This document shows, in pieces, positions 1-64,000 of a DNA stretch of 64,000 nt. The stretch's first letter is position 1, and the number at the start of each line of letters is the position of its first letter. Made by a program: the position numbers and the translations under genes. Under the pieces are notes generated by a model. It was not told the origin of the DNA, searched no databases, and saw only the letters and a program-made list of their open reading frames with translations. This DNA comes from Ahrensia sp. (GTDB lineage: Bacteria; Pseudomonadota; Alphaproteobacteria; Rhizobiales; Rhizobiaceae). The stretch spans positions 62,001-126,000 of the forward strand of contig PAKZ01000026.1 of assembly GCA_002706335.1 (NCBI GenBank). Reading direction: 5' to 3'.

Positions 1-448
1 TGCCGCCCCATTTCCACAAAACCGCGTTGAAGTGGTCAGGCCGCGCGCCATTGGCGAAGGACGGCACCAGGACGCCCGCGACACCGTTGTCGACCAAACG
101 CTGTGCGACATCCCAGGATTTCGGGCGTCGGCTGTCGGCGATGTCCAGCATCCAAGGGCTCGCCATCTCCGTGAGGGCAACTCCTGCTTCATCCCGAGCC
201 GATGAGGTCCGAAGATCGATCATGTCCTCCATGTCGAGATCATAGGCGCAAACGGTCAGCGGTTCGAAACGGCGTACGAATCCGTGCCCCATTTCCGCGA
301 ACATGCCCTCGATAGACGAGGCGAGATAGAGCGCCGGCATACCCTTCGGGTTGAACCTGCCGCCATGGATCGCCGCGCCTTCGCCCGAAAGCGGCTTCCA
401 CGCCCATTTCGGGTCGTGTGCCCGGTAGCAGACGCCCTGACATCTCAA
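1..448 (-). CDS. RES-domain toxin, 3' end cut by window edge
   Basis: Toxin half of a RES-Xre toxin-antitoxin module. Known RES toxins are NAD+-degrading or ADP-ribosyl-transferring enzymes. About 149 residues are visible. They show the early family signature CYRAHDPKWAWKPLSG, then GGRFNPKGMPALYLA with the conserved Gly-Arg-x-Asn and Tyr, and a later DSRRPKSWDVAQ stretch. The likely start is a TTG at 448-446 that overlaps the antitoxin stop codon by four bases (TTGA), a coupling typical of these pairs. The reading frame stays open to base 1, so the C-terminus lies outside the window. Family assignment is from motifs I recognise; the activity is inferred from the family. Confidence 0.8.
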   Translation of the reverse strand, partial: MRCQGVCYRAHDPKWAWKPLSGEGAAIHGGRFNPKGMPALYLASSIEGMFAEMGHGFVRRFEPLTVCAYDLDMEDMIDLRTSSARDEAGVALTEMASPWMLDIADSRRPKSWDVAQRLVDNGVAGVLVPSFANGARPDHFNAVLWKWGG

Positions 449-876
449 GCAAATCCGCCGGTTGCGACGTGATCGAGATAATCGCGGACTGCCGCCGCCT
501 TGCCATCCTTGACGAGGGATTCGGCGGTGCGGCCGCCAAAGGCCGGAATCGGCTCGGCGCGATACCATGACAGAGCCTGCAGCGGGCCGCCGGCCCAAGC
601 CGCGACTCGGCCGAGGATTTCCAGCATCTCGCGCAGCCGCGTCTGTGCCGGACGGGCATTGAGCCGTGCGGCCCGGTAGATCGTATCGGGTTTCAACCCG
701 GCCGTCTCGGCGAGCTGCGCCTTCGACATACCAAACGAGTCGGCAAGTTTGTCGATGGAAATCATCCGATCCTCGTCCTGGAATGCCGAAACGACGGACA
801 GACCGCGGGGCGCAAAAGGCGCGCTGTAAGCGCTTACCGCTTCTTCAAGTCCCGCTGTTCCGGCCTTTTCAGACAT
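445..876 (-). CDS. Xre/ParS-type antitoxin (MbcA family) of the RES module
   Basis: Cognate antitoxin of 143 aa, transcribed ahead of the RES toxin. It has an N-terminal helix-turn-helix region (about residues 38-70, DSFGMSKAQLAETAGLKPD) and a C-terminal toxin-binding domain with the family-typical run GGPLQALSWYRAEPIPAFGG and ESLVKDGKAAAVRDYLDHV. Such antitoxins neutralise the toxin and repress their own promoter. An AT-rich stretch just upstream (about 880-930) is the probable promoter and operator. I chose the ATG at 876; a TTG four codons upstream is also possible. Confidence 0.8.
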   Translation of the reverse strand: MSEKAGTAGLEEAVSAYSAPFAPRGLSVVSAFQDEDRMISIDKLADSFGMSKAQLAETAGLKPDTIYRAARLNARPAQTRLREMLEILGRVAAWAGGPLQALSWYRAEPIPAFGGRTAESLVKDGKAAAVRDYLDHVATGGFA

Positions 877-948
877 TTGCCATACCAAATGACCACTCTA
901 TATGGCTATTAATATGGCATTTACTTCATACAAGTCAAGGAATGCCGG

Positions 949-2370
949 TCAGGCGTCCTTCACCTGCGCCACCGGCACGCTGGCGCCCATGCGGTTCCAG
1001 GCGTCGAGGGCGGCGATCTTGTAGGCTTCGGCGAGCGTCGGATAGTTGAAGGTGTTCTCGACGAAATAGTCGAGCGTGCCCTTCAGGTTGAGCACAGCCT
1101 GGCCGATATGGATCAGCTCGGTCGCGCCCTCGCCGACGATATGGCAGCCGAGCAGGCGGCGGGTCTTCAGCGAGAACAGCATTTTCAGCAATCCCCGGTC
1201 GAGACCCATGATGTGTCCGCGCGAGGTTTCGCGGAAACGGGCGATGCCGCTTTCATAGGGTATGCCGCGCTCGATGACCTCTTCCTCGGTCATGCCGACG
1301 GTGGAGATTTCCGGCACGGCATAGATGCCATAGGGAAAGAATTCCGGCGGCTCATGAGCGGCGACGCCGAGTGCGTGGCAGGCGGCGATGCGGCCCTGTT
1401 CCATCGAGGTGGAGGCCAGGCTCGGAAAGCCGATGACGTCACCGGCGGCGTAGATATGCGGCACCGAGGTCTGCAAGGTTTCCGCATCGACCTTGAGGCG
1501 GCCGCGATGATCGACCTCCAGCCCGCAGGCCTCCAGCCCGAGCGAGGCGGTCGCGCCCATACGGCCGGCCGCAAAGAGCAGCATCTGCGACCGGACCTTG
1601 CGCCCGCCTTCCAAAGTGACTTCGCAGCCGCGCTCGGTGCGGGTGACGGTCTCGACCTTCTTGCCGAAGCGCAACGCCATGCCGCGGTCGCGGAGCTGGT
1701 AGGTGAAATCCTCCATGAGTTCCTGATCGATGAAATCGAGCATGGAATCGCGCGGCTCGATCAGCGTGACGCTGACGTCGAGCGCGGAGAAGATGGTCGC
1801 ATACTCGACGCCGATGACGCCCGCGCCGATCACGGCGATGGACCGCGGCAGGTCTGGAAGTTCGAGAATCTCATCAGAATCGAAGACGGAGACGCCGTCA
1901 TCGAAGGGAATGTAATCCGGCCGGAAGGGGATCGTGCCCACCGCGATCAGGAAACTGTCGGCGGACATGGTGAAGGTCTCGCCCTCCTCACCCTCGACCT
2001 CGATCGTGTACGGATCGGTGAAGCGGGCAGTCCCGCGCAGCGTCGAAACCTGGTTGCGGGCGAACTGGTGTTCCAGCACCTCGACCTCATGCGACAGGGT
2101 CAGGTGCAGGCGTCGGCGCAGGTCCTCGGCGGTGATGTCCTGCTTGACCCGGTATGAGCGGCCGTAGAAGCCGCGCTCGCGCCAGCCGGACAGGTTGAGC
2201 GCCGTCTCGCGCAGCGTCTTGGACGGAATCGTGCCGGTATGGACGGAGACGCCGCCGACGCGTCGGCCGCGCTCGACAACCAGCACGTCTTTTCCCAGTT
2301 TGGCAGCCTGAATGGCGGCGCGGCGACCGGCGGGCCCGCTGCCGATGACGATCATGTCGTAGTGGTCCAC
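949..2370 (-). CDS. sthA: Si-specific NAD(P)+ transhydrogenase (soluble)
   Basis: Cytosolic flavoprotein that moves reducing equivalents between NADPH and NAD+. The 473-aa protein has the pyridine nucleotide-disulphide reductase layout: an FAD-binding GSGPAG at residues 10-15, a central NAD(P)-binding GAGVIGVEYA, an FAD-contacting AAGDVIG and a C-terminal dimerisation domain. The place of the CxxxxC redox pair reads GGVSVHTGTIPSK (39-51). Both cysteines are missing, which separates it from lipoamide and glutathione reductases and fits SthA. The start is a GTG behind an AGGGGAA ribosome-binding site. It is divergent from the flavoprotein at 2641. Confidence 0.9.
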   Translation of the reverse strand: MDHYDMIVIGSGPAGRRAAIQAAKLGKDVLVVERGRRVGGVSVHTGTIPSKTLRETALNLSGWRERGFYGRSYRVKQDITAEDLRRRLHLTLSHEVEVLEHQFARNQVSTLRGTARFTDPYTIEVEGEEGETFTMSADSFLIAVGTIPFRPDYIPFDDGVSVFDSDEILELPDLPRSIAVIGAGVIGVEYATIFSALDVSVTLIEPRDSMLDFIDQELMEDFTYQLRDRGMALRFGKKVETVTRTERGCEVTLEGGRKVRSQMLLFAAGRMGATASLGLEACGLEVDHRGRLKVDAETLQTSVPHIYAAGDVIGFPSLASTSMEQGRIAACHALGVAAHEPPEFFPYGIYAVPEISTVGMTEEEVIERGIPYESGIARFRETSRGHIMGLDRGLLKMLFSLKTRRLLGCHIVGEGATELIHIGQAVLNLKGTLDYFVENTFNYPTLAEAYKIAALDAWNRMGASVPVAQVKDA

Positions 2371-2640
2371 GCGACTTCCCCTAGATACGTGGGCCTCCTC
2401 CCGCCGACACTATCGGCCAAAGCGACGGGAAAAATCCAGTCCCTCTCCGCAATTCGTCTGCCGTTACGGTTTCGCGGAAGAAATGCCCCTGATTTGAATC
2501 ACTTGCGCGGACATGCCGCGAAATCGATTCCGGCTGTTCACAAAGCGATTGAAGCATCTTGCGAGGCGCATGGACAGTGCGACACCGCCATGTTTTTCTG
2601 CCTCGGCGACGTCCGTTTTCGCGGGACAATCGGAGGAACC

Positions 2641-3861
2641 ATGCCGCATACGGTCATCATCGGTGGAAGCCATGCCGGCGTTGCCGCCGCGGCGGAGTTG
2701 CGAAAGCACGACGCCGACATGGAGATCACGCTGGTCTGCGCCGAAAACCAGTTGCCCTATCAGCGTCCGCCTTTGTCAAAGGCCTATATGTCGGGCGATA
2801 TGAGCCTCGACCGGCTACGGCTCCGACCGCAGGAATGGTATGCGGACAATCGCATCGATCTGCGGCTCGGCTTCGCCGCCACCTCGATCGACAGGGCCGA
2901 GCGCTTCGTGCATCTGTCCAGCGGCGACGGGCTCACCTATGACGCGCTTGTGCTAGCGACCGGCGCATCGGCGCGCCGGCTGCCGCCGGAGATTGGCGGC
3001 GACCTGCCCAATGTCCGCGTCATGCGAACGCTCGACGACGCCGACGGTCTGATGGCGGTGATGAAGACGGGCCAGAAGCTGGTGGTAATCGGAGGCGGCT
3101 ATATAGGCCTGGAAGCCGCTGCCGAAGCGGCCAAGAAGGGTCTCGATGTGACAATCGTGGAAGCGGCGGAGCGCATTCTCATGCGGGTCGCATGCCGCGA
3201 GACGGCAAACGCCTTCCGTGCGCTGCACCAGTCTCATGGCGTGACCGTGCTGGAGAACATGCAGATCGAGCGTTTCGTCGAATCGGGCGGCGTGGCGACA
3301 GCGGTCCGGCTCGCCAATGGCGACGACCTTCCGCTCGATCTCGCCATTGTCGGAATCGGCGTCGCGCCGAATGCGGAGCTGGCGCAGGCCGCGGGGCTGG
3401 AGGTCGCCGTCGGTATCATGGTCGACGATCGCGGACAGACGTCGGACCCGGCGATCTTCGCCGCGGGTGACTGTACGGTGCTGCCCTTCGACAAGATGCC
3501 AACACGGCTGGAATCGGTGCAGAACGCGCATGATCAGGCTGCCGCCGTCGCCGCCAATATCTGCGGCATGGATATCGCCTATACGCCGCATCCCTGGTTC
3601 TGGTCGGACCAGTACGACACGAAGCTGCAAATCGCCGGGCTCAATCGCGGCTACGATACCGTTGTCGTCCGGCCAGGCAAGCGAGAGGGTTCGGTATCGC
3701 ATTTCTATTTCCGGCAGGGGAGGATGATCGCCGCCGACTGCCTCAACGACGCGGCGACCTACGCGATGACGCGAAAGCTTCTGGAAGCGGATGCTGCCAT
3801 CACACCGGAAGCGATCGCCGATGAGAATTTCGACCTGCGCGCGGCCGTCAAGGCGCTGTAA
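2641..3861 (+). CDS. FAD-dependent ferredoxin/rubredoxin reductase-like oxidoreductase (copy 1)
   Basis: A 406-aa flavoprotein resembling reductases that pass electrons from NAD(P)H to a ferredoxin or Rieske protein (rhodocoxin/putidaredoxin reductase type). Visible are an N-terminal FAD motif GGSHAGVAAA, LPYQRPPLSK at about 40-49, a second Rossmann motif GGGYIGLEAAAEAAK near 150, an AAGDC flavin motif near 280 and a reductase C-terminal domain beginning PHPWFWSDQYD. A GGAGGA site precedes the ATG. It stands alone and has a close paralogue at 35,500-36,726. It converges on the HlyD gene with only three bases between the stops. The electron acceptor is unknown. Confidence 0.8.
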   Translation: MPHTVIIGGSHAGVAAAAELRKHDADMEITLVCAENQLPYQRPPLSKAYMSGDMSLDRLRLRPQEWYADNRIDLRLGFAATSIDRAERFVHLSSGDGLTYDALVLATGASARRLPPEIGGDLPNVRVMRTLDDADGLMAVMKTGQKLVVIGGGYIGLEAAAEAAKKGLDVTIVEAAERILMRVACRETANAFRALHQSHGVTVLENMQIERFVESGGVATAVRLANGDDLPLDLAIVGIGVAPNAELAQAAGLEVAVGIMVDDRGQTSDPAIFAAGDCTVLPFDKMPTRLESVQNAHDQAAAVAANICGMDIAYTPHPWFWSDQYDTKLQIAGLNRGYDTVVVRPGKREGSVSHFYFRQGRMIAADCLNDAATYAMTRKLLEADAAITPEAIADENFDLRAAVKAL

Positions 3862-3864
3862 ACG

Positions 3865-5085
3865 TCAGTTCAGCGTCGAACGATCGATCCCCTCGACGCC
3901 ATCCTCGACCCGATCGCTTGGGTGGGTGATGACGCGGGTACCCTCGTCAACGCCGGAGACAATTTCCGCCATCAGCCCGCTGCGCCGGCCGATCTCGACC
4001 GACATACGACGCGCGATGCCGTCGTCATAGGCGAACAGCGCCCAGCCGCCATCATTGCGAAACAGCGCCGAAATCGGCACCTGCAGCACGTCCTTTCCTT
4101 CCCAGACGATGATGCGCACGAAAACGGCATAGCCGTCGCCGAGACCTTTGCCGGTGACATCGCCCTCCTCGAAATCGAGGGTAACGTCGACGCGCTGTTC
4201 CTCGATACCAAGGGCCGAGACCTTGGTCGTGGCGGCCGGATCGACATCGCGCACATTCGCATGCAGGGTTTCGTCGCCGCCCCAGCGCTCCACAAGGGCG
4301 GGCGCGCCCTTTTCGATGCGCACGGCTTCCGAGGACAGGATGTCGGCGACGATCTCCAGATTGTCCGGCTGGCCGATCGACAACAGCGCCGTGCCGGCCT
4401 GCACGGGACGCTCGCTGACATTGACGATATCGAGAACGACACCGTCGGCCGGCGCCAGGATCGGCACGCAGCAGGTGTCATCAGTTTCCCCATTGGCAGG
4501 CGGGCCCGGCTCGATCAGCGCGGCCCTGGCGCGCTCAAGTGCGCTCTCGGCGGCGGCGCGATTGGCCCTCGCGGAATCAAGCACGGCCTCCTTGATGGTT
4601 CTTGCCTGCGCGGCGTCCTCCAACTGTGTCAAAGAAGCGACGCCACGATCGACCAGCGTCTGGATGCGGGTGAATTGCGAGTTGGCATAATTCAACTCCT
4701 CCTCGGATTGACGCACGGACGTCTCGGTAGCCTGCAAGGCGGCCTCGGCCTCGCGCACGGCGGCTTCCGCCTGAACGCGCGTGCGGGTGTCAAGGAAGCC
4801 GGTCTCGGAGGGCTGGACAGTCGCCACTACCGTTTCGCCCTTCACCACCGTTTCGCCGACTGACACCGGCGAGCGTCGCGCCGTGCCCGAGACGGGAGCC
4901 GAAATCTCGTAGATTTCCTTGATACGGGTCTTGCCGTCGGCGTCGACGGTAATGCGCATGACGTCACGCGTCGCCGCGACCAGATCGACGGGAACCGCCT
5001 CGTCGCGGAACGCCATGTAAAACAGGCCGGCAACGGCCGCCAGGCCCACCAGAGAGCCGATGATCGTGCGAGGTTTGAACGGCAT
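3865..5085 (-). CDS. HlyD-family periplasmic adaptor of an ABC exporter
   Basis: Membrane-fusion protein (406 aa) expected to link an inner-membrane exporter to the periplasm. It has one N-terminal membrane anchor (about residues 9-26), a short barrel segment, a lipoyl-like half (PVSGTARRSPVSVGETVVKG), an alpha-helical coiled coil (about 105-190, rich in Ala/Glu/Arg) and a returning lipoyl half (APADGVVLDIVNVSERPVQ). It is the third gene of an ATPase-permease-adaptor operon. Its GGGAG ribosome-binding site overlaps the permease stop. The substrate cannot be read from the sequence. Confidence 0.85.
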   Translation of the reverse strand: MPFKPRTIIGSLVGLAAVAGLFYMAFRDEAVPVDLVAATRDVMRITVDADGKTRIKEIYEISAPVSGTARRSPVSVGETVVKGETVVATVQPSETGFLDTRTRVQAEAAVREAEAALQATETSVRQSEEELNYANSQFTRIQTLVDRGVASLTQLEDAAQARTIKEAVLDSARANRAAAESALERARAALIEPGPPANGETDDTCCVPILAPADGVVLDIVNVSERPVQAGTALLSIGQPDNLEIVADILSSEAVRIEKGAPALVERWGGDETLHANVRDVDPAATTKVSALGIEEQRVDVTLDFEEGDVTGKGLGDGYAVFVRIIVWEGKDVLQVPISALFRNDGGWALFAYDDGIARRMSVEIGRRSGLMAEIVSGVDEGTRVITHPSDRVEDGVEGIDRSTLN

Positions 5086-5088
5086 GGA

Positions 5089-7449
5089 TTACTCCCGCGT
5101 TTTCATGACGGAGACCAGATCGAGCGTGTCGAGACGCCGGCGGACGACAAGAACCGATCCGATGGCGGCGCCAAGGCCGACAACGCTGGCGAAGCCGAAT
5201 GTGTGGTTCTTGAGAATGACGGGGATGGTATAGAGATCGCTGGCGAAGGCGAAGCCCATTCCCCAGGCGAGCAAAGCGCCGACCGCCCAGCCGAGCGGCT
5301 GGGCCAGGATGGCGAGAAGCAGGGTCTCGCCCATCAGAATGTAGGAGACTTCCGCATTGGTGAAGCCGAGGATACGCAGGCTGGCCAGTTCGCGGGCCCG
5401 TTCCGACAGCTGGATGCGCGCGCTGTTATAGGTGACGCCGATGGTGATCATCGCGGCGATGGCGATATAGATGACCGACTGGATGACAATGTTTTCCTTG
5501 ATCGTGTCGCGGAAGGTCTGGCGCGTGTCGTTCAACATGATCAGGCCGGCAAGGTTGGGCATGTCTTTCAGCGCGCGATGCAGATCGTCGATGCGGGTGT
5601 CGTCTACGAGCACATTGGCGGCTGATATCTGCGGCGTCTCGCGGAACAGCCACGCTGCATAATCGGCGTTCATATAGGCGCCAATGCCGAAATACTGGGT
5701 GACGATACCGCTGACGAAAAGGCGATGCGTTTCGCGCCGGCCGGAAAGGAATTCGACGTCCAGCCCGTCCCCCGGACTGACGCCCAACTGGCCCGCCAGC
5801 CGTTTGCTCAGGAGAATGCCTTCGGCGGGCGCCTCGATCACCTTGCCGTCCGGATCGATGACGCGGCTGAGATCGGAATGGGGCCAGCTCGCCTCAATAG
5901 ACACACGCTTTTCCAGGTGGCCGTTGGAGAGACGGACGGGCAGGCTCAACTGGCCTTCCGCGCGCAGGACGCCCGGCAATCGTTCGATGTCCTCGAGCAC
6001 CGAAATCGGCTGGTTTCGCGTCAACAACAGAACGGCGTCCTGGCGGTTGGACTGGAAAAAGGCGACAGCGATGATCTCGTCCATGGAATCGTTGAAGAAG
6101 CTCGACGCGACGAGAACGGCGACGCCGAGCGCCATGCCAAACGACGTCAGCGATGCGCGCAGCGGCCAGCGCATGATGCCACGCAGGATCATCATGGTCG
6201 GTTGCGAAAGCCGCATGGTCGAGAACAACCGGTCAAGGACGCCGCGCCGGAAATTGGGCGGCGCCGGCGGCGACATGGCGACGGCCGGCGCCAGCCTCGC
6301 CGCCTTCATCGCATTGAGGACGGCGCCGAACGCAGCCGCCAGCAAGCCAAGCACCGCCGAGAGCGCGTAGGTGAATTTCGAGACGCTGAAGATCAGATAT
6401 GGGAAAGTGAAAAACTCGGCGTAAATCTGCGCGAGCCCCCGCGCCAGCCACGCGCCGAGGATCCAGCCGATCAGGACGCCGATCACCGCAATCAGGACGG
6501 CCAGCATGATGTAATGAGCAGCGATGGTGAAATTGGAATAGCCGAGCGCCTTCATCAGCCCGATCTGGCTGCGTTCGAGCGCGACGATGCGGCCGATGAC
6601 CATATTGACCAGAAAGGCGGCGATCCCGAAAAAGACCGGCGGCAGGATGCGCGCCATGGTTTCCAGGCCGAGAAGCTCGGAGTCGATAAACGCATCGGAC
6701 AGCTGCTGGTCACGGCCATAGGCACCGGTTCCGCCGTAGGGCTCGAGAATCTCGTCGAGGCGGTCGATGACCTCCTCGGGATCAGCGTCGCGGGTCAGTT
6801 TGAGACTCACATCGTTGAAGGCGCCTGTCATGTCGAAGGCGGAGGACGCCGCGCCTTCCGCCATCCACAATATCCCGAAATTCGCGTTGTCCGGCATCAG
6901 CGAGCCGGGCCCGATCGTGTAGATATATTCCGGCGACAGGGCGGTACCGACAATGGTCAGCGGCCGCTTTCTGCCATTCAGATTGGCATGGATTACGTCG
7001 CCAAGCTCGTAACCGTTTTCGATCGCGAAAGGCTCATTGACCATGATCTCGTCTGATGCGCCCGGATCAGGCACCCTGCCCGACCGGATGATCGGCACAT
7101 TCAGGACCGCGCCGTTGACGGGAAGGGAAATGATCCGCCCTGTCGCTGTCTCGACCCGGTTCGGAAGGTCGAGCACCGCATCCTTGACCGTGCGCAATTC
7201 GACCGCCCAGACGCCCTCGATACCGGCGATCTCGTCCTTCAGAGTGCGCGGCGCGCGCGTCGCGCTTGCAAATATATCAGCAAAGCGGTTGCGCTCGTAA
7301 TAGGCCGAACGCGTGTTCTGCAACGCACCGTACATGCCGTAGGAAATCAAAAGGACAGCGACCCCGCAGGCAAGGACAAGCGCGATCGACAGCCCCTGTG
7401 CCCAGAGGCGGCGAAAATCGCGCAGCAGCTTCTTGTCGAGCGCCCTCAT
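5089..7449 (-). CDS. ABC transporter permease with two FtsX domains
   Basis: A 786-aa inner-membrane permease of the FtsX/LolC/MacB type. It has an N-terminal transmembrane helix (about 20-42), a large periplasmic domain, a first FtsX block (about 270-395), then a second helix-periplasmic-FtsX unit whose last block spans about 655-775. This duplicated layout is typical of mechanotransmission-type exporters working with an HlyD adaptor. The gene starts four bases after the ATPase stop and ends three bases before the adaptor start, so the three are one transcript. Likely function is export of a lipid, peptide or small molecule. Confidence 0.85.
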   Translation of the reverse strand: MRALDKKLLRDFRRLWAQGLSIALVLACGVAVLLISYGMYGALQNTRSAYYERNRFADIFASATRAPRTLKDEIAGIEGVWAVELRTVKDAVLDLPNRVETATGRIISLPVNGAVLNVPIIRSGRVPDPGASDEIMVNEPFAIENGYELGDVIHANLNGRKRPLTIVGTALSPEYIYTIGPGSLMPDNANFGILWMAEGAASSAFDMTGAFNDVSLKLTRDADPEEVIDRLDEILEPYGGTGAYGRDQQLSDAFIDSELLGLETMARILPPVFFGIAAFLVNMVIGRIVALERSQIGLMKALGYSNFTIAAHYIMLAVLIAVIGVLIGWILGAWLARGLAQIYAEFFTFPYLIFSVSKFTYALSAVLGLLAAAFGAVLNAMKAARLAPAVAMSPPAPPNFRRGVLDRLFSTMRLSQPTMMILRGIMRWPLRASLTSFGMALGVAVLVASSFFNDSMDEIIAVAFFQSNRQDAVLLLTRNQPISVLEDIERLPGVLRAEGQLSLPVRLSNGHLEKRVSIEASWPHSDLSRVIDPDGKVIEAPAEGILLSKRLAGQLGVSPGDGLDVEFLSGRRETHRLFVSGIVTQYFGIGAYMNADYAAWLFRETPQISAANVLVDDTRIDDLHRALKDMPNLAGLIMLNDTRQTFRDTIKENIVIQSVIYIAIAAMITIGVTYNSARIQLSERARELASLRILGFTNAEVSYILMGETLLLAILAQPLGWAVGALLAWGMGFAFASDLYTIPVILKNHTFGFASVVGLGAAIGSVLVVRRRLDTLDLVSVMKTRE

Positions 7450-7453
7450 CGCC

Positions 7454-8176
7454 TCACCACTCGATGTCCTTCGGATCGATGCGGGTCTCGTTGACCTCGA
7501 CCTCGCCGATCCTCCCGTCCTGAAAACGGATCACGCGATGCGCCATCTTGCGGATCGAGGCATTGTGCGTGATCACCGCGGTCGTGGTGCCGAATCTGTC
7601 GTTGATGTCCTTCAGGGCCTGCAGCACGGTGATGCCGGTTCTGGAGTCGAGCGCGCCCGTCGGCTCGTCGCAAAGAAGGACGTCCGGCCGCTTGGCGATG
7701 GCGCGGGCAATCGCCACGCGCTGTTGTTCGCCGCCCGACATCTCGGCTGGAAAATGATCGAGGCGATGCCCGAGACCGACGAGCGACAGCGCTTCCTCCG
7801 GCGGCATCGGATCGGGCGCGATGTCGGTCACGAGCGCCACATTCTCGCGCGCCGACAGGCTCGGAACCAGATTGGAGAACTGGAAGACGAAGCCGACATT
7901 GTCGCGGCGGTAGCGGGTGAGTTCGCGGTCGTTCAGCGCCGACAGTTGGAGATCGCGGAACCAGACATCTCCGCTGGTGGCGTGATCGAGGCCGCCGAGA
8001 ATGTTGAGAAGCGTTGACTTGCCGCTGCCCGACGGGCCGAGAAGGACGGTCAGCTCGCTGGCGTAGAGCTCGAGGTCGACACCGGCAAGCGCATAGACCT
8101 TCACCTCGCCGGTGTCGTAGACCTTGGTCACGTCATCGGTGCGGAAGATGATCTCGTTTTCGGAGCGTCTGTCCAT
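7454..8176 (-). CDS. ABC transporter ATP-binding protein (LolD/MacB type)
   Basis: ATPase (240 aa) powering the FtsX permease. It shows Walker [10 protein letters not shown], a Q-loop [11 protein letters not shown], the signature [14 protein letters not shown], Walker [13 protein letters not shown] and a switch histidine in VITHN, all spaced as in the LolD/MacB group. I preferred the ATG at 8176 behind a GGAAC site. A TTG at 8212 would add 12 residues outside the conserved fold. It is the first gene of the exporter operon. Confidence 0.88.
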
Positions 8177-8567
8177 GTCGTTCCATCTGTTCGCCAGCAC
8201 ATTGGGATACAATTGAAACGATTACGTTGATCCCGCTCAACGGAAACCGCTCCCGGAATTCCATTGCTATCGCCATTGGCTTTTGCTGCCACGAGCGAAG
8301 GGGCGACACCATCCTGAATTGTCACAACCGCCAAACTAGCCCGAAATATTTTCAAAAAGAAATGCATCTATAGGTTGTTTTTCTCGCACCCAAGGCGCCA
8401 TACGCAATTCAAAGGGTTTGGAAATTGATGTCAGAGAAGATGCATTTCCGCTGCATGTTTTACTTAACCTGAAATTAAAGTTGAAAAGGCTACATCCCTG
8501 CCAAGCGATGACGCCGTAGCGGTGACATGAAGTCCGACATCCCGGTTGTGCGACCGGGCAATAAAAA
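8177..8567. other. Divergent intergenic region, no gene seen
   Basis: About 390 bases separate the ABC exporter operon (leftward) from the chemoreceptor operon (rightward). The part at 8340-8490 is clearly AT-richer than the surrounding genes and must carry both promoters. I could not identify convincing -35/-10 pairs, a tRNA, or a coding frame with a ribosome-binding site. Confidence 0.5.
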
Positions 8568-8918
8568 ATGGGCTTCATGGACCAGGACGCAACTCTCAAG
8601 GCCAACCGCCAATCCCGAATTCAAAGACGACTGATCGCGCTGAATCTTATCGCCGCGCTTGTCGTTGTCTTCGCGATCGCGGCTGTTCCCACCGGAAGCC
8701 GTGTCGTTGTCGTTGCCCCACCCTGGAGCCCGCCGGAACGCGTGATCTCGATCATCGCCAATGCCGGCGGAACTCTCGTCAATGGAGGGCGCAGCCCCTG
8801 GCTCGCTGTCGCCGAAGGCTCGTCACCCGATTTCGTCAACCGTCTGTTCGCGTCTGGCGCCCTGTTCATTCTGAATGGCAGGTTGGCCCCAGCATGCACT
8901 GTAGGAGTTTCAACATGA
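8568..8918 (+). CDS. Small membrane-anchored protein of unknown function, coupled to the chemoreceptor
   Basis: A 116-aa protein with a charged N-terminus (DQDATLKANRQSRIQRR), one transmembrane or uncleaved signal helix (about 22-43) and a roughly 70-residue presumably periplasmic tail containing PPWSPPERVISIIANAGG and NGGRSPWLAVAEGSS. I do not recognise a family. Two in-frame ATGs (8568 and 8577) are possible. Its TGA overlaps the ATG of the next gene (ATGA at 8915-8918), so the two are probably translationally coupled. A role as a partner of the receptor is inference from that arrangement alone. Confidence 0.6.
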   Translation: MGFMDQDATLKANRQSRIQRRLIALNLIAALVVVFAIAAVPTGSRVVVVAPPWSPPERVISIIANAGGTLVNGGRSPWLAVAEGSSPDFVNRLFASGALFILNGRLAPACTVGVST

Positions 8919-10516
8919 ACGGATTATCGGTTCTCCGCCAGAGGGCATCAGTTCTTGTCATTTCCATGCTTTGGGTGAACGTTGCGCTGATCGCGGCCCG
9001 CGCGATCTGGAGCACGGAAGCCAGCCTCGTCGTCTTGATCGGCGGCGCGCTGTTGCTCGCAGGGGCAGCTACTGCCGCATGGATGACAGACCGAACCGGG
9101 CCGGCGACGCGGATAGCGACAGGCGCGGCCCAGGCCGGCCTTGTCGCACTGCTGGTCTATGGTTTCACCGGCTCGCCGCTGCAGATCGACATCCATATGT
9201 ATTTCTTCGCGGCGCTCGCGATCACGGCAGCCTGGATCGACTGGCGGCCGATCGTCGCGTTTACGGGGGTCACGGCGATTCATCACCTGGCGCTTTACGT
9301 CGTGCTGCCCGCCGCGGTCTTTCCCGGCGAGGCCACCCTATCACGCGTGGCGCTGCATGCGGTCATCCTCGTGGTTGAGGCTGGCATCCTGCTGCAGATG
9401 ACGCAGCGCATGGCGAACGCCTTCGCAGAAGCCGAGCGCGCGCTCGCTGACGCCGAAAAATCGCGAGATGCCGCGGACCGAAGCAATCTCGACGCCGAAA
9501 ATGCGCGGTCGTCCGCGGAAACCGAGCGCGTCGAACACGAGCGCGCCAAGGCCGCCGAAGCCGAGACCGTACGAGCCGTCGTCGACACGATCGCGGCAAG
9601 CCTGAAATCGATGGCGGAAGGCAACCTCTCCATCCGGATCGGCGCTCCCTTCCCCGGCGATCTCGACCGACTGCGCACCGACCTCAACGCGACGCTCGAC
9701 ATGCTGTCAGCTACGCTCGGTGAGGTGAACGAGAACGTCGCCGCGATCCGCAACAATACAAACGAGCTCGACTCCGCGGCCAACGACCTGTCGCGACGGA
9801 CCGAAACCCAGGCGGCTTCCCTGGAAGAGACTTCCGCCGCGCTGGAGCAGATGGCGTCGACCGTCCAGGAAACCTCGAAAAAGGCGCGTATCGTTGCCGG
9901 CAAATCCGACGAGGCGCGCGGGACGACCGAGCGGTCCAGCGTCGTCGTGCGGGATGCAGTCGCCGCGATGGACCGGATCGAAACCGTCTCGCACGAGATT
10001 TCCCAAATCATCTCCGTTATCGACGAGATCGCCTTCCAGACGAACCTGCTGGCGCTCAATGCCGGCGTCGAGGCCGCCCGGGCCGGCGAAGCCGGCAGCG
10101 GCTTTGCCGTCGTCGCGCAGGAAGTCCGCGAACTGGCGCAGCGTTCGGCGGCCGCCGCCAAGGAGATCAGCGGGCTGATCAACAAATCGTCTTCGGAAGT
10201 GTCTTCGGGCGTCGATCTGGTCAAGGCGACGGGTGAAGCGCTGGAAACGATCTCGGGCTATGTCTCCGAAATCAACGACAGCATCCAGGGCATTGCTACC
10301 GCCTCGAACCAGGAGGCCACCGGCCTGCAGGAAATTAGCCGGGCCGTCGCCCAGATGGACGAGGTCACGCAGCGCAATGCCGCAATGGCAGAAGAGACCA
10401 ACGCCGTGGTGCACCAGCTGAACACTCAGGCCGTCGGGTTGGCGGGCCTGATCGCCCGGTTCCGCCTCAAGGACGAAAAGCCGTCCGGCGGCAGGGCCGT
10501 CTCACGCGCGGCTTGA
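8915..10516 (+). CDS. Methyl-accepting chemotaxis protein
   Basis: A 533-aa transducer. The N-terminal ~170 residues are almost entirely hydrophobic (about five to six membrane spans, little periplasmic domain), so it may sense something in or at the membrane. A long charged coiled coil follows (residues ~175-225, rich in Ala/Glu/Arg), then a HAMP-like segment and the signalling domain. The hairpin tip carries the conserved IAFQTNLLALNAGVEAARAG. The ATG at 8915 is chosen because of a TAGGAG site and because the codons upstream lie over the preceding gene. A strong terminator follows. Confidence 0.88.
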   Translation: MNGLSVLRQRASVLVISMLWVNVALIAARAIWSTEASLVVLIGGALLLAGAATAAWMTDRTGPATRIATGAAQAGLVALLVYGFTGSPLQIDIHMYFFAALAITAAWIDWRPIVAFTGVTAIHHLALYVVLPAAVFPGEATLSRVALHAVILVVEAGILLQMTQRMANAFAEAERALADAEKSRDAADRSNLDAENARSSAETERVEHERAKAAEAETVRAVVDTIAASLKSMAEGNLSIRIGAPFPGDLDRLRTDLNATLDMLSATLGEVNENVAAIRNNTNELDSAANDLSRRTETQAASLEETSAALEQMASTVQETSKKARIVAGKSDEARGTTERSSVVVRDAVAAMDRIETVSHEISQIISVIDEIAFQTNLLALNAGVEAARAGEAGSGFAVVAQEVRELAQRSAAAAKEISGLINKSSSEVSSGVDLVKATGEALETISGYVSEINDSIQGIATASNQEATGLQEISRAVAQMDEVTQRNAAMAEETNAVVHQLNTQAVGLAGLIARFRLKDEKPSGGRAVSRAA

Positions 10517-10544
10517 AGCAGACCCTTACCATATCAATTGATCT

Positions 10545-10575
10545 TATCCGGGCGGAATTCCGCCCGGATATTTTT
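10545..10575 (+). terminator. Rho-independent terminator after the chemoreceptor gene
   Basis: A perfect palindrome: TATCCGGGCG at 10545-10554 and its complement CGCCCGGATA at 10561-10570 flank GAATTC, followed by a run of T. It lies 28 bases after the chemoreceptor stop. Confidence 0.85.
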
Positions 10576-10820
10576 GCCTACGGGAAGATCGTGACCGGGC
10601 GACGAGGCCCGCTTCGGCCATACATCGGAAAGCGCCGCTTGACGATTTCCTCGATCGCCGAGATCCGTATCGGTCAATAGAGTGCTTTGTCTAATTCGGA
10701 CGTGGCGGACGGCGCATTGCCGGAAATCCGGCTTGCGAATTTCAGAGCGTTCGGCTCTCGGTATCCTAAACAAATCCCCTCAGGCACTGCACTGGATACC
10801 GTCACGGGCGGAGCGGCAGT
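10576..10820. other. Intergenic region between convergent operons
   Basis: About 245 bases between the chemoreceptor terminator and the stop codon of the leftward RND permease gene. I see no gene, RNA or repeat in it. Confidence 0.5.
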
Positions 10821-13800
10821 CTAAGACGATCCTGCCGCCGCTTCGCGTTCCATCATCTCCTGCAACTCGCGCTGCAATCTGGCTTCGCTGGCTGCGCTGG
10901 GCGCCGACAGGCGGGCCAGGAGGAGATAGGCGACGGGGGTCAGGAACAGGGTGGCGAGCGTCGCGAGGCCGAGGCCGCCGACGATCACCCAACCGAGCGA
11001 GGTACGCGCCTCGGCCCCCGCCCCGAAAGCGAAGATGAGAGGCACCGCGCCGAGCACGGTGGAGATCATCGTCATCATGACAGGCCTGAGCCGGATGTTT
11101 GCCGCCTGTTCGATCGCCTCGCGAACCGAGCGACCGCGATTGCGCAACTGGTTCGCGAATTCGACGATCAGGATGCCGTTCTTGGCCATGATGCCGACCA
11201 GCAGGACGAGGCCGATCTGGCTGTAGACATTGAGGCTCGTGCCGGTGATCGCCATGGCGAAAATGGCGCAGGCAAGACCGAGCGGAACAGTCGCCATGAT
11301 GATCAGCGCAGAGACAAAGCTTTCGAACTGGGCGGCGAGCACCAGCAGAACGACGACGATGGCGATGCCGAAGGTGAAGACCATGTCGCGCGAGGACTGG
11401 TCGAGGGTCGCCGCCTCTGCAAGCGGGATAACGCGGGCACCGGGCGGCAGCAGCGGCTCGGCGATGCGCTGGACCTCGCGATAAGCATCGCCAAGCGCGA
11501 ACCCTTCGGCGAGACCGGTGGTCAGAGACACGGAGCGCAATTGCTGTTCGCGGCTAAGGCTCGGGGCCACCGCCTTTTCGCGCAGTTCGGCGATAGTCGA
11601 CATCGGGACGATTCGGCCATCGCCCGCCTGCAGGTAGATCGCCTCCAGATCGGTCGGGTCGTTGATCGGCGTCGTCGTGGACACCAGTTTGACCGGGTAG
11701 GAGCGGTCGTTGATGAATACTTCGGCCACCTGCCGGCCGTCGAGCAGCGCTTGCATTGCTTCGGCCAGTCCATTGATGTCGACGCCCAGATCGGACGCAC
11801 GCTCGCGGTTGATGCGCACGGAAAGCTGCGGCTGCGTCGTCTCGTAGGAGAGCCGCACCTGATTGAAGCGCGGATCGTCTTCCAGAAGGCGTTCCATCCT
11901 TGCGGCGGCCTCGCCGAGTTCCGCATAGCTGTTGCCGACAAAGGCGAATTGCAGACCGTTCCCGGCGCCGCGGATGCCGAGGCTGTTGGGCTGGATGGCG
12001 AAAGCGCGCACCCCCGCGACCTGACGGACATATCGGTTCATGTCGGCGACGATCTCGGCTTGCCCGCGGCTGCGTTCCTCCCACGGCGCGAGCGTCAGAA
12101 CCATGAAGCCGCTATTGGCGGACGAACCCATGCCCGCGATGGAGAAGATATTCTGCACCTCGCCGCTCTCACGCAGCGGCTCCACGAGGCGCTCGATCTC
12201 GCGCATTTTCTCGCGGGTGAAATCGAGGCTGACGCCCTGCGGCGCGGACACCCGCATCAGGGCAATCGAACGGTCTTCCGGGGGCGTCAGTTCCTGCGGG
12301 ATGGAGCGCAGCAGACCGAAGGCGGCTGCTGTCGTGATAACGGCTATGATCACCACGATCAGCGGTGCGTCGAGCGCCTTGTGCAGGATGCGCTGATAGA
12401 GGATCGTCAGCCAGCCGCCAAAGCGATGCAGGGGCGACGTGCCGTGCGAGCCATCCATGTCGCGCCCCTTGATCAGGCGCGAGGCGAGCATCGGACACAG
12501 GGTCAACGCGACGACGCTGGACAGCATGACGGCAAAGGCGAGCACGAAACCGAATTCGCGGAACAGGCCGCCCGCCTGTCCGGGCAGGAAGGAAATGGGG
12601 ATAAACACTGCGGCAAGTGTCGCGGTCGTGGTGATAACCGCGAAGAATACCTCGCGCACACCGATGACGGCGGCGGCGCGCGGCCCCATGCCCTCGTTGC
12701 GCTTTCGAACGATGTTCTCGAGAACGACGATCGCGTCATCGACGACCATGCCTGTTGCCAGCACCAATGCCAAAAGCGTCAGGATATTCACGGAGAAACC
12801 GGCAAGATAGATCGCCGCGAATGTGCCGATCAGGGCGATGGGCAACGTAACGGCGGGGATCAGCGTCGCCCGCCAGTCGAGCAGGAACATGAAGATGATC
12901 GCGATGACGATGGCGATCGCGATTATCAGGGTCGTTCTGACTTCGTCGATCGAGCCCCGGATGAAAGTGGCGTCATCGCTTGTCACGCGGATATCGACGC
13001 CGTCCGGCATGATCCTCTTCAGATCCTCCGTCGCCTGCCGCACGCCATTGGAAATCTCCAGCGTGTTGGACTTCGCCTGGCGCACGATGCCCATGCCGAT
13101 GCCGGTCGCGCCATTGGCGCGCAGGACGGATGCACCCGGATCGGGTCCGAGGGTCACCGAGGCAATATCACGGAACTGCACGCGGTCGTTTATATAGAGG
13201 TTCTCGAAATCCTCGACCGTCGTCACGTCCGCCGTGGCGCGCACCACGATATCCTGCGTGTTTGCGGTGAGCGAACCCGCCGGCACGTCGTAGGAGACAC
13301 TGGCAAGCGCATTGCGCAGATTGGCGACTGTCAGCCCGAGCGCGGCGAGCCGCGACTGGTCGACATCGATGCGGAACACTTTCTCGCGGTCGCCATAGAC
13401 CTGCACATCCGCGACGCCGGGCACCGCGGCCAACCGGTCCACGACCTCGTCCTCGACCAGAATGGTCAGATCCTGCACGGACATGGAGGCGGAAGTCACG
13501 GCAAGGCGCATGACCGCGCTTGCATCGGCGTCGGCCTTGACGATGCGGGGATCGTCGGCGCCGTCCGGCATGCCGTTTGAAATGCGGCCGAGCGCGTCGC
13601 GAATGTCGGCTGCAGCGACCGAGAGATCCGTATCGTCGGAAAATTCGATGGTGACCCGGCTGCGGCCGAAGGAGGATTGCGACGAGATCGACGAAACGCC
13701 GGAGACGCGGGCTACGGCCCCCTCCACTACCGCGGTCAGTTCGCGGTCGATCGTTTCGGGCGATGCTCCGTCATACTGGGTTGTGATGGAGATGACAGGC

Positions 13801-13985
13801 CGGTCGACGTCGGGAAGTTCGCGGATCTCACCGCCATAAAGTCCGGCGATACCGGCGACGATGATCAGCAGGTTGATGACCAACGCGAGCACCGGCCGGC
13901 GCACGAAAATCGACGCACCGCCACCCATGATGCTGGCGAGCGTCGCGCCGCCAGGCTTGCCGGATTCGCCCGCCTCCCCGCTCAT
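10821..13985 (-). CDS. RND multidrug efflux permease (HAE1 family)
   Basis: Proton-driven inner-membrane pump of 1,054 aa, the usual length for AcrB/MexB-like HAE1 proteins. After a short cytoplasmic lead comes the first transmembrane helix (VLALVINLLIIVAGIAG). Two large periplasmic loops and two six-helix membrane blocks follow; the first block contains LATGMVVDDAIVVLENI, with the paired aspartates of the proton relay. GIMAKNGILIVEFANQLR in the second block is a hallmark of the family. The start overlaps the adaptor stop (ATGA at 13982-13985). No outer-membrane channel gene is present, so it probably uses one encoded elsewhere. Confidence 0.9.
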   Translation of the reverse strand: MSGEAGESGKPGGATLASIMGGGASIFVRRPVLALVINLLIIVAGIAGLYGGEIRELPDVDRPVISITTQYDGASPETIDRELTAVVEGAVARVSGVSSISSQSSFGRSRVTIEFSDDTDLSVAAADIRDALGRISNGMPDGADDPRIVKADADASAVMRLAVTSASMSVQDLTILVEDEVVDRLAAVPGVADVQVYGDREKVFRIDVDQSRLAALGLTVANLRNALASVSYDVPAGSLTANTQDIVVRATADVTTVEDFENLYINDRVQFRDIASVTLGPDPGASVLRANGATGIGMGIVRQAKSNTLEISNGVRQATEDLKRIMPDGVDIRVTSDDATFIRGSIDEVRTTLIIAIAIVIAIIFMFLLDWRATLIPAVTLPIALIGTFAAIYLAGFSVNILTLLALVLATGMVVDDAIVVLENIVRKRNEGMGPRAAAVIGVREVFFAVITTTATLAAVFIPISFLPGQAGGLFREFGFVLAFAVMLSSVVALTLCPMLASRLIKGRDMDGSHGTSPLHRFGGWLTILYQRILHKALDAPLIVVIIAVITTAAAFGLLRSIPQELTPPEDRSIALMRVSAPQGVSLDFTREKMREIERLVEPLRESGEVQNIFSIAGMGSSANSGFMVLTLAPWEERSRGQAEIVADMNRYVRQVAGVRAFAIQPNSLGIRGAGNGLQFAFVGNSYAELGEAAARMERLLEDDPRFNQVRLSYETTQPQLSVRINRERASDLGVDINGLAEAMQALLDGRQVAEVFINDRSYPVKLVSTTTPINDPTDLEAIYLQAGDGRIVPMSTIAELREKAVAPSLSREQQLRSVSLTTGLAEGFALGDAYREVQRIAEPLLPPGARVIPLAEAATLDQSSRDMVFTFGIAIVVVLLVLAAQFESFVSALIIMATVPLGLACAIFAMAITGTSLNVYSQIGLVLLVGIMAKNGILIVEFANQLRNRGRSVREAIEQAANIRLRPVMMTMISTVLGAVPLIFAFGAGAEARTSLGWVIVGGLGLATLATLFLTPVAYLLLARLSAPSAASEARLQRELQEMMEREAAAGSS

Positions 13986-15226
13986 GAATCGGCTTCCCGG
14001 CGTTGCCCGCCATCTTCCGCCGTCGGCCGCCCCTTTGGCGCATTGGCGGAGCGCTCGCCGCCGGAAGGCGGGACGGGGCCGTTCGCCTGTGGCGCTCCGG
14101 CCACGCGCACCTCTCCGCCTTCGCGCACGCTCTGGACGCCTTCGACGACGATCGCATCGCCCTCGGCGATATCGGCTTTGACGAGCACCCGGTCGGCATT
14201 GCGCTGGACGATCGCGATCGCGACGCGCCCGGCCTTGCCGTCGATCACGCGCCAGACATAGGGCCCGTCCGAATCCCATTGGATCGCCAGCGGATCGACG
14301 GAGGGATAGGACTCGCCCTCGAAACGCATTTCGACCTCGAAAGACATGTCGGCGCGCAGCAGGTCGCGCTCGTTCGACACGAGCGCCTGGGCCCGCAATG
14401 TGCGACTGGCTTCGTCGACGCGGTTGTCGACTGCGGTGATCGCGCCGCCAAACGTCTCGCCCGGTCGCGCGATCGCAGTGACGGAAACCGGCTTGCCGAC
14501 AGTCATCGACGCGGCGAAACGCTCGGGGACGTAATATTCGACCAGAATGTCGCTGCGGTCGTCGATCGTGGTGATGTCGGTCGATGTGGTGATGTAGTCG
14601 CCGGCATTGACCGACAGGATGCCAAGCGAACCGGTGATCGGAGCCGTCACAGTGCGGCGCGCCAGATCGAGTTCGGCCTCCTTGAGGGCGACGCGCGCCG
14701 TTTCGAGTTCGCTGCGGGCGTTGTCCGCCTCTACGGAACTGATGGCGCGCTGCTCGGCGAGGCTGCCGAGGCGGTTTGCCTTGCGCTCCGCGTCCTCGGC
14801 AGCAAGCCGGGAGCGTTCGACCGCAAGTTCCTCTTCGGAGGAATCGAGACGGATGATCACGTCACCGGCATTTACGTGGGCACCAGAGGAAACAGGAATT
14901 TCGGCAATCTGTCCGGCGACAAGCGGCCTGACGGAAACGGTGCGGACGGCATGCCCCGTGCCGATGGCGGTGAGCCTGTCATTGACGATCCCGGTTCGCG
15001 CTTCGGAAACGACGACCAGCGCCGCGCGCGAAAAACCGCCGCGTCCGCCGGGCGGCCCGCCGGCCGCCGGCGCTCCGCCTGCCCCTTCGTCAACCGCGGC
15101 GACCTTAAAAACATCGATCCCGTAACGCGCGAGGACATCGCCCGCTCCGGGATAGAAGTAAATCCAGCCGGCAAAGGCCGCGACAACAAGCAGGATGGAA
15201 AGAACAGTCTGCTTCCAGATTTTCAT
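13982..15226 (-). CDS. RND efflux periplasmic adaptor subunit
   Basis: Membrane-fusion protein (414 aa) for the RND pump that follows it. It has an N-terminal anchor (about 7-25), a Gly/Pro-rich linker (AGGAPAAGGPPGGRGG), a lipoyl half (PLVAGQIAEIPVSSGAHVN), a helical hairpin (about 135-195), the second lipoyl half (APITGSLGILSVNAGDYI) and beta-barrel segments. It is unusual only in its charged Gly/Pro-rich C-terminal tail. It is translationally coupled to the permease. Confidence 0.9.
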   Translation of the reverse strand: MKIWKQTVLSILLVVAAFAGWIYFYPGAGDVLARYGIDVFKVAAVDEGAGGAPAAGGPPGGRGGFSRAALVVVSEARTGIVNDRLTAIGTGHAVRTVSVRPLVAGQIAEIPVSSGAHVNAGDVIIRLDSSEEELAVERSRLAAEDAERKANRLGSLAEQRAISSVEADNARSELETARVALKEAELDLARRTVTAPITGSLGILSVNAGDYITTSTDITTIDDRSDILVEYYVPERFAASMTVGKPVSVTAIARPGETFGGAITAVDNRVDEASRTLRAQALVSNERDLLRADMSFEVEMRFEGESYPSVDPLAIQWDSDGPYVWRVIDGKAGRVAIAIVQRNADRVLVKADIAEGDAIVVEGVQSVREGGEVRVAGAPQANGPVPPSGGERSANAPKGRPTAEDGGQRREADS

Positions 15227-15560
15227 GCGTCTCAGCGGCCTTTCCAGCGACGCCGTCCCGATACGGCTCCAATCTCAATAAGGGAGATTTTTACCGAATA
15301 TAGCGGAGACCCGCGATCTGGCACACGCAAAATGAATTATTACATATTTTTAATCTTCGCGAAGAAGACCGGCCAAATTACCGGCGCGCCGGGATATGAA
15401 AACGGGGCCGATCTGCCATGTCGAATTTGCATGGCTCCATTTAATGTTTTTTCTTGATTCCTGCTTATATTTCGTGCACGGGCGGCCGGTTCGCGACGCC
15501 CGGGGTTCGCTCGGAGAGTCGGTCGAACATGGATCAACAGAATTGCACAAGGAGGCGATC
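15227..15560. other. Intergenic region upstream of the RND operon and a small protein gene
   Basis: About 330 bases, AT-rich between 15,280 and 15,480, which must hold the leftward RND promoter and the rightward promoter of the small gene at 15,561. No repressor gene or recognisable RNA is seen. Confidence 0.45.
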
Positions 15561-15683
15561 ATGACCCGTGATGAAATGATACGCGAATACCGCATGCGTG
15601 GCGCCTCCTGGCCCGCGCTGGTCGGCGTCTATGCGATAATCCTCGGCACGATGGTGCTGTCGGCGATGGCCATTACCGGCTGA
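15561..15683 (+). CDS. Small single-pass membrane protein (40 aa), unknown
   Basis: A 40-residue protein with a charged N-terminus (MTRDEMIREYRMRGASW) and one hydrophobic helix (about residues 18-38, PALVGVYAIILGTMVLSAM). It is supported by an optimal AGGAGG-type ribosome-binding site at 15550-15555 six bases before the ATG and by its own terminator 33 bases after the stop. No family recognised. A role in the membrane is inferred from composition only. Confidence 0.55.
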   Translation: MTRDEMIREYRMRGASWPALVGVYAIILGTMVLSAMAITG

Positions 15684-15716
15684 CGTTTTCGTCGCACAGA
15701 AAAACGATTTCAGTTT

Positions 15717-15749
15717 AAAGCGAGGCCGTAAGACGGCCTCGCTTTTTTT
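15717..15749. terminator. Bidirectional Rho-independent terminator
   Basis: A 13-bp perfect stem: AAAGCGAGGCCGT at 15717-15729 pairs with ACGGCCTCGCTTT at 15733-15745 across a 3-base loop, with T-runs on both strands. It can end the small gene rightward and the ABC operon leftward. Confidence 0.85.
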
Positions 15750-15753
15750 GTCT

Positions 15754-17403
15754 CTATACGTCGGCAGACTCGCCGACATTGTCGACGCCGCGCTCTTCGA
15801 GAAGCGTGGACAGCCAGTTCGGGTCCATTTCGGGAACCGATGACAGCAACAGGTCCGTATAGGGGTGATGCGGCGGCTGGAACATTTCCTCCTTCGGCCC
15901 CTGCTCGACCACCTTGCCCTTTTGCATCACCACGACTTCGTCGGCGATCGAGCGCACGGTGGCGAGGTCGTGTGTGATGAACATGTAGGCCAGGTTCAGT
16001 TCCTTCTGCAGCCGGTCCAGAAGCTTCAGGATGCCTTCGGCGACCAGCTGGTCGAGCGCGCTCGTCACCTCGTCGCAGATGATGAAGGCCGGTTCCGCCG
16101 CCAGCGCCCGGGCGATGCCGATACGCTGCTTCTGTCCGCCCGACAATTCCGGTGGATAGCGGTTGTAGTATTTCGACGGCTCCAGCTCGATCATGTCAAG
16201 CAGCGCGTCGACGCGGTTCTTCAGAGCCGTGCCATGCAGGCCGCTGTAGAAGCGCGCCGGACGCCCGATGATCTCACTGATCTTGACCTTCGGGTTCAGC
16301 GCCGTGTCGGCCATCTGATAGATCATCTGCGCCTGGCGCAACTGGTCCTTGCTTCGATCCTTATAGCTCCTCGGCAGTTCCTGACCGCGGAACAGGATCT
16401 TGCCCTTGGTCGGCGGCAACAACCCGGTGATACATCGCGCCGTTGTCGACTTTCCGGAACCGGACTCGCCGACGACAGCCACGGTCATTCCGTCGTAAAT
16501 GTCGAAAGAGACGTCATCCAGCACCTTGGTGTCGCCGTAGGAGGCGTCGATCCCCTGCACCGATACGACCGGCACCGCGTCGCCGCCCGGCCGCGACTTC
16601 TGCGGCCGTTCGAAACTGCGTACCGCCCAGAGACTCTTGGTATAATCCTCCTTCGGATTCTCCAGCATCTCGACGGTGGACGCTTCCTCGACCTCCACGC
16701 CCTTGAGCAGCACCTTGATCGTGTCGGCCATCTGGGCAACGACGGCGAGATCGTGGGTGATGTAGATCGCCGCGGTGTTGAACTGGTCGACAATGTCACG
16801 AATGGCCGCGAGAACCTCGATCTGGGTCGTCACATCGAGCGCCGTGGTCGGCTCGTCGAAGATGATCAGATCCGGGCGGCAGGCCATGGCCATCGCGGTC
16901 ATGGCGCGCTGCAACTGCCCGCCCGAGACCTGGTGCGGATAGCGGAAGCCGATTTCGCCCGGATTGGGAAGACGAAGGCGCTCATAAAGCTCCATCGCGT
17001 CTTCCTGCGCCGCCATGCGCTTCTGGATCCGGTACTGGACCGGCGCCTCTGTGTGCTGATCGATAATCTTGTGGGCCGGGTTGAAGGACGCCGCTGCCGA
17101 TTGCGCCACATAGGCGATGCGAGAACCGCGCAAGCCGCGAAGCACCGATTCCGGCGTCGTCGTCAGTTCCATCCCGTCGAACTCGATGGAGCCGCCGGAG
17201 ATCCGGCATCCGTCGCGCGCGAACCCCATGGCGGCAAGACCAATGGTGGACTTGCCGGCACCGGATTCTCCGATCAGGCCGAGAACCTCACCCTTGTGCA
17301 GGGTGAGATCCACGCCGTGGACGATCTCGATCCATTCTTCGTCCGAGTAGCCTTCGATGCGAAGGTCCCTGACCTTGAGAAGAACGTCTTTGCTAACAGC
17401 CAT
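15754..17403 (-). CDS. Peptide/nickel-type ABC transporter ATPase, two fused ATPase domains
   Basis: A 549-aa protein joining two nucleotide-binding domains that are separate genes (DppD, DppF) in many bacteria. Domain one has Walker A GESGAGKST, signature VSGGQLQRAM and Walker B LIIFDEPTTALD. Domain two (from about 280) has Walker A GESGSGKST, signature LSGGQKQRIGIARA and Walker B FIICDEVTSALD. It drives import by the permeases encoded just upstream, starting two bases after the permease stop. Substrate (peptide, opine, metal complex or sugar oligomer) is not determinable. Confidence 0.9.
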   Translation of the reverse strand: MAVSKDVLLKVRDLRIEGYSDEEWIEIVHGVDLTLHKGEVLGLIGESGAGKSTIGLAAMGFARDGCRISGGSIEFDGMELTTTPESVLRGLRGSRIAYVAQSAAASFNPAHKIIDQHTEAPVQYRIQKRMAAQEDAMELYERLRLPNPGEIGFRYPHQVSGGQLQRAMTAMAMACRPDLIIFDEPTTALDVTTQIEVLAAIRDIVDQFNTAAIYITHDLAVVAQMADTIKVLLKGVEVEEASTVEMLENPKEDYTKSLWAVRSFERPQKSRPGGDAVPVVSVQGIDASYGDTKVLDDVSFDIYDGMTVAVVGESGSGKSTTARCITGLLPPTKGKILFRGQELPRSYKDRSKDQLRQAQMIYQMADTALNPKVKISEIIGRPARFYSGLHGTALKNRVDALLDMIELEPSKYYNRYPPELSGGQKQRIGIARALAAEPAFIICDEVTSALDQLVAEGILKLLDRLQKELNLAYMFITHDLATVRSIADEVVVMQKGKVVEQGPKEEMFQPPHHPYTDLLLSSVPEMDPNWLSTLLEERGVDNVGESADV

Positions 17404-17404
17404 C

Positions 17405-18469
17405 TTACTGCTCCTTCAGGCCGGAGGATCTGAAAAGCATCCAGTCGACGACGAAGTTGACCGCGACGGTCAGCAAGGCGATCGCCGCCGCCGGGATGAG
17501 AGGCGTGATATCGCCGAACGAAATCAGCGTCGCATTCTCGCGCACCATCGATCCCCAGTCCGCCGTCGGCGGCTGGATACCAAGTCCGAGGAAGGACAGG
17601 CCGGCGATCAGCAGGAACACGAAGCAGAACTCCAGACCGAATTCCGCGATCAGCGGCGCGGTGGAGTTCGGGAGGATTTCCCTGCGGATCAGGTACCATG
17701 TCCCCTCACCGCGCAGCTTCGCCGCCTCGATATAGTCCATCACGACGACATTGCCGGCGACCGCCCGTGACAGGCGGAATACGCGCGGAGAATAGATCAC
17801 CGCGACGACAATGACGATGACGGCCAGATTGGTTCCGAAGATCGACAGCATCAGCAGCGCGAAGATCAGCGAGGGCACCGACATGATCACGTCGGCGACC
17901 CGGCCGAGGATCGTGTCCAGCCAGCCACCCCGTGTCGCCGCATAAAGTCCGCCAATCGCTCCCATCAGGAAGGCCAGCAGCGTGGCGAGCAGGGCGAGAC
18001 CGACGGAATTGCGGGCGCCGTAGACGATGCGGCTGAAGATGTCTCGTCCGAGCTGGTCGGCTCCGAGCAGCATCGTGTCGTCAGCCGGCGCGAAGGCCGA
18101 CGAAATCACCTCCGCCTGGCCGTGAGGCGCGATCCACGGGGCGAAGATGCCGGCGATCGCATAGGTGAAGATGACGAACATCCCGAAAGAAGCCGTCAGC
18201 GGCGCGGTGCGCAGTTCCCTCGAAAGCCCTTCGGGCGTGATGATGATGAGGAATTCGCGAAACGCATAGGACGTACCGGCAGCCAGCGCGAGGACGGCTG
18301 CCGAAATCGCGATGAAGCGCAGCGCCGGGACGCCGCCGATGATCCCGACGACGAAGGAGACCAGCGTCAACGAGAACAGCAGCATGAAGCTGGAGCGCTG
18401 CTTGTAATAGGCCGCCAGGCAGGACAGGCCGATGAGGAAGGCGTAATAGCCGACAACGAACATGTTCAT
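17405..18469 (-). CDS. Peptide/nickel-type ABC transporter permease (DppC-like) with extra N-terminal helices
   Basis: Inner-membrane permease, 354 aa, longer than the usual ~280-300. The normal DppC fold starts near residue 95, with a helix, LGADQLGRDIFSRIVYG, and the ATPase-contacting loop DYIEAAKLRGEGTWYLIRREILPN. The first ~80 residues add about three further hydrophobic segments not found in typical DppC proteins. It forms a channel with the DppB-like protein encoded ten bases upstream. Confidence 0.87.
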   Translation of the reverse strand: MNMFVVGYYAFLIGLSCLAAYYKQRSSFMLLFSLTLVSFVVGIIGGVPALRFIAISAAVLALAAGTSYAFREFLIIITPEGLSRELRTAPLTASFGMFVIFTYAIAGIFAPWIAPHGQAEVISSAFAPADDTMLLGADQLGRDIFSRIVYGARNSVGLALLATLLAFLMGAIGGLYAATRGGWLDTILGRVADVIMSVPSLIFALLMLSIFGTNLAVIVIVVAVIYSPRVFRLSRAVAGNVVVMDYIEAAKLRGEGTWYLIRREILPNSTAPLIAEFGLEFCFVFLLIAGLSFLGLGIQPPTADWGSMVRENATLISFGDITPLIPAAAIALLTVAVNFVVDWMLFRSSGLKEQ

Positions 18470-18479
18470 GGCTTCGCCC

Positions 18480-19436
18480 TCACTTCGGATGCCGCAGACG
18501 CGGGTTGGTCAGGATCGAACCAACGTCGGCCGCAAGATTGAGAAGGATGAAGGTCGCCGCGAAGATCAGGCAGCAGGCCTGCACAACGGGGAAGTCGCGC
18601 TTGCTCACCGCGTCGACAAGCAACTGACCGACGCCCGGATAGACGAAAACCACCTCGACCAGAACCACGCCGGTGATCAGATAAGCGAGGTTGAGCGCGA
18701 CCACGTTGATGATCGGCGCCCACGCATTCGGCAGGGCATGTCGGACGATCACCTTCCATGGCGGCACCCCTTTAAGCCGCGCCATCTCGATATAGGGCGA
18801 AGCGAGAAGGTTGATGATCGCGGCGCGCGTCATGCGCATCATATGGGCGGTCACGACGAGCACGAGCGTCAGCGCCGGAAGGAACGTTCGATACAGAAGG
18901 TCGCCCAAACTCATGTCCGAACTGAGACTGGCGATGGCGGGGAACATGCTCCACTTCACCGCGAAATAGAGGATCAGGATGTAGCCGAGGAAGAATTCGG
19001 GGGACGAGATCGACGTCAAGGTCAGCACGTTGGCGACCCGGTCGAAAATCGTGTTGCGCAGAAGCGCCACAATGACGCCGAGCACGATCGCGACCGGAAC
19101 CGCGATCACGGCGGCGTAGGCCGCGAGGAACAACGTGTTCATGAAGCGCGGGCCGATGGCTGAACTGACGCGTTCGCCAGACACGAGCGAGACGCCAAAA
19201 TCGCCCTGCACCGCGCCGCCAAGCCATTCGGCGTAACGTATCCAGACAGGGCGATCGAGCCCCAGCTGTTCGCGCATCGCGGTGACGGTTTCCTCGGTGG
19301 CGCCTTGGCCGAGAACGGCCTGGGCAAGGTCGCCCGGCAGCAATTCGACGGCTGAGAAGATCAGGATGGAGACCACCAGCAAGGTGATCAGTCCATACAT
19401 AAGCCGCTTCCCAACCAGCTTGAAAATATCCCCCAT
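18480..19436 (-). CDS. Peptide/nickel-type ABC transporter permease (DppB-like)
   Basis: A 318-aa permease with six predicted helices. It has the family N-terminus (KRLMYGLITLLVVSILIF), the extracytoplasmic segment LLPGDLAQAVLGQGA, and the coupling loop SPYIEMARLKGVPPWKVIVRHALPNA. The ATG at 19436 has an ideal GGAGGG site; the codons before it show no protein-like character. It is the second gene of the transporter operon after the binding protein, separated from it by a GC-rich hairpin. Confidence 0.9.
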   Translation of the reverse strand: MGDIFKLVGKRLMYGLITLLVVSILIFSAVELLPGDLAQAVLGQGATEETVTAMREQLGLDRPVWIRYAEWLGGAVQGDFGVSLVSGERVSSAIGPRFMNTLFLAAYAAVIAVPVAIVLGVIVALLRNTIFDRVANVLTLTSISSPEFFLGYILILYFAVKWSMFPAIASLSSDMSLGDLLYRTFLPALTLVLVVTAHMMRMTRAAIINLLASPYIEMARLKGVPPWKVIVRHALPNAWAPIINVVALNLAYLITGVVLVEVVFVYPGVGQLLVDAVSKRDFPVVQACCLIFAATFILLNLAADVGSILTNPRLRHPK

Positions 19437-19554
19437 TACATCCCTCCTGGAGCTATGCAGCGACAGGCTGCAGCCGGCCGTCCGGCCCCGACGTTTCAAA
19501 TTTGGCGCGGATCAATCTTGCAGGATCGCCCGGAGCCGAAACCGGGGCATCGAA

Positions 19555-19578
19555 CGGCGCCCCCGGGTAGGGGCGCCG
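19555..19578 (-). repeat. Intercistronic GC-rich hairpin between binding-protein and permease genes
   Basis: CGGCGCCCC at 19555-19563 and GGGGCGCCG at 19570-19578 form a 9-bp stem with a 6-base loop. There is no T-run on the transcribed side. Hairpins in this position commonly protect the upstream binding-protein mRNA or attenuate read-through into the permease genes; here that is an inference. Confidence 0.5.
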
Positions 19579-19627
19579 TCCCTTTGCGAACCCCGCGGCG
19601 CCCTTCCGCCACGAGGATACTCTCACC

Positions 19628-21235
19628 TTACGCGAACCACCAGCGGCTTGCCGCGCGAGCGCCGTCGCACTCCCAGCTTGCCGCGAGTTCGTCCGGCACG
19701 CCGATATCGGCGCGGTGCGCGTAGACGAAGTTGTTGAAGAACGGGATGATCGTCCCTCCGTCGTCCTTCGCAAGGATCGCCATCTCGCGATACATTTCCT
19801 TTCGAAGGCTTTCGTCGAGCTCAGACTTGGCCTTGAGCAGCAGTTCGTTGAACCGCTCGTTCTTCCAGTGGCTCTCGTTCCACGCCGCGTCTTCCTTGTA
19901 GGCCAGGGAGTACATCACGTCCGGTGTCGGACGGGCGCCCCAGGAAACGAGCGTGAAGGGCTTCACCAGCCAGACGTCGGAGTAGTAGCCGTCGTTGGGC
20001 TCACGCACCACGTTGACCTTGATGCCCGACGCCTTGGCCTGCTCGGCATAAAGAACGGCCATGTCGACGGCGCCGGCGTAGACGCTGTCGGCGGTGCTCA
20101 GGTTGACCGTCAGCCCCTCGGCACCGGCCTTCTTCAGCAGCGACTTGGCCTGGTCGGGATCATAATCGCGCTGCTCGATGCCTTCCGGATAGTAGGGCTG
20201 CGCCGGCGAGTGGTGGAAGTCGTTCGCCTTGGTGGCGGCGCCGAACGCGATCTTCTCGATGATTTCATCGCGGTTGATCGACAGCTTCAACGCGTTGCGC
20301 ACGTCGACATTGTCGAATGGCGCCGTGTCGCAGAACATCGGCATCGTGATGGCTGCCGCCGACGGCACGTTGTCGACAATGATGTTCGGGTCGCGCTCGA
20401 GAAGCGACTTCGTTTTCAGGTCGATCAACGACACGGAATGCACGTCGCCGGTCACAAGAGCGGTCTGGCGAGCGTTCGGGTCGTTGAGCACGAGCATCGT
20501 CACCTTGTCGAAATAGGCACCTTCGCGATGCCAACCCTCGTGGCGGCTCAAATCCCACTGAACGCCGAACTCGCCGGAGTCGATTTTGTAGGGGCCACAG
20601 CCGTCGCCGGACTTCCAGTCGATGGTGCCGTCGTCATTGGCCGGGCAGATTGCGAAGTGGTAGTCGGTCATCAGCCACGGCAAATCGGCGTTACCGCCGG
20701 TCAGCTTGATCTTGACCGTGTGGTCGCCGTCCTTGGTGATGTCGGTGACATCCGTGAGAAGCGACTTGGCCGCGGACGTAGACTTCTCGCCGCGGTGGTG
20801 ATTGAGCGATGCGATAACGTCGTCCGCCGTCACCGGCTTGCCGGAGTGGAAGGTCGCGTTCGGCGTGAGCTCGAAAGTCCACTCGGATGCGTCCTCGCTG
20901 GCTTCCCAGCTGTCGGCAAGGTCCGGTCCCAGCGAACCGTCGCCATTGATCATCGTCAGATAGCTGCGGTGCGTGTGGCCGAGAAAGATCATCTGGCGTG
21001 TCACATATGTGCCGGGGTCGTGTGTGTCCGACGTGTTGCCGTCGTGGAGACCCCAACGGAAAGTTCCGCCCTTCTTGGGCTGCGCCGCAGCCGCCTTCGT
21101 CCAAAGACCGGTTGCGGTCGTTGCGGTCAAACCAGCGGCAAGCGAATAGTTCATGAAGTCGCGTCGGGAAACCCGGCCGCGCTTCGCCTCTTCGGCCATG
21201 CGGTCAATCATTCCCGGAATCGATTTTTTCTTCAT
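19628..21235 (-). CDS. ABC transporter substrate-binding protein (family 5) with Tat signal
   Basis: Periplasmic binding protein, 535 aa, of the DppA/OppA/NikA group. The N-terminus carries a twin-arginine signal (SRRDFMNYSLAAGL) followed by a hydrophobic stretch and an AAAAQ cleavage region. The mature part has WTFELTPNATFHSGKPVTADDV, the family hallmark. Tat targeting means it is folded before export. The ATG at 21235 is preferred over one nine bases upstream because the GGAGG site is too close to the latter. It is the first gene of the ABC operon. Ligand unknown. Confidence 0.87.
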   Translation of the reverse strand: MKKKSIPGMIDRMAEEAKRGRVSRRDFMNYSLAAGLTATTATGLWTKAAAAQPKKGGTFRWGLHDGNTSDTHDPGTYVTRQMIFLGHTHRSYLTMINGDGSLGPDLADSWEASEDASEWTFELTPNATFHSGKPVTADDVIASLNHHRGEKSTSAAKSLLTDVTDITKDGDHTVKIKLTGGNADLPWLMTDYHFAICPANDDGTIDWKSGDGCGPYKIDSGEFGVQWDLSRHEGWHREGAYFDKVTMLVLNDPNARQTALVTGDVHSVSLIDLKTKSLLERDPNIIVDNVPSAAAITMPMFCDTAPFDNVDVRNALKLSINRDEIIEKIAFGAATKANDFHHSPAQPYYPEGIEQRDYDPDQAKSLLKKAGAEGLTVNLSTADSVYAGAVDMAVLYAEQAKASGIKVNVVREPNDGYYSDVWLVKPFTLVSWGARPTPDVMYSLAYKEDAAWNESHWKNERFNELLLKAKSELDESLRKEMYREMAILAKDDGGTIIPFFNNFVYAHRADIGVPDELAASWECDGARAASRWWFA

Positions 21236-21696
21236 TATCAACATGCCTCCATTTGTTGTTGTGTGTTGTCGTTGAGCGCAGAACAAGCTTCAACACCCGG
21301 TCTTTAAGGTCAAACGCTCAGCACAATTCGGGTAGTCAAATTGCGACATATTGGCACCTAAACACGAACAATCGCCCAGTTCCACCCGTGGCTCCGGTTT
21401 TTTCCCGAGGCCATTTTGAGGAATTCAAGCCCTGACGGGCACCCTATGGCGCCTTGGGAAACTCCGGATTGCGCGGACAATCCGGTGCCTGTCGCACAGC
21501 AAGAGAGGATGGCCACATCATATTGTTTTTGCTTATTTTTTATAGATCGAGTGGCAGGCTCCAGACCCCGCCGACCCGGTTGTGCATGACGATCCTGCGA
21601 CGTCGTCGAAACGGACGGCATTCGACATTCAGGCTCAAAGCGCTTTGACCGGATTAGCAGTACAATTTTTTATGAAAAAAGCCGGTGGCGTCTTTT
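21236..21696. other. Intergenic region upstream of the ABC importer operon
   Basis: About 460 bases between the LysR gene stop and the binding-protein start, both leftward. It must include the ABC promoter; stretches near 21,520-21,545 and 21,660-21,680 are AT-rich. I see no gene or RNA. A LysR box is possible but no clear T-N11-A dyad was identified by eye. Confidence 0.45.
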
Positions 21697-22593
21697 CTAG
21701 ACGCGATCCCAAGGGGCTACGGGCTGCGTCGCGGCGACCAGAGCAGTGATAACTGCGTTCACTGTAGGGCTCGATCTGCGGTTTTCGGGGACGAGCACCT
21801 TGAGGGACAGGTCGGGGATTCGGTACTCCGGCAACAGCGCCACCAGCTCGCCGCTCTCGAGGGCGTCACGAACCAGAGGTTCCGAAACGATCGTCACGCC
21901 GACGCCTCGGATCGCCGCGGCGCGCAGGACATGGCTGTCCGTCGCGCTGAACACGCTGCCGATCTCGACGCTCACCTCGCCCGCGGGCCCGCCGAACGCC
22001 CAGCGCGTGCCGCTCGCCGGAAACGAGATGCAGTCATGGTCGGCAAGATCGCGCGGGTGCTGCGGATATCCCCGTCGCTCCAGATAGTCCGGCGATGCGA
22101 CGATGGCGCGAGGAAGCGGGCACAGCGGAATGTCGATGACGTGCGGATAGCTCGTCGGCAAGCCGCCGATCGCGAGGTCGTAGCCTTCCTCCAGCGGGTT
22201 CACAGAGCGGTCGATCATCACCAGATCGATGCGCACACCCGGATTATCGATGCGAAACTGGATCAGGACATCGCTGAAATAGAGCGATGCGATCGTGGAG
22301 GGGCATTTGATGCGGATATGTTCCTGCGGCCGGCTCGCGCCCTCTACGCCGTCGAGCGCGGCCTCGAGCTCGGACACAAGCGTCAGGAACCGCTGTTGAT
22401 AGCCATGTCCGGCCTCGGTCAGTTGCAGCCCTCGGGTCGAGCGCATGAAGAGCTGCGTCTTCAGCTGGTATTCGAGTTGCGATATCCGCTTGGAGATAAC
22501 GGACGGCACGGTGTGTGCTTCGCGCGCGGCGGCCGAGAAGGAGCCGAGGCGCGCCACGTTCAGGAAAGCCCGTATGTTGGAAATGATATCCAT
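21697..22593 (-). CDS. LysR-family transcriptional regulator
   Basis: A 298-aa regulator. The N-terminal winged helix-turn-helix (residues 1-60) contains FLNVARLGSFSAAAREAHTVPSVISKRIS then LEYQLKTQLFMRSTRGLQLTEAG, the standard LysR signature. The rest is a periplasmic-binding-like effector domain (from about 90). It lies between a flavin oxidoreductase gene upstream and the peptide-type ABC operon downstream, all on the same strand. It is therefore a candidate activator of the transport and oxidation genes on either side. The effector is unknown. Confidence 0.87.
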   Translation of the reverse strand: MDIISNIRAFLNVARLGSFSAAAREAHTVPSVISKRISQLEYQLKTQLFMRSTRGLQLTEAGHGYQQRFLTLVSELEAALDGVEGASRPQEHIRIKCPSTIASLYFSDVLIQFRIDNPGVRIDLVMIDRSVNPLEEGYDLAIGGLPTSYPHVIDIPLCPLPRAIVASPDYLERRGYPQHPRDLADHDCISFPASGTRWAFGGPAGEVSVEIGSVFSATDSHVLRAAAIRGVGVTIVSEPLVRDALESGELVALLPEYRIPDLSLKVLVPENRRSSPTVNAVITALVAATQPVAPWDRV

Positions 22594-22654
22594 TGCGCGA
22601 AGATGGAGCCGCGGAAGCGGCCCCTGTCAACTGTCTGGCGTGCAGGCGGACGGT

Positions 22655-24109
22655 TTATCCCGCTGCTTCTGCCATGGCCTCGCTTCTGACATGAGCCCCC
22701 TGACTGCGCAGGGTGTCCTGCAGCTCGGCGATATTGACGGCGCGCGGCTCGACGCCGCGGTTTGCGGCGATGCCCGCGGCTGCGCCAGCCGCCTGCCCGG
22801 TCAGCCAGCACTGTGGTATCTCGCGCATGAAACCGTGCGAGTTGGCATCGCAGGAAACGTGCCGGCCGGCCGCAACCAGTCCATTCAAGCGTGCCGGCAC
22901 CAATGCGCCATAAGGAACCGAGATAACGGGGAATTTCGGCGATACGGACGGGCTGACCCCGACCTCGTCCGCGAGCACCTTACCTTCCGGCCACTGACTG
23001 CGTTCGATGCGGCCGACGCCTTCGAGCCGGCGCGTATGGCGGACACCGAGCTGCGAGCCGCTGAGCATCATCCAGGCCTTCTGGAAGCCCGGAGCGTGTT
23101 TGCGGAAGAATTCGCAATGGGTCTGCATGAAGCGGTGCGAACGGATTTCGAGTTCCGTCTGATCGTCGACATTGACCGCGGAGAGACCGGACTGGCGCGG
23201 ACCGAGGAACAGCGCCACATCGTTACGCCAAGAGACATACGGCGCCTGGAAGAAGCCGAGCGTCTCGCGGCCGAGCTTGTTCAACTCCGAGAAAGCGTCG
23301 GGTTCGTTTAGGCGGAAATCGAGCCAGGTCTCCATGTCGACGCCGCAGAGCATGAAGCCCGTATTGGCGGAATGGTGGACGTCTCCCTCCTCGATATCGG
23401 TCTCGAAACCGCCGCCGGCGCGCGAGAACACGTCGCCGTCGCCTGTGCAATCAACGACGACCTTGGCGTAGAGCGCCTGGCGGCCTTCCTTGCTTTCGAA
23501 GACGATTCCCTTGACCGCGCCGTCCTCGACAATCGGCACCGACATCCAGGAATGGAAGACCAGCCGCACGCCAGCCTCGATCAGCATTTCCTGCGACAGC
23601 AGCTTGAGGCGTTCCGGATCGATGGTCGGCGCCCAGGTCACGATGCCGTGGAAGGCCGAAGTGCGCAGCCGCCAGTATTTGGCCAGCGCGTCGTCCTTTA
23701 CGCCCCATAGCTTCTTTTCCGGCCCTGCGACCGCCTCGGGCGGCAACCGATCGAGCACTTCCTTCGCGAAGCCCTGGATGACCTGATTGCCCTCCCAGTC
23801 GGTCATCCGGTCGATCCAGATGACGACACCGCCGGTGGAAAGCCCGCCGAGATGATTGTATCGCTCCAACATGACGACATCGGCGCCGGTGCGCGCGGCA
23901 GCGAGCGCCGCCGCCGTGCCGGCCGGTCCGCCGCCGACCACGAGCACATCGCAATTGTGGTAGACAGGGATATCGCGCGAGGATTCGGTGAAAGTCCCCT
24001 GCCCGTTGCGCGGCGGAAATGTGTGGGATTGCTCGTTGAAGATATCGGACGAGAGGAACCGGTCTTCCGACTGTCGGATTTCCTGCACCTTCGGTTTCTG
24101 ATCGGTCAT
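22655..24109 (-). CDS. FAD-dependent oxidoreductase (FAD_oxidored family)
   Basis: A 484-aa flavoprotein. After a ~50-residue lead comes a dinucleotide-binding VLVVGGGPAGTAAALAAARTG (about 54-75), LERYNHLGGLSTGGVV (about 80-95) and VVDCTGDGDVFSRAGG (about 210), which together are characteristic of the FAD_oxidored (PF12831-type) enzymes. The C-terminal VAAGRHVSCDANSHGFMR contacts the flavin in this family. The substrate is unknown. It is separated from the upstream GMC oxidoreductase by about 150 bases, and a GAGGAG site precedes the ATG. Confidence 0.8.
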   Translation of the reverse strand: MTDQKPKVQEIRQSEDRFLSSDIFNEQSHTFPPRNGQGTFTESSRDIPVYHNCDVLVVGGGPAGTAAALAAARTGADVVMLERYNHLGGLSTGGVVIWIDRMTDWEGNQVIQGFAKEVLDRLPPEAVAGPEKKLWGVKDDALAKYWRLRTSAFHGIVTWAPTIDPERLKLLSQEMLIEAGVRLVFHSWMSVPIVEDGAVKGIVFESKEGRQALYAKVVVDCTGDGDVFSRAGGGFETDIEEGDVHHSANTGFMLCGVDMETWLDFRLNEPDAFSELNKLGRETLGFFQAPYVSWRNDVALFLGPRQSGLSAVNVDDQTELEIRSHRFMQTHCEFFRKHAPGFQKAWMMLSGSQLGVRHTRRLEGVGRIERSQWPEGKVLADEVGVSPSVSPKFPVISVPYGALVPARLNGLVAAGRHVSCDANSHGFMREIPQCWLTGQAAGAAAGIAANRGVEPRAVNIAELQDTLRSQGAHVRSEAMAEAAG

Positions 24110-24257
24110 CGGATCTCCTCCCTGTTCCGCTGCCGGCAGATCGCCCGGCTCTTCTTATCTATTTCGCGAAGTAACTACGTCGAGTAAGCAGCCGGTTGAA
24201 CGCCCGGCGTTGCAAAAGCGCCTTTCGCGTTTCGCGCCAAAGCCGCAGAGCGTCTCC

Positions 24258-25856
24258 TCAAGCCGCCGCACGGATCAGGTCGGCCGCGCGCTCGGCGATC
24301 ATGATGACCGGCGCGCAGGTGTTGCCCGAGGGGATGGTCGGCATGATCGAGGCATCGACCACGCGCAACCCATCCATGCCATGAACCTTCAACTTGTCAT
24401 CGACGACAGCATCCTCGCCATGGCCCATCTTGGCCGTGCCGACGGGATGGAATGTCGTGGCGACCGTTTCGCGGGCGTAGGCGATCAGTTCCTCGCGCGA
24501 GGTTTTCGCCGGTCCGGGGCTCGTTTCCTCCGGCGCGAATTTTGCCATGGCGGGCGCCGCCGCGATCTTGCGCACGAGTTCGACCGAGCGGGCCGCGATC
24601 TCGCAGTCATAGTCGGTCGCCAGGAAGTTGTGCAGGATCTCGGGCTGCTTTTCCGGATCGGCGGTGACTGCGTGGCAATGGCCGATGCTCTCGGGACGCA
24701 GGATGCAGACCGACGAGGTGATGCCCGGATGGTCGTGCACCGGGCCGCCGACCCTGTCGTAACTGGCCGCCGAGGCATGGATCTGCACATCGGGAGCCGG
24801 CGCATCCTCCATCACCCTGGCAAAAGCGGCTAGCAACGGCGGTTGCGCCGACATGGGCCCGGTGCGGCGAAGCGCATATTCGGCCGCCAGCATGGCCCGT
24901 CCGAAGAAAGAGCTGACCCGGCTGTTCAGCGTTTTCGTGTTGTGAACCTTGTGGGTGATGCGAATGTGCCAGTGGTCTTGCAGGTTTTCGCCGACGCCCG
25001 GAAGGTCGTGGACGACCTCAAGACCCAGATCCCTGATCCGCGCCGCCTGGCCGATGCCGGAGCGCTCCATCAAGGCCGGCGTGCCATAGGCGCCGGAACA
25101 CAGGATGACCTCGCGCCTCGCGGTCGCGGTAACGGTCTCGCCGCCCCTGCGGAAGACCAGCCCGGTGGCGCGGCGGCCGTCGGTCACGACGCGATCGGCC
25201 ATGGCGCCGGTGACGACAGTGAGGTTGGGCCGGCCTTCAGCGGGGCGCAGAAATGCCTTTTCCGAGGATTGGCGGCGGCCTTTCAGGATCAGGGACTGGA
25301 AGTACTGGACGCCTTCATTGTCGCCGCAATTGTAGTCATGCGTCTTGCGCACGCCGATCTCGTCGGCGGCATCCATGTAGCCGTCAAGGACAGGCCAGCG
25401 CATACCGGGGTCGGAGATCTTCCATTCGCCGTTACGGCCATGGGCCTGCAGATCCTCGCCGACCCAGCCCTCCGACCGCATGAAATAGGGCAGCACGTCG
25501 GACCACCCCCAGCCCTCGTTTCCCTGCGCGCGCCAGTTGTCGTAATCCCAGCGGTGACCGCGGACATAGACCATGCCGTTGATCGAGGACGAGCCACCCA
25601 GAACCTTGCCGCGCGGCACCGGCAAAGTCCGTCCGCCCAGATGCGGTTCGGGTGCGGTCTTGTAGAGCCAGTCGAAGCGCGGATTGCCGAGCAGTTTGGG
25701 CAACATCAGCGGTATCTCGATGAAGAGATGCTGTCCCGACCCGCCCGCCTCGACCAGCAGGACGCGGACTTCGGGATCCTTGCTCAACCGGTTGGCGAGA
25801 AGGCAGCCGGCGGTGCCGCCGCCGGCAATGATGTAGTCGAAAGTGTCTTCGCTCAT
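24258..25856 (-). CDS. GMC-family FAD oxidoreductase (choline dehydrogenase-like)
   Basis: A 532-aa alcohol dehydrogenase/oxidase of the glucose-methanol-choline family. Signatures: an N-terminal FAD motif AGGGTAGCLLANRLS, GMC signature 1 GRTLPVPRGKVLGGSSSING (about 75-95), signature 2 GTPALMERSGIG (about 255) and a C-terminal FHPVGTAKMG with the catalytic histidine, followed by VVDASIMPTIPSGN. It starts nine bases after the TRAP permease gene, so it is probably co-transcribed with the importer and may oxidise the imported compound. The substrate is not known. Confidence 0.88.
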   Translation of the reverse strand: MSEDTFDYIIAGGGTAGCLLANRLSKDPEVRVLLVEAGGSGQHLFIEIPLMLPKLLGNPRFDWLYKTAPEPHLGGRTLPVPRGKVLGGSSSINGMVYVRGHRWDYDNWRAQGNEGWGWSDVLPYFMRSEGWVGEDLQAHGRNGEWKISDPGMRWPVLDGYMDAADEIGVRKTHDYNCGDNEGVQYFQSLILKGRRQSSEKAFLRPAEGRPNLTVVTGAMADRVVTDGRRATGLVFRRGGETVTATARREVILCSGAYGTPALMERSGIGQAARIRDLGLEVVHDLPGVGENLQDHWHIRITHKVHNTKTLNSRVSSFFGRAMLAAEYALRRTGPMSAQPPLLAAFARVMEDAPAPDVQIHASAASYDRVGGPVHDHPGITSSVCILRPESIGHCHAVTADPEKQPEILHNFLATDYDCEIAARSVELVRKIAAAPAMAKFAPEETSPGPAKTSREELIAYARETVATTFHPVGTAKMGHGEDAVVDDKLKVHGMDGLRVVDASIMPTIPSGNTCAPVIMIAERAADLIRAAA

Positions 25857-25865
25857 CGGATTACC

Positions 25866-27185
25866 TCAATTCATCAAGGTCGGCAGGAACAGGGAAAGCT
25901 GCGGAAAGGAGACCATGAGGATCACGACGACCAGATCGCAGAGCAGGAACCAGCCGACGCCCCGGAAGATCGTCACGAGTGGAATCTCGTTGCCTACCAC
26001 GCCTTTGACGACGAAGACGTTGAAGCCGAGCGGAGGCGTCAACATGCCGATCTCGATGAACTTCACCACGAGAACGCCGAACCAGACCAGATCGAGATTC
26101 ATCGCCTTCAGGAGCGGGATGAAGACCGGCATGGTGATCAGCATGATGCCGATCGGATCGAGGAACATGCCGAGGATCAAATAGATGACCGAGATCGCGA
26201 TAATCACCATGACCGGGTCGAGACCGAGCGGGGCGATCAGCTGAGCCAGCATGTTGGAAGCGCCGGTGAAGCTCAGCAGGCGCGTGAACATCAGCGCGCC
26301 CATGCCGACGAAGAAGATTTGCGAGGTGGTGAGGATGGCATCGCGCACCGCCTCCCACAGTTTTGCCCAGGTCATGCGACGCTGCGCGACCGCGATGGCC
26401 AGCGCAAGAGCAGAGCCGGCGGCGCCGGCCTCGGTCGGCGTCACGACGCCGCCGTAAAGCCCGCCGATGATGCCGAAAACAAGAATGAACAGCGGCCAGA
26501 TCTCGCCAAGCGACTGCCAGCGCTCGCGCCTTATCTCCTCGGCGCTCTTCTCCTCGTGGATCCGCGGCGCCAGTTCCGGATTGATCTTGCAGCGGATGAG
26601 GATCATCGCGGTGTAGACACCGGCGGTCAAAAGCCCCGGAATGATTCCCGCGATCAGCAGGTCGACAATCGAGGTCTCGGCGAAGATGCCGTAGAGCACC
26701 ATCAGGATCGACGGCGGGATTAGCGCCGCGATCGTGCCGGCGGAAGCGACCACGCCGGTAGCAAGCCCCTTTTCGTAGCCGGCCTTGAGCATCTCCGGAA
26801 TGGCAAGGCGGCCCATGGCGGCGGCGGCGGCGACCGAAGAGCCGCAGCCGGCCGCGAAACCGGCCGAGGCAATATTGGCCGCAACCGCCAGACCGCCCGG
26901 CAGCGCCGAGAGCCACAGGCGTGCGGCCTTGAACAACGATGTCGCGATACCCGAGACATAGACGATGGAGCCCATCAGCAGGAACATGGGGATCGCCGAA
27001 AGATCCCAGTTCGCCGCGAAGTAGTAGGGCACCTCGCGCATCTGGCCGATGGCGACGTTGAAGTTTTTGAGTTCCCAGAAACCCAGGAAGCTCACGACGC
27101 CAAGCGCGACGCCGATCGGCGTGCGGATCGCGATGAGGAAAAGCATGCCTGCAAAGCAGACAAGGCTCAGTGTCAGTCCATCCAT
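25866..27185 (-). CDS. dctM: TRAP transporter large permease (DctM-like)
   Basis: A 439-aa inner-membrane protein with about 12-13 hydrophobic segments. Motifs of the DctM family include GVALGVVSFLG near the N-terminus, AAGCGSSVAAAAAMGRLAIPEM and GTIAALIPPSILMVLYG. It uses an ion gradient for uptake with DctQ and DctP. The operon order is dctP-dctQ-dctM-GMC. Ten bases separate it from the dctQ stop. Confidence 0.9.
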   Translation of the reverse strand: MDGLTLSLVCFAGMLFLIAIRTPIGVALGVVSFLGFWELKNFNVAIGQMREVPYYFAANWDLSAIPMFLLMGSIVYVSGIATSLFKAARLWLSALPGGLAVAANIASAGFAAGCGSSVAAAAAMGRLAIPEMLKAGYEKGLATGVVASAGTIAALIPPSILMVLYGIFAETSIVDLLIAGIIPGLLTAGVYTAMILIRCKINPELAPRIHEEKSAEEIRRERWQSLGEIWPLFILVFGIIGGLYGGVVTPTEAGAAGSALALAIAVAQRRMTWAKLWEAVRDAILTTSQIFFVGMGALMFTRLLSFTGASNMLAQLIAPLGLDPVMVIIAISVIYLILGMFLDPIGIMLITMPVFIPLLKAMNLDLVWFGVLVVKFIEIGMLTPPLGFNVFVVKGVVGNEIPLVTIFRGVGWFLLCDLVVVILMVSFPQLSLFLPTLMN

Positions 27186-27195
27186 AGCTAAGCGC

Positions 27196-27729
27196 TCATG
27201 CGTCCGGAATGCGGGCGTGGTGTTGTTCGTTCGGACCGCGTCCGGGGAGAAGAATGCGGACGAATCTCAGAGTAAGGCAAAGCAGCAGGCTGGCGCCGGC
27301 GATCGGCAGCAGCCACCGTCCGGGCCACACGATCATGTAGCCGCCGGAAATCTCCAGCACCTCGCCCTGCGCCGTGCGCCGGAGCGCGGATTCGTAACTC
27401 TGCCACGTGAAGGCGACCATATAGGCAATGCCGAGAAAGGTCGTGAAGGCGTCGAGCCAGCGGCGTAGCCGCGGCCCCATATATTCGGTGAAGATGTCCG
27501 CGGAGATGTGGTCGTCGCGCAGCCCCAGAAAGGCAATGGGCAGAAAGGTCGCCGCGATCATGTAGTAGGCGGCAACAGTCTGGTTGGTCTGGCGTAGCGG
27601 CGAGTGCATCACGGTTCGCATGAACACGTCGAAGGTGACGTGAATCATCATGGCGAATCCGGCGAGGACCGCGAGCGCCAGAAGCGCTCGCGACCACCAT
27701 TCGAGGATCCGATCGATCCGGTCGAGCAT
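27196..27729 (-). CDS. dctQ: TRAP transporter small permease (DctQ-like)
   Basis: A 177-aa membrane protein with four hydrophobic helices in the DctQ pattern: LAVLAGFAMMIHVTFDVFMR, then AAYYMIAATFLPIAFLGLRDDHISAD, with the conserved Arg-x-Asp-x-His-x-x-x-Asp. It starts directly after the dctP stop codon with no spacer and is the membrane partner of the large permease. Confidence 0.88.
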   Translation of the reverse strand: MLDRIDRILEWWSRALLALAVLAGFAMMIHVTFDVFMRTVMHSPLRQTNQTVAAYYMIAATFLPIAFLGLRDDHISADIFTEYMGPRLRRWLDAFTTFLGIAYMVAFTWQSYESALRRTAQGEVLEISGGYMIVWPGRWLLPIAGASLLLCLTLRFVRILLPGRGPNEQHHARIPDA

Positions 27730-28851
27730 TTACAGGCTCTCCGGATCGACTTTGGAATAGACCTCGTCCCAGAGTGCCTTTTCGAAGGCTTCGACATCGG
27801 TCCCGATCTCGGCCGACAGGCCGCGCCACTTCACCAGTGCCGCGTCATAGGCGTCGAGAAACTCTTCCGGGTTTTCCACGCCGAAGCCCTTGGCGAAATC
27901 GATCCCGATGGTGCGCTGTTCCTTGATGAAGTTGTCCATCAGCGCCTGCCATTCCTCGGGATTTTTCGGCTCGATCATCTTCACGCCGTTATTGGCGATC
28001 TGATCTTCCATCGTCTTCTGGGTCTTGATGATGAAGTTGTTGATCGTGTGGGCAGCCGAAAGATGCACGATGGCTTCGAGATGGGCTTCCTTCTGCTCTT
28101 TGGTGAACCCGTCCCAGACATCATGGTTGATAATCATGCCGAGGATCGGCGCTGAGACGCCAAGCGAAAAGTCGGTGACATTCTTGGCGAAATCGCCATA
28201 GCCGAAGGTCTTCAGCCAGTCGCCAATACCCGTCGTGCAATCAACGCCGCCGCGCTGCAGAAGCGATACCGTGTCCGCGAGCGAGACCTGCACCGTTGTC
28301 GCACCGGCCATGTTCATGACGTTAAGCGGAGCGCCGGACGAGCGGACGCGCAGACCCTTGAGCTGCGAAACCTGATCGATCGGCTCGCGGCAGATCAGCA
28401 GATAAGGTGCGGAGGCATAGCCGCCGATGCCGACCATGTTGAGCGCCTTCAGTTCCTTGACGCAAGAGGGGCAATGCAGCATCACGACCTCGTTGGCCGC
28501 GCCCGCAGCGGCAACCGGATCGTCGCCCGGCACTGCGAGGCCGTAGAGCGTCGCGGTCGAGGGCAGCAGGTTCGGCACATAGTTGGTCGCCGCGACACCG
28601 GCATCCATCAACCCGTCCTGCACGGCCGCGAAGGTCTCCACGCCCCCGGCGAGCTGGCCGCCGGCGATCAGGTTCCAGTTCACTTCGCCGTCGGTCGCTT
28701 CCTTGATCCGCTTGAAGACTTCCGGCAGCGCCTCGGCATTGATGTAGTCGGACGCGGGAACCCACGAACCGTAGGTGTAGTCCTTGGCCGAGTCCGACGC
28801 GGCGCTCAGCGCCAGTGCGGCGGCCGAAGCCAGAGTTACGAATTTTCTCAT
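27730..28851 (-). CDS. dctP: TRAP transporter substrate-binding protein (DctP-like)
   Basis: A 373-aa periplasmic binding protein. A short signal peptide (MRKFVTLASAAALALSAAS) precedes the mature sequence. The family helix carries RVRSSGAPLNVMNMAGATTVQVS, containing the arginine that usually clamps a carboxylate ligand in DctP proteins. The start at 28851 has a GGGAGGAAC site; a longer N-terminus adds a non-signal stretch. Two cysteines in LHCPSC may form a disulphide. The ligand is probably an organic acid, by family analogy only. Confidence 0.87.
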   Translation of the reverse strand: MRKFVTLASAAALALSAASDSAKDYTYGSWVPASDYINAEALPEVFKRIKEATDGEVNWNLIAGGQLAGGVETFAAVQDGLMDAGVAATNYVPNLLPSTATLYGLAVPGDDPVAAAGAANEVVMLHCPSCVKELKALNMVGIGGYASAPYLLICREPIDQVSQLKGLRVRSSGAPLNVMNMAGATTVQVSLADTVSLLQRGGVDCTTGIGDWLKTFGYGDFAKNVTDFSLGVSAPILGMIINHDVWDGFTKEQKEAHLEAIVHLSAAHTINNFIIKTQKTMEDQIANNGVKMIEPKNPEEWQALMDNFIKEQRTIGIDFAKGFGVENPEEFLDAYDAALVKWRGLSAEIGTDVEAFEKALWDEVYSKVDPESL

Positions 28852-29189
28852 CTCGTGTTCCTCCCTTTGGATGAGCCGTTCGGACAGCGCCTCAAGTGCG
28901 CGGTTCAAAAGCGCGAATGTGTTTGATGAAGAGGCGGGGTTTGGCGAAGCGCCCGCAGGCGGAACGAAACGGTTGATTCCGGGTTGCGAAATGCATCCTG
29001 AAGCCCCGGTTCACTTGCGCCGAAATTGGTGGGAATCAGCGCAGCCTGTCGAGCCTTGCCAGACACTATCGCTATCGATGTGATGCATCGTCCTTCCTCC
29101 CTGAGCGCGAAGCTAGTCAATCGCCGTTGCGCCGTGAATGCCTGATTTCGCGTTTATATCTTTCGCGATTCGCGACAGATGGCGGCACA
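28852..29189. other. Intergenic region upstream of the TRAP operon
   Basis: About 340 bases between the MFS gene stop and dctP, both leftward. It holds the TRAP promoter. A short inverted repeat CGATG-N5-CATCG near 29,076-29,090 could be an operator, but this is weak. No gene seen. Confidence 0.4.
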
Positions 29190-30428
29190 TCAAGACTGCG
29201 CCGCAAGCGCGCGTTGCCGGAACAGAATAAAAATCGCCCCGGCGACGCCGATCAGCGAACTGGCAAGCTGGATTGCAATCAGCCGTTCCGCCCCCGCGCC
29301 CGGCACCATGACCGCTCCGGCATAGGCAGAAAGAGCCGCGCCACCGAGAATCATCATGGCACCGCCGAGCCCGCTCGCGGTCCCGGCGAGATGGGGCCGC
29401 ACCGACAGCATACCGACCGTCGCATTCGGCAGCGTGATGCCGTAACCGGCAGCGACGAAGAACATGAGCCCGAAGAAAGTCACGACCGTGCCGAGCCCTG
29501 CCAGGAACAGCGCCAGCGACACGATCAGCGCTACCGTCGACGTCAGCGTCCCAGCAAAGGCCATGCGCAGGACGCCCGCGCCAGCAGAGAAACGTCCCGA
29601 GAGGAAACTGCCGGTGACGTACCCGATCGAACTTACGCCGAAGAACAGGCCAAGCGCGACCGGACCAAGACCAAAGACCTGCGCGCCGACGAAGGGCGCG
29701 CCGCCGAGATAGGCAAAATAGGTTCCGGCCGCGCAGGCCTGGACGACGCCATAGCCCCAGAAACGCGGCGCGGTCAAAAGCTCGGGATAACCGCGAAATT
29801 GTTCAGCGAAGGACGCAAAAGCCCGGGGACGCGTCTCTCCCAAATCGCGCAAGATCAGCCAGAACACCGCGCTGCCGCACAGGAACATGACCCAGAAGCT
29901 GGCGCGCCAGCCCAGCGTCGAATCGAGGATGCCGCCCAACGCCGGACTGACCATCGGCACGGCCGCCATGCCCATCGACAGATAGGCGATCCTGGATGCG
30001 GCGCTCCCTTCCGCAACGGTGTCGCGCACCACCGTCCTGGCAAGCACAACGCCCGAATAAACCACAGCCTGCATCATGCGAAAGCCGAGGAACATCACCA
30101 CATTGCTGGAAAATATGCATCCGAGGCTGGCGATGACGAAGGTACCAAAGGCTGCGAGCAACACCGGCCGCCGTCCGAAACGGTCGGCGAGCGGGCCAAG
30201 TATGATCTGGGAAGCGCCTGTCAAAGCGAGATAGAGCGCTACCGAGAGCTGGATGACGCTGTATTCGGCGCCGAATTCGGCTGCCATGCGCGGCAGCGAC
30301 GGCAGAAACATGCTCATCGACATCGCCGCGACGCCCGTCACTGCGACCAGCGTCATGAACGCGGGAGGCGTCGTCCGGTCGAGAAAGCGGGGCGCCACCT
30401 TTTGCGGACTTTCGGCGGCTTGCGTCAC
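29190..30428 (-). CDS. MFS transporter, Bcr/CflA-like
   Basis: A 412-aa carrier with about 12 membrane helices. Loop 2-3 has the MFS signature GPLADRFGRRPVLL, and the helix-4/5 region ARTVVRDTVAEGSAASRIAYLSMGMAAVPMVSPALGG is typical of the Bcr/CflA drug-resistance branch. Start is GTG. It lies 34 bases downstream of the Rieske gene and is probably the last gene of the amidohydrolase operon. It may export or import that pathway's compound rather than act as a drug pump. Confidence 0.83.
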   Translation of the reverse strand: MTQAAESPQKVAPRFLDRTTPPAFMTLVAVTGVAAMSMSMFLPSLPRMAAEFGAEYSVIQLSVALYLALTGASQIILGPLADRFGRRPVLLAAFGTFVIASLGCIFSSNVVMFLGFRMMQAVVYSGVVLARTVVRDTVAEGSAASRIAYLSMGMAAVPMVSPALGGILDSTLGWRASFWVMFLCGSAVFWLILRDLGETRPRAFASFAEQFRGYPELLTAPRFWGYGVVQACAAGTYFAYLGGAPFVGAQVFGLGPVALGLFFGVSSIGYVTGSFLSGRFSAGAGVLRMAFAGTLTSTVALIVSLALFLAGLGTVVTFFGLMFFVAAGYGITLPNATVGMLSVRPHLAGTASGLGGAMMILGGAALSAYAGAVMVPGAGAERLIAIQLASSLIGVAGAIFILFRQRALAAQS

Positions 30429-30462
30429 GGCGCGTCAGCCCGCCACGCGCAGCCGCCGCGCG

Positions 30463-30918
30463 TCATGCCTCGGCGGCTTCCCGCGTGCGGCCGGCCGACC
30501 TGTCGGGAAAATCGACGACGACGTAGTTGCCCTCGACCTCGACGGGAATGGTGTCGGCGACGTAAGGCCCCTTTACCAGTTCCTCGCCCGCGACAGCCTC
30601 GGTGGCGTAAGCGCGCGTCCGGGTCGATTTCGGATCGCTCCAGGACTGGCCGGTGCGCACGTCATACTCCCAGCCATGCCAGGGGCATTTCAGCATCTCG
30701 TCCTTGCGGCACATGCGGTAATGGCCCGGCCCGTCGCTTTCGACGACAGCGCCGAGCCGTCCGCCGGACAGCTTGGCGCCACCATGAGGGCAGACATCCA
30801 TCAGCGCGAAAAACTCGTCGCCGAGCCGTACAAGGCAAATCTCGCGCCCCGCCACCTCAACCCGGCGAATGCCCTTGTCGGGAAAGCCGGAAACTTCTGC
30901 AACAACGTGTCGGGTCAT
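30463..30918 (-). CDS. Rieske [2Fe-2S] protein with long inter-motif insert
   Basis: A 151-aa soluble electron-transfer protein. The cluster ligands are CPH (first Cys-x-His) and CPWHGWEYD (Cys-x-x-His). They are 32 residues apart rather than the usual ~15-17, with SDGPGHYRMCRKDEML in the insert. It is too short to carry a catalytic oxygenase domain, so it is a ferredoxin or a small subunit. The ATG overlaps the stop of the upstream amidohydrolase (ATGA). The ferredoxin reductase-like protein at 35,500 is a possible electron donor. Confidence 0.82.
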   Translation of the reverse strand: MTRHVVAEVSGFPDKGIRRVEVAGREICLVRLGDEFFALMDVCPHGGAKLSGGRLGAVVESDGPGHYRMCRKDEMLKCPWHGWEYDVRTGQSWSDPKSTRTRAYATEAVAGEELVKGPYVADTIPVEVEGNYVVVDFPDRSAGRTREAAEA

Positions 30919-32012
30919 TGGAAACCGTATAGCTTGCTGGCGTTGCCACTGAGGACGGCGTCGCGCTGTTCGTCTTCGACAGGGAACCGGAAAATCCGAT
31001 ACGCGTCGTCGTAGTCCCAATGCGGATAATCGGAGGAATACATGAGCCGGTCCCAGCCGATCCACTCGATCACGTCGATGATGTCGCGGGGCTTCTTCGG
31101 CTCCTCCATGGGCTGGGTCGCCCACCAGAAATGATCCTTCATATATTCCGAAGGCTTGCGCTTGAGATGCGGCACCTCCTTGTGGAAGGTGTCGAAATGC
31201 CGGTCCATGCGCCAGCCGAGCGCCGGCGCCCACGAAAAGCCGCCTTCGATGATGGCGATTTTCAGAGTCGGGAAGGCCTCCAGCACGCCCTCGATGACGA
31301 GGCTCGTCACCAGCGACTCGGCGCCGGGCACGAAAGTGTAGTGTTCCTGGAAATAGAAGCTCGGCCAGCCGGAGCCGCTCGACGGCTTGCCATTGGAATA
31401 TCCAACCGGGTGCAGACCGACCGGCAGGCCCGCTTCGGCGGCGGCGCGGTAGATCGGCCAGTATTTGCGCGTGCCGAGCGTCTCGTTGGGACGGGTCGAC
31501 ATGATGACCTGGACGAAGCGTTTGTCGCCGGCATGTTTCTCGATCTCGGCAACAGCCGATTCAGGATTGTCCTGAGCCACCACGATGCCGCCACGCAGGC
31601 GCGGCTCGGGCTCCAGCCATTCGGCGATCTGCCAGTCGTTGCACGCGCTCGCCATCGCGGCGGCGAGATCCGGATTGCGTTCTTCCATGCCGCCGCGGCT
31701 GAGCGCGATCAGATTGCCGACCTCGATGCCGAGCGGATCGAGATGCTGCTCGCGCAGCATTTTCAGATCCGAGCCGGGCGGTCCGACCTCGGGCTTGGAA
31801 TCCATTCGCATGCCGTTGGCGGTCATGCGCGGATAGGCAAGCTGGCCGATTAGTGCCTGGCGCATATGCGTTCCGTAGGTCTGCAGGTGCTCGACCCAGT
31901 GCTTCTCCATGAAGGGAAAGAGCGCCGCCGGCGATTTCGGCGAGGGATGGATGTCGCAATCGATGATGCGCAGCCTTGTGGCGGCATCCGTTTCGAAGAG
32001 CGGGCGGTTCAT
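30915..32012 (-). CDS. Amidohydrolase-family (PF04909-type) metalloenzyme, copy A
   Basis: A 365-aa TIM-barrel protein of the family that includes ACMSD and resorcylate decarboxylases. The metal-binding Asp-x-His is IIDCDIHPSP near the N-terminus. A strand-5 histidine is in GLHPVGYSNG and the late aspartate in MYSSDYPHWDYDD. Members hydrolyse or decarboxylate aromatic or heterocyclic acids. It overlaps the next amidohydrolase start and the Rieske start by four bases each, so it is in a tightly coupled operon. Exact reaction unknown. Confidence 0.82.
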   Translation of the reverse strand: MNRPLFETDAATRLRIIDCDIHPSPKSPAALFPFMEKHWVEHLQTYGTHMRQALIGQLAYPRMTANGMRMDSKPEVGPPGSDLKMLREQHLDPLGIEVGNLIALSRGGMEERNPDLAAAMASACNDWQIAEWLEPEPRLRGGIVVAQDNPESAVAEIEKHAGDKRFVQVIMSTRPNETLGTRKYWPIYRAAAEAGLPVGLHPVGYSNGKPSSGSGWPSFYFQEHYTFVPGAESLVTSLVIEGVLEAFPTLKIAIIEGGFSWAPALGWRMDRHFDTFHKEVPHLKRKPSEYMKDHFWWATQPMEEPKKPRDIIDVIEWIGWDRLMYSSDYPHWDYDDAYRIFRFPVEDEQRDAVLSGNASKLYGFQ

Positions 32013-33088
32013 GTCGTTTCCTCCAGAATTGCGGCGGCCTCACGCAGCGCCGGTTCGGCAGCAAGGCGCGGATAGGCCTTCAACGCGTTGCCGGACAGGA
32101 TGTCCGGGAGCGCCTCCTCGGGAAGGCCCGCCGGAAGCGGATCGGAGCCGCTGAATTGCCGGTGCGGATAGTCGGTGGAATAGAGCAGCATGTCGGTGCC
32201 GCCGATATGCTTGATGATCTGTTTCAGTTCCTCCGGTCCCGGCGGGTCGGACGGCTGCAGCGACAGGAAGACGCGGCCGGCCATGATCTCCGAAGGCTTG
32301 CGGTCGAGCCATGGCACCTCGGGGCGAACGCCCCGCCAGGTCTTGTCGTTGCGCCAGATGATCGTCGGAAGCCATGCGAAGCCCGATTCCAGGAGGACGA
32401 CATTCAGGTCCGGGAATTTGTGGAAGACGCCTTCGCCCACCAGAGCGGTCAGGATGTTCTCGAAAACCATGGACTGCATCACATAGTCTTCGAACTGGTA
32501 GGACGGCCAGCCGGACACGCTGGGCGGCAGGCGATAGAGGCCGCCGGCATGGACCGCGAGCGTCAGGCCATGCTTTTCGCAGGCCTCGTAGATCGGCCAG
32601 TATTGGCGATTACCGTGGTGGATCTCCTGCATGGCAAGGAGCAGGACCTGCACGAAGCGCTTGTCACCGGCCAGCCGCTCGATCTCTGCGACGGACGCGG
32701 CGATGTCCTCGCCGGATACGTAGATCGAGCCGCGGAGGCGCGGTTCCCTGTCCAGCCATTCCTTGGCGACATAGTCATTGACCGCGCTCATCAGCACGGC
32801 GCGCATGTCGGGATTATGCAGGGCGACGGCGCCATGCAGCATCGAGGCAATGGCGACATCGGTACCGAATTTGTCCAGCGCCGCCGAGACGTCGAGCCCT
32901 TCGAAGTCAGGATTTTTGGTGAGCGGCGAATTCGGCGGATATGAAGTCAGGCGAAACGGCATCGACGGCAATTCGCGATCGACAACCTGACCGCGCCAGA
33001 ATTCATCGAGATAGGGCAGCAGGTCATCGATCGAAGCCTGCGGCAGATGAAAATCGGCGTCGATTCGCAACGGCGTGCGTGTCGGCAA
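32009..33088 (-). CDS. Amidohydrolase-family (PF04909-type) metalloenzyme, copy B
   Basis: A 359-aa paralogue of the downstream amidohydrolase with the same plan: RIDADFHLP (Asp-x-His), TLAVHAGGLYR (barrel histidine) and LYSTDYPHRQFSG (catalytic aspartate). The two are clearly diverged, so a heteromeric enzyme or two successive steps are possible. The likely start is TTG at 33088, seven bases after a GGAGG site; an ATG at 33163 would add 25 residues of non-family sequence. It is the first gene of the operon and divergent from the IlvD/Edd dehydratase. Confidence 0.8.
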   Translation of the reverse strand: MPTRTPLRIDADFHLPQASIDDLLPYLDEFWRGQVVDRELPSMPFRLTSYPPNSPLTKNPDFEGLDVSAALDKFGTDVAIASMLHGAVALHNPDMRAVLMSAVNDYVAKEWLDREPRLRGSIYVSGEDIAASVAEIERLAGDKRFVQVLLLAMQEIHHGNRQYWPIYEACEKHGLTLAVHAGGLYRLPPSVSGWPSYQFEDYVMQSMVFENILTALVGEGVFHKFPDLNVVLLESGFAWLPTIIWRNDKTWRGVRPEVPWLDRKPSEIMAGRVFLSLQPSDPPGPEELKQIIKHIGGTDMLLYSTDYPHRQFSGSDPLPAGLPEEALPDILSGNALKAYPRLAAEPALREAAAILEETT

Positions 33089-33315
33089 AGTACTTCCTCC
33101 CGGTATACCTCTTGGGTTTGGATCATATTCCCCCGGAGAATCGGAGAGAACCACGCAATTCACGAAAACTCATGTCGCGAAAAGTGCGCTTGCCGGCGCT
33201 CCCGGCATCGGAAAGGTCTTGGTATCAAACGCAAATATGAAGTGCGTGGGCGTTTATTCAACGTCCGCGGCTTCGGATGAATTACTGCCTGATGTGCAGA
33301 CCGGGAGGAACCGTC

Positions 33316-35001
33316 ATGACCCGCAACTATCGCTCGAACCTGACACCTGGAACCGCGCTGTGGGCCGGAAGGCGCGCCCATTGGCGGGCTCTCGGCCTGA
33401 CCGACGAGGACATGGCGAAGCCGAAGATCGCGATCATCAATTCCTCGTCGGAACTGGCGATCTGCTTTTCGCATCTCGACGGCGTGGCGGCGGAGATCAA
33501 GAAGGCGGTGCGCGCGGCGGGCGGCGTTCCGTTCGAGGTGCGCACCACGGCGCCATCGGACTTCATGACCTCGGCCGGCCGTGGCGGCGCCTATATCCTG
33601 CCGTCGCGCGATCTTATCGCCCACGACATCGAGGCGCAGGTGGACGGTGCGCTGCTCGACGGGATGATCTGTCTCGCCTCCTGCGACAAGACCACGCCCG
33701 GCCAGTTGATGGCCGCCTGCCGCATGAACATTCCGACGATCGTGGCGACCTGCGGCTACCAGGCGAGCGGGGAGTGGCGCGGCGAACATGTCGATATCGA
33801 GGAAGTGTTCCTGAAGTCATCCTTCGTGCAGGCCGGCCGGATCACGGTGGATGAACTGGGCGAGATGGCCGACAATTCGATCCGGTCCCCCGGCGTCTGC
33901 GCCGGCATGGGGACGGCAAACTCGATGCATGTGGTCTGCGAGGCGCTCGGCATGTGCCTGCCCGGCTCGGCGCCCGTCCGCGCGGACAGCGAGCGCATGC
34001 TGGATAATGCCCGAGCCGCCGGCGCGCGGCTGGTCGAGATGGTCGAGGCCGATCTGAAGCCCCGGGACATCATCACGCCCGAGGCAATCCGCAACGCGGT
34101 GCGCATGGTGCTGGCCGTCTCCGGGTCGATCAACACCGTCAAGCACCTGCAGGGCATCGCCGTCGAGGCAGGGCTCAATGTCGACGTGATCGGCATGTTC
34201 CACGATTTGGCGCACGACATTCCGCTATTGACCGACGTTCGCCCGTCCGGTCCGACGCTGACGGAGGAATTCGAGGCGGCCGGCGGCGCGCTTGGCGTCC
34301 TCAAGCGCCTGGAAAGCAAGATCGACCCCACCCCGCTCACCGTTACCGGACGAACAATGGGCGATGAAATCGCCAATGCCCCGGAACCGAAGGGCGAGGT
34401 CATCCGCACGCTGGACGCACCGCTGTCGCGCCGGCCGACAATCAACATGGTGCGCGGCACCCTTCTTCCCGGAGGCGGCATCGTACGGCTCGGCGGTCGC
34501 GGCGAGCGCAAGATGAAACACACCGGCCCCGCGCATATCTATCACAGCCGCGACGAGGCGCTGGCCGGCATCAAGGCGGGCGAGGTCAAGGCCGGCGAAG
34601 TCCTCGTGCTGCGCGGGCTCGGCGTACGGGGCGGTCCCGGCATGGCGATGACCTCGGCAGTGGTCTTCGCACTCGACGGGGCCAATCTGATCGAGGATGT
34701 CGCGGTGATCACGGAGGGCCAGATTTCCGGGCTGGTGAACACGGGGCTGGTGGTCGGCGAAGCCTCGCCCGAGGCGGCGGCCGGCGGCCCGATGGCCGCG
34801 CTTATGGATGGAGACGAGATCACGATCGACGTGGAAGCGGGGCGTGTCGACCTGGACGTGCCTGAAGAAGAACTGGCGAAGCGCGATTCAAGCGCCGGAC
34901 GCTTCGGCGTCGATATCCCCGGCGGACTGCTCGACGTCTATCGTCGCACGGTCGAACCGGTGCATCACGGCGCAGTGATGACCCGGCTGAACGAGAAATA
35001 G
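33316..35001 (+). CDS. IlvD/Edd-family dehydratase
   Basis: Iron-sulphur dehydratase, 561 aa, the usual length for this family. Three cysteines fit cluster ligands: in SSSELAICFSHLDG (about 50), ASCDKTTPGQLMAACR (about 122) and ANSMHVVCEALGMCLPG (about 200). SSAGRFGVDIPG close to the C-terminus contains the conserved serine region. Enzymes include dihydroxyacid dehydratase (valine/isoleucine synthesis) and sugar-acid dehydratases. The catabolic neighbourhood and CDKTTPG suggest the sugar-acid branch rather than housekeeping IlvD, but this is inference. A GGGAGG site precedes the ATG. Confidence 0.82.
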   Translation: MTRNYRSNLTPGTALWAGRRAHWRALGLTDEDMAKPKIAIINSSSELAICFSHLDGVAAEIKKAVRAAGGVPFEVRTTAPSDFMTSAGRGGAYILPSRDLIAHDIEAQVDGALLDGMICLASCDKTTPGQLMAACRMNIPTIVATCGYQASGEWRGEHVDIEEVFLKSSFVQAGRITVDELGEMADNSIRSPGVCAGMGTANSMHVVCEALGMCLPGSAPVRADSERMLDNARAAGARLVEMVEADLKPRDIITPEAIRNAVRMVLAVSGSINTVKHLQGIAVEAGLNVDVIGMFHDLAHDIPLLTDVRPSGPTLTEEFEAAGGALGVLKRLESKIDPTPLTVTGRTMGDEIANAPEPKGEVIRTLDAPLSRRPTINMVRGTLLPGGGIVRLGGRGERKMKHTGPAHIYHSRDEALAGIKAGEVKAGEVLVLRGLGVRGGPGMAMTSAVVFALDGANLIEDVAVITEGQISGLVNTGLVVGEASPEAAAGGPMAALMDGDEITIDVEAGRVDLDVPEEELAKRDSSAGRFGVDIPGGLLDVYRRTVEPVHHGAVMTRLNEK

Positions 35002-35017
35002 GACATTGCCCGCTCGC

Positions 35018-35488
35018 CTATTTGGCAATCATCGCGCTCCAGCGTTCCCGCAAGGCAGGCATGTCGGGCGCGTCCTCGCAGATGATACCGTCATCCTCGG
35101 ACAGTTCGATCCAGGGCTGTTTCGTCGCGGTGAAGATGTGGCCTGCCGGATGAAGCCATGACCGGTCGTCGAGCGTGCCCGGCTTGATGACGAGAAATTC
35201 CCCACCGATGATCCGGTGGGTGATCCTGCAGCCGCAGGATGGACAAAAGGTCTTTTCCTGAGGCCGGCCCGATCCGCCGGTGCACGGAAAGATCTCCAGC
35301 TCGCCGTCGATCTCGACGCCTTCCGCCGGCACCATCAGCGAGGATCCGAAGGCGCTGCCGGACTGGCGCTGGCATACCGTGCAGTGGCAGGCGTAATAGG
35401 TCACCGGCTTCGCCGTGACGCGATAGCGCAGCTTGCCGCATTCACAGCCGCCGGTGAGCGGAAGGTCGGGGAAACTGACCTTCTTCAT
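35018..35488 (-). CDS. GFA-family zinc protein (glutathione-dependent formaldehyde-activating-like)
   Basis: A 156-aa protein of the Mss4-like GFA family. Zinc-binding cysteines appear as CECGKLRY (N-terminus), CHCTVCQRQSGSAFG and FCPSCGCRI. These proteins are often annotated as S-(hydroxymethyl)glutathione synthase, but that activity is doubtful for the family. The gene is 11 bases downstream of the FAD reductase and starts after an AAGGAGGGCGGG site, so the two are co-transcribed. Confidence 0.82.
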   Translation of the reverse strand: MKKVSFPDLPLTGGCECGKLRYRVTAKPVTYYACHCTVCQRQSGSAFGSSLMVPAEGVEIDGELEIFPCTGGSGRPQEKTFCPSCGCRITHRIIGGEFLVIKPGTLDDRSWLHPAGHIFTATKQPWIELSEDDGIICEDAPDMPALRERWSAMIAK

Positions 35489-35499
35489 CCCGCCCTCCT

Positions 35500-36726
35500 T
35501 CAAGCCGCCAGCGCCTTGACGCGGGCCCGCAGATCGAACTCCGGATCGGCGATCTGCGCGGCCGTGACCTCCGCGCCCGCCTCCAGAAGCTTTCGCGTCA
35601 TCGCATAGGTTGCCGCATCGTTCATGCAGTCGACAGCGATCAGGCGGTCGTCGCGGAAATAGAAATGCGAGACCGAGCCCTCGCGCTTGCCCTGACGGAC
35701 CACCACCGCGTCATAGCCGCGATTGAAGCCGGCGATCTGCAGCTTCATGTCGTACTGATCGGACCAGAACCAGGGATGCGGAGCGTATACCGTGTCGATG
35801 CCGCAGATATTAGCCGCGGCGACCGCGGCCTGGTCATGCGCGTTCTGCACTGATTCAAGCCGCGTCGGCTGGCTGTCGAAGGGCAGAACGGTGCAATCGC
35901 CGGCGGCGTAAATAGCCGGATCCTCGGTGCGGCAGCGATCATCGACGACAATACCGCCAGCCACTGCCAGGCCCGACTTCTCTGCGAGGTCCGCATTGGC
36001 CGCGATGCCGATGCCGACGACGGCGAGATCGAGCGGCAGTTCCGTTCCGTCGGCGAGGCGCACCGCAACCGCCCTGCCCCCGCTCTCGACGATACGCTCC
36101 ATCTGCGTGTCTTCGAGGATGGTAACGCCATGAGATTGGTGCAAGGCGCGGAAAGCACTCGCGGTCTCCTCGCAGGCGACGCGTTTGAGAATGCGGTCGG
36201 CCGCCTCGATGACAGTGACCTCCAGCCCTTTCTTGGCGGCTTCGGCCGCCGCCTCCAGGCCGATATAGCCGCCGCCGATGACGATCAGTTTCCTGCCGGA
36301 CTGGAACTCGGCCATCAGGCCATTGGCGTCGTCGAGCGTGCGCATGACGCGGACATTGGGCAGGTCGCCGCCGATTTCCGTCGGCAAGCGCCGGGCGCTT
36401 CCGCCGGTCGTCAGCAGCAAGGCGTCATAACCGAGCGTCTCGCCATCGGCCAACGCGATCTGACGGTGCTGGCGGTCGATCGCCGTCGCCGCCGCACCAA
36501 GCCGCAACTCAATGCGGTTCTCGTCATACCATTCGCGCGGGCGAAGGCGCAGCCTGTCGAGGCTCATCGCGCCGGACATGTACTCCTTCGACAAGGGCGG
36601 GTGCTGATAGGGAAGCTCGTCCTCGTTGGAGACTATCACGATCTCCATTTCGGCGGCATGCTGGCGGAGCGCCGCGGCCGCTGCGACCGCAGCGTGGCTT
36701 CCTCCGATGATAACGGTTCTTGTCAT
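35500..36726 (-). CDS. FAD-dependent ferredoxin/rubredoxin reductase-like oxidoreductase (copy 2)
   Basis: A 408-aa protein collinear with the one at 2641-3861, with roughly three-quarters of residues identical by eye, including GGSHA at the N-terminus, ELPYQHPPLSKEYMSG, GGGYIGLEAAAEAAKKGL, AAGDCTVLPF, and the C-terminal PHPWFWSDQYD. The function is electron transfer from NAD(P)H to an iron-sulphur partner. The Rieske protein 5 kb away is one candidate. Its start faces the guanidine riboswitch operon across about 420 bases. Confidence 0.8.
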   Translation of the reverse strand: MTRTVIIGGSHAAVAAAAALRQHAAEMEIVIVSNEDELPYQHPPLSKEYMSGAMSLDRLRLRPREWYDENRIELRLGAAATAIDRQHRQIALADGETLGYDALLLTTGGSARRLPTEIGGDLPNVRVMRTLDDANGLMAEFQSGRKLIVIGGGYIGLEAAAEAAKKGLEVTVIEAADRILKRVACEETASAFRALHQSHGVTILEDTQMERIVESGGRAVAVRLADGTELPLDLAVVGIGIAANADLAEKSGLAVAGGIVVDDRCRTEDPAIYAAGDCTVLPFDSQPTRLESVQNAHDQAAVAAANICGIDTVYAPHPWFWSDQYDMKLQIAGFNRGYDAVVVRQGKREGSVSHFYFRDDRLIAVDCMNDAATYAMTRKLLEAGAEVTAAQIADPEFDLRARVKALAA

Positions 36727-36951
36727 GGATTGCTCAGCGAAAGTCAGTCTTTACGGGATCGATTGAATAGCGTCGTTTGCCTCGACTGTATACATCGCGG
36801 CCGGCGACAACTGTTTTTCCAGCCCTTTGCGGCCGCACAAAAAATAGACACGACGCAGGGGAAACTGCACAAAAACAGGGTCCAGACCGCCGATCAGCGC
36901 CCGAAATCGCAGGTTTTTGCCGTCTGGCACAACCCTTGCTTCGAAATTTGC
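36727..36951. other. Divergent promoter region upstream of the guanidine riboswitch
   Basis: The 225 bases between the reductase start and the riboswitch must contain the rightward promoter of the guanidine operon and the leftward reductase promoter. No gene seen; I could not assign -35/-10 boxes confidently. Confidence 0.4.
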
Positions 36952-37063
36952 GTGCAGAGGCGCCTAGGGTTCCGGTTCCGCGAGGGATGTCTGGTCCGAG
37001 AGGTGCAAGCCGCCGGAAAACGGCGGTGACACGGCGGGGCAAAATCCCGGGAGACAACTGCAC
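36952..37063 (+). promoter_or_regulatory. Guanidine-I riboswitch (ykkC class)
   Basis: Leader RNA that binds guanidinium and turns on export, import or degradation genes. All conserved blocks of the class are present in order: CTAGGGTTCCG at 36964-36974, CTGGTCCGAGAG at 36991-37002, a variable hairpin (GCCGCCG/CGGCGG around 37010-37026), and ACACGG then CAAAATCCCGGGAGA up to 37054. P1 is closed by GTGCAG (36952-36957) with CTGCAC (37058-37063). The following 86 bases to the ATG contain AGGTT/AACCT and GCGC/GCGC pairing arms. They also contain GCCTC (37080-37084), which could pair with GAGGC at the ribosome-binding site (37139-37143), so control may be translational; that mechanism is inferred. 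Confidence 0.93.
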
Positions 37064-37149
37064 AGGTTTGCGCGCGCAGGCCTCCTCCCGGATGTGCGCT
37101 CGAACCTCCCATAAACGCGGTGCGACCGCGAAACTTGAGAGGCAGGAGC

Positions 37150-38211
37150 ATGATCAGGAAATTCGTCACCACCCTCGGACTTGCGGCAACGCTGGCCTTG
37201 CCGCTTTCGGCGACCGGAGCGGCCGCGGAAGAGAAGACAGAATTCAGCGTTTGCTGGTCGATCTATGTCGGCTGGATGCCGTGGGGCTATCTCTCCGATT
37301 CCGGCATCATGAAGAAATGGGCCGACAAATACGGCATCTCGGTCGATATCGTGCAGATCAACGACTATGTCGAATCCATCAACCAGTACACGGCCGGCCA
37401 GTATGACGGCTGTTCGATGACCAACATGGACGCGCTATCGATCCCCGCCGGCGGGGGCGTCGACACCACAGCGCTCATCGTCGGCGACTATTCCAACGGC
37501 AACGACGCCATCATCCTGAAGGACAAGACCGAACTGGCCGACATCGCGGGCCAGAACGTCAATCTCGTCGAATTGTCGGTCTCGCATTACCTGCTAGCCC
37601 GCGCGCTCGACTCTGTCGGCCTGTCGGAAAGGGACCTGACAGTGGTCAACACTTCCGACGCCGACATGATCGCGGCCTATGGTACGGATGACGTCACCGC
37701 CGTGGTCACCTGGAACCCGCTGGTATCCGAAATCCTCGAGCAGCCCAACGCCACCAAGGTGTTCGACAGCGCCGGCATCCCGGGCGAGATCATCGACGCC
37801 ATGATGGTCAATACCGAGACCCTGGCCGACAATCCGGCCTTCGGCAAGGCGCTTGTCGGCGCGTGGTACGAGGTGATGGGGCTGATGGCCTCGGGCGACG
37901 AAGAAGCGCTGACCGCCATGGCGGAAGCGTCCGGCACGGACCTCGCCGGATACAAGGCGCAGCTCGATTCCACCGAGATGTTCTTTGCGCCCGCCGATGC
38001 GGTGACCTTCACCGAATCCGGCGACCTGCCGAAGACGATGCAATTCGTCGCCGAGTTCCTGTTCGACAAGGGCATTCTCGGTGAAGGCGCGCCGAGCCCG
38101 GAATTCGTCGGCGTCTCATTCCCCGACGGCTCCGTCTATGGCGACGAGGGCAACGTCAAGCTGCGCTTCGACACGACCTACATGCAGATGGCCGCCGACG
38201 GCGCGCTCTGA
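37150..38211 (+). CDS. Guanidine ABC importer, substrate-binding protein (NitT/TauT-like)
   Basis: A 353-aa periplasmic protein with a signal peptide (MIRKFVTTLGLAATLALPLS, cleavage after AAA). The mature start SVCWSIYVGWMPWGYL and the segment GQYDGCSMTNMDALSIPAGGG are typical of binding proteins often named urea carboxylase-related, which accompany guanidine riboswitches. A GGCAGGAG site precedes the ATG. It sits directly behind the guanidine-I riboswitch as first gene of a five-gene operon, so guanidinium is the likely ligand; this relies on context. Confidence 0.85.
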   Translation: MIRKFVTTLGLAATLALPLSATGAAAEEKTEFSVCWSIYVGWMPWGYLSDSGIMKKWADKYGISVDIVQINDYVESINQYTAGQYDGCSMTNMDALSIPAGGGVDTTALIVGDYSNGNDAIILKDKTELADIAGQNVNLVELSVSHYLLARALDSVGLSERDLTVVNTSDADMIAAYGTDDVTAVVTWNPLVSEILEQPNATKVFDSAGIPGEIIDAMMVNTETLADNPAFGKALVGAWYEVMGLMASGDEEALTAMAEASGTDLAGYKAQLDSTEMFFAPADAVTFTESGDLPKTMQFVAEFLFDKGILGEGAPSPEFVGVSFPDGSVYGDEGNVKLRFDTTYMQMAADGAL

Positions 38212-38262
38212 TCGTCAACCACGCCCGGCGCTTCGCGCGCCGGGCCTATCTCTCGGTCAGCC

Positions 38263-39084
38263 ATGCGCCTCATCAACCGTAAGCCGTCTCGCGCCACCGC
38301 TTTCTTTCTGGGTATGGCGCCCTTCGTCGCCGCGATTGTCGCCTATGCCGTCGCCAGCCATTACCGACGGCTGGACAATCCGGCAGACAAGTTGTTGCCG
38401 TCGCTGCCGGACATGGCCGCCGCCTTCTCGCGCATGGCGTTCACGCCCGATCGGCGTTCAGGCGACCTCCTGTTGTGGATGGACACGTTCGACAGCCTCG
38501 AACGGCTTGCCGCCGGAATGGGCGTCGCAGTGGTTCTGGCGCTGTCGCTTGGCATTCTGATCGGCTTCATCCCGAATGCGCGATCGTCGCTGGCACCCTT
38601 CATCGCCACCTTCTCGCTGATCCCGCCGATCACCATCCTGCCGATCCTGTTCATCATTTTCGGTCTCGGCGAACTCTCCAAGATCATGCTGATCGTCGTC
38701 GGCACCGCGCCGGTGATGATCCGCTCCGTTGCGCAGTCGGTGATGGAGATCCCGCGCGAACTGATCATCAAGGCCGAGACGCTCGGCGCATCCGTCTGGC
38801 AGATGATGGTGCGCGTGGTCCTTCCGCAGATCCTGCCCAAGCTGATCACCGCGATCCGGCTCGGCCTCGTGCCCGCGTGGATTTTCCTGATCTCGGCGGA
38901 GGCGATCGCCTCGACCTCCGGTCTTGGCTACCGCATCTTCCTCGTCCGGCGCTATCTCGCGATGGATGTCATCCTGCCCTATGTGGTCTGGATCACGCTG
39001 CTCGCCTTCATCCTCGACCGGTTGTTGTTGATGGCCTCGCGCCGCGCCTTCCCCTGGCACCATTTGCAGGGGGAAAGCCTGTGA
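38263..39084 (+). CDS. Guanidine ABC importer, permease
   Basis: Inner-membrane permease, 273 aa, of the NitT/TauT (SsuC-like) type with about six helices. The ATPase-coupling EAA loop reads ELIIKAETLGASVWQMMVRVVLPQILPKL (key residues Glu-Thr-Leu-Gly-Ala, about 166-190). It begins 51 bases after the binding-protein gene, and its TGA overlaps the GTG start of the ATPase (GTGA). Confidence 0.87.
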   Translation: MRLINRKPSRATAFFLGMAPFVAAIVAYAVASHYRRLDNPADKLLPSLPDMAAAFSRMAFTPDRRSGDLLLWMDTFDSLERLAAGMGVAVVLALSLGILIGFIPNARSSLAPFIATFSLIPPITILPILFIIFGLGELSKIMLIVVGTAPVMIRSVAQSVMEIPRELIIKAETLGASVWQMMVRVVLPQILPKLITAIRLGLVPAWIFLISAEAIASTSGLGYRIFLVRRYLAMDVILPYVVWITLLAFILDRLLLMASRRAFPWHHLQGESL

Positions 39085-39887
39085 GCACGCAACCGAAAGT
39101 CTCCGTACGCAACGTCGCGAAGATCTATGACGGCACGGTCGTGCTGGAGCGGCTCGATCTCGATATCGCGGCGGGCGCGCTTTGCACCATTGTCGGCGCG
39201 TCGAGCTGCGGCAAGTCGACCTTTCTTCGCATGCTGCTGTCGCAGGAAGTCCCCTCGCGCGGCGAGATCCTGATCGACGGTGAGAAACTGCCGCCCGAGC
39301 CGACACCGGATCGTGGCATCGTCTTCCAGCGCTATTCCGTCTTCCCGCATCTGACGGTCGAGGAAAACCTGATGCTGTCGGCTGAGTTCGACGCCGCCCC
39401 GCTGACCGGGCGGCTGTTCGGATCGAAACGCGCCGCTGCTCGCGACGCGGTGACCGAGACATTGGAGCGCATCGGGCTGGCGCAGGCGCGCAAACGCTAT
39501 CCCACGCAACTGTCGGGCGGCATGCAACAGCGCCTCGCTATCGCGCAGGCGCTGTTGAAGAAGCCGAAGATCCTGCTGCTCGACGAGCCGTTCGGCGCGC
39601 TTGATCCCGGCATCCGCGCCGACATGCAGGAGTTGCTGATCGAACTCTGGAAGGAGCTGTCGATGACCATCTTCATGGTCACACACGACATCCATGAGGC
39701 CTTCAAGCTCGGCACGCGCGTTCTCGTCTTCGACAAGATCCGCCATGATCCGGACGCGCCGGACCGCTGGGGCGCGACCATCACCTACGACCTGCCGCTC
39801 GATCGCGCGGGCGTGCAGACCATCCCCGATGCCGGGGCCCTTTTCGCTCTCAAGAACACAACAAGAGGAGACGTCCCCCATGCGTGA
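39081..39887 (+). CDS. Guanidine ABC importer, ATP-binding protein
   Basis: A 268-aa ATPase of the NitT/TauT family. Walker A is GASSCGKST (39-47), the Q-loop is VFQRYSVFPHLTV, the signature LSGGMQQRLAIAQ, Walker B ILLLDEPFGALD and the switch VTHDIHEAF. It starts with GTG, translationally coupled to the permease, and its last codons overlap the start of the hydrolase by eight bases. Confidence 0.88.
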   Translation: MSTQPKVSVRNVAKIYDGTVVLERLDLDIAAGALCTIVGASSCGKSTFLRMLLSQEVPSRGEILIDGEKLPPEPTPDRGIVFQRYSVFPHLTVEENLMLSAEFDAAPLTGRLFGSKRAAARDAVTETLERIGLAQARKRYPTQLSGGMQQRLAIAQALLKKPKILLLDEPFGALDPGIRADMQELLIELWKELSMTIFMVTHDIHEAFKLGTRVLVFDKIRHDPDAPDRWGATITYDLPLDRAGVQTIPDAGALFALKNTTRGDVPHA

Positions 39888-41145
39888 CACTTTTTCGCGC
39901 GGCCCCGAGCGCGCCAGCCGCAAGGCCGGCCTGACGAACCGCGCCGAACCGGCGCGCTACCACCATCCGGATTTCGACAAGCTGAACATGCGCGGCTGGA
40001 AGGCGGCCGAAAAGGAAGGCCCCCTTCCCTCGGCGGCCTGGCAGAAGGAACGCCAATGGGCGCTGCGCATGGGGCTGACCGGCTCGGATTCGCTCGAAGA
40101 CAAGACCATCCCGACTTTCTCGCGCGGGGAACTGCCGCATTATGCCGGCATCAACACCTTCCTGAAGGCGCCCTACATCGAAGACGTGACCAAGGTCGGC
40201 GCCTATGACGCGGCGATCATCGGCATTCCCTTCGACGGCGGCACGACCTACCGGCCCGGCACCCGTTTCGGCCCGCAGGGGGTGCGCAAGATCTCGGCGC
40301 TCTACACCCCCTACAATTACGAGATGGGCATCGACCTGCGCGAGCAGATGACTCTCTGCGATGTCGGCGACGTGTTCACCATCCCCGCCAATATCGAGAA
40401 GACTTTCGACCAGATCAGCCGTGCCGTCAGCCACGTCGCATCCTCCGGCGCCCTGCCGATCATGATCGGCGGCGACCATTCGATCGGCTTTCCCTGCGTG
40501 CGCGGCATTGCGCAATGCACCTCGAAGCGCATCGGCATCGTCCATTTCGACCGGCATATCGACATCCAGGAAAAGGATCTCGACGAGCGCATGCACACGA
40601 CGCCGTGGTTCCACGCTACCGACCTTGCAAATGTTCCGGCGGTCAATCTCGTGCAGGTCGGCATCGGCGGCTGGCAGGTTCCGCGTGAGGGCGTGCAGGA
40701 AGCGCGCAAGCGCAACACCAACATCTTCACCATGCGCGACATCGAGGAAATGGGCCTCGCCGAAACGGCAGCGCGCGCGCTGGAGCTGGCCTGGAAGGAC
40801 GCCGACGCGGTCTATATCTCGTTCGACATCGACAGCGTGGATTGCGGCTTCGTGCCCGGCACGGGCTGGCCGGAGCCCGGCGGTTTCCTGCCGCGCGAGG
40901 CGCTGGAACTGGTCTCGCTGGTCGCCGCCGAAGGCATTTGTGGGCTGGAGGTCGTCGAGGTGTCGCCGCCCTATGACACGTCGGACATCACCGCGCTTCT
41001 CGCAACCCGCGTCATCGTCGACGTGCTCGGCACGCTGGTCAGCCACGGCAAGATGGGAGCGCACAAGGGCATCATCGACAAGCCGGTGACGATCCCCGCC
41101 GGCCCGGATGTCGACGGCCAGGGATGGGGGACGAATGATGCATGA
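39880..41145 (+). CDS. gdmH: Guanidine hydrolase-like ureohydrolase (arginase/agmatinase superfamily)
   Basis: A 421-aa member of the arginase fold. The metal ligands are complete: H200 (GGDHS, 197-201), D224, H226 and D228 (HFDRHID) and D316, D318 (SFDIDSVD). About 100 residues precede the core, much longer than in agmatinase (~300 aa), as in the Ni-dependent guanidine hydrolase of Synechocystis. The Arg in place of Ala in Asp-Ala-His also differs from most agmatinases. With the guanidine-I riboswitch and importer upstream, the expected reaction is guanidine plus water to urea and ammonia. Routine annotation would probably call it agmatinase. An AGAGGAG site precedes the ATG. Confidence 0.83.
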
Positions 41146-41629
41146 CGATCACGACCATCCCCATCACGGCCACGATCATTCACACGACCATGACCACGGT
41201 CATGGCCATGCGCACCATCACCACGGGCCCGGCCACAACCACCCGCATGATCATGCGGAGCACCTGCATTCCCATGTGCATGGTGATGCGGCGAAGGAGC
41301 GGCGGGAGGAACTGCGCGTTCTCGCAACCGCCTTTCTCGACGGCTACCGCAAGGCGGACGACAAGACGTCCTTCCTGCGGGTCGCCGGCGTGCCGTTCAA
41401 ACGCATCGGCTCGGACGGGCTGGCGATGCACCTGGTCGAGACGAAGATCGAATCCAGATGGCAGCTCGGCACGGCCTCGCCGGCCTTCGGATCGCGCGAG
41501 CTCGTCTATCTGCCCTATCCCGGCGAAATGGTGACCGAGCGCGAGACGATGACCTTCACCTATGTCTCGCTGAGCGAGCGCGCCGATATCGACCTGACGG
41601 AGGTTCTGGCTCAGCGAGAGGACCGGTAG
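41135..41629 (+). CDS. Histidine-rich protein, candidate nickel chaperone for the guanidine hydrolase
   Basis: A 164-aa protein overlapping the hydrolase gene by 11 bases. The first 51 residues contain 24 histidines alternating with Asp/Gly (for example [14 protein letters not shown]), a composition seen in nickel-storing tails of HypB, UreE and SlyD. The C-terminal ~110 residues form a soluble, mixed charged domain ([54 protein letters not shown]) that I cannot assign. No HypA/HypB-like gene is in the operon. Metal delivery to the hydrolase is therefore an inference from composition, overlap and the known nickel need of guanidine hydrolase. Two adjacent ATGs (41135, 41138) are equivalent. 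Confidence 0.75.
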
Positions 41630-41667
41630 CGGTGGGTACCCGTTTCCGTCACCTTAACCCGTCCCGT

Positions 41668-41712
41668 GATAAGCGCCCCCATCCGAGCACCGGATGGGGG
41701 TTATCGTGTTTT
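41668..41712 (+). terminator. Terminator-like hairpin after the guanidine operon
   Basis: CCCCCATCCG at 41676-41685 pairs perfectly with CGGATGGGGG at 41691-41700 across AGCAC, and flanking GATAA/TTATC can extend the stem. It is followed by GTGTTTT. It also covers the first possible ATG (41694) of the next gene. Confidence 0.6.
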
Positions 41713-43208
41713 CAGTCTTGAGGTTGCGCGCAGCGGCCATCGCCGCGTTTACGCTGCTTTCCGGTTTACCCGGACTCGCCCATGCAGACGGCACGCCTGT
41801 CGACTGGGCAAAGAGACTGAAAGACGACGTCCAGGCGTTTCACACGCATGTGGTGAACAGCCATCCGGGGTTTCACGATCCTAAGAATCCGGCTTTCCGC
41901 GCCCAGGTCGAGGCCAGTTTCGATCAGGCGATGGCGCGCGCCAGAACCGCGCACAACCAAGGCGGTTGGTGGTGGACCCTGAAAGGTTTTGCCGCCTCGT
42001 TCAATGACGGACATGTGGAAATCGACGCGGTGGAGAAGGATTTCGCCCTCCCCGCGCGCTGGCCGGGCTTCCTCACGCGCTTCGAGGGCGACGACCAGAT
42101 CGTCGCTATGATCGAGGGCAAAGGCGCGGATATTCCGAGCCTAGGCGCGAAGCTCGTCTCCTGCGACGGAACGGATGCGAAAACGCTGGCGCAGTCGCGT
42201 GTCGGCGCGTTCGAGGGACTATGGTTCCTCGAAGCGCAGCGGATCAATTCCGGGCCGCAACTCTTCATGGATCTGGGCAATCCCTGGATCGATCCGCTGA
42301 AATCTTGCCGCTTCGAGACCGAGACCGGCACGGTCGACATCGACCTTGACTGGAAAGCCATCGACCATTCCGACCTGAGAGATCGCGGCCATAAGCTGAT
42401 GGGGCTCATCAAGCCGCCGATCGGGCTCAGAAAGCTCGGCAACGGCGCCTTTTGGCTATCGATGTCCACCTTCACCAGCGACATCAAGCGGCCGGAATTC
42501 GAACAGCTGAAAAAGCTCGTCGCCGATGCGAAGGCGGTTCAAAACGACATGCGCACCGCGCCGTTCGTCGTTCTCGACGTGCGCGGAAATGGCGGTGGCA
42601 ATTCGGAATGGAGCGAGAAGCTCGGCAAGATCCTCTGGGGCGAGGACTGGCTAAAGGCGCATCCAGTGGAGGGCGGCACGATCGCCGACTGGCGGGCCTC
42701 GAAGGGGAACAGGGCCTATCTCGAGAAGGCTCAGAGAGAACTGGAAAAAGCCGGCAAGGACGCAAGCACACTTGCCTTTCTCAAGCGCATTACCGACGGG
42801 ATGGCGAAGGCCGAAGCGGACGGAAACCCCTATTGGCGCGAAGAGGAGAGCGTGCCGCCAAAGCCTGCACAGGCGCATAACGAGGCAGTGGGCACGACGA
42901 TTTATGCTCTCACGGATTTCCGCTGCGCATCTTCCTGCCTGACAGCGGTCGACACCTGGAAGGCGCTGGGCGCAATCCAGGTCGGGCGCCCAACTTTCGC
43001 CGACAGCTTCTACATGGAAGGCCGCCGGGCCGAACTGCCCAGCGGAAAAGCGCTTTTGCATTTCCCCATGAAGGTCTACCGGAACCGGCCGCGCGGTTCC
43101 GACCAGCCGGAAATGCCCGTGCACCTCTTTTCCGGTAACATGACGGACGACGCCGCCCTGGAAAAATGGATCGCGTCACTCAAAAGCGGCAATCCGGCCG
43201 GGAACTGA
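41694..43208 (+). CDS. S41-family peptidase-like periplasmic protein
   Basis: A 504-aa protein with a signal peptide (RAAAIAAFTLLSGLPGLAHA). The C-terminal half has the S41 (tail-specific/C-terminal processing protease) strand FVVLDVRGNGGGNSEW and a DFRCASSCLTAVDTWKALG block in which Ser413 or Ser414 (next to C411/C415) is at the nucleophile position. There is no obvious PDZ domain. A substrate cannot be named. The start is uncertain: ATG 41694 lies in the 3' arm of a terminator-like hairpin, and GTG 41706 just after the hairpin is an alternative. Confidence 0.72.
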   Translation: MGVIVFSVLRLRAAAIAAFTLLSGLPGLAHADGTPVDWAKRLKDDVQAFHTHVVNSHPGFHDPKNPAFRAQVEASFDQAMARARTAHNQGGWWWTLKGFAASFNDGHVEIDAVEKDFALPARWPGFLTRFEGDDQIVAMIEGKGADIPSLGAKLVSCDGTDAKTLAQSRVGAFEGLWFLEAQRINSGPQLFMDLGNPWIDPLKSCRFETETGTVDIDLDWKAIDHSDLRDRGHKLMGLIKPPIGLRKLGNGAFWLSMSTFTSDIKRPEFEQLKKLVADAKAVQNDMRTAPFVVLDVRGNGGGNSEWSEKLGKILWGEDWLKAHPVEGGTIADWRASKGNRAYLEKAQRELEKAGKDASTLAFLKRITDGMAKAEADGNPYWREEESVPPKPAQAHNEAVGTTIYALTDFRCASSCLTAVDTWKALGAIQVGRPTFADSFYMEGRRAELPSGKALLHFPMKVYRNRPRGSDQPEMPVHLFSGNMTDDAALEKWIASLKSGNPAGN

Positions 43209-43217
43209 GATCCGTTC

Positions 43218-43586
43218 TCAGCGCCTGAACGTGAAGGCACCGATCGCCACCGCGATCCAGCCGGCCATCATGGTCATGCCGCCGGCCGGCGCCGCCATTG
43301 CGAAGAGCCGGCCATGGCCGAACATCCTGAGCGCGATATCGCCCGAAAACAGCGTTGCGCCCACGAAGAGCAGCAGCGCGGCTATACGCAAGACGAGACC
43401 GCCTCGCGCCAAAAGACCGAGTGCCAGCAAAGCCGGGGCATGGGTCAGGCAGACCAGCGCCACGGCGCTCGCCAGCCGCGGATCCTCGCCCGCATGCGCG
43501 CTCATCGCCGCCGCGCCGACGCCGGCAAAACCAAGAATGCCCGCGCCGAGAAGGGCCAAACTGTCGGCGGCCGATTTTTCGCTCAT
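43218..43586 (-). CDS. DUF423 family small membrane protein
   Basis: A 122-aa protein with four hydrophobic helices, glycine/alanine-rich, matching the DUF423 pattern (LGFAGVGAAAMSAHA near the start, then LFSGDIALRMFG, then PAGGMTMMAGWIAVAIGAF). The function of the family is unknown. The ATG at 43586 starts the conserved part; it converges with the S41-like gene nine bases away. Confidence 0.8.
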   Translation of the reverse strand: MSEKSAADSLALLGAGILGFAGVGAAAMSAHAGEDPRLASAVALVCLTHAPALLALGLLARGGLVLRIAALLLFVGATLFSGDIALRMFGHGRLFAMAAPAGGMTMMAGWIAVAIGAFTFRR

Positions 43587-43793
43587 TCGAAGTCTCCTTC
43601 TCTTCGCGGAGATAGCGCAAGCGTCGCGCCGCCGAAACCGGCCATCGTGCCGCATGGTGCGAATTACGGTCGGCGATGCACTGTCCACGACCGATTGGCC
43701 CGTGGAGATTGCACCGGCATAGCCGCCTGCCTAATGCTGGTGTCGTTCATCCGCGATTCCCTTCCAACCGCCCTGCCCGGCAGCCGAGCCTTC

Positions 43794-45593
43794 ATGTCCG
43801 CCAAGCACGCCGTCCTGAAAGAGGTCTTCGGCTTCGACAGTTTCCGCCCCGGGCAGGAACACATTGTCGACTGCCTGCTTACCGATCGGAACGTGCTGGC
43901 CGTGATGCCGACCGGCGCCGGCAAGTCGCTGACCTATCAGGTCCCGGCGCTGGTGAAGGGCGGGCTCACCGTCGTCGTCTCGCCGCTGGTGGCGCTGATG
44001 CACGATCAGGTCGCCGCGCTGAAGCTCGCCGGGGTCGCGGCGGAGACGATCAATTCGGCGGCCAGCCGCGACGAGAATGTCGCGATCTGGCGGCGCGTCG
44101 CTTCAGGTCAGGTGCGCATTCTCTACATGGCGCCGGAACGGCTGATGACAGGCCGTATGATCGCCGCCCTGCAAAAGATCGGCGTGTCGCTCTTCGCCAT
44201 CGACGAGGCGCATTGCATCTCGCAATGGGGCGCGTCCTTCCGGCCGGAATATGACATGCTGCAGGAACTGCGCACCGCCTTTCCCGGCGTGCCGATCGGC
44301 GCGGTGACCGCGACCGCCAACGAAGCGACGCGCCGCGACATCGTCGAAAAGCTTTTCGCCGGCGACAGCGAGGTCTATGTCGCCGGCTTCGACCGGCCGA
44401 ATATCAGCCTCACCGTCGAGCCGAAGGCCAACACCAAGAAGCAGTTGCTCGCTTTCCTCGACGGGCGCGAGGAGCAGAGCGGCATCGTCTATGCCCTGTC
44501 GCGGCGAAGTAGCGAGGACCTGGCGACCTTCCTGTCGGGTCAGGGACACCGCGCCGTGCCATATCATGCCGGGCTAACGCCGGAGCAACGGGCCGAGACG
44601 CAGAACCTCTTCATGACGGAGCCCGGCGTGATCGTCTGCGCGACCATCGCCTTCGGCATGGGGATCGACAAGCCGGATGTGCGCTTCGTTTTCCACGCCG
44701 ACCTGCCCGGCTCGCTTGACGCCTATTATCAGGAGATTGGCCGCGCCGGCCGCGACGGGGCGCCCGCCGACGCACATATGGTCTTCGGCCTGCAGGACAT
44801 CACCATGCGCCGCCGCTTCATCGACGACGAGAATGGTGGCGACGACCGTCGGCGACGCGAGCACAAGCGGCTGGATTCGCTGGTCGCCTTTTGCGAAGCG
44901 CCCTCCTGCCGCCGGCAGAGCCTGCTTTCCTATTTTGGCGAGACGGCCGAACCCTGCGGCAATTGCGATGTCTGCCTCAACCCGGTCGAGACCGTCGACG
45001 GGGCAGAAGACGCGCGCAAAATCCTGTTCGCCGCTCAGATGACAGGGGAACGGTTCGGGGCGACGCATATTGTCGACGTGCTTATCGGCAAGGCCAACGA
45101 GAAGGCCGAGACGCAGCGCCACACCGAATTGCCGGTCTTTGCCGCGGGCAAGGACAAGCCGCGCCCGCTCTGGCAGTCGCTCGTTCGCCAGCTTGTCGGC
45201 GGCGGCTACCTGACGCTCGACGTCGCCGGTTATGGCGGTTTGTCGATCGCGCCAAAGGGACACGCCCTGCTCGCCGGCGAGGCCGAATTCCGCTACCGGC
45301 CGGACCTGATCCGCGGCAGCCGGAAAAGCTCGCGCACAAGCGCAGCCGAACTGGACGCCGATGTGCCCGCCCATCTGCTCCAACGCCTCAAGGCGCGCCG
45401 AACCGAACTGGCGCGCGAACGCTCGGTTCCCGCCTATGTCATCTTCTCCGACAAGCCCCTGATCGAGATGGCCAAGGCGCAACCCGCCAATCACCGCGAC
45501 TTCGCACAGTTGCACGGCGTCGGCGACGCGAAACTGGAGCGGTTCGCCGATGTCTTCATTGAGGAAATCCGGCGGCACGCGGAAGACGCGTGA
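43794..45593 (+). CDS. recQ: ATP-dependent DNA helicase RecQ
   Basis: 3'-5' helicase of recombinational repair, 599 aa. The N-terminus LKEVFGFDSFRPGQEHIVD aligns with RecQ proteins. Helicase motifs are Walker A MPTGAGKS, motif II DEAHCISQWG, and motif VI QEIGRAGRDG. A zinc-binding domain follows (CEAPSCRRQ then CGNCDVC), then a winged helix and a C-terminal HRDC domain (PLIEMAKAQPANHRDFAQLHGVG). An ATG at 43734 would add 20 residues lacking family similarity. Confidence 0.93.
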   Translation: MSAKHAVLKEVFGFDSFRPGQEHIVDCLLTDRNVLAVMPTGAGKSLTYQVPALVKGGLTVVVSPLVALMHDQVAALKLAGVAAETINSAASRDENVAIWRRVASGQVRILYMAPERLMTGRMIAALQKIGVSLFAIDEAHCISQWGASFRPEYDMLQELRTAFPGVPIGAVTATANEATRRDIVEKLFAGDSEVYVAGFDRPNISLTVEPKANTKKQLLAFLDGREEQSGIVYALSRRSSEDLATFLSGQGHRAVPYHAGLTPEQRAETQNLFMTEPGVIVCATIAFGMGIDKPDVRFVFHADLPGSLDAYYQEIGRAGRDGAPADAHMVFGLQDITMRRRFIDDENGGDDRRRREHKRLDSLVAFCEAPSCRRQSLLSYFGETAEPCGNCDVCLNPVETVDGAEDARKILFAAQMTGERFGATHIVDVLIGKANEKAETQRHTELPVFAAGKDKPRPLWQSLVRQLVGGGYLTLDVAGYGGLSIAPKGHALLAGEAEFRYRPDLIRGSRKSSRTSAAELDADVPAHLLQRLKARRTELARERSVPAYVIFSDKPLIEMAKAQPANHRDFAQLHGVGDAKLERFADVFIEEIRRHAEDA

Positions 45594-45732
45594 TACGCAC
45601 CCGTCGCGCGATTATAAGGCCGGCTGATTCGCAAGAACGGCCGGCAGATCGAGCGCGTCCGGTCGGTCGTGACAGGCACAAAATCGACAGCGGCAGATCC
45701 GGCAACGGCGACACGGTGCTGGAAACGGACAA

Positions 45733-45809
45733 TGGTGGGCCCGGAGGGACTCGAACCCCCAACCAAGCGGTTATGAGCCGCCGGCTCTAACCAATTGAGC
45801 TACAGGCCC
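45733..45809 (-). tRNA. tRNA with CAT anticodon (probably tRNA-Ile2; tRNA-Met possible)
   Basis: A 77-base cloverleaf including an encoded CCA. The acceptor stem GGGCCTG pairs with CGGGCCC, the D-arm has AGCTCAATTGGTTAGAGC, the anticodon loop is CTCATAA (anticodon CAT), and the T-arm contains GGTTCGAGTCC. The anticodon stem and variable region (GCGG-CTCATAA-CCGC then TTGG) resemble the E. coli lysidine-modified tRNA-Ile2 more than elongator Met, so isoleucine identity for AUA codons is favoured. It lies between recQ and the SIMPL-domain gene. Confidence 0.93.
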
Positions 45810-45943
45810 CACCCGCACCGTGCCTAGCCGAAAGCTTGCCGCTTCACAAGCGGCTGTGTGCATTCGCACGCTTCGCGCCACATTGGCGGCTTAATGGCGT
45901 GGCACCGCCCACCATGAAGGGCCGACAGAACGGGAAACCAGAT

Positions 45944-46678
45944 ATGACATTCGCAGGAAAATCCTTTGCCGCCGCACTGATGCTCGCCGCGCCGCTGACG
46001 GCGACGCCGGCCACAGCACAGGAAAGCCAGCCGACGCCGCGCGTCGTCGTCACCGGCGAGGGCTCGGCAACCGTCGCGCCCGACATGGCGGTGCTGACGC
46101 TGACCGTGCTGCGCGAGGGCAAGACGGCCCGCGAGGCGCTCGACGCCAACTCGGCGGCGATGCAGGAAGTGCTCGACTCGATGAAGGCGGAAGGCATCGA
46201 GGAGCGCGACCTGCAGACGGCGAATTTCTCCATCGAGCCGCAATATTACTACCCACAGCGCCAGAACAATGGCGAGGCCGAGCAGCCGCGCATCACCGGC
46301 TATATCGTCCGCAATTCGCTGACGGTCCGGCTGCGCGAACTCGACAAGCTCGGCGGCGTGCTCGACAAGGCGGTGACGCTGGGCGTCAACCAGGGCGGCA
46401 ATATCGCCTTCACCAATGACGACCCGTCCGCGACCGTCGAGAAGGCCCGCACAGAGGCTGTAAAAAACGCCATCGCCAAGGCGAAGACGCTGGCGGACGC
46501 GGCGGGAATCGGTCTCGGCAAGGTGCTTGAGATTTCCGAAGTGTCGACGCCGAGCATGCCGGAACCCTATGCCAAGGTCCGCTCGGCGATGGTCGAATCG
46601 GCCGACGCCGTGCCGGTCGCCGCCGGCGAGAACGCCTATACGGTGACCGTGAACGTCACGTTCGCGCTCGACCAGTAA
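45944..46678 (+). CDS. SIMPL-domain (DUF541) periplasmic protein
   Basis: A 244-aa exported protein. The signal peptide is FAAALMLAAPLTATPATAQ. The mature part is the SIMPL fold with PRVVVTGEGSATVAPDMAVLTLTV, DLQTANFSIEPQYYYPQ and RNSLTVRLRELDKLGGVLDKAV. Relatives such as E. coli YggE reduce oxidative stress effects and some form ring assemblies; the role here is by family only. ATG 45914 is an upstream alternative without signal-peptide character. Confidence 0.85.
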   Translation: MTFAGKSFAAALMLAAPLTATPATAQESQPTPRVVVTGEGSATVAPDMAVLTLTVLREGKTAREALDANSAAMQEVLDSMKAEGIEERDLQTANFSIEPQYYYPQRQNNGEAEQPRITGYIVRNSLTVRLRELDKLGGVLDKAVTLGVNQGGNIAFTNDDPSATVEKARTEAVKNAIAKAKTLADAAGIGLGKVLEISEVSTPSMPEPYAKVRSAMVESADAVPVAAGENAYTVTVNVTFALDQ

Positions 46679-46681
46679 GAC

Positions 46682-47140
46682 CTACTGGCTGGAGAGATCC
46701 GGCCAGTTTTCATTCGCCCGGGAAATGAATTTCGCCGCATCGTTGCGCCACTGCGCGCGGACGTGATCGGAGTAATTCAGATAGAGCTTTTCATCGAGGA
46801 CGGTGAAGGCTTCCGGGTCGATCGGCGCGGTCGCGCCCTGTGCGACGGCGTAGGCACAGAAACCGCCATATTGCGGCGCGTATTTCTCCGGATCGGCGAG
46901 GAAGGCGTCGCGATTGGCGGCGCTGGCAAAGTGGTATGTGGCACCGTCATGCATTGCTGTGAAATCCTCCGACCCCTCAACCGGTGCGCCTTCGGTGAAA
47001 TAGGCGACCGGGTCGTAGCCCTTGATCGCAACCCCGTTGTCGTCGGAATTGATCCTGCCGGCCAGCGCGAAGCGGCCGGTCGCGATCAGCGTGGCCCCTG
47101 CGATGACGAGGCGAATCGAGGCGCGGCGCGTAACGATCAT
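46682..47140 (-). CDS. YHS-domain exported protein
   Basis: A 152-aa protein with an N-terminal hydrophobic segment preceded by arginines (TRRASIRLVIAGATLIATG), likely a signal peptide. A YHS domain follows: GYDPVAYFTEGAPVEGSEDF, TYHFASAANRDAFLADPEKYAPQYGGFCAYA. YHS domains are linked to metal or haem proteins; the function of this small exported type is not established. The ATG at 47140 has a GGAGGAA site. Confidence 0.82.
   Translation of the reverse strand: MIVTRRASIRLVIAGATLIATGRFALAGRINSDDNGVAIKGYDPVAYFTEGAPVEGSEDFTAMHDGATYHFASAANRDAFLADPEKYAPQYGGFCAYAVAQGATAPIDPEAFTVLDEKLYLNYSDHVRAQWRNDAAKFISRANENWPDLSSQ
46684..46710 (+). terminator. Possible terminator after the SIMPL-domain gene
   Basis: ACTGGC at 46684-46689 pairs with GCCAGT at 46702-46707, with an inner GG/CC pair, followed by four T. 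It overlaps the 3' end of the convergent YHS gene. Weak but correctly placed. Confidence 0.35.
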
Positions 47141-47205
47141 GATTTCCTCCCGAAAAGCGTCCGCTTCTATCGCGCCGATGACTGCCGGCGGCAACACACA
47201 CTGCG

Positions 47206-47802
47206 TCACGACTGCGTGAGGTCGCGCATCCAGTATTCCATCGGCTTGTCGGTTTCTTCCGGCTCGCCGATGTCCTTCCACGCATAGGCCGTCCGCAGAC
47301 CATCGATGCGCTCATAGCCGCGCTTGCGCCAGAAGGCGTCCAGCGGGGCGTAATCGGCGGGCCGCAGCGGATGGTCCGCCCGGCGGATAACGGCGGAAAA
47401 GATGCAGTTCGAAAGGCCTTGCCGGCGCGCTTCCGCCTCGCGCTCCTCGAAGAAGCGCACGCCGACGCCCTGGCCGCGATAGGCCGGGAGCAACACGGAT
47501 TCGCCGAAATAGAAGAAGTCGTCGACATCGAGACCGCGCGTCTCGAAAGGTTCGGCGAATTCCGCCTTGTGTTGGGACAGCGGCGAGGCCGTGGCCATGC
47601 CGACCAGATCGTCACGGTCGAACGCGCCGCAGACAAAGGCGCCCGGCGCGGCGGCGTAGGTCTCCAGATAGCGGCGCTCATAGTCCATGTCGCCGTCATA
47701 GAGATAGGGAAAGGCGCGAAAGACCGCGATGCGCAGCCGCGCCATATCCTCGAAGCGCGCGCTGACTTCCTCGCCCGTCAGCGGACGGACCGAAACCGTC
47801 AT
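47206..47802 (-). CDS. GNAT-family N-acetyltransferase
   Basis: A 198-aa acetyl-CoA-dependent acetyltransferase. The core is in the middle: ESVLLPAYRGQGVGVRFFEERE, with the acetyl-CoA-binding RGQGVG at about 109-114. The substrate is unknown. Its start overlaps the stop of the upstream NTF2-like gene by four bases. Confidence 0.8.
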   Translation of the reverse strand: MTVSVRPLTGEEVSARFEDMARLRIAVFRAFPYLYDGDMDYERRYLETYAAAPGAFVCGAFDRDDLVGMATASPLSQHKAEFAEPFETRGLDVDDFFYFGESVLLPAYRGQGVGVRFFEEREAEARRQGLSNCIFSAVIRRADHPLRPADYAPLDAFWRKRGYERIDGLRTAYAWKDIGEPEETDKPMEYWMRDLTQS

Positions 47803-48212
47803 CCCTTCTCGACCTGAGCGATCCAGTCCTTGAGGTTGTAATAGGTCGTCACGCGGGAAATCAGCCCGTCATCGACCTCGAAGAAGATACCTGCGGGCAG
47901 CGTATAGGTCTGGCCCGACGCCTTGGGCAGACCCTCGGCTGTCGCCTTGTAGGTGCCGTGTACCGTGAATTCGGCCGCGGCGCGCACGCCTCCCTCGCCA
48001 ACCATGATGGCGATGTCGCCCAGCCGCTCGTCATAATGGCGCGCCATCTCGGCGTTGAACCAGCGGAACTTCTCCTTGCCGATCTCGCGGCCGCCCTCAT
48101 TAATGTCATGGGCGACATCGTCATGCAGGCAGGCCAGCATGGCGTCCCAGTCGCTCGCGTTGAAGGCGTCGAGATAGCGCCCGATCAGGGCTTTGGTGTC
48201 GGCTTCGGACAT
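47799..48212 (-). CDS. NTF2-like (SnoaL-type) protein
   Basis: A 137-aa cone-shaped NTF2-like protein. Features are an N-terminal helix (ALIGRYLDAFNASDWDAMLACLHDDVAHDINEGG), the central FRWFNAEMARHYDERLGD and the final strands FEVDDGLISRVTTYYNL. Such proteins act as isomerases, hydrolases or binding proteins; the specific role is unknown. The ATG at 48212 fits the family start, and it is coupled to the acetyltransferase. Confidence 0.78.
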   Translation of the reverse strand: MSEADTKALIGRYLDAFNASDWDAMLACLHDDVAHDINEGGREIGKEKFRWFNAEMARHYDERLGDIAIMVGEGGVRAAAEFTVHGTYKATAEGLPKASGQTYTLPAGIFFEVDDGLISRVTTYYNLKDWIAQVEKG

Positions 48213-48276
48213 GGCGGTTCCTCTCAAGTCATACGGGTCATACGGAAACGCCTGCCTTTGCGCGCGGGTTCCGTCG

Positions 48277-48747
48277 CTACATTCCTTCCTCGACCAGGTG
48301 GTCGAGATACTCGCCTTCATGCGCCATGTCCTGCTCATGCGCCGTCACCCGGCCGCGCATCGACATTGACGCCTTGTGAACCGAGCCCGGATTGCCCGAG
48401 ATCAGCGGGTGCCAATCGTAGAGCGGCCTGCTCTCCGCGATCAGTCGATATGCGCAGGTTCTCGGCAGCCAGGGAATCGTGCGGACATTTTCCGGCGTCA
48501 GCTGCACGCAGTCCGGCACGCGCGCCTGACGGTTGACGTAATCCACGCAGCGGCACGAGCCTGCGTCGAACAGTTCGCAGGCAACGGTCGTGTAGTAGAT
48601 CTCGTCGGTGTCGTCGTCGATGAGCTTGGACATGCAGCATTTGCCGCAGCCGTCGCACAGCGCCTCCCATTCGGCTGCGCTCATCTCCTCGAGCGAAACA
48701 TTCTCCCAGAAACGGTCGCGGAGTTCGGGCTTGGGGGCTGAGGTCAT
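48277..48747 (-). CDS. YcgN family (UPF0260) cysteine-cluster protein
   Basis: A 156-aa protein matching YcgN. The N-terminal [26 protein letters not shown] leads into the cysteine cluster, with further cysteines in [14 protein letters not shown] and [12 protein letters not shown], then [26 protein letters not shown]. It is thought to bind a metal or zinc/iron cluster; the function is unknown. I chose the ATG at 48747; TTG 48759 is an alternative. Confidence 0.87.
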
Positions 48748-48802
48748 TTCCGCGACCAATCACATGCGCGCCGCGCTGGCAAGATAGACTGGCACGACGG
48801 CC

Positions 48803-49261
48803 CTATACCGGAAGCACGGTGGAATTCTTGTAGTGACGCAAAATGAGCTGGCTCTGCGTCGAGGCAACGCGCGGATGTGACAGCAATTCCTCCATCAGGA
48901 AAGTCTCGTAGCCCTTCACGTCACGGGTGCGGATGATCAGCACATAGTCATGCGAGCCGGTCACCGAGAAACATTGCTGGACATTCTCATGCGCCTTGGC
49001 AAAGGCCTCGAACTCGCGCCGCCCCTCTTTTGTCTGGTCGGCCATGTTCACGCTGATCATGCCGCTGACGGTCAGCCCCAGTTGCTCGGGATCGGCGAGC
49101 GTGACGCGGCCGGTGATGACGCCGGCCTCCTCCATGTCCTGCACGCGCCGCCATGCGGTCGATTGGGACATCGCCGCCCGCTCGGCCAGTTCCTTCATCG
49201 AAAGCGAGGCGTCGCGCTGCAACTCGCGCAGGAGACGCCGGTCCGTTTCCTCCAGCCGCAT
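48803..49261 (-). CDS. Lrp/AsnC-family transcriptional regulator
   Basis: A 152-aa regulator. Its N-terminal helix-turn-helix (DRRLLRELQRDASLSMKELAERAAMSQSTAWRRV) is followed by an RAM ligand-binding domain (about 65-145, VQQCFSVTGSHDYVLIIRTRDVKGYETF). A GAGGA site precedes the ATG. It is divergent from phenylalanine hydroxylase across 138 bases, so it is the probable activator of phhA, with an aromatic amino acid as likely effector (inferred). Confidence 0.88.
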   Translation of the reverse strand: MRLEETDRRLLRELQRDASLSMKELAERAAMSQSTAWRRVQDMEEAGVITGRVTLADPEQLGLTVSGMISVNMADQTKEGRREFEAFAKAHENVQQCFSVTGSHDYVLIIRTRDVKGYETFLMEELLSHPRVASTQSQLILRHYKNSTVLPV

Positions 49262-49399
49262 GGGAAATTCCTCCGAATTTTTCTGATTGATGAAACGATC
49301 TCTCCAAATTGTGAGGAGAATGCGGGAAATTCGAAAAGATATCCAGCGGATTCCGCCCCATTCTTATCGTACACGCGATCAAACTCGGGAGGAGAGATC

Positions 49400-50287
49400 A
49401 TGGCCCAAGCGGCACCGGTGATGGACACTGCGGCGGAGGAAAAGAACCGCTACAAGAATTACAAGCGCAACGCCGACTACACGATCGATCAGGACTGGCA
49501 GTCCTACAGCGCGGCGGAGCATGACCGCTGGGACCGGCTGTTCGCACGCGCTTCCGAGGTGCTGGAGACCCGCGCCTGCCCGGAATATCTGGACGCGATG
49601 CGCACCCTGAAGCTCTCCGAGAGCGGCATCCCCGACATGAAAAAGCTGAGCGAGAAGCTCTCGCCGGTGACCGGCTGGCAAGTCGTGCCCGTCACCGACC
49701 TCGTTCCCGACGAGATCTTCTTCGACCATCTCGCCAATCGCCGCTTCCCGGCCGGCGCCTTTATCCGGCCCGAAAGCGAGATGGACTATCTGGAGGAGCC
49801 GGACATCTTCCACGACATTTTCGGGCACGTGCCGCTGCTCGCCAATCCGGTCTTCGCGGATTTCATGCAGGCCTATGGCAAGGGCGGCCAGCGGGCGATG
49901 CAGCGCGGCATGCTGAAGAACCTGGCACGGCTATACTGGTACACGGTCGAGTTCGGCCTCGTGCGAAGCGGCGACGGGCTGAAGCTATTCGGCGCGGGGA
50001 TTATGTCGTCGGCGACGGAGAGCGTCTTCGCTTTGGAAAGCGCTTCGCCGCACCGGGTGCGTTTTGACCTGAAGCGGGTGATGCGGACGAACTACGTCAT
50101 CGACGATTTCCAGAAGACCTATTTCGTAATCGACAGCTTTGAGAAGCTGCGCGAGGACTGCATGCAGGATTTCGCGTCCATCTATGACGCGCTAGAAGGC
50201 GCTTCCGTGATCGAACCGCACGAGTTGGCCCCGGAGGACGAGGTTATCACGCGCGGCACCCTCGAATATTTCGACGCGCAGACATAG
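49400..50287 (+). CDS. phhA: Phenylalanine 4-monooxygenase
   Basis: Pterin-dependent, iron-dependent hydroxylase turning phenylalanine into tyrosine, the first step of phenylalanine breakdown. The 295-aa protein shows all three iron ligands: H138 and H143 in IFHDIFGH and E184 in YWYTVEFGL, with EEPDIFHD as the family hallmark. A GGGAGGAGAG site precedes the ATG. No pterin-recycling dehydratase (phhB) is next to it. Confidence 0.93.
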   Translation: MAQAAPVMDTAAEEKNRYKNYKRNADYTIDQDWQSYSAAEHDRWDRLFARASEVLETRACPEYLDAMRTLKLSESGIPDMKKLSEKLSPVTGWQVVPVTDLVPDEIFFDHLANRRFPAGAFIRPESEMDYLEEPDIFHDIFGHVPLLANPVFADFMQAYGKGGQRAMQRGMLKNLARLYWYTVEFGLVRSGDGLKLFGAGIMSSATESVFALESASPHRVRFDLKRVMRTNYVIDDFQKTYFVIDSFEKLREDCMQDFASIYDALEGASVIEPHELAPEDEVITRGTLEYFDAQT

Positions 50288-50327
50288 GTTCTCCCGCAAC
50301 GCAAACAGAACCGACCTGGAGAAAAAC

Positions 50328-51032
50328 ATGCGTTTTGCGGGAAAGACCGTCATCGTCACCGGCGCGGCCGGAAATCTGGGCAGCGCAGTCGCGAAGAAAT
50401 TCGCCGAGGAAGGCGCTTCAGTGGCTTTGTTCGGCCACAGGCTCGAAAAGGGCGAGGCGGTTGCCAACGAGCTTGCGGGCAATCACGCCGCCTTTGGCGT
50501 CGACCTGACCGACCGCGAGGCGACGAAGAACGCGATCGCCGATGTCGCGGAGAAGCTCGGCCCGCCCGATATCGTCTGCGCCATCGCCGGCGGCTTCGAC
50601 ATGGGCACGCCCGTGCACGAGGTTCCGGGCGAAGACTGGCAAAAAATGATGGACCGCAATCTTGGTACGCTTCTGTCGGTTCTGGCCGCAGTGACACCGG
50701 GCATGATCGAGCGCGGCGCGGGCAAGATCGTCACCATTGGCGCAAACGGAGCGAAGACCGGCGGCAAGACGATGGGGCCTTATGCCGCCTCGAAATCGGC
50801 GGGGATGCGCGTCACCGAAAGCGCCTCCGCCGAACTGAAGAGCCATGGCATCAATGTCAATTCGGTACTGCCGTCGATCATCGACACGCCGGAAAACCGC
50901 GATGCGATGCCGAAGGCCGATCCGGCCAAATGGGTGACGCCGGAAAGCCTCGCCGGGGTCATCGCCTTCCTGTGCTCGGACGATGCGAAGGATATCCACG
51001 GCGCGCTGGTGCCGGTAACGGGGCTGAGCTAG
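50328..51032 (+). CDS. SDR-family NAD(P)-dependent oxidoreductase
   Basis: A 234-aa Rossmann-fold enzyme. It has the cofactor motif TGAAGNLG (11-18), an NAG-like motif replaced by AIAGG, and the catalytic Tyr-x-x-x-Lys in YAASK (about 147-151). It begins 40 bases after phhA and could be co-transcribed; a role in aromatic amino-acid breakdown or pterin recycling is only a guess. Substrate unknown. Confidence 0.85.
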   Translation: MRFAGKTVIVTGAAGNLGSAVAKKFAEEGASVALFGHRLEKGEAVANELAGNHAAFGVDLTDREATKNAIADVAEKLGPPDIVCAIAGGFDMGTPVHEVPGEDWQKMMDRNLGTLLSVLAAVTPGMIERGAGKIVTIGANGAKTGGKTMGPYAASKSAGMRVTESASAELKSHGINVNSVLPSIIDTPENRDAMPKADPAKWVTPESLAGVIAFLCSDDAKDIHGALVPVTGLS

Positions 51033-51072
51033 CTGCATTCACTCAGCACGGCTTTTCGACCGAGGGTGCGTG

Positions 51073-51522
51073 ATGACCGAAATGACACTTGCCGAATTCA
51101 CTACGCTTCATCATCAGAGGTCAGCGGAACGGCCCAAGATTTTCTTGCTGCTATCTCACGACAAACCTGCCAGCAAGCGTCAGATCGTGGATATGGAGAT
51201 CCCCGTGGGCGCACAATTTCCGGAGAGTTTCCGACGGTTCCTGATGGAGTTCGGAGGTGGATCATTCGGACTAATGAACGTCTTCTCCGCAGATCCGGCG
51301 AGCGATTACTATCTACCCGACCGTCAAAGGAAAGCTCAAAAAGCGTTGCCCCGAGGATGCTACGCCATATCGGACGACTATTGTGGCGGATGGTATGTCT
51401 TGGTCAGCAAAGAAGGAAAGCTCGACAACCAGATATGGTATTGGAATAATGACGAAGGATTAAAACCGACAGAATTCGCCAACGTGTTTGAACTTGTCGC
51501 TGGTTGCGCCTACGGAACGTAA
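51073..51522 (+). CDS. SMI1/KNR4 (SUKH) family protein
   Basis: A 149-aa protein with the SMI1/KNR4 pattern: an early AQFPESFRRFLMEFGGGSFG (conserved Pro-x-x-Phe-x-x-Phe-x-x-x-x-Gly-Gly), then a middle YYLPDRQRKAQKALPRG and DDYCGGWYVLV, and IWYWNNDEGLKPTEFANVFE. In bacteria these are often immunity proteins against contact-dependent toxins. No toxin gene is adjacent. Its sequence is visibly richer in A/T than its neighbours, suggesting acquisition. The ATG at 51073 is chosen; a GTG lies one codon upstream. Confidence 0.78.
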   Translation: MTEMTLAEFTTLHHQRSAERPKIFLLLSHDKPASKRQIVDMEIPVGAQFPESFRRFLMEFGGGSFGLMNVFSADPASDYYLPDRQRKAQKALPRGCYAISDDYCGGWYVLVSKEGKLDNQIWYWNNDEGLKPTEFANVFELVAGCAYGT

Positions 51523-51544
51523 TTCGGCGGAGGACGATTATTAC

Positions 51545-52030
51545 CTAGCCCTTCTCCTGCTTGACGCTCTTGCCGAGGCGGATTAGCGCCTCGCGCAGGC
51601 CTTCGTCCTCGATGTCTTCGGCCAGCGCCGCGATACGCTTTTCTTCGGCGGGGGAGACGGGCGCCTTGCGGCGCACAGGTCTGCGCTCCGGTGCGACAGG
51701 CTTTTGCACCAGTTGCAGACGCTCGACCGCCTGGAAGCCGAAAAAGGCGTTTACCCGCTGGACGATCTCGCCGGACTGGTGCTGAACATGCAGCGCCGAC
51801 ATGCCCTCGGCGGCGACGATCAGGGTCGCCGGCTTGAACGGGTCGTCCTCATGGGCGCGGCGCGGCCAGTTGATCTTTTGCGGCCGCGTCGTTTCGGCAA
51901 GCATGGCGGGAACGATTTCCGGCCAGGAGGCTAGCAGTGCGCTCGTCATCCCGGCGCGGCGCGCCAGCACGGGGTCGAGCACGCCGGAAACCAGCCCGCC
52001 GAGTTGTTCCGGCTGGCGGTTCTTGCGCAT
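51545..52030 (-). CDS. dciA: DciA (DUF721) family DnaB-loader-like protein
   Basis: A 161-aa protein matching DUF721/DciA, the replicative helicase operator that serves bacteria lacking DnaC. The conserved part is near the N-terminus (LGGLVSGVLDPVLARRAGMTSALLASWPEIV, then TRPQKINWPRRA), with a K-homology-like C-terminal region (ATLIVAAEGMSALHVQHQSGEIVQRVNAFFG). It is divergent from mutY, as is common in this order. The start at 52030 aligns with the family; 52081 would add 17 residues. Confidence 0.8.
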   Translation of the reverse strand: MRKNRQPEQLGGLVSGVLDPVLARRAGMTSALLASWPEIVPAMLAETTRPQKINWPRRAHEDDPFKPATLIVAAEGMSALHVQHQSGEIVQRVNAFFGFQAVERLQLVQKPVAPERRPVRRKAPVSPAEEKRIAALAEDIEDEGLREALIRLGKSVKQEKG

Positions 52031-52149
52031 TCCGGGTTTGGATCCGTCCTGGGCCAATCGAAGGCTCCCGTTTCGCCGCATGATAACGGCGGATCGTTGC
52101 GAATGCGACGGCTTGATCTTGTGCCCGGCTTTCGCGCACAAGAACCGAT

Positions 52150-53244
52150 ATGCGTCCGCCCGCCGAATCCGTCACGTCCGTCGCCGACCGGCTTCTCGCC
52201 TGGTACGACCGGCATGCGCGCGATCTGCCGTGGCGAACCGGACCGGCGGAGATCGCGCGGGGCGAAAAGCCAGATCCCTACCGCGTCTGGCTTTCCGAAA
52301 TCATGCTGCAGCAGACCACCGTCGCGGCAGTGAAGGACTACTTCGCGAAGTTCACGAAAAAATGGCCGGATGTCGGGGCGCTCGCCGCCGCGTCCGAGGA
52401 TGACATTCTGAAAGCATGGGCCGGGCTCGGCTATTATTCGCGGGCCCGAAACCTGAAAAAATGCGCCGATGCGGTGATGGCGGATCATGGCGGTGCGTTT
52501 CCCGAATCGTCCGAAGGTCTGCGGACCCTGCCGGGCGTCGGCGACTACACCTCCGCCGCCATTGCGGCGATCGCCTTCGGCGAGCCGGTCGCCGTGGTGG
52601 ACGGCAATGTCGAACGCGTCGTGTCACGGCTCCATTGCGTCGACACACCCCTGCCCGAGGCGAAGAAACAGATCCGCAAGCTGACGCAGGCGATGACACC
52701 GGCCGGCCGGCCCGGAGATTTCGCCCAGGCGATGATGGATCTCGGCGCGACGCTCTGTACGCCGAAACGTCCGGCCTGCCTGCATTGCCCGCTGCGCGAC
52801 GATTGCCGCGCGCTTGATGCCGGCGATCCGGAGCGGTTTCCGGTCAAGCCGCCGAAAAAGGCAAAGCCCGTCCGGCGCGGCGCGGCTTATGTGCTGACTA
52901 ATCCGGTCGGTGCGATCCTCCTGGAGAAACGCGGTGATAGCGGCCTTCTCGCCGGCATGACGCAGGTGCCGACCACCGGCTGGACGGCGCGTCAGGACGG
53001 CGCGACCGACACATCGGAAGCACCGCTTCCTGCCGCCGACTGGATCGCCTGCGGCACGGTCGGCCATGTGTTCACCCATTTCGAATTGCGCCTCGATGTG
53101 TTCCGCGCCGAGGGGGATCTGACGCCCGAGGTCCGGCAATGGTGGAGCGCGCCGGAGACGATTGCCGGCGAGGCGCTACCCACTGTCATGAAAAAAGTGT
53201 TGGTTCTGGCCCTGGACCACGAATCACAACACGATCTGGACTGA
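52150..53244 (+). CDS. mutY: A/G-specific adenine DNA glycosylase
   Basis: Base-excision repair enzyme removing A opposite 8-oxoG, 364 aa. It shows catalytic Glu50 in WLSEIMLQQTTV, a helix-hairpin-helix in LRTLPGVGDYTSAAI, the catalytic Asp in AVVDGNVERV, and four cysteines of the 4Fe-4S cluster (LGATLCTPKRPACLHCPLRDDC, pattern C-x6-C-x2-C-x5-C). A C-terminal NUDIX-like domain recognises the oxidised base. It overlaps nothing, and three bases separate it from the HAD phosphatase. Confidence 0.93.
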   Translation: MRPPAESVTSVADRLLAWYDRHARDLPWRTGPAEIARGEKPDPYRVWLSEIMLQQTTVAAVKDYFAKFTKKWPDVGALAAASEDDILKAWAGLGYYSRARNLKKCADAVMADHGGAFPESSEGLRTLPGVGDYTSAAIAAIAFGEPVAVVDGNVERVVSRLHCVDTPLPEAKKQIRKLTQAMTPAGRPGDFAQAMMDLGATLCTPKRPACLHCPLRDDCRALDAGDPERFPVKPPKKAKPVRRGAAYVLTNPVGAILLEKRGDSGLLAGMTQVPTTGWTARQDGATDTSEAPLPAADWIACGTVGHVFTHFELRLDVFRAEGDLTPEVRQWWSAPETIAGEALPTVMKKVLVLALDHESQHDLD

Positions 53245-53247
53245 ACC

Positions 53248-53859
53248 ATGACCGAGATCCGCCACATCGTCTTCGACATCGGCAAGGTGCTGGTGCATTA
53301 CGATCCCGAACTGCCCTTTCGCCGCATCATTCCCGATGACCGGCGCCGGGCGTGGTTTCTCTCCGAAGTCTGTTCCCACGAATGGAACGTGGAGCAGGAT
53401 CGCGGCCGAACCTGGATCGAGGCGGAAGACGAACTGATCGCGCGCTTTCTCGACGAGGCCGACAATATTCGCGCCTTTCGCCGCCACTGGGCCGAGATGG
53501 TGCCCTATGCCTATGACGACAGCGTTGCGATCCTGCGCGAACAGCTCGACGCAGGCCGCGACGTGACGATGCTGACCAACTTCGCCTCCGACACGTTCCG
53601 CGAGGCGCAAGAAATGTATCCCTTTCTGAAATCCTCGCGCGGCGTCACCGTTTCGGGCGACATCCGCCTGATCAAGCCGGACCCGGCTATCTATGCGCAT
53701 CACACGCGCGTATTCGGCCTCGACCCGGCGGCGACGCTGTTCATCGACGACAGCGAAAAGAACGTTGCATCGGCGCGCGAATTCGGCTGGCAGGCGATCC
53801 TGTTCGAGGACCCGGAACAATTGCGCGCGGACTTGACCGGATATCGCTTCGCGGACTGA
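53248..53859 (+). CDS. HAD-superfamily hydrolase (phosphatase, YihX-like)
   Basis: A 203-aa haloacid dehalogenase-type phosphatase. The nucleophile motif is VFDIGKVLVHYDP, where the second Asp is Gly as in the YihX subgroup. Motif III lysine appears in RLIKPDPAIYAHH, and motif IV is FIDDSEKN. Subgroup relatives dephosphorylate sugar phosphates. It starts three bases after mutY, an arrangement frequent in Hyphomicrobiales. Confidence 0.85.
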   Translation: MTEIRHIVFDIGKVLVHYDPELPFRRIIPDDRRRAWFLSEVCSHEWNVEQDRGRTWIEAEDELIARFLDEADNIRAFRRHWAEMVPYAYDDSVAILREQLDAGRDVTMLTNFASDTFREAQEMYPFLKSSRGVTVSGDIRLIKPDPAIYAHHTRVFGLDPAATLFIDDSEKNVASAREFGWQAILFEDPEQLRADLTGYRFAD

Positions 53860-53883
53860 AGCCCTCAGCTGGAGACACCAAAC

Positions 53884-54201
53884 ATGGCATCGGACACCAC
53901 CGACCTCTTCATTATCGATATCGAGTACATCAAGCCCCTGGATGCGATCGACGCCCTGATCGCGGATCACATGGCGTGGGTGGAACGCGGCTATGCCGAC
54001 GGCGTCTTCCTGACCTCCGGCCGGAAGGACCCGCGCACCGGCGGGATCATCATCGCGACAGGCGCGACGCCGGAAGATATCGAGAAACGGGCATTGAACG
54101 ATCCGTTCGTAGTCAATGGCGCGGCGAAAACCACGATCACGCGGTTCCTGCCCTCCCGCTTCTCGGAAGGGCTTCAGGCGGTGTTCGCGAACGCCGGCTG
54201 A
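53884..54201 (+). CDS. YciI-family protein
   Basis: A 105-aa protein with the YciI fold (IDALIADHMAWVERGYADGVFLTSGRKDPRTGGIIIATG). The histidine and aspartate of the putative active site are in DHMAW. The function of the family is not settled. It follows the HAD gene by 24 bases and probably belongs to the same operon. Confidence 0.82.
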   Translation: MASDTTDLFIIDIEYIKPLDAIDALIADHMAWVERGYADGVFLTSGRKDPRTGGIIIATGATPEDIEKRALNDPFVVNGAAKTTITRFLPSRFSEGLQAVFANAG

Positions 54202-54206
54202 CTGTC

Positions 54207-54737
54207 GTGCGACTTCTCGCGCTTTCCGGCAGCCTTCGCTCCGATTCCTCGAATACGACGCTCCTGCATGCCTTTTCTGAAAACGCTCCGGAAGGCATCA
54301 CCGTGAAGATCTTCGAAGGATTGGGCGATCTGCCGCTGTTTTCGCCGGACAAGGAAGCCGAGACGCCGGATAGCGTGTTGCGGCTCGCCGCCGCCGTCGA
54401 GGTGTGCGACGGCATCCTGATATCGTGTCCCGAATACGCACATGGCATTCCCGGCGCCTTCAAGAATGCGCTCGACTGGCTGGGTTCCCGCTTCGAGATA
54501 CCCGGCAAGCCGGCTATGCTGGTGCATGCCTCGACGCGCAATGTCTATCTGCGCGAGCATTTGCGGGAAGTGCTGAGGACAATCTCCTGCCGGCTCTATC
54601 CGGAACCGGAGTTCGAAGTGCATCTCATCAGGAAAGACCGGCCGGAGATCGACGCGATCCTGTCGACCGGAGAAATGCGCGCGGCGATGCGCATGAAACT
54701 GGAGGGGTTCGAGCGCTTCGCCGCGCAGGAAGGCTGA
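54207..54737 (+). CDS. NADPH-dependent FMN reductase-family flavoprotein
   Basis: A 176-aa flavodoxin-like reductase. It has LLALSGSLRSDSSNTTLL at the N-terminus (phosphate-binding loop) and ILISCPEYAHGIPGAFKNALDWL (about 71-93), the family signature. The likely start is GTG 54207, since the preceding codons lie within the YciI gene. The electron acceptor (quinone, chromate, azo dye) is unknown. Confidence 0.83.
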   Translation: MRLLALSGSLRSDSSNTTLLHAFSENAPEGITVKIFEGLGDLPLFSPDKEAETPDSVLRLAAAVEVCDGILISCPEYAHGIPGAFKNALDWLGSRFEIPGKPAMLVHASTRNVYLREHLREVLRTISCRLYPEPEFEVHLIRKDRPEIDAILSTGEMRAAMRMKLEGFERFAAQEG

Positions 54738-54745
54738 GCCGGGCC

Positions 54746-55921
<1,176 letters not shown>

Positions 55922-56011
55922 TTACGCAGAACAATACCGGACGCATGGTTACCCAACGCGGTTAATGGCGGGGTAGCGGAACGAGAAGAATTCTATTGAA
56001 CGCAAGAAACG

Positions 56012-56470
56012 CTAGCCGCAAAGCTCCGGCTTGCTTGTCCAGGGGCTGTCCTTCAGCTTCGTTTCGAAATCGGCATTGATGTCGGCGAGCGTGATCTCGG
56101 CGAAACGGCCGAGGAGCAACGCCCTCGCCTCCTCCAGCGTCGCCTCCAGCCTTTCGTCGATCGCCTGTTCGACCAGACAATCCGCCGGTTCGCCAGTGGG
56201 GCCGAAGGCGAACACCGCCGGATCGCCAAGCGCGCGATAGACGTCGAGCAGCGTGATTTTTTCCAGCGGCACGGCCAGCGCCCAGCCGCCGCCATGGCCT
56301 TTCTTCGAGGTCAGGAAACCGGCGTCGCGCAATCCGGCCATAGTGCGGCGCGCGACGACGGGATTCGTCGACATGAAGCCGGCGACTGCCTCCGACGTCA
56401 GCGGCTCGTCATGTTCTGCCATGTGGATGAGCACATGCAGCATGCGCGAAAGGCGGCTGTCTCTTCTCAC
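56012..56470 (-). CDS. Rrf2-family transcriptional repressor (YwnA-like)
   Basis: A 152-aa winged-helix regulator. The N-terminus RRDSRLSRMLHVLIHMAEHDEPLTSEAVAG and GFLTSKKGHGGGWALAV are typical of the YwnA branch. The three cysteines needed for an iron-sulphur cluster (as in IscR/NsrR) are absent; only one Cys in EPADCLVE and one at the C-terminus remain, so it may sense via a thiol or ligand. The GTG at 56470 has a GGGAGA site and gives the family start; ATGs at 56521 and 56533 are less likely. It is divergent from the oxidoreductase it probably controls. Confidence 0.83.
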   Translation of the reverse strand: MRRDSRLSRMLHVLIHMAEHDEPLTSEAVAGFMSTNPVVARRTMAGLRDAGFLTSKKGHGGGWALAVPLEKITLLDVYRALGDPAVFAFGPTGEPADCLVEQAIDERLEATLEEARALLLGRFAEITLADINADFETKLKDSPWTSKPELCG

Positions 56471-56521
56471 GATCTCTCCCTTGTCCGTCTTTCCCAAATC
56501 TAGGTGCTTTTCCAGCGTCAT

Positions 56522-56578
56522 GCAACTTTTCATGTTTCGTGATATTGACTCCGGCAATCATGAAACTTTAAAAGTTGC
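56522..56578. promoter_or_regulatory. Dyad operator and promoter between the Rrf2 gene and its target
   Basis: Nested inverted repeats: GCAACTTTT at 56522-56530 and its exact complement AAAAGTTGC at 56570-56578, and inside them GTTTCGTGAT (56534-56543) against ATCATGAAAC (56557-56566) with one mismatch. The dyad encloses a plausible -35 TTGACT (56545-56550) and -10 TTAAAA (56568-56573), 17 bases apart, for the rightward gene. Binding of the Rrf2 protein here is inferred. Confidence 0.7.
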
Positions 56579-56603
56579 GTGAATGAAGAATCAGGAGAAT
56601 GCC

Positions 56604-57494
56604 ATGTTCGAAGCAATCGTCATTGGCGGCGGGTTCGCCGGTCTGTCGGCCACCATGTATCTCGCCCGCGCGCGCCGCCGCGTGCTGCTCGTCGACGCCG
56701 GCGAGCCGCGCAACCGTTTCGCCGACGCCTCGCATGGCTTCCTGGGCATGGACGGCAAATCGCCAGCGGCGATCCGTACCGCCGGACGCGCGGAACTCGC
56801 GGCCTACGACAATGTCTCGTTTTTCGATGGCAAGGCTGTCGACGCGGTCGAGGAGGAAGAGGGCTTCACCATCACGATGAACGATGGCCGGACGGAGCAG
56901 GCGCCCCGGTTGGTGCTGGCGACAGGCGTCGCCGACATATTGCCGGAGATCGATGGCCTCGCGCAGCGCTGGGGGAAAAGCGTCCTGCACTGTCCGTTCT
57001 GCCATGGCTACGAATTTCGGGACCGGCCGCTCGGCGTGCTCGCCACCGGCCCGGCGTCCGCGCATCAAGGGGATCTGATCCCGGACTGGGGCCCGACCAC
57101 CTATTTCACGCAAGGAAAATTCGAGCCTTCGGAAGAGGAATTGCAGAGGTTCGCCCAGCGCGGCGTCATCATAGAACGCACGCCGGTTATCGAGCTACTC
57201 GGCGACGCGCCTCATCTGGAAGCAGCACGTCTGGCCGACGGGCGAACGGTACCGCTTGCCGCCCTGTACACTGCGCCCAAGCTGAAAATGGCGAGCCCGT
57301 TGGCCGGGAAGCTCGGGTGCGAGTTCGCCGACGGAGCGCTCGGGCCCTATCTTCTGGTGGATGACATGAAACAAACCAACGTGCCTGGCGTTTTCGCCGC
57401 CGGCGACATGACCATGCAGATTCACAGCGCCCTGCTCGCCTCGTCCGCCGGCATGATGGCCGGCGTCGCGGCGTACCGATCGCTCGTCGCCTGA
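56604..57494 (+). CDS. Thioredoxin reductase-like NAD(P)/FAD-dependent oxidoreductase
   Basis: A 296-aa flavoprotein of the thioredoxin reductase family. Visible are the FAD motif GGGFAGLSATMYLAR (8-22), the redox-active pair C130-P-F-C133 in LHCPFCHGYE, and FAAGDMTMQIHSALLASSAG near the C-terminus. The expected NADPH-binding GxGxxA motif after the CPFC pair is degenerate (GVLATGPASAHQGD), so cofactor use may differ. The ATG at 56604 follows an AGGAG site; an ATG at 56583 has none. It is divergent from, and probably repressed by, the Rrf2 protein. Confidence 0.83.
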   Translation: MFEAIVIGGGFAGLSATMYLARARRRVLLVDAGEPRNRFADASHGFLGMDGKSPAAIRTAGRAELAAYDNVSFFDGKAVDAVEEEEGFTITMNDGRTEQAPRLVLATGVADILPEIDGLAQRWGKSVLHCPFCHGYEFRDRPLGVLATGPASAHQGDLIPDWGPTTYFTQGKFEPSEEELQRFAQRGVIIERTPVIELLGDAPHLEAARLADGRTVPLAALYTAPKLKMASPLAGKLGCEFADGALGPYLLVDDMKQTNVPGVFAAGDMTMQIHSALLASSAGMMAGVAAYRSLVA

Positions 57495-57510
57495 TCCGCG
57501 AAAGGCCGGA

Positions 57511-58080
57511 TCAGGGTGTGTTGTAGGGTCCCTCGTCGAAGCCGACGAAGACCTGCATATTCTGCTGCGTCGGAGCCGGAACCACGACCTGGCTGTCCTT
57601 GAAGATGAACTGCGTTGCGCCGGCATTGGGCGCAACGGCGACCTGGATCTTTCCAAGCTGCGAATATGGCACGTCCTCGCCCTGGCGGATTGCCACACGC
57701 ACCGGCAGTTCAAGCGATCCGGACTTTCCCTTCGGGCCTTCGACGACGCGACCGGCGGCGACGACCTCCATGAAGAGCTGCCCGCCCTGGTAGCGGCAAG
57801 TGCGCGTCGCGTCGGTAATCGTCGCCAGATAGATGATCTCGTTCGGATCGCCGTCCTTGCCCTTCGTGTAGGTGCGCAGGATGGCAGTGCCTTCGCGAAG
57901 CTCGATGCGCGGGCAATAGGCGCGCAGATCGGCGCCCGTCAGTTCCTCGTCGCCCAGCTTTCCGTTTGCCGTACCGCTTCCGAAATTGTCGCCGAGATTG
58001 GTCGACTGGCACGAAACCACTGTCAAAAGAGCAAGAAGTGCGCCGAACCGCGCGAGGTTGCTGGCCTTGACGATACGCAT
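57511..58080 (-). CDS. Putative outer-membrane or periplasmic lipoprotein, unknown
   Basis: A 189-aa protein with an N-terminal signal and lipobox (LLALLTVVSC, Cys at about residue 24) followed by QSTNLGDNFGSG. The mature part is rich in beta-type segments (ELREGTAILRTYTKGKDGDPNEI, QLFMEVVAAGRVVEGPKGKSG, VPYSQLGKIQVAV). I do not recognise a named family, though similar lipoproteins are common in this order. The ATG at 58080 begins the signal peptide. It converges with the oxidoreductase gene. Confidence 0.75.
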   Translation of the reverse strand: MRIVKASNLARFGALLALLTVVSCQSTNLGDNFGSGTANGKLGDEELTGADLRAYCPRIELREGTAILRTYTKGKDGDPNEIIYLATITDATRTCRYQGGQLFMEVVAAGRVVEGPKGKSGSLELPVRVAIRQGEDVPYSQLGKIQVAVAPNAGATQFIFKDSQVVVPAPTQQNMQVFVGFDEGPYNTP

Positions 58081-58305
58081 GTTGATCCCGTTTATCCCGT
58101 ATTCCCGTTGCGTCCTCCGCCGCCAATACCATGACAAAAATGGCGATTCAGCGGTCGCGGCGGCACCATCCATAGCTTTACCTGCTTCGTCAATGCCGCC
58201 ACGGGCGCCCATTGTGGGGGATGGGGTTTGGAAATGGCGGGTTTTCGGCTAATGAGCGCGCGGCAAATCCCGCGCGATCCGCGCGCAACAGTTGAGTGAA
58301 CGCCC

Positions 58306-59724
58306 GTGAAATACATATCCACCCGCGGCCAGGCGCCCGCCCTCGGCTTCTGCGACACCATGCTTGCCGGACTGGCAAGCGACGGCGGTCTCTATGTGCC
58401 TGAAACATGGCCGCAATTCTCCGCCGCCGACATCAGGGCGCTGCGCGGCAAGTCCTATGAGGACATCGCTGTCACCGTGATGTGGCCCTTCGTGGAAGGC
58501 GAAATCGACCGCGCGGTCTTCGAGGCCATCGTGCGCGAAGCCTATGCGTCGTTTCGCCACGAAGCCGTCTGCCCGCTGGTGCAGACCGGTGCGAACGAGT
58601 TCGTGCTGGAGCTGTTCCACGGCCCGACGCTCGCCTTCAAGGACGTTGCGATGCAGCTGATCGGCCGGCTGATGGACCATGTGCTGGCCGAACGCGACGA
58701 GCGCGCCACCATTGTCGGCGCGACCTCGGGCGATACCGGTGGCGCGGCGATCGAGGCCTTTGCCGGGCGTGATCGCACCGACATTTTCATCCTGTTTCCC
58801 AAGGGCCGGGTCTCTCCGGTTCAGCAGCGCCAGATGACGTCGAGCGGCGCGGCGAATGTGCATGCGCTCGCCATCGAGGGCAATTTCGACGACTGCCAGG
58901 GCCTATTGAAGGACATGTTCAACCACACCGCATTCCGCGACTCGGTGAAGCTGTCCGGCGTCAACTCGATCAACTGGGCGCGCATCATGGCGCAGGTTGT
59001 TTATTACTTCACCTCGGCGCTGTCGCTCGGCGCGCCCGACCGGCGGGTTTCCTTTACGGTGCCGACCGGCAATTTTGGCGACATCTTCGCCGGTTATGTC
59101 GCGCGGCAGATGGGCCTGCCCATCGAAACGCTGGTCATCGCGACGAACGACAATGACATTCTCGCGCGCACCATCGAGACAGGCATCTACGAGATGCGCG
59201 GCGTCGTGCAGACGACCTCGCCGTCCATGGACATCCAGGTATCTTCGAATTTCGAGCGGCTGTTGTTCGACGCAGGCGGCCGCGACGACCAGTCCGTGCG
59301 CAACGCGATGGCGAGCCTGAAACAGGCGCGACGTTTCGAGCTACCCGAAAAGACGCTCTCGTCGATCCGCTCCGGCTTTGCCGCCGGCAAGGCGGATGTG
59401 GCGGAGGCCGCCGGCACGATCCGGCATGTCTACGACAAATCGGGCTATATGCTGGATCCGCACAGCGCCATCGGCGTGCATGTCGCGCGGCACCAGCCGA
59501 AAAGCGCCTCGCCGATGGTCGTTCTGGCCACCGCGCATCCGGCAAAATTCCCGGCCGCCGTCGAGGAGGCCAGCGGCGTCCATCCCGCCCTGCCCGTTTG
59601 GCTGTCGGACCTGATGCAACGTCACGAATCCTTCACGGAGCTTCCCTCCGACCTAAAAATAGTGGAAGATTATGTTTCGGACCACGCGCGCGCAGCAAAA
59701 GAGACGGCGCGGGTAATGAAGTGA
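58306..59724 (+). CDS. thrC: Threonine synthase
   Basis: Pyridoxal phosphate enzyme making threonine from O-phosphohomoserine, 472 aa. The N-terminus KYISTRGQAPALGFCDTMLAG is typical of the bacterial type. The PLP-binding lysine is K112 in HGPTLAFKDVAMQ, and TSGDTGGAAIEAFAG binds the phosphate of PLP. The start is GTG; the gene is followed 43 bases later by the M16 peptidase, the usual order in Hyphomicrobiales. Confidence 0.93.
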   Translation: MKYISTRGQAPALGFCDTMLAGLASDGGLYVPETWPQFSAADIRALRGKSYEDIAVTVMWPFVEGEIDRAVFEAIVREAYASFRHEAVCPLVQTGANEFVLELFHGPTLAFKDVAMQLIGRLMDHVLAERDERATIVGATSGDTGGAAIEAFAGRDRTDIFILFPKGRVSPVQQRQMTSSGAANVHALAIEGNFDDCQGLLKDMFNHTAFRDSVKLSGVNSINWARIMAQVVYYFTSALSLGAPDRRVSFTVPTGNFGDIFAGYVARQMGLPIETLVIATNDNDILARTIETGIYEMRGVVQTTSPSMDIQVSSNFERLLFDAGGRDDQSVRNAMASLKQARRFELPEKTLSSIRSGFAAGKADVAEAAGTIRHVYDKSGYMLDPHSAIGVHVARHQPKSASPMVVLATAHPAKFPAAVEEASGVHPALPVWLSDLMQRHESFTELPSDLKIVEDYVSDHARAAKETARVMK

Positions 59725-59767
59725 GGAAGCGTATGGCCGGCTTTCGGCCAGTCCAGGGAGTGTGCAC

Positions 59768-61075
59768 ATGAAAGTGGAGACGACTCGTCTCTCCAACGGG
59801 ATCACTGTCGCCACGCAGCGGTTCGACCATGTCGAAAGCGTCGCGCTCGGCGTCTGGGTGAGAGCAGGATCCCGCAACGAGCTGGAACCGGAACACGGTA
59901 TCGCGCATCTCCTCGAGCACATGGCCTTCAAGGGCACCGCACGGCGCAACGCCCGCACCATCGCCGAGGAAATCGAGAATGTCGGCGGCGACATAAACGC
60001 GGCTACCAGCGTCGAAACCACATCCTATTTCGTCCGCGTCCTGAAGGACGACGTTCCGCTCGCCCTCGACCTGCTCTCCGACATCCTGCAGAATTCCAAG
60101 TTCGACGAGGATGAGCTGCAACGCGAAAAACACGTCATCCTGCAGGAGTTGGGCGCCGCCAACGACATTCCCGACGACGCCGTCTTCGACCGCTTCACCG
60201 AGGCCGCCTTCCGCCACCAGCCGATCGGCCGCGCCATTCTGGGCACCCGAGACACGATCCAGTCGTTTACCAGCGACCAGTTGCGCACCTATATCGACCG
60301 CGAATATTGCGGCGAGCGGATGGTGATCGCGGCAGCCGGCGCCATCGACCACGACACATTCGTGAAGCTGGTCGAGAAGGATTTCGGCTCGATCCAGGCC
60401 AAGCCGAAGGGCAAGGCGGTTTCGCTCGCCAGCTATGTGGGCGGCGACTATCGCGAGCACCGGCAATTGCAGGACACTCAATTCCTGCTCGGCTTCGAGG
60501 GCCGCGCCTATCACGTCCGCGATTTCTACGCCTCGCAGGTTCTCGCCATGTTGCTTGGCGGAGGCATGTCGTCGCGCCTGTTTCAGGAAGTGCGGGAGAA
60601 ACGCGGCATCTGCTACTCCATTTACGCGTTCCACTGGGGCTTCTCCGACACCGGCATTTTTGGCGTCCATGCAGCGACGGAACCGGGAGATCTCGACGAG
60701 CTCGTCCATCTCATCCTGGCGGAACTGCGCCGCGCCTCCGAGGACATCGACCAGAGCGAACTCGAACGCGCCCGCAGCCAGTTCCGCGCCAGCCTGCTGA
60801 TGTCCGGCGAAAGCGCCCCTAGCCGGGCCGGCCAGATCGCTCGGCAGATCCTGCTTTTCGGCCGCCCCATTCCCAATGAGGAGTTGCTCGACCGCCTCGA
60901 CAAGCTGACCGTGGAGCGCCTGCGCGATCTCGCCGGCCGTCTGTTCACGGAATCCGCGCCGACCGTTTCGGCGATCGGTCCGGTCGACCAGCTGATGGAT
61001 ATCGAGTCAATCCGGGCGGGCCTCCTGTCCGGCGAGCCAGAGCCACGCGGGAATGTCAGGTTCGCCGTGGGTTAA
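59768..61075 (+). CDS. M16-family zinc metallopeptidase (processing-peptidase-like)
   Basis: A 435-aa peptidase related to the mitochondrial processing peptidase beta subunit. The inverted zinc motif His-x-x-Glu-His is H47-L-L-E50-H51 in GIAHLLEHMAFKGT, with a further Glu in KHVILQELG. The second half has the inactive-domain pattern (GGGMSSRLFQEVREKRGICYSIYAF). It is probably cytoplasmic or periplasmic; substrate unknown. The ATG at 59768 follows CCAGGGAG; the GTG two codons earlier is a minor alternative. Confidence 0.9.
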   Translation: MKVETTRLSNGITVATQRFDHVESVALGVWVRAGSRNELEPEHGIAHLLEHMAFKGTARRNARTIAEEIENVGGDINAATSVETTSYFVRVLKDDVPLALDLLSDILQNSKFDEDELQREKHVILQELGAANDIPDDAVFDRFTEAAFRHQPIGRAILGTRDTIQSFTSDQLRTYIDREYCGERMVIAAAGAIDHDTFVKLVEKDFGSIQAKPKGKAVSLASYVGGDYREHRQLQDTQFLLGFEGRAYHVRDFYASQVLAMLLGGGMSSRLFQEVREKRGICYSIYAFHWGFSDTGIFGVHAATEPGDLDELVHLILAELRRASEDIDQSELERARSQFRASLLMSGESAPSRAGQIARQILLFGRPIPNEELLDRLDKLTVERLRDLAGRLFTESAPTVSAIGPVDQLMDIESIRAGLLSGEPEPRGNVRFAVG

Positions 61076-61109
61076 CCCCATAACAGCCGCCAGTCGTACG
61101 GTGCCGGAC

Positions 61110-61724
61110 ATGATTGCTTTCCCATTTCGCGGAACGCGACAACAGGTCATTACCGGTAAGTCCATCTTCTTGCGCCATCCCGATATCGCCGACCACACGG
61201 AATGGGCGGCATTGCGCGAGGAGAGCCAGGCGTTTCTGAGGCCGTGGGAGCCGACCTGGCCCGATGACGATCTGTCTCGCGCCGCGTTTCGCGGCCGCAT
61301 CCGGCGCTACAACCAGGAAATCACCGCCGGCACCGGCTTTCCCTTCTTCATCTGCTCGGGCCAAAACGGCGCGATCCTTGGCGGAATAACGCTCGGCAAT
61401 GTCCGCCGCGGCGTCTCGCAATGCGGCCAGATCGGCTACTGGATGGGCGAACGCTACGGCGGCAAAGGCGTGATGAGCGAGGCGGTTGGTTTACTTTGCG
61501 ATCATTCGTTTCGCGCTATCGGATTGCACCGCCTTGAAGCTGCCTGTATCCCGGACAATACGCGGTCGATCCGGATTCTCGAAAAAGCCGGATTCGCGCG
61601 CGAGGGATACCTGCGATCATATCTCAAGATCAACGGTGCCTGGCGCGACCATGTGCTCTATGCGCGGATCAATCCGCTACACGAGCACATGGGCCTGAAG
61701 GCTAAACAAGGTGAGGCGGTTTGA
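61110..61724 (+). CDS. rimJ: GNAT-family acetyltransferase (RimJ/RimL type)
   Basis: A 204-aa N-acetyltransferase resembling RimJ, which acetylates ribosomal protein S5. Features are IFLRHPDIADHTEWAALREESQAFLRPWEPTW at the N-terminus, the acetyl-CoA loop YWMGERYGGKGVMSEAV and the closing ARINP. It follows the peptidase, as is normal for this cluster. The RimJ name is by resemblance; the substrate is unproven. Confidence 0.83.
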   Translation: MIAFPFRGTRQQVITGKSIFLRHPDIADHTEWAALREESQAFLRPWEPTWPDDDLSRAAFRGRIRRYNQEITAGTGFPFFICSGQNGAILGGITLGNVRRGVSQCGQIGYWMGERYGGKGVMSEAVGLLCDHSFRAIGLHRLEAACIPDNTRSIRILEKAGFAREGYLRSYLKINGAWRDHVLYARINPLHEHMGLKAKQGEAV

Positions 61725-61765
61725 AGCAGGGATTGGCGACAGGTGAGTGGCAGGATCGGCGCATC

Positions 61766-64000
61766 ATGCGCGCATGCGCCATGCTTCTGCTGGCGCTCGC
61801 CGCCATGCTGTCCGCCTTCTCGACACCGGCCTTCGCGATCGAACCGATCTCGATCGGGCGCAACGCCGAGGCGCTGGACCTGTCGCGCGCCGTCACGATC
61901 TACCGCAATCGCGGCGAAACCTTCCGCATCTCCACGGCGCCCGGCATTGACGGCATCGTGCGCACAATCGAGGTGCAGGCGACGCAGGAGGGCACGGACG
62001 GCCACTGGGCGGTTTTCGCACTCGCCAACACGACCGAGCAGCAGATCGACCGGCTGATCGTCGCACCGCATTTCCGCCTTGTCGGTTCGCATTTCTTCTG
62101 GCCGGATCTGGGCTCCCAGCGCATCGTCGGCATCACACCGTCGGAGGGCTTCGCGCTCGACCGGGTCGAAAGCAACGACGCCGACATCTTCTCGATCACG
62201 CTCAACCCGGGCGCGGTCGTCACCTTCGTCGCCGAACTCGCCTCGCCGAACCTGCCGCAGGTCTATCTGTGGGAAGCCGACCAGTACAAGGACATCGTCA
62301 ACTCCTACACGCTCTATCGCGGCATCGTGCTCGGCATTTCGGGCCTGTTGGCATTGTTCCTGACGATCCTGTTCGTGGTGCGCGGCACGTCGATGTTCCC
62401 CGCCGCGGCCGCGCTGGCCTGGGCGGTCCTCGCCTATATCTGCATCGATTTCGGCTTTATTGACCGCTTCTTCGACGTGCTGCCCGCCGATGTCCGAACG
62501 TGGCGTGGCATGAGCGAGGTATCGCTCGCCGCGACGCTGGCGCTGTTCCTATTCACCTATCTGAACCTCAACCGCTGGAACGACCATCTCAGCTACGGCG
62601 CCATCGCCTGGGTGATGACGCTGGCGGGTCTGGCGGCCCTCGGGCTTTACGATCCCGCGCTCGCCGCCGGCATCGCCCGTCTCTCCATCGCCGCGACCGC
62701 AGTATTCGGCTCGGTGCTGATCGCCTATCTCAGCTGGCGCGGCTTCGACCGCGCTATCATGCTGGTGCCCGCATGGGCGCTGCTGATCGCCTGGATCATC
62801 GCCGGCTACATGACGATCTCCGGCAAGGTGGACAACGACATCATTCAGCCGGCGCTGGCCGGCGGTCTCGTGCTGATCGTCCTGCTGATCGGCTTCACCA
62901 TCATGCAGAACGCCTTTTCCGGCGGCGCCTTCCAGCAGAACCTCCTGTCTAATGTCGAGCGCCAGGCGCTCGCGGTCAAAGGCTCCGGCGGCATTGTATG
63001 GGACTGGGATGTCGGCCGCGACCGGTTGTCGACGACGCCCGATCTCGGCGCCGTCCTCGGACTCGGTACGGGCAAGCTGCAAGGGGCGCCGAAGAACTGG
63101 CTCGCCGTGATCCATTCCGACGATCGAGACCGGTTCCGGGTAACCCTCGACGCGGTGCTGGAAAAACGGCGCGGCAAGATCGACATCAATATCCGCCTGC
63201 GCGGCAATGACGGCCATTACAACTGGTATTCCGTGCGCGCCCGGCCGGTCGTCGGCGCCGACGGACAGGTGATCCGGTGCATCGGCACCATCGTCGACGT
63301 CAGCGACCAGAAGCGCTCAGAGGAACGGCTGCTGCATGACGCCGTGCATGACAATCTCACCGGCTTGCCGAACCGCGAGTTGTTCATGGATCGGCTGCGC
63401 AATTCCATCGCCATCGCCAATGTCGACGACGGGATGCGGCCGACGGCGCTGATCGTCGATATCGACCGCTTCAGGCAGGTCAATGAATCCATCGGCATGG
63501 CGGCCGGCGACACGCTTCTGATCACGGTGGCGCGGCGCCTGCGCCGCCTGCTGCGCCCGCATGACACGCTGGCGCGCATCTCCGGCAACCAGTTCGGCAT
63601 CATTCTCCTGTCTGAAACCGAGCCCGCGCGCATCGCCGCCTTCGCCGACGCAGTCAAGAAGACGATCAAGGCGCCAATCTCCTTTGCCGAGCGCCAGATC
63701 ATCCTGACAGTCTCGATCGGGCTTGCGACATACACCCAGTCGCGCGCGCAGGACGAGGATCTGTTCGGCGACGCCGAGCTGGCGCTGTTCCAGGCCAAGC
63801 GCTTCGGCGGCGACCGTGTCGAGCCGTTCCGCCCGGCTTTCCGTACCTCCGGTTCCGACAAGCTGCAGCTCGAATCCGATCTCCGGCGCGCCATCGAGCG
63901 CGGCGAGATCAGCCTTGCCTTTCAGCCGATAGTCCATTCCGGCACGCTTGAGATCGCCGGCTTCGAGGCGCTGATGCGCTGGAAACACCCGCGCCGCGGC
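61766..64000 (+). CDS. 7TM-PAS-GGDEF-EAL cyclic-di-GMP signalling protein, 3' end cut
   Basis: Membrane signalling protein, 745 residues visible. In order: a signal peptide (LLLALAAMLSAFSTPAFA), a periplasmic beta-rich domain (about 20-175), seven hydrophobic helices (about 190-390, 7TMR-DISM pattern), a PAS domain (about 405-525, GIVWDWDVGRDRLS), a GGDEF domain (about 535-700) and the beginning of an EAL domain (EAL at 734-736 in GFEALMRW). The GGDEF signature is degenerate (SGNQF, 606-610), so it should not synthesise c-di-GMP, whereas the EAL start is intact, suggesting a phosphodiesterase. The gene runs off the right edge. Confidence 0.87.
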   Translation, partial: MRACAMLLLALAAMLSAFSTPAFAIEPISIGRNAEALDLSRAVTIYRNRGETFRISTAPGIDGIVRTIEVQATQEGTDGHWAVFALANTTEQQIDRLIVAPHFRLVGSHFFWPDLGSQRIVGITPSEGFALDRVESNDADIFSITLNPGAVVTFVAELASPNLPQVYLWEADQYKDIVNSYTLYRGIVLGISGLLALFLTILFVVRGTSMFPAAAALAWAVLAYICIDFGFIDRFFDVLPADVRTWRGMSEVSLAATLALFLFTYLNLNRWNDHLSYGAIAWVMTLAGLAALGLYDPALAAGIARLSIAATAVFGSVLIAYLSWRGFDRAIMLVPAWALLIAWIIAGYMTISGKVDNDIIQPALAGGLVLIVLLIGFTIMQNAFSGGAFQQNLLSNVERQALAVKGSGGIVWDWDVGRDRLSTTPDLGAVLGLGTGKLQGAPKNWLAVIHSDDRDRFRVTLDAVLEKRRGKIDINIRLRGNDGHYNWYSVRARPVVGADGQVIRCIGTIVDVSDQKRSEERLLHDAVHDNLTGLPNRELFMDRLRNSIAIANVDDGMRPTALIVDIDRFRQVNESIGMAAGDTLLITVARRLRRLLRPHDTLARISGNQFGIILLSETEPARIAAFADAVKKTIKAPISFAERQIILTVSIGLATYTQSRAQDEDLFGDAELALFQAKRFGGDRVEPFRPAFRTSGSDKLQLESDLRRAIERGEISLAFQPIVHSGTLEIAGFEALMRWKHPRRG

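Follow-up and report, generated by a model that had tools for sequence, protein, structure and literature searches.

How a nickel-dependent guanidine hydrolase might be supplied with its metal is the question raised by a riboswitch-led operon in Ahrensia sp. (contig PAKZ01000026.1). According to the available text of two sources (PMC12186494, PMC11271267), GdmH of Synechocystis is loaded with nickel by a pair of accessory proteins, and searches against Pfam and NCBIfam detected no HypA/HypB-like accessory genes among the five genes of the present operon. Its features were located in the window, i.e. the whole stretch of 64,000 nucleotides subjected to analysis, and followed into related genomes in order to establish which enzyme is encoded, how constantly the histidine-rich product of the fifth gene accompanies it, and which route of nickel supply the combined data favour.

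Riboswitch, operon layout and transporter

An Rfam search conducted on the whole window matched the guanidine-I riboswitch model over its full length (positions 1-107 of 107; E = 9.6e-13) at a score above the gathering score, and the five genes that follow on the same strand code in turn for a binding protein, a permease, an ATPase, a hydrolase and a histidine-rich protein, with overlaps at three junctions among genes 2 to 5 (Table 1). The sequence-only reading, which had proposed a complete riboswitch upstream of five tightly packed or overlapping genes, was thereby upheld, and its end points proved accurate to within one base; it had named a missing covariance match as a refutation, and the match is present. 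Relatives of the operon, recorded in Roseibium/Labrenzia, Thalassospira, Sinorhizobium and many Rhodobacterales, among others, repeat the gene order of the window with the riboswitch included, a recurrence which argues that the arrangement is beyond chance.

Table 1. Features of the guanidine operon, with positions counted from the first nucleotide of the window
Feature	Position	Strand	Basis
Guanidine-I riboswitch aptamer (RF00442)	36953..37055	+	Rfam, 80.5 bits vs gathering score 63
CTCCCGG, candidate switching strand	37085..37091	+	Complementary to CCGGGAG, aptamer 3' side
Substrate-binding protein of the ABC transporter, guanidine as predicted substrate	37150..38211	+	NCBIfam TIGR03427
ABC transporter permease	38263..39084	+	Pfam BPD_transp_1, 75.8 bits
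ABC transporter ATPase, GTG start	39081..39887	+	Pfam ABC_tran, 111.9 bits
GdmH-type guanidine hydrolase (P0004), a predicted nickel enzyme	39880..41145	+	Scores, identity, tree
His-rich companion protein, unnamed family (P0005)	41135..41629	+	Adjoins gdmH; no named family matched in Pfam or NCBIfam

The candidate switching strand was found in 15 of the 39 leaders examined, that of the window counted in, and was missing from the Rhodobacterales-type leaders among them; its pairing with the 3' side of the aptamer may constitute the expression platform, and inspection of the window's leader by eye revealed no U-run terminator. The binding protein scored 551.5 bits with TIGR03427 (cut-off 333.9), a model named 'putative urea ABC transporter substrate-binding protein', and guanidine is the substrate that we would predict for the transporter.

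Assignment of the hydrolase

The product of the fourth gene scored 261.8 bits with the Arginase model of Pfam, for which the cut-off is 22, and fell below the cut-off of all five NCBIfam models listed, including that for agmatinase (TIGR01230, 168.1 vs 174.3 bits). Its best matches were the two solved guanidinases (7esr/7oi1, 543 bits; 9fek, 528 bits), the next enzyme scoring 177 bits, and the corresponding identities were 66.1% over 348 residues with Synechocystis GdmH and 61.7% over 355 residues with the guanidinase of Nitrospira inopinata. When a tree was constructed, the hydrolase fell with 7esr and 9fek into a GdmH clade of 14 rows (support 100/100), apart from the other ureohydrolases (3nio, 3nip, 1gq6 and a paralogue from the window genome itself), in agreement with the guanidine hydrolase predicted by the sequence-only reading and contrary to the clustering within agmatinases that it had named as part of a refutation. 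Only the GdmH clade was used from this tree because the outgroup branches are long, the own-genome paralogue having the longest at 9.3 changes per column.

The motifs FDRHxD and TGWPEPGG are common to the GdmH clade, the exact string of the latter being missing from the Embleya row within it. In the window hydrolase, TGWPEPGG supplies the pocket tryptophan (W330 in P0004), which presumably narrows the GdmH pocket. A further 109 residues lie ahead of the Pfam Arginase match, residues 42-109 of which align with Synechocystis GdmH, and an N-terminal extension of this kind before the arginase fold is a feature that we take to be diagnostic of GdmH. The matching tryptophans are given in the available text of PMC11410670 as Trp305 in Synechocystis and Trp313 in N. 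inopinata. On scores, motifs and tree together, a reading as agmatinase or guanidinobutyrase was rejected, and the protein is, as judged from its sequence, a guanidine hydrolase of the GdmH type with a correspondingly predicted activity.

The histidine-rich companion and its pairing with gdmH

The fifth gene codes for a protein of 164 residues composed of a histidine tail (residues 1-50, of which 24 are His) and a conserved domain of 113 residues (52-164), with no signal peptide apparent on inspection by eye; the sequence-only reading had listed it without assigning it a role. The N-terminal part contained a 30-residue window with at least six His in 77 of 80 companions; in three (L074, L075, L081) the tail was nearly missing and the domain was kept, from which it follows that the tail is not indispensable. 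It is thus the domain, rather than the tail, that every member of the family retains, and its dN/dS values lay between 0.09 and 0.39 in five comparisons. The domain was modelled at a mean pLDDT of 93.2; fold comparison with the PDB yielded no match, and none toward a known nickel protein.

Searching a set of 12 companions against Pfam gave the zinc-uptake protein ZrgA as the sole match, obtained with three of the 12 (best E 0.017). Identity with ZrgA, to which these weak matches and a companion-profile match in one genome (G275) had seemed to lead, was rejected. The G275 match lies beside an ABC transporter, FtsX and DUF3299 being its neighbours, and turned out to be a decayed piece some 65 residues long, which a stop immediately precedes and for which the frame shows no start. 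This piece may be the remnant of a lost operon.

The pairing of the companion with gdmH was strict. It lies directly 3' of gdmH in each of the 80 loci kept, all of the alphaproteobacterial type (80/80), and follows gdmH in 26 of 27 sampled genomes, the contig ending in the 27th. The companion profile matched 12 of 337 genomes in the class sample, consisting of 11 with gdmH plus the decayed piece, and eight of 398 in the phylum sample, consisting of seven with gdmH plus one (G535) in which the match (E 1.9e-4) spanned profile positions 5-53 of 154, the histidine tail alone, and was taken as a composition effect. Among plasmids, the seven companion records were the same seven alphaproteobacterial records that hold gdmH; both genes are carried, for instance, by pNGR234b of Sinorhizobium fredii NGR234. 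No intact companion was found without gdmH in the three genome samples or the plasmids. One locus (L103) possesses gdmH and the companion but neither the transporter nor a riboswitch match within 8 kb, an arrangement which indicates that the companion goes with the enzyme. Four actinobacterial gdmH-like loci are without a companion, and since these, and N. inopinata as described in PMC11410670, manage without it, GdmH as such would not need the companion.

Nickel supply and comparison with known systems

Whole-genome Pfam searches recorded HypA in six of 23 gdmH genomes and its absence from 17, a count confined to gdmH genomes, and omitting the four found only via the phylum sample, which shows only that HypA is not required. 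With the window genome's HypA as the tblastn query, nothing was matched in the 80 loci and six plasmid loci (the control self-match was found), and the genome's own HypB core gave a single match at 28% identity (L061), taken for a putative UreG-type GTPase. On these two results an overlooked HypA/HypB near gdmH was rejected; because HypA is short, it is the whole-genome searches that carry the HypA argument. The window genome's own HypA and HypB, the latter with a His tail, sit within a [NiFe] hydrogenase cluster. Urease alpha being present in 22 of the 23 gdmH genomes, urease accessory proteins could also load GdmH.

We consider it probable that the operon serves riboswitch-controlled guanidine assimilation of the GdmH type, and that a companion of undescribed family provides GdmH with nickel in place of a HypA/HypB-type pair. 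Guanidine would bind the riboswitch and so switch the operon on, be imported by the ABC transporter, and be converted by GdmH to urea and ammonium, the urease of the genome then freeing two more ammonia from the urea. The histidine tail would collect Ni2+, and the domain would dock on GdmH or pass the metal over, whereupon the pair deployed by Synechocystis would not be needed.

That the hydrolase acts instead on agmatine or another substituted guanidine, the transporter bringing in urea or an amine, is highly improbable. The names attached to the Limimaricola relatives of the operon would suit such a role: much as the sequence-only reading had guessed of automatic annotation, the genes of Limimaricola variabilis, the sole annotated alphaproteobacterial relative inspected, include one labelled 'putative urea ABC transporter substrate-binding protein' and another labelled 'agmatinase family protein', the fifth gene bearing the name 'hypothetical protein'. 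Set against these names are the guanidine riboswitch, membership of the GdmH clade, the pocket tryptophan and the scores of 543 and 528 vs 177 bits, together with the degradation of guanidine, but not agmatine, by an extract containing Synechocystis Sll1077, as described in the available text of PMC8390497.

It is also rather unlikely that the fifth protein merely stores or buffers nickel (or zinc) and that the loading of GdmH falls to HypA/HypB or the urease accessory proteins. The incidence of urease alpha (22/23) and HypA (6/23), an operon without a GTPase, the 24 histidines of the tail and the weak ZrgA matches are all consistent with a store, for which, however, a conserved domain tied to gdmH alone is hardly expected, and three members keep that domain though nearly devoid of the tail. 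The same retention in all members, along with the strict pairing, would accord with a protein that partners GdmH in a structural or regulatory role (stabiliser, allosteric subunit or inhibitor) and in which the tail is secondary; this we judge improbable, as it leaves the histidine-richness of 77 of the 80 N-terminal parts unexplained, and the available text of PMC11410670 describes the solved GdmH-type enzymes as homohexamers. The best reading of the companion is that of a dedicated nickel-delivery or nickel-buffering candidate of an undescribed family, for which nickel binding and a role in delivery are predicted. Only tentatively, and at somewhat short of an even chance, would we specify a single-protein, GTPase-free nickel metallochaperone, made solely together with GdmH under one riboswitch and replacing the HypA/HypB-type pair in Alphaproteobacteria.

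Its constant position beside gdmH makes the companion a concrete candidate for GdmH nickel loading in one large bacterial group. If the proposal holds, it would represent a third way of loading this enzyme, beside GhaA/GhaB in Synechocystis and the route of comammox Nitrospira, and the companion, with its undescribed family, would count among the nickel accessory proteins. The finding also marks as a guanidine assimilation operon genes that currently bear the names agmatinase, urea transporter and hypothetical protein.

Histidine-rich nickel proteins include HypB with its His tail, UreE, SlyD and CooJ. Like these, the companion has a long histidine-rich stretch and a gene tied to a nickel enzyme; it differs in that neither a sequence match nor a fold match to them was found and in that it has no GTPase domain. 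The gdmH (sll1077) operon of Synechocystis sp. PCC 6803 resembles that of the window in its guanidine-I riboswitch, ABC transporter and orthologous hydrolase (66.1%), whereas the available texts describe a HypA/HypB-like pair, GhaA/GhaB (PMC12186494, PMC8390497, PMC11271267), in place of the window's one histidine-rich protein of another family. The comammox Nitrospira guanidinase locus likewise combines a guanidine-I riboswitch with a GdmH-type enzyme (61.7%), but as described in the available text of PMC11410670 it has an APC permease rather than an ABC transporter, nickel chaperones were not found, and a histidine-rich companion is not mentioned there. Metformin hydrolase operons (MefH or MetCaCb) likewise encode a nickel ureohydrolase next to genes for nickel accessory proteins, according to the available text of PMC11399263 and PMC11271267, and differ in their heteromeric enzyme, other substrate and HypA/HypB-type chaperones. 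The riboswitch, transporter and GdmH belong to a known system; what is new is the fifth gene.

The guanidine operon and its hydrolase

A single guanidine-I riboswitch was located in the window, followed by five genes on the same strand with three overlapping junctions among genes 2 to 5. The family matched by the first gene product takes its name from urea carboxylase neighbourhoods. Within 36951-37063, GTGCAG on the 5' side of the aptamer and CTGCAC on the 3' side could lengthen the outer helix past the Rfam model, and similar flanking pairs were also recorded in the leaders of many relatives.

Features of the guanidine operon in the window
Feature	Coordinates	Strand	Match
Guanidine-I riboswitch	36953-37055	+	80.5 bits (gathering score 63), first to last model position
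Substrate-binding protein	37150-38211	+	NCBIfam TIGR03427, 551.5 bits
Permease	38263-39084	+	
ATPase	39081-39887	+	
Arginase-fold hydrolase	39880-41145	+	
His-rich protein (companion)	41135-41629	+	

The hydrolase fell under the cut-off for all five NCBIfam models listed for it, agmatinase included. Its nearest solved relatives were the guanidinases of Synechocystis (7esr/7oi1; 543 bits, 230/348 residues identical) and Nitrospira inopinata (9fek; 528 bits, 219/355 identical), the next being guanidinobutyrase at 177 bits. A tree of 18 rows placed the window hydrolase and both solved guanidinases in a 100/100 clade of 14. A paralogue encoded in the same genome fell outside this clade, as did guanidinobutyrase, guanidinopropionase and proclavaminate amidinohydrolase. 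FDRHxD, replacing DAHxD, and the tryptophan of TGWPEPGG were common to the window hydrolase and the guanidinases; going by the alignment, this tryptophan is taken to correspond to Trp305 in the Synechocystis and Trp313 in the N. inopinata enzyme (PMC11410670). By these comparisons the protein is of the GdmH type, as the sequence-only reading had predicted in assigning it to guanidine hydrolysis; riboswitch, transporter and GdmH are all of a known kind.

Distribution of the operon

A scan of species genomes returned at least 579 stretches encoding some relative, the best 80 of which were kept as loci for the counts. As labelled, 79 of the 80 were alphaproteobacterial, a skew arising because the ranking itself so selects, and the exception (L075) was an Anaerolineae MAG. 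Among these best 80 of at least 579, permease and ATPase genes were present upstream of gdmH in 78 and that of the binding protein in 76, the misses being short contigs save for L103, in which all three genes were missing in 8 kb.

A custom riboswitch model, for which the window and 29 of the loci supplied 30 leaders, matched 73/80 loci, 44 of them outside the model; the match in L109 was truncated by the contig end and that in L070 was weak (49.5 bits). Five of the seven misses were contigs starting inside the operon or just upstream, leaving L061 and L103 as true misses. When the eight loci missed by a simple pattern were checked, Rfam's own riboswitch model was over its cut-off in five and under it in L041, L045 and L103. 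The last of these, from Mangrovicoccus ximenensis, carries gdmH and the companion without the ABC transporter, and with no riboswitch match in the 8 kb upstream.

The window's genome included in each case, gdmH was detected in 13/151 genomes of the same family, 11/337 of the class sample and 7/398 of the phylum sample, amounting to 27 different genomes. The operon is widespread, and the distribution of gdmH across the sampled genomes is patchy.

The His-rich companion of gdmH

No mention of the companion family was found in the literature searched, though a remark may exist outside it. Of the histidines in the window's companion, 24 fall within the first 50 residues and one later, and cysteine is absent. 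A 30-residue stretch with at least six His was present in 77/80 companions and LHSH or MHSH in 73/80; a GHNH...HLHSH stretch precedes the conserved part, which is C-terminal with D76, P116 and P129 invariant in 61 aligned sequences. The window companion matched neither a Pfam nor an NCBIfam model, ZrgA (Pfam) gave a weak signal in three members of a 12-member set, and the companion profile retrieved nothing convincing from PDB sequences. Residues 52-164 alone yielded an AlphaFold2 model with a mean pLDDT of 93.2, for which a PDB match of significance was not found, and five comparisons returned dN/dS values of 0.09-0.39 for this domain.

The companion gene lay immediately 3' of gdmH in all of the best 80 of at least 579 loci, including the transporter- and riboswitch-less L103, and adjoined gdmH in 26 of the 27 sampled gdmH genomes, the contig ending in the other (G011). 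Its profile matched 12/337 class-sample genomes (the 11 with gdmH plus one decayed piece) and 8/398 phylum-sample genomes (the seven with gdmH plus one tail-only match), while the seven plasmid records with a companion, from 72,556, were the identical seven alphaproteobacterial records with gdmH. The companion goes with gdmH, and looks like the operon's end since no single gene recurs within 3.5 kb downstream of it in more than 10/80 loci. Profile searches detected no companion in the fetched flanks of four actinobacterial records (two Rubrobacter, Nonomuraea, Embleya), whose gdmH relatives exhibited 53-60% identity.

On a Rubrobacter indicoceani plasmid (L112, 8055-15472) a companion-less gdmH-like gene stands by genes for a sodium:solute symporter and formamidase, ureA-C and ureF, a set that would represent an alternative operon plan from guanidine to ammonia. 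In genome G275 (L146, 4282-7354), a decayed companion piece, with an ABC ATPase, a permease of the FtsX/MacB type and a DUF3299 protein as neighbours, is probably a lost guanidine operon's remnant.

Proposed nickel supply and comparison with known systems

According to the papers cited, Synechocystis GdmH requires two Ni2+-loading accessory proteins (PMC12186494, PMC11271267), and hypA and hypB are often found in riboswitch-linked operons of GdmH and analogues (PMC8390497). Metformin hydrolase has HypA/HypB-type neighbour genes (PMC11399263, PMC11271267), co-expression of which was needed for activation in one study (PMC11399263), and in another was without effect in extracts, a knockout still being unable to grow on metformin (PMC11271267).

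HypA was detected in 6/23 gdmH genomes searched for it (3/13 plus 3/10, one partial match among them) and was missing from 17/23, a count excluding the gdmH-less G058, G146 and G275, of which G146 has HypA. Both HypA and HypB of the window's genome lie inside a hydrogenase cluster. The HypB of its [NiFe] hydrogenase cluster (L024, 8610-9839; C32) bears a long His-rich N-terminal stretch.

With a His-rich protein encoded where hypA/hypB would be, the companion is best read as a putative functional stand-in for HypA/HypB. Against this, three members are almost without the His tail, some guanidinases manage without a companion, and urease accessory proteins would constitute an alternative nickel source: urease alpha was present in 22/23 gdmH genomes, so that urea has an outlet, and the accessory proteins are probably present in these urease-bearing genomes too.

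In the gdmH operons of L048 (4641-6387), L062 (4541-6344) and L063 (5333-6382), the genes for binding protein and permease are separated by one encoding a 2-oxoglutarate/Fe(II) dioxygenase (matching Pfam DIOX_N and 2OG-FeII_Oxy), and an insertion of this type in L067 was judged from gene spacing alone; in L048 and L062 a protein without a Pfam match follows. By gene types, the insert, which would perhaps feed GdmH rather than guanidine carboxylase, is likened to MgdH-MgdL, the methylguanidine hydroxylase/lyase pair of Vreelandella (PMC12508155).
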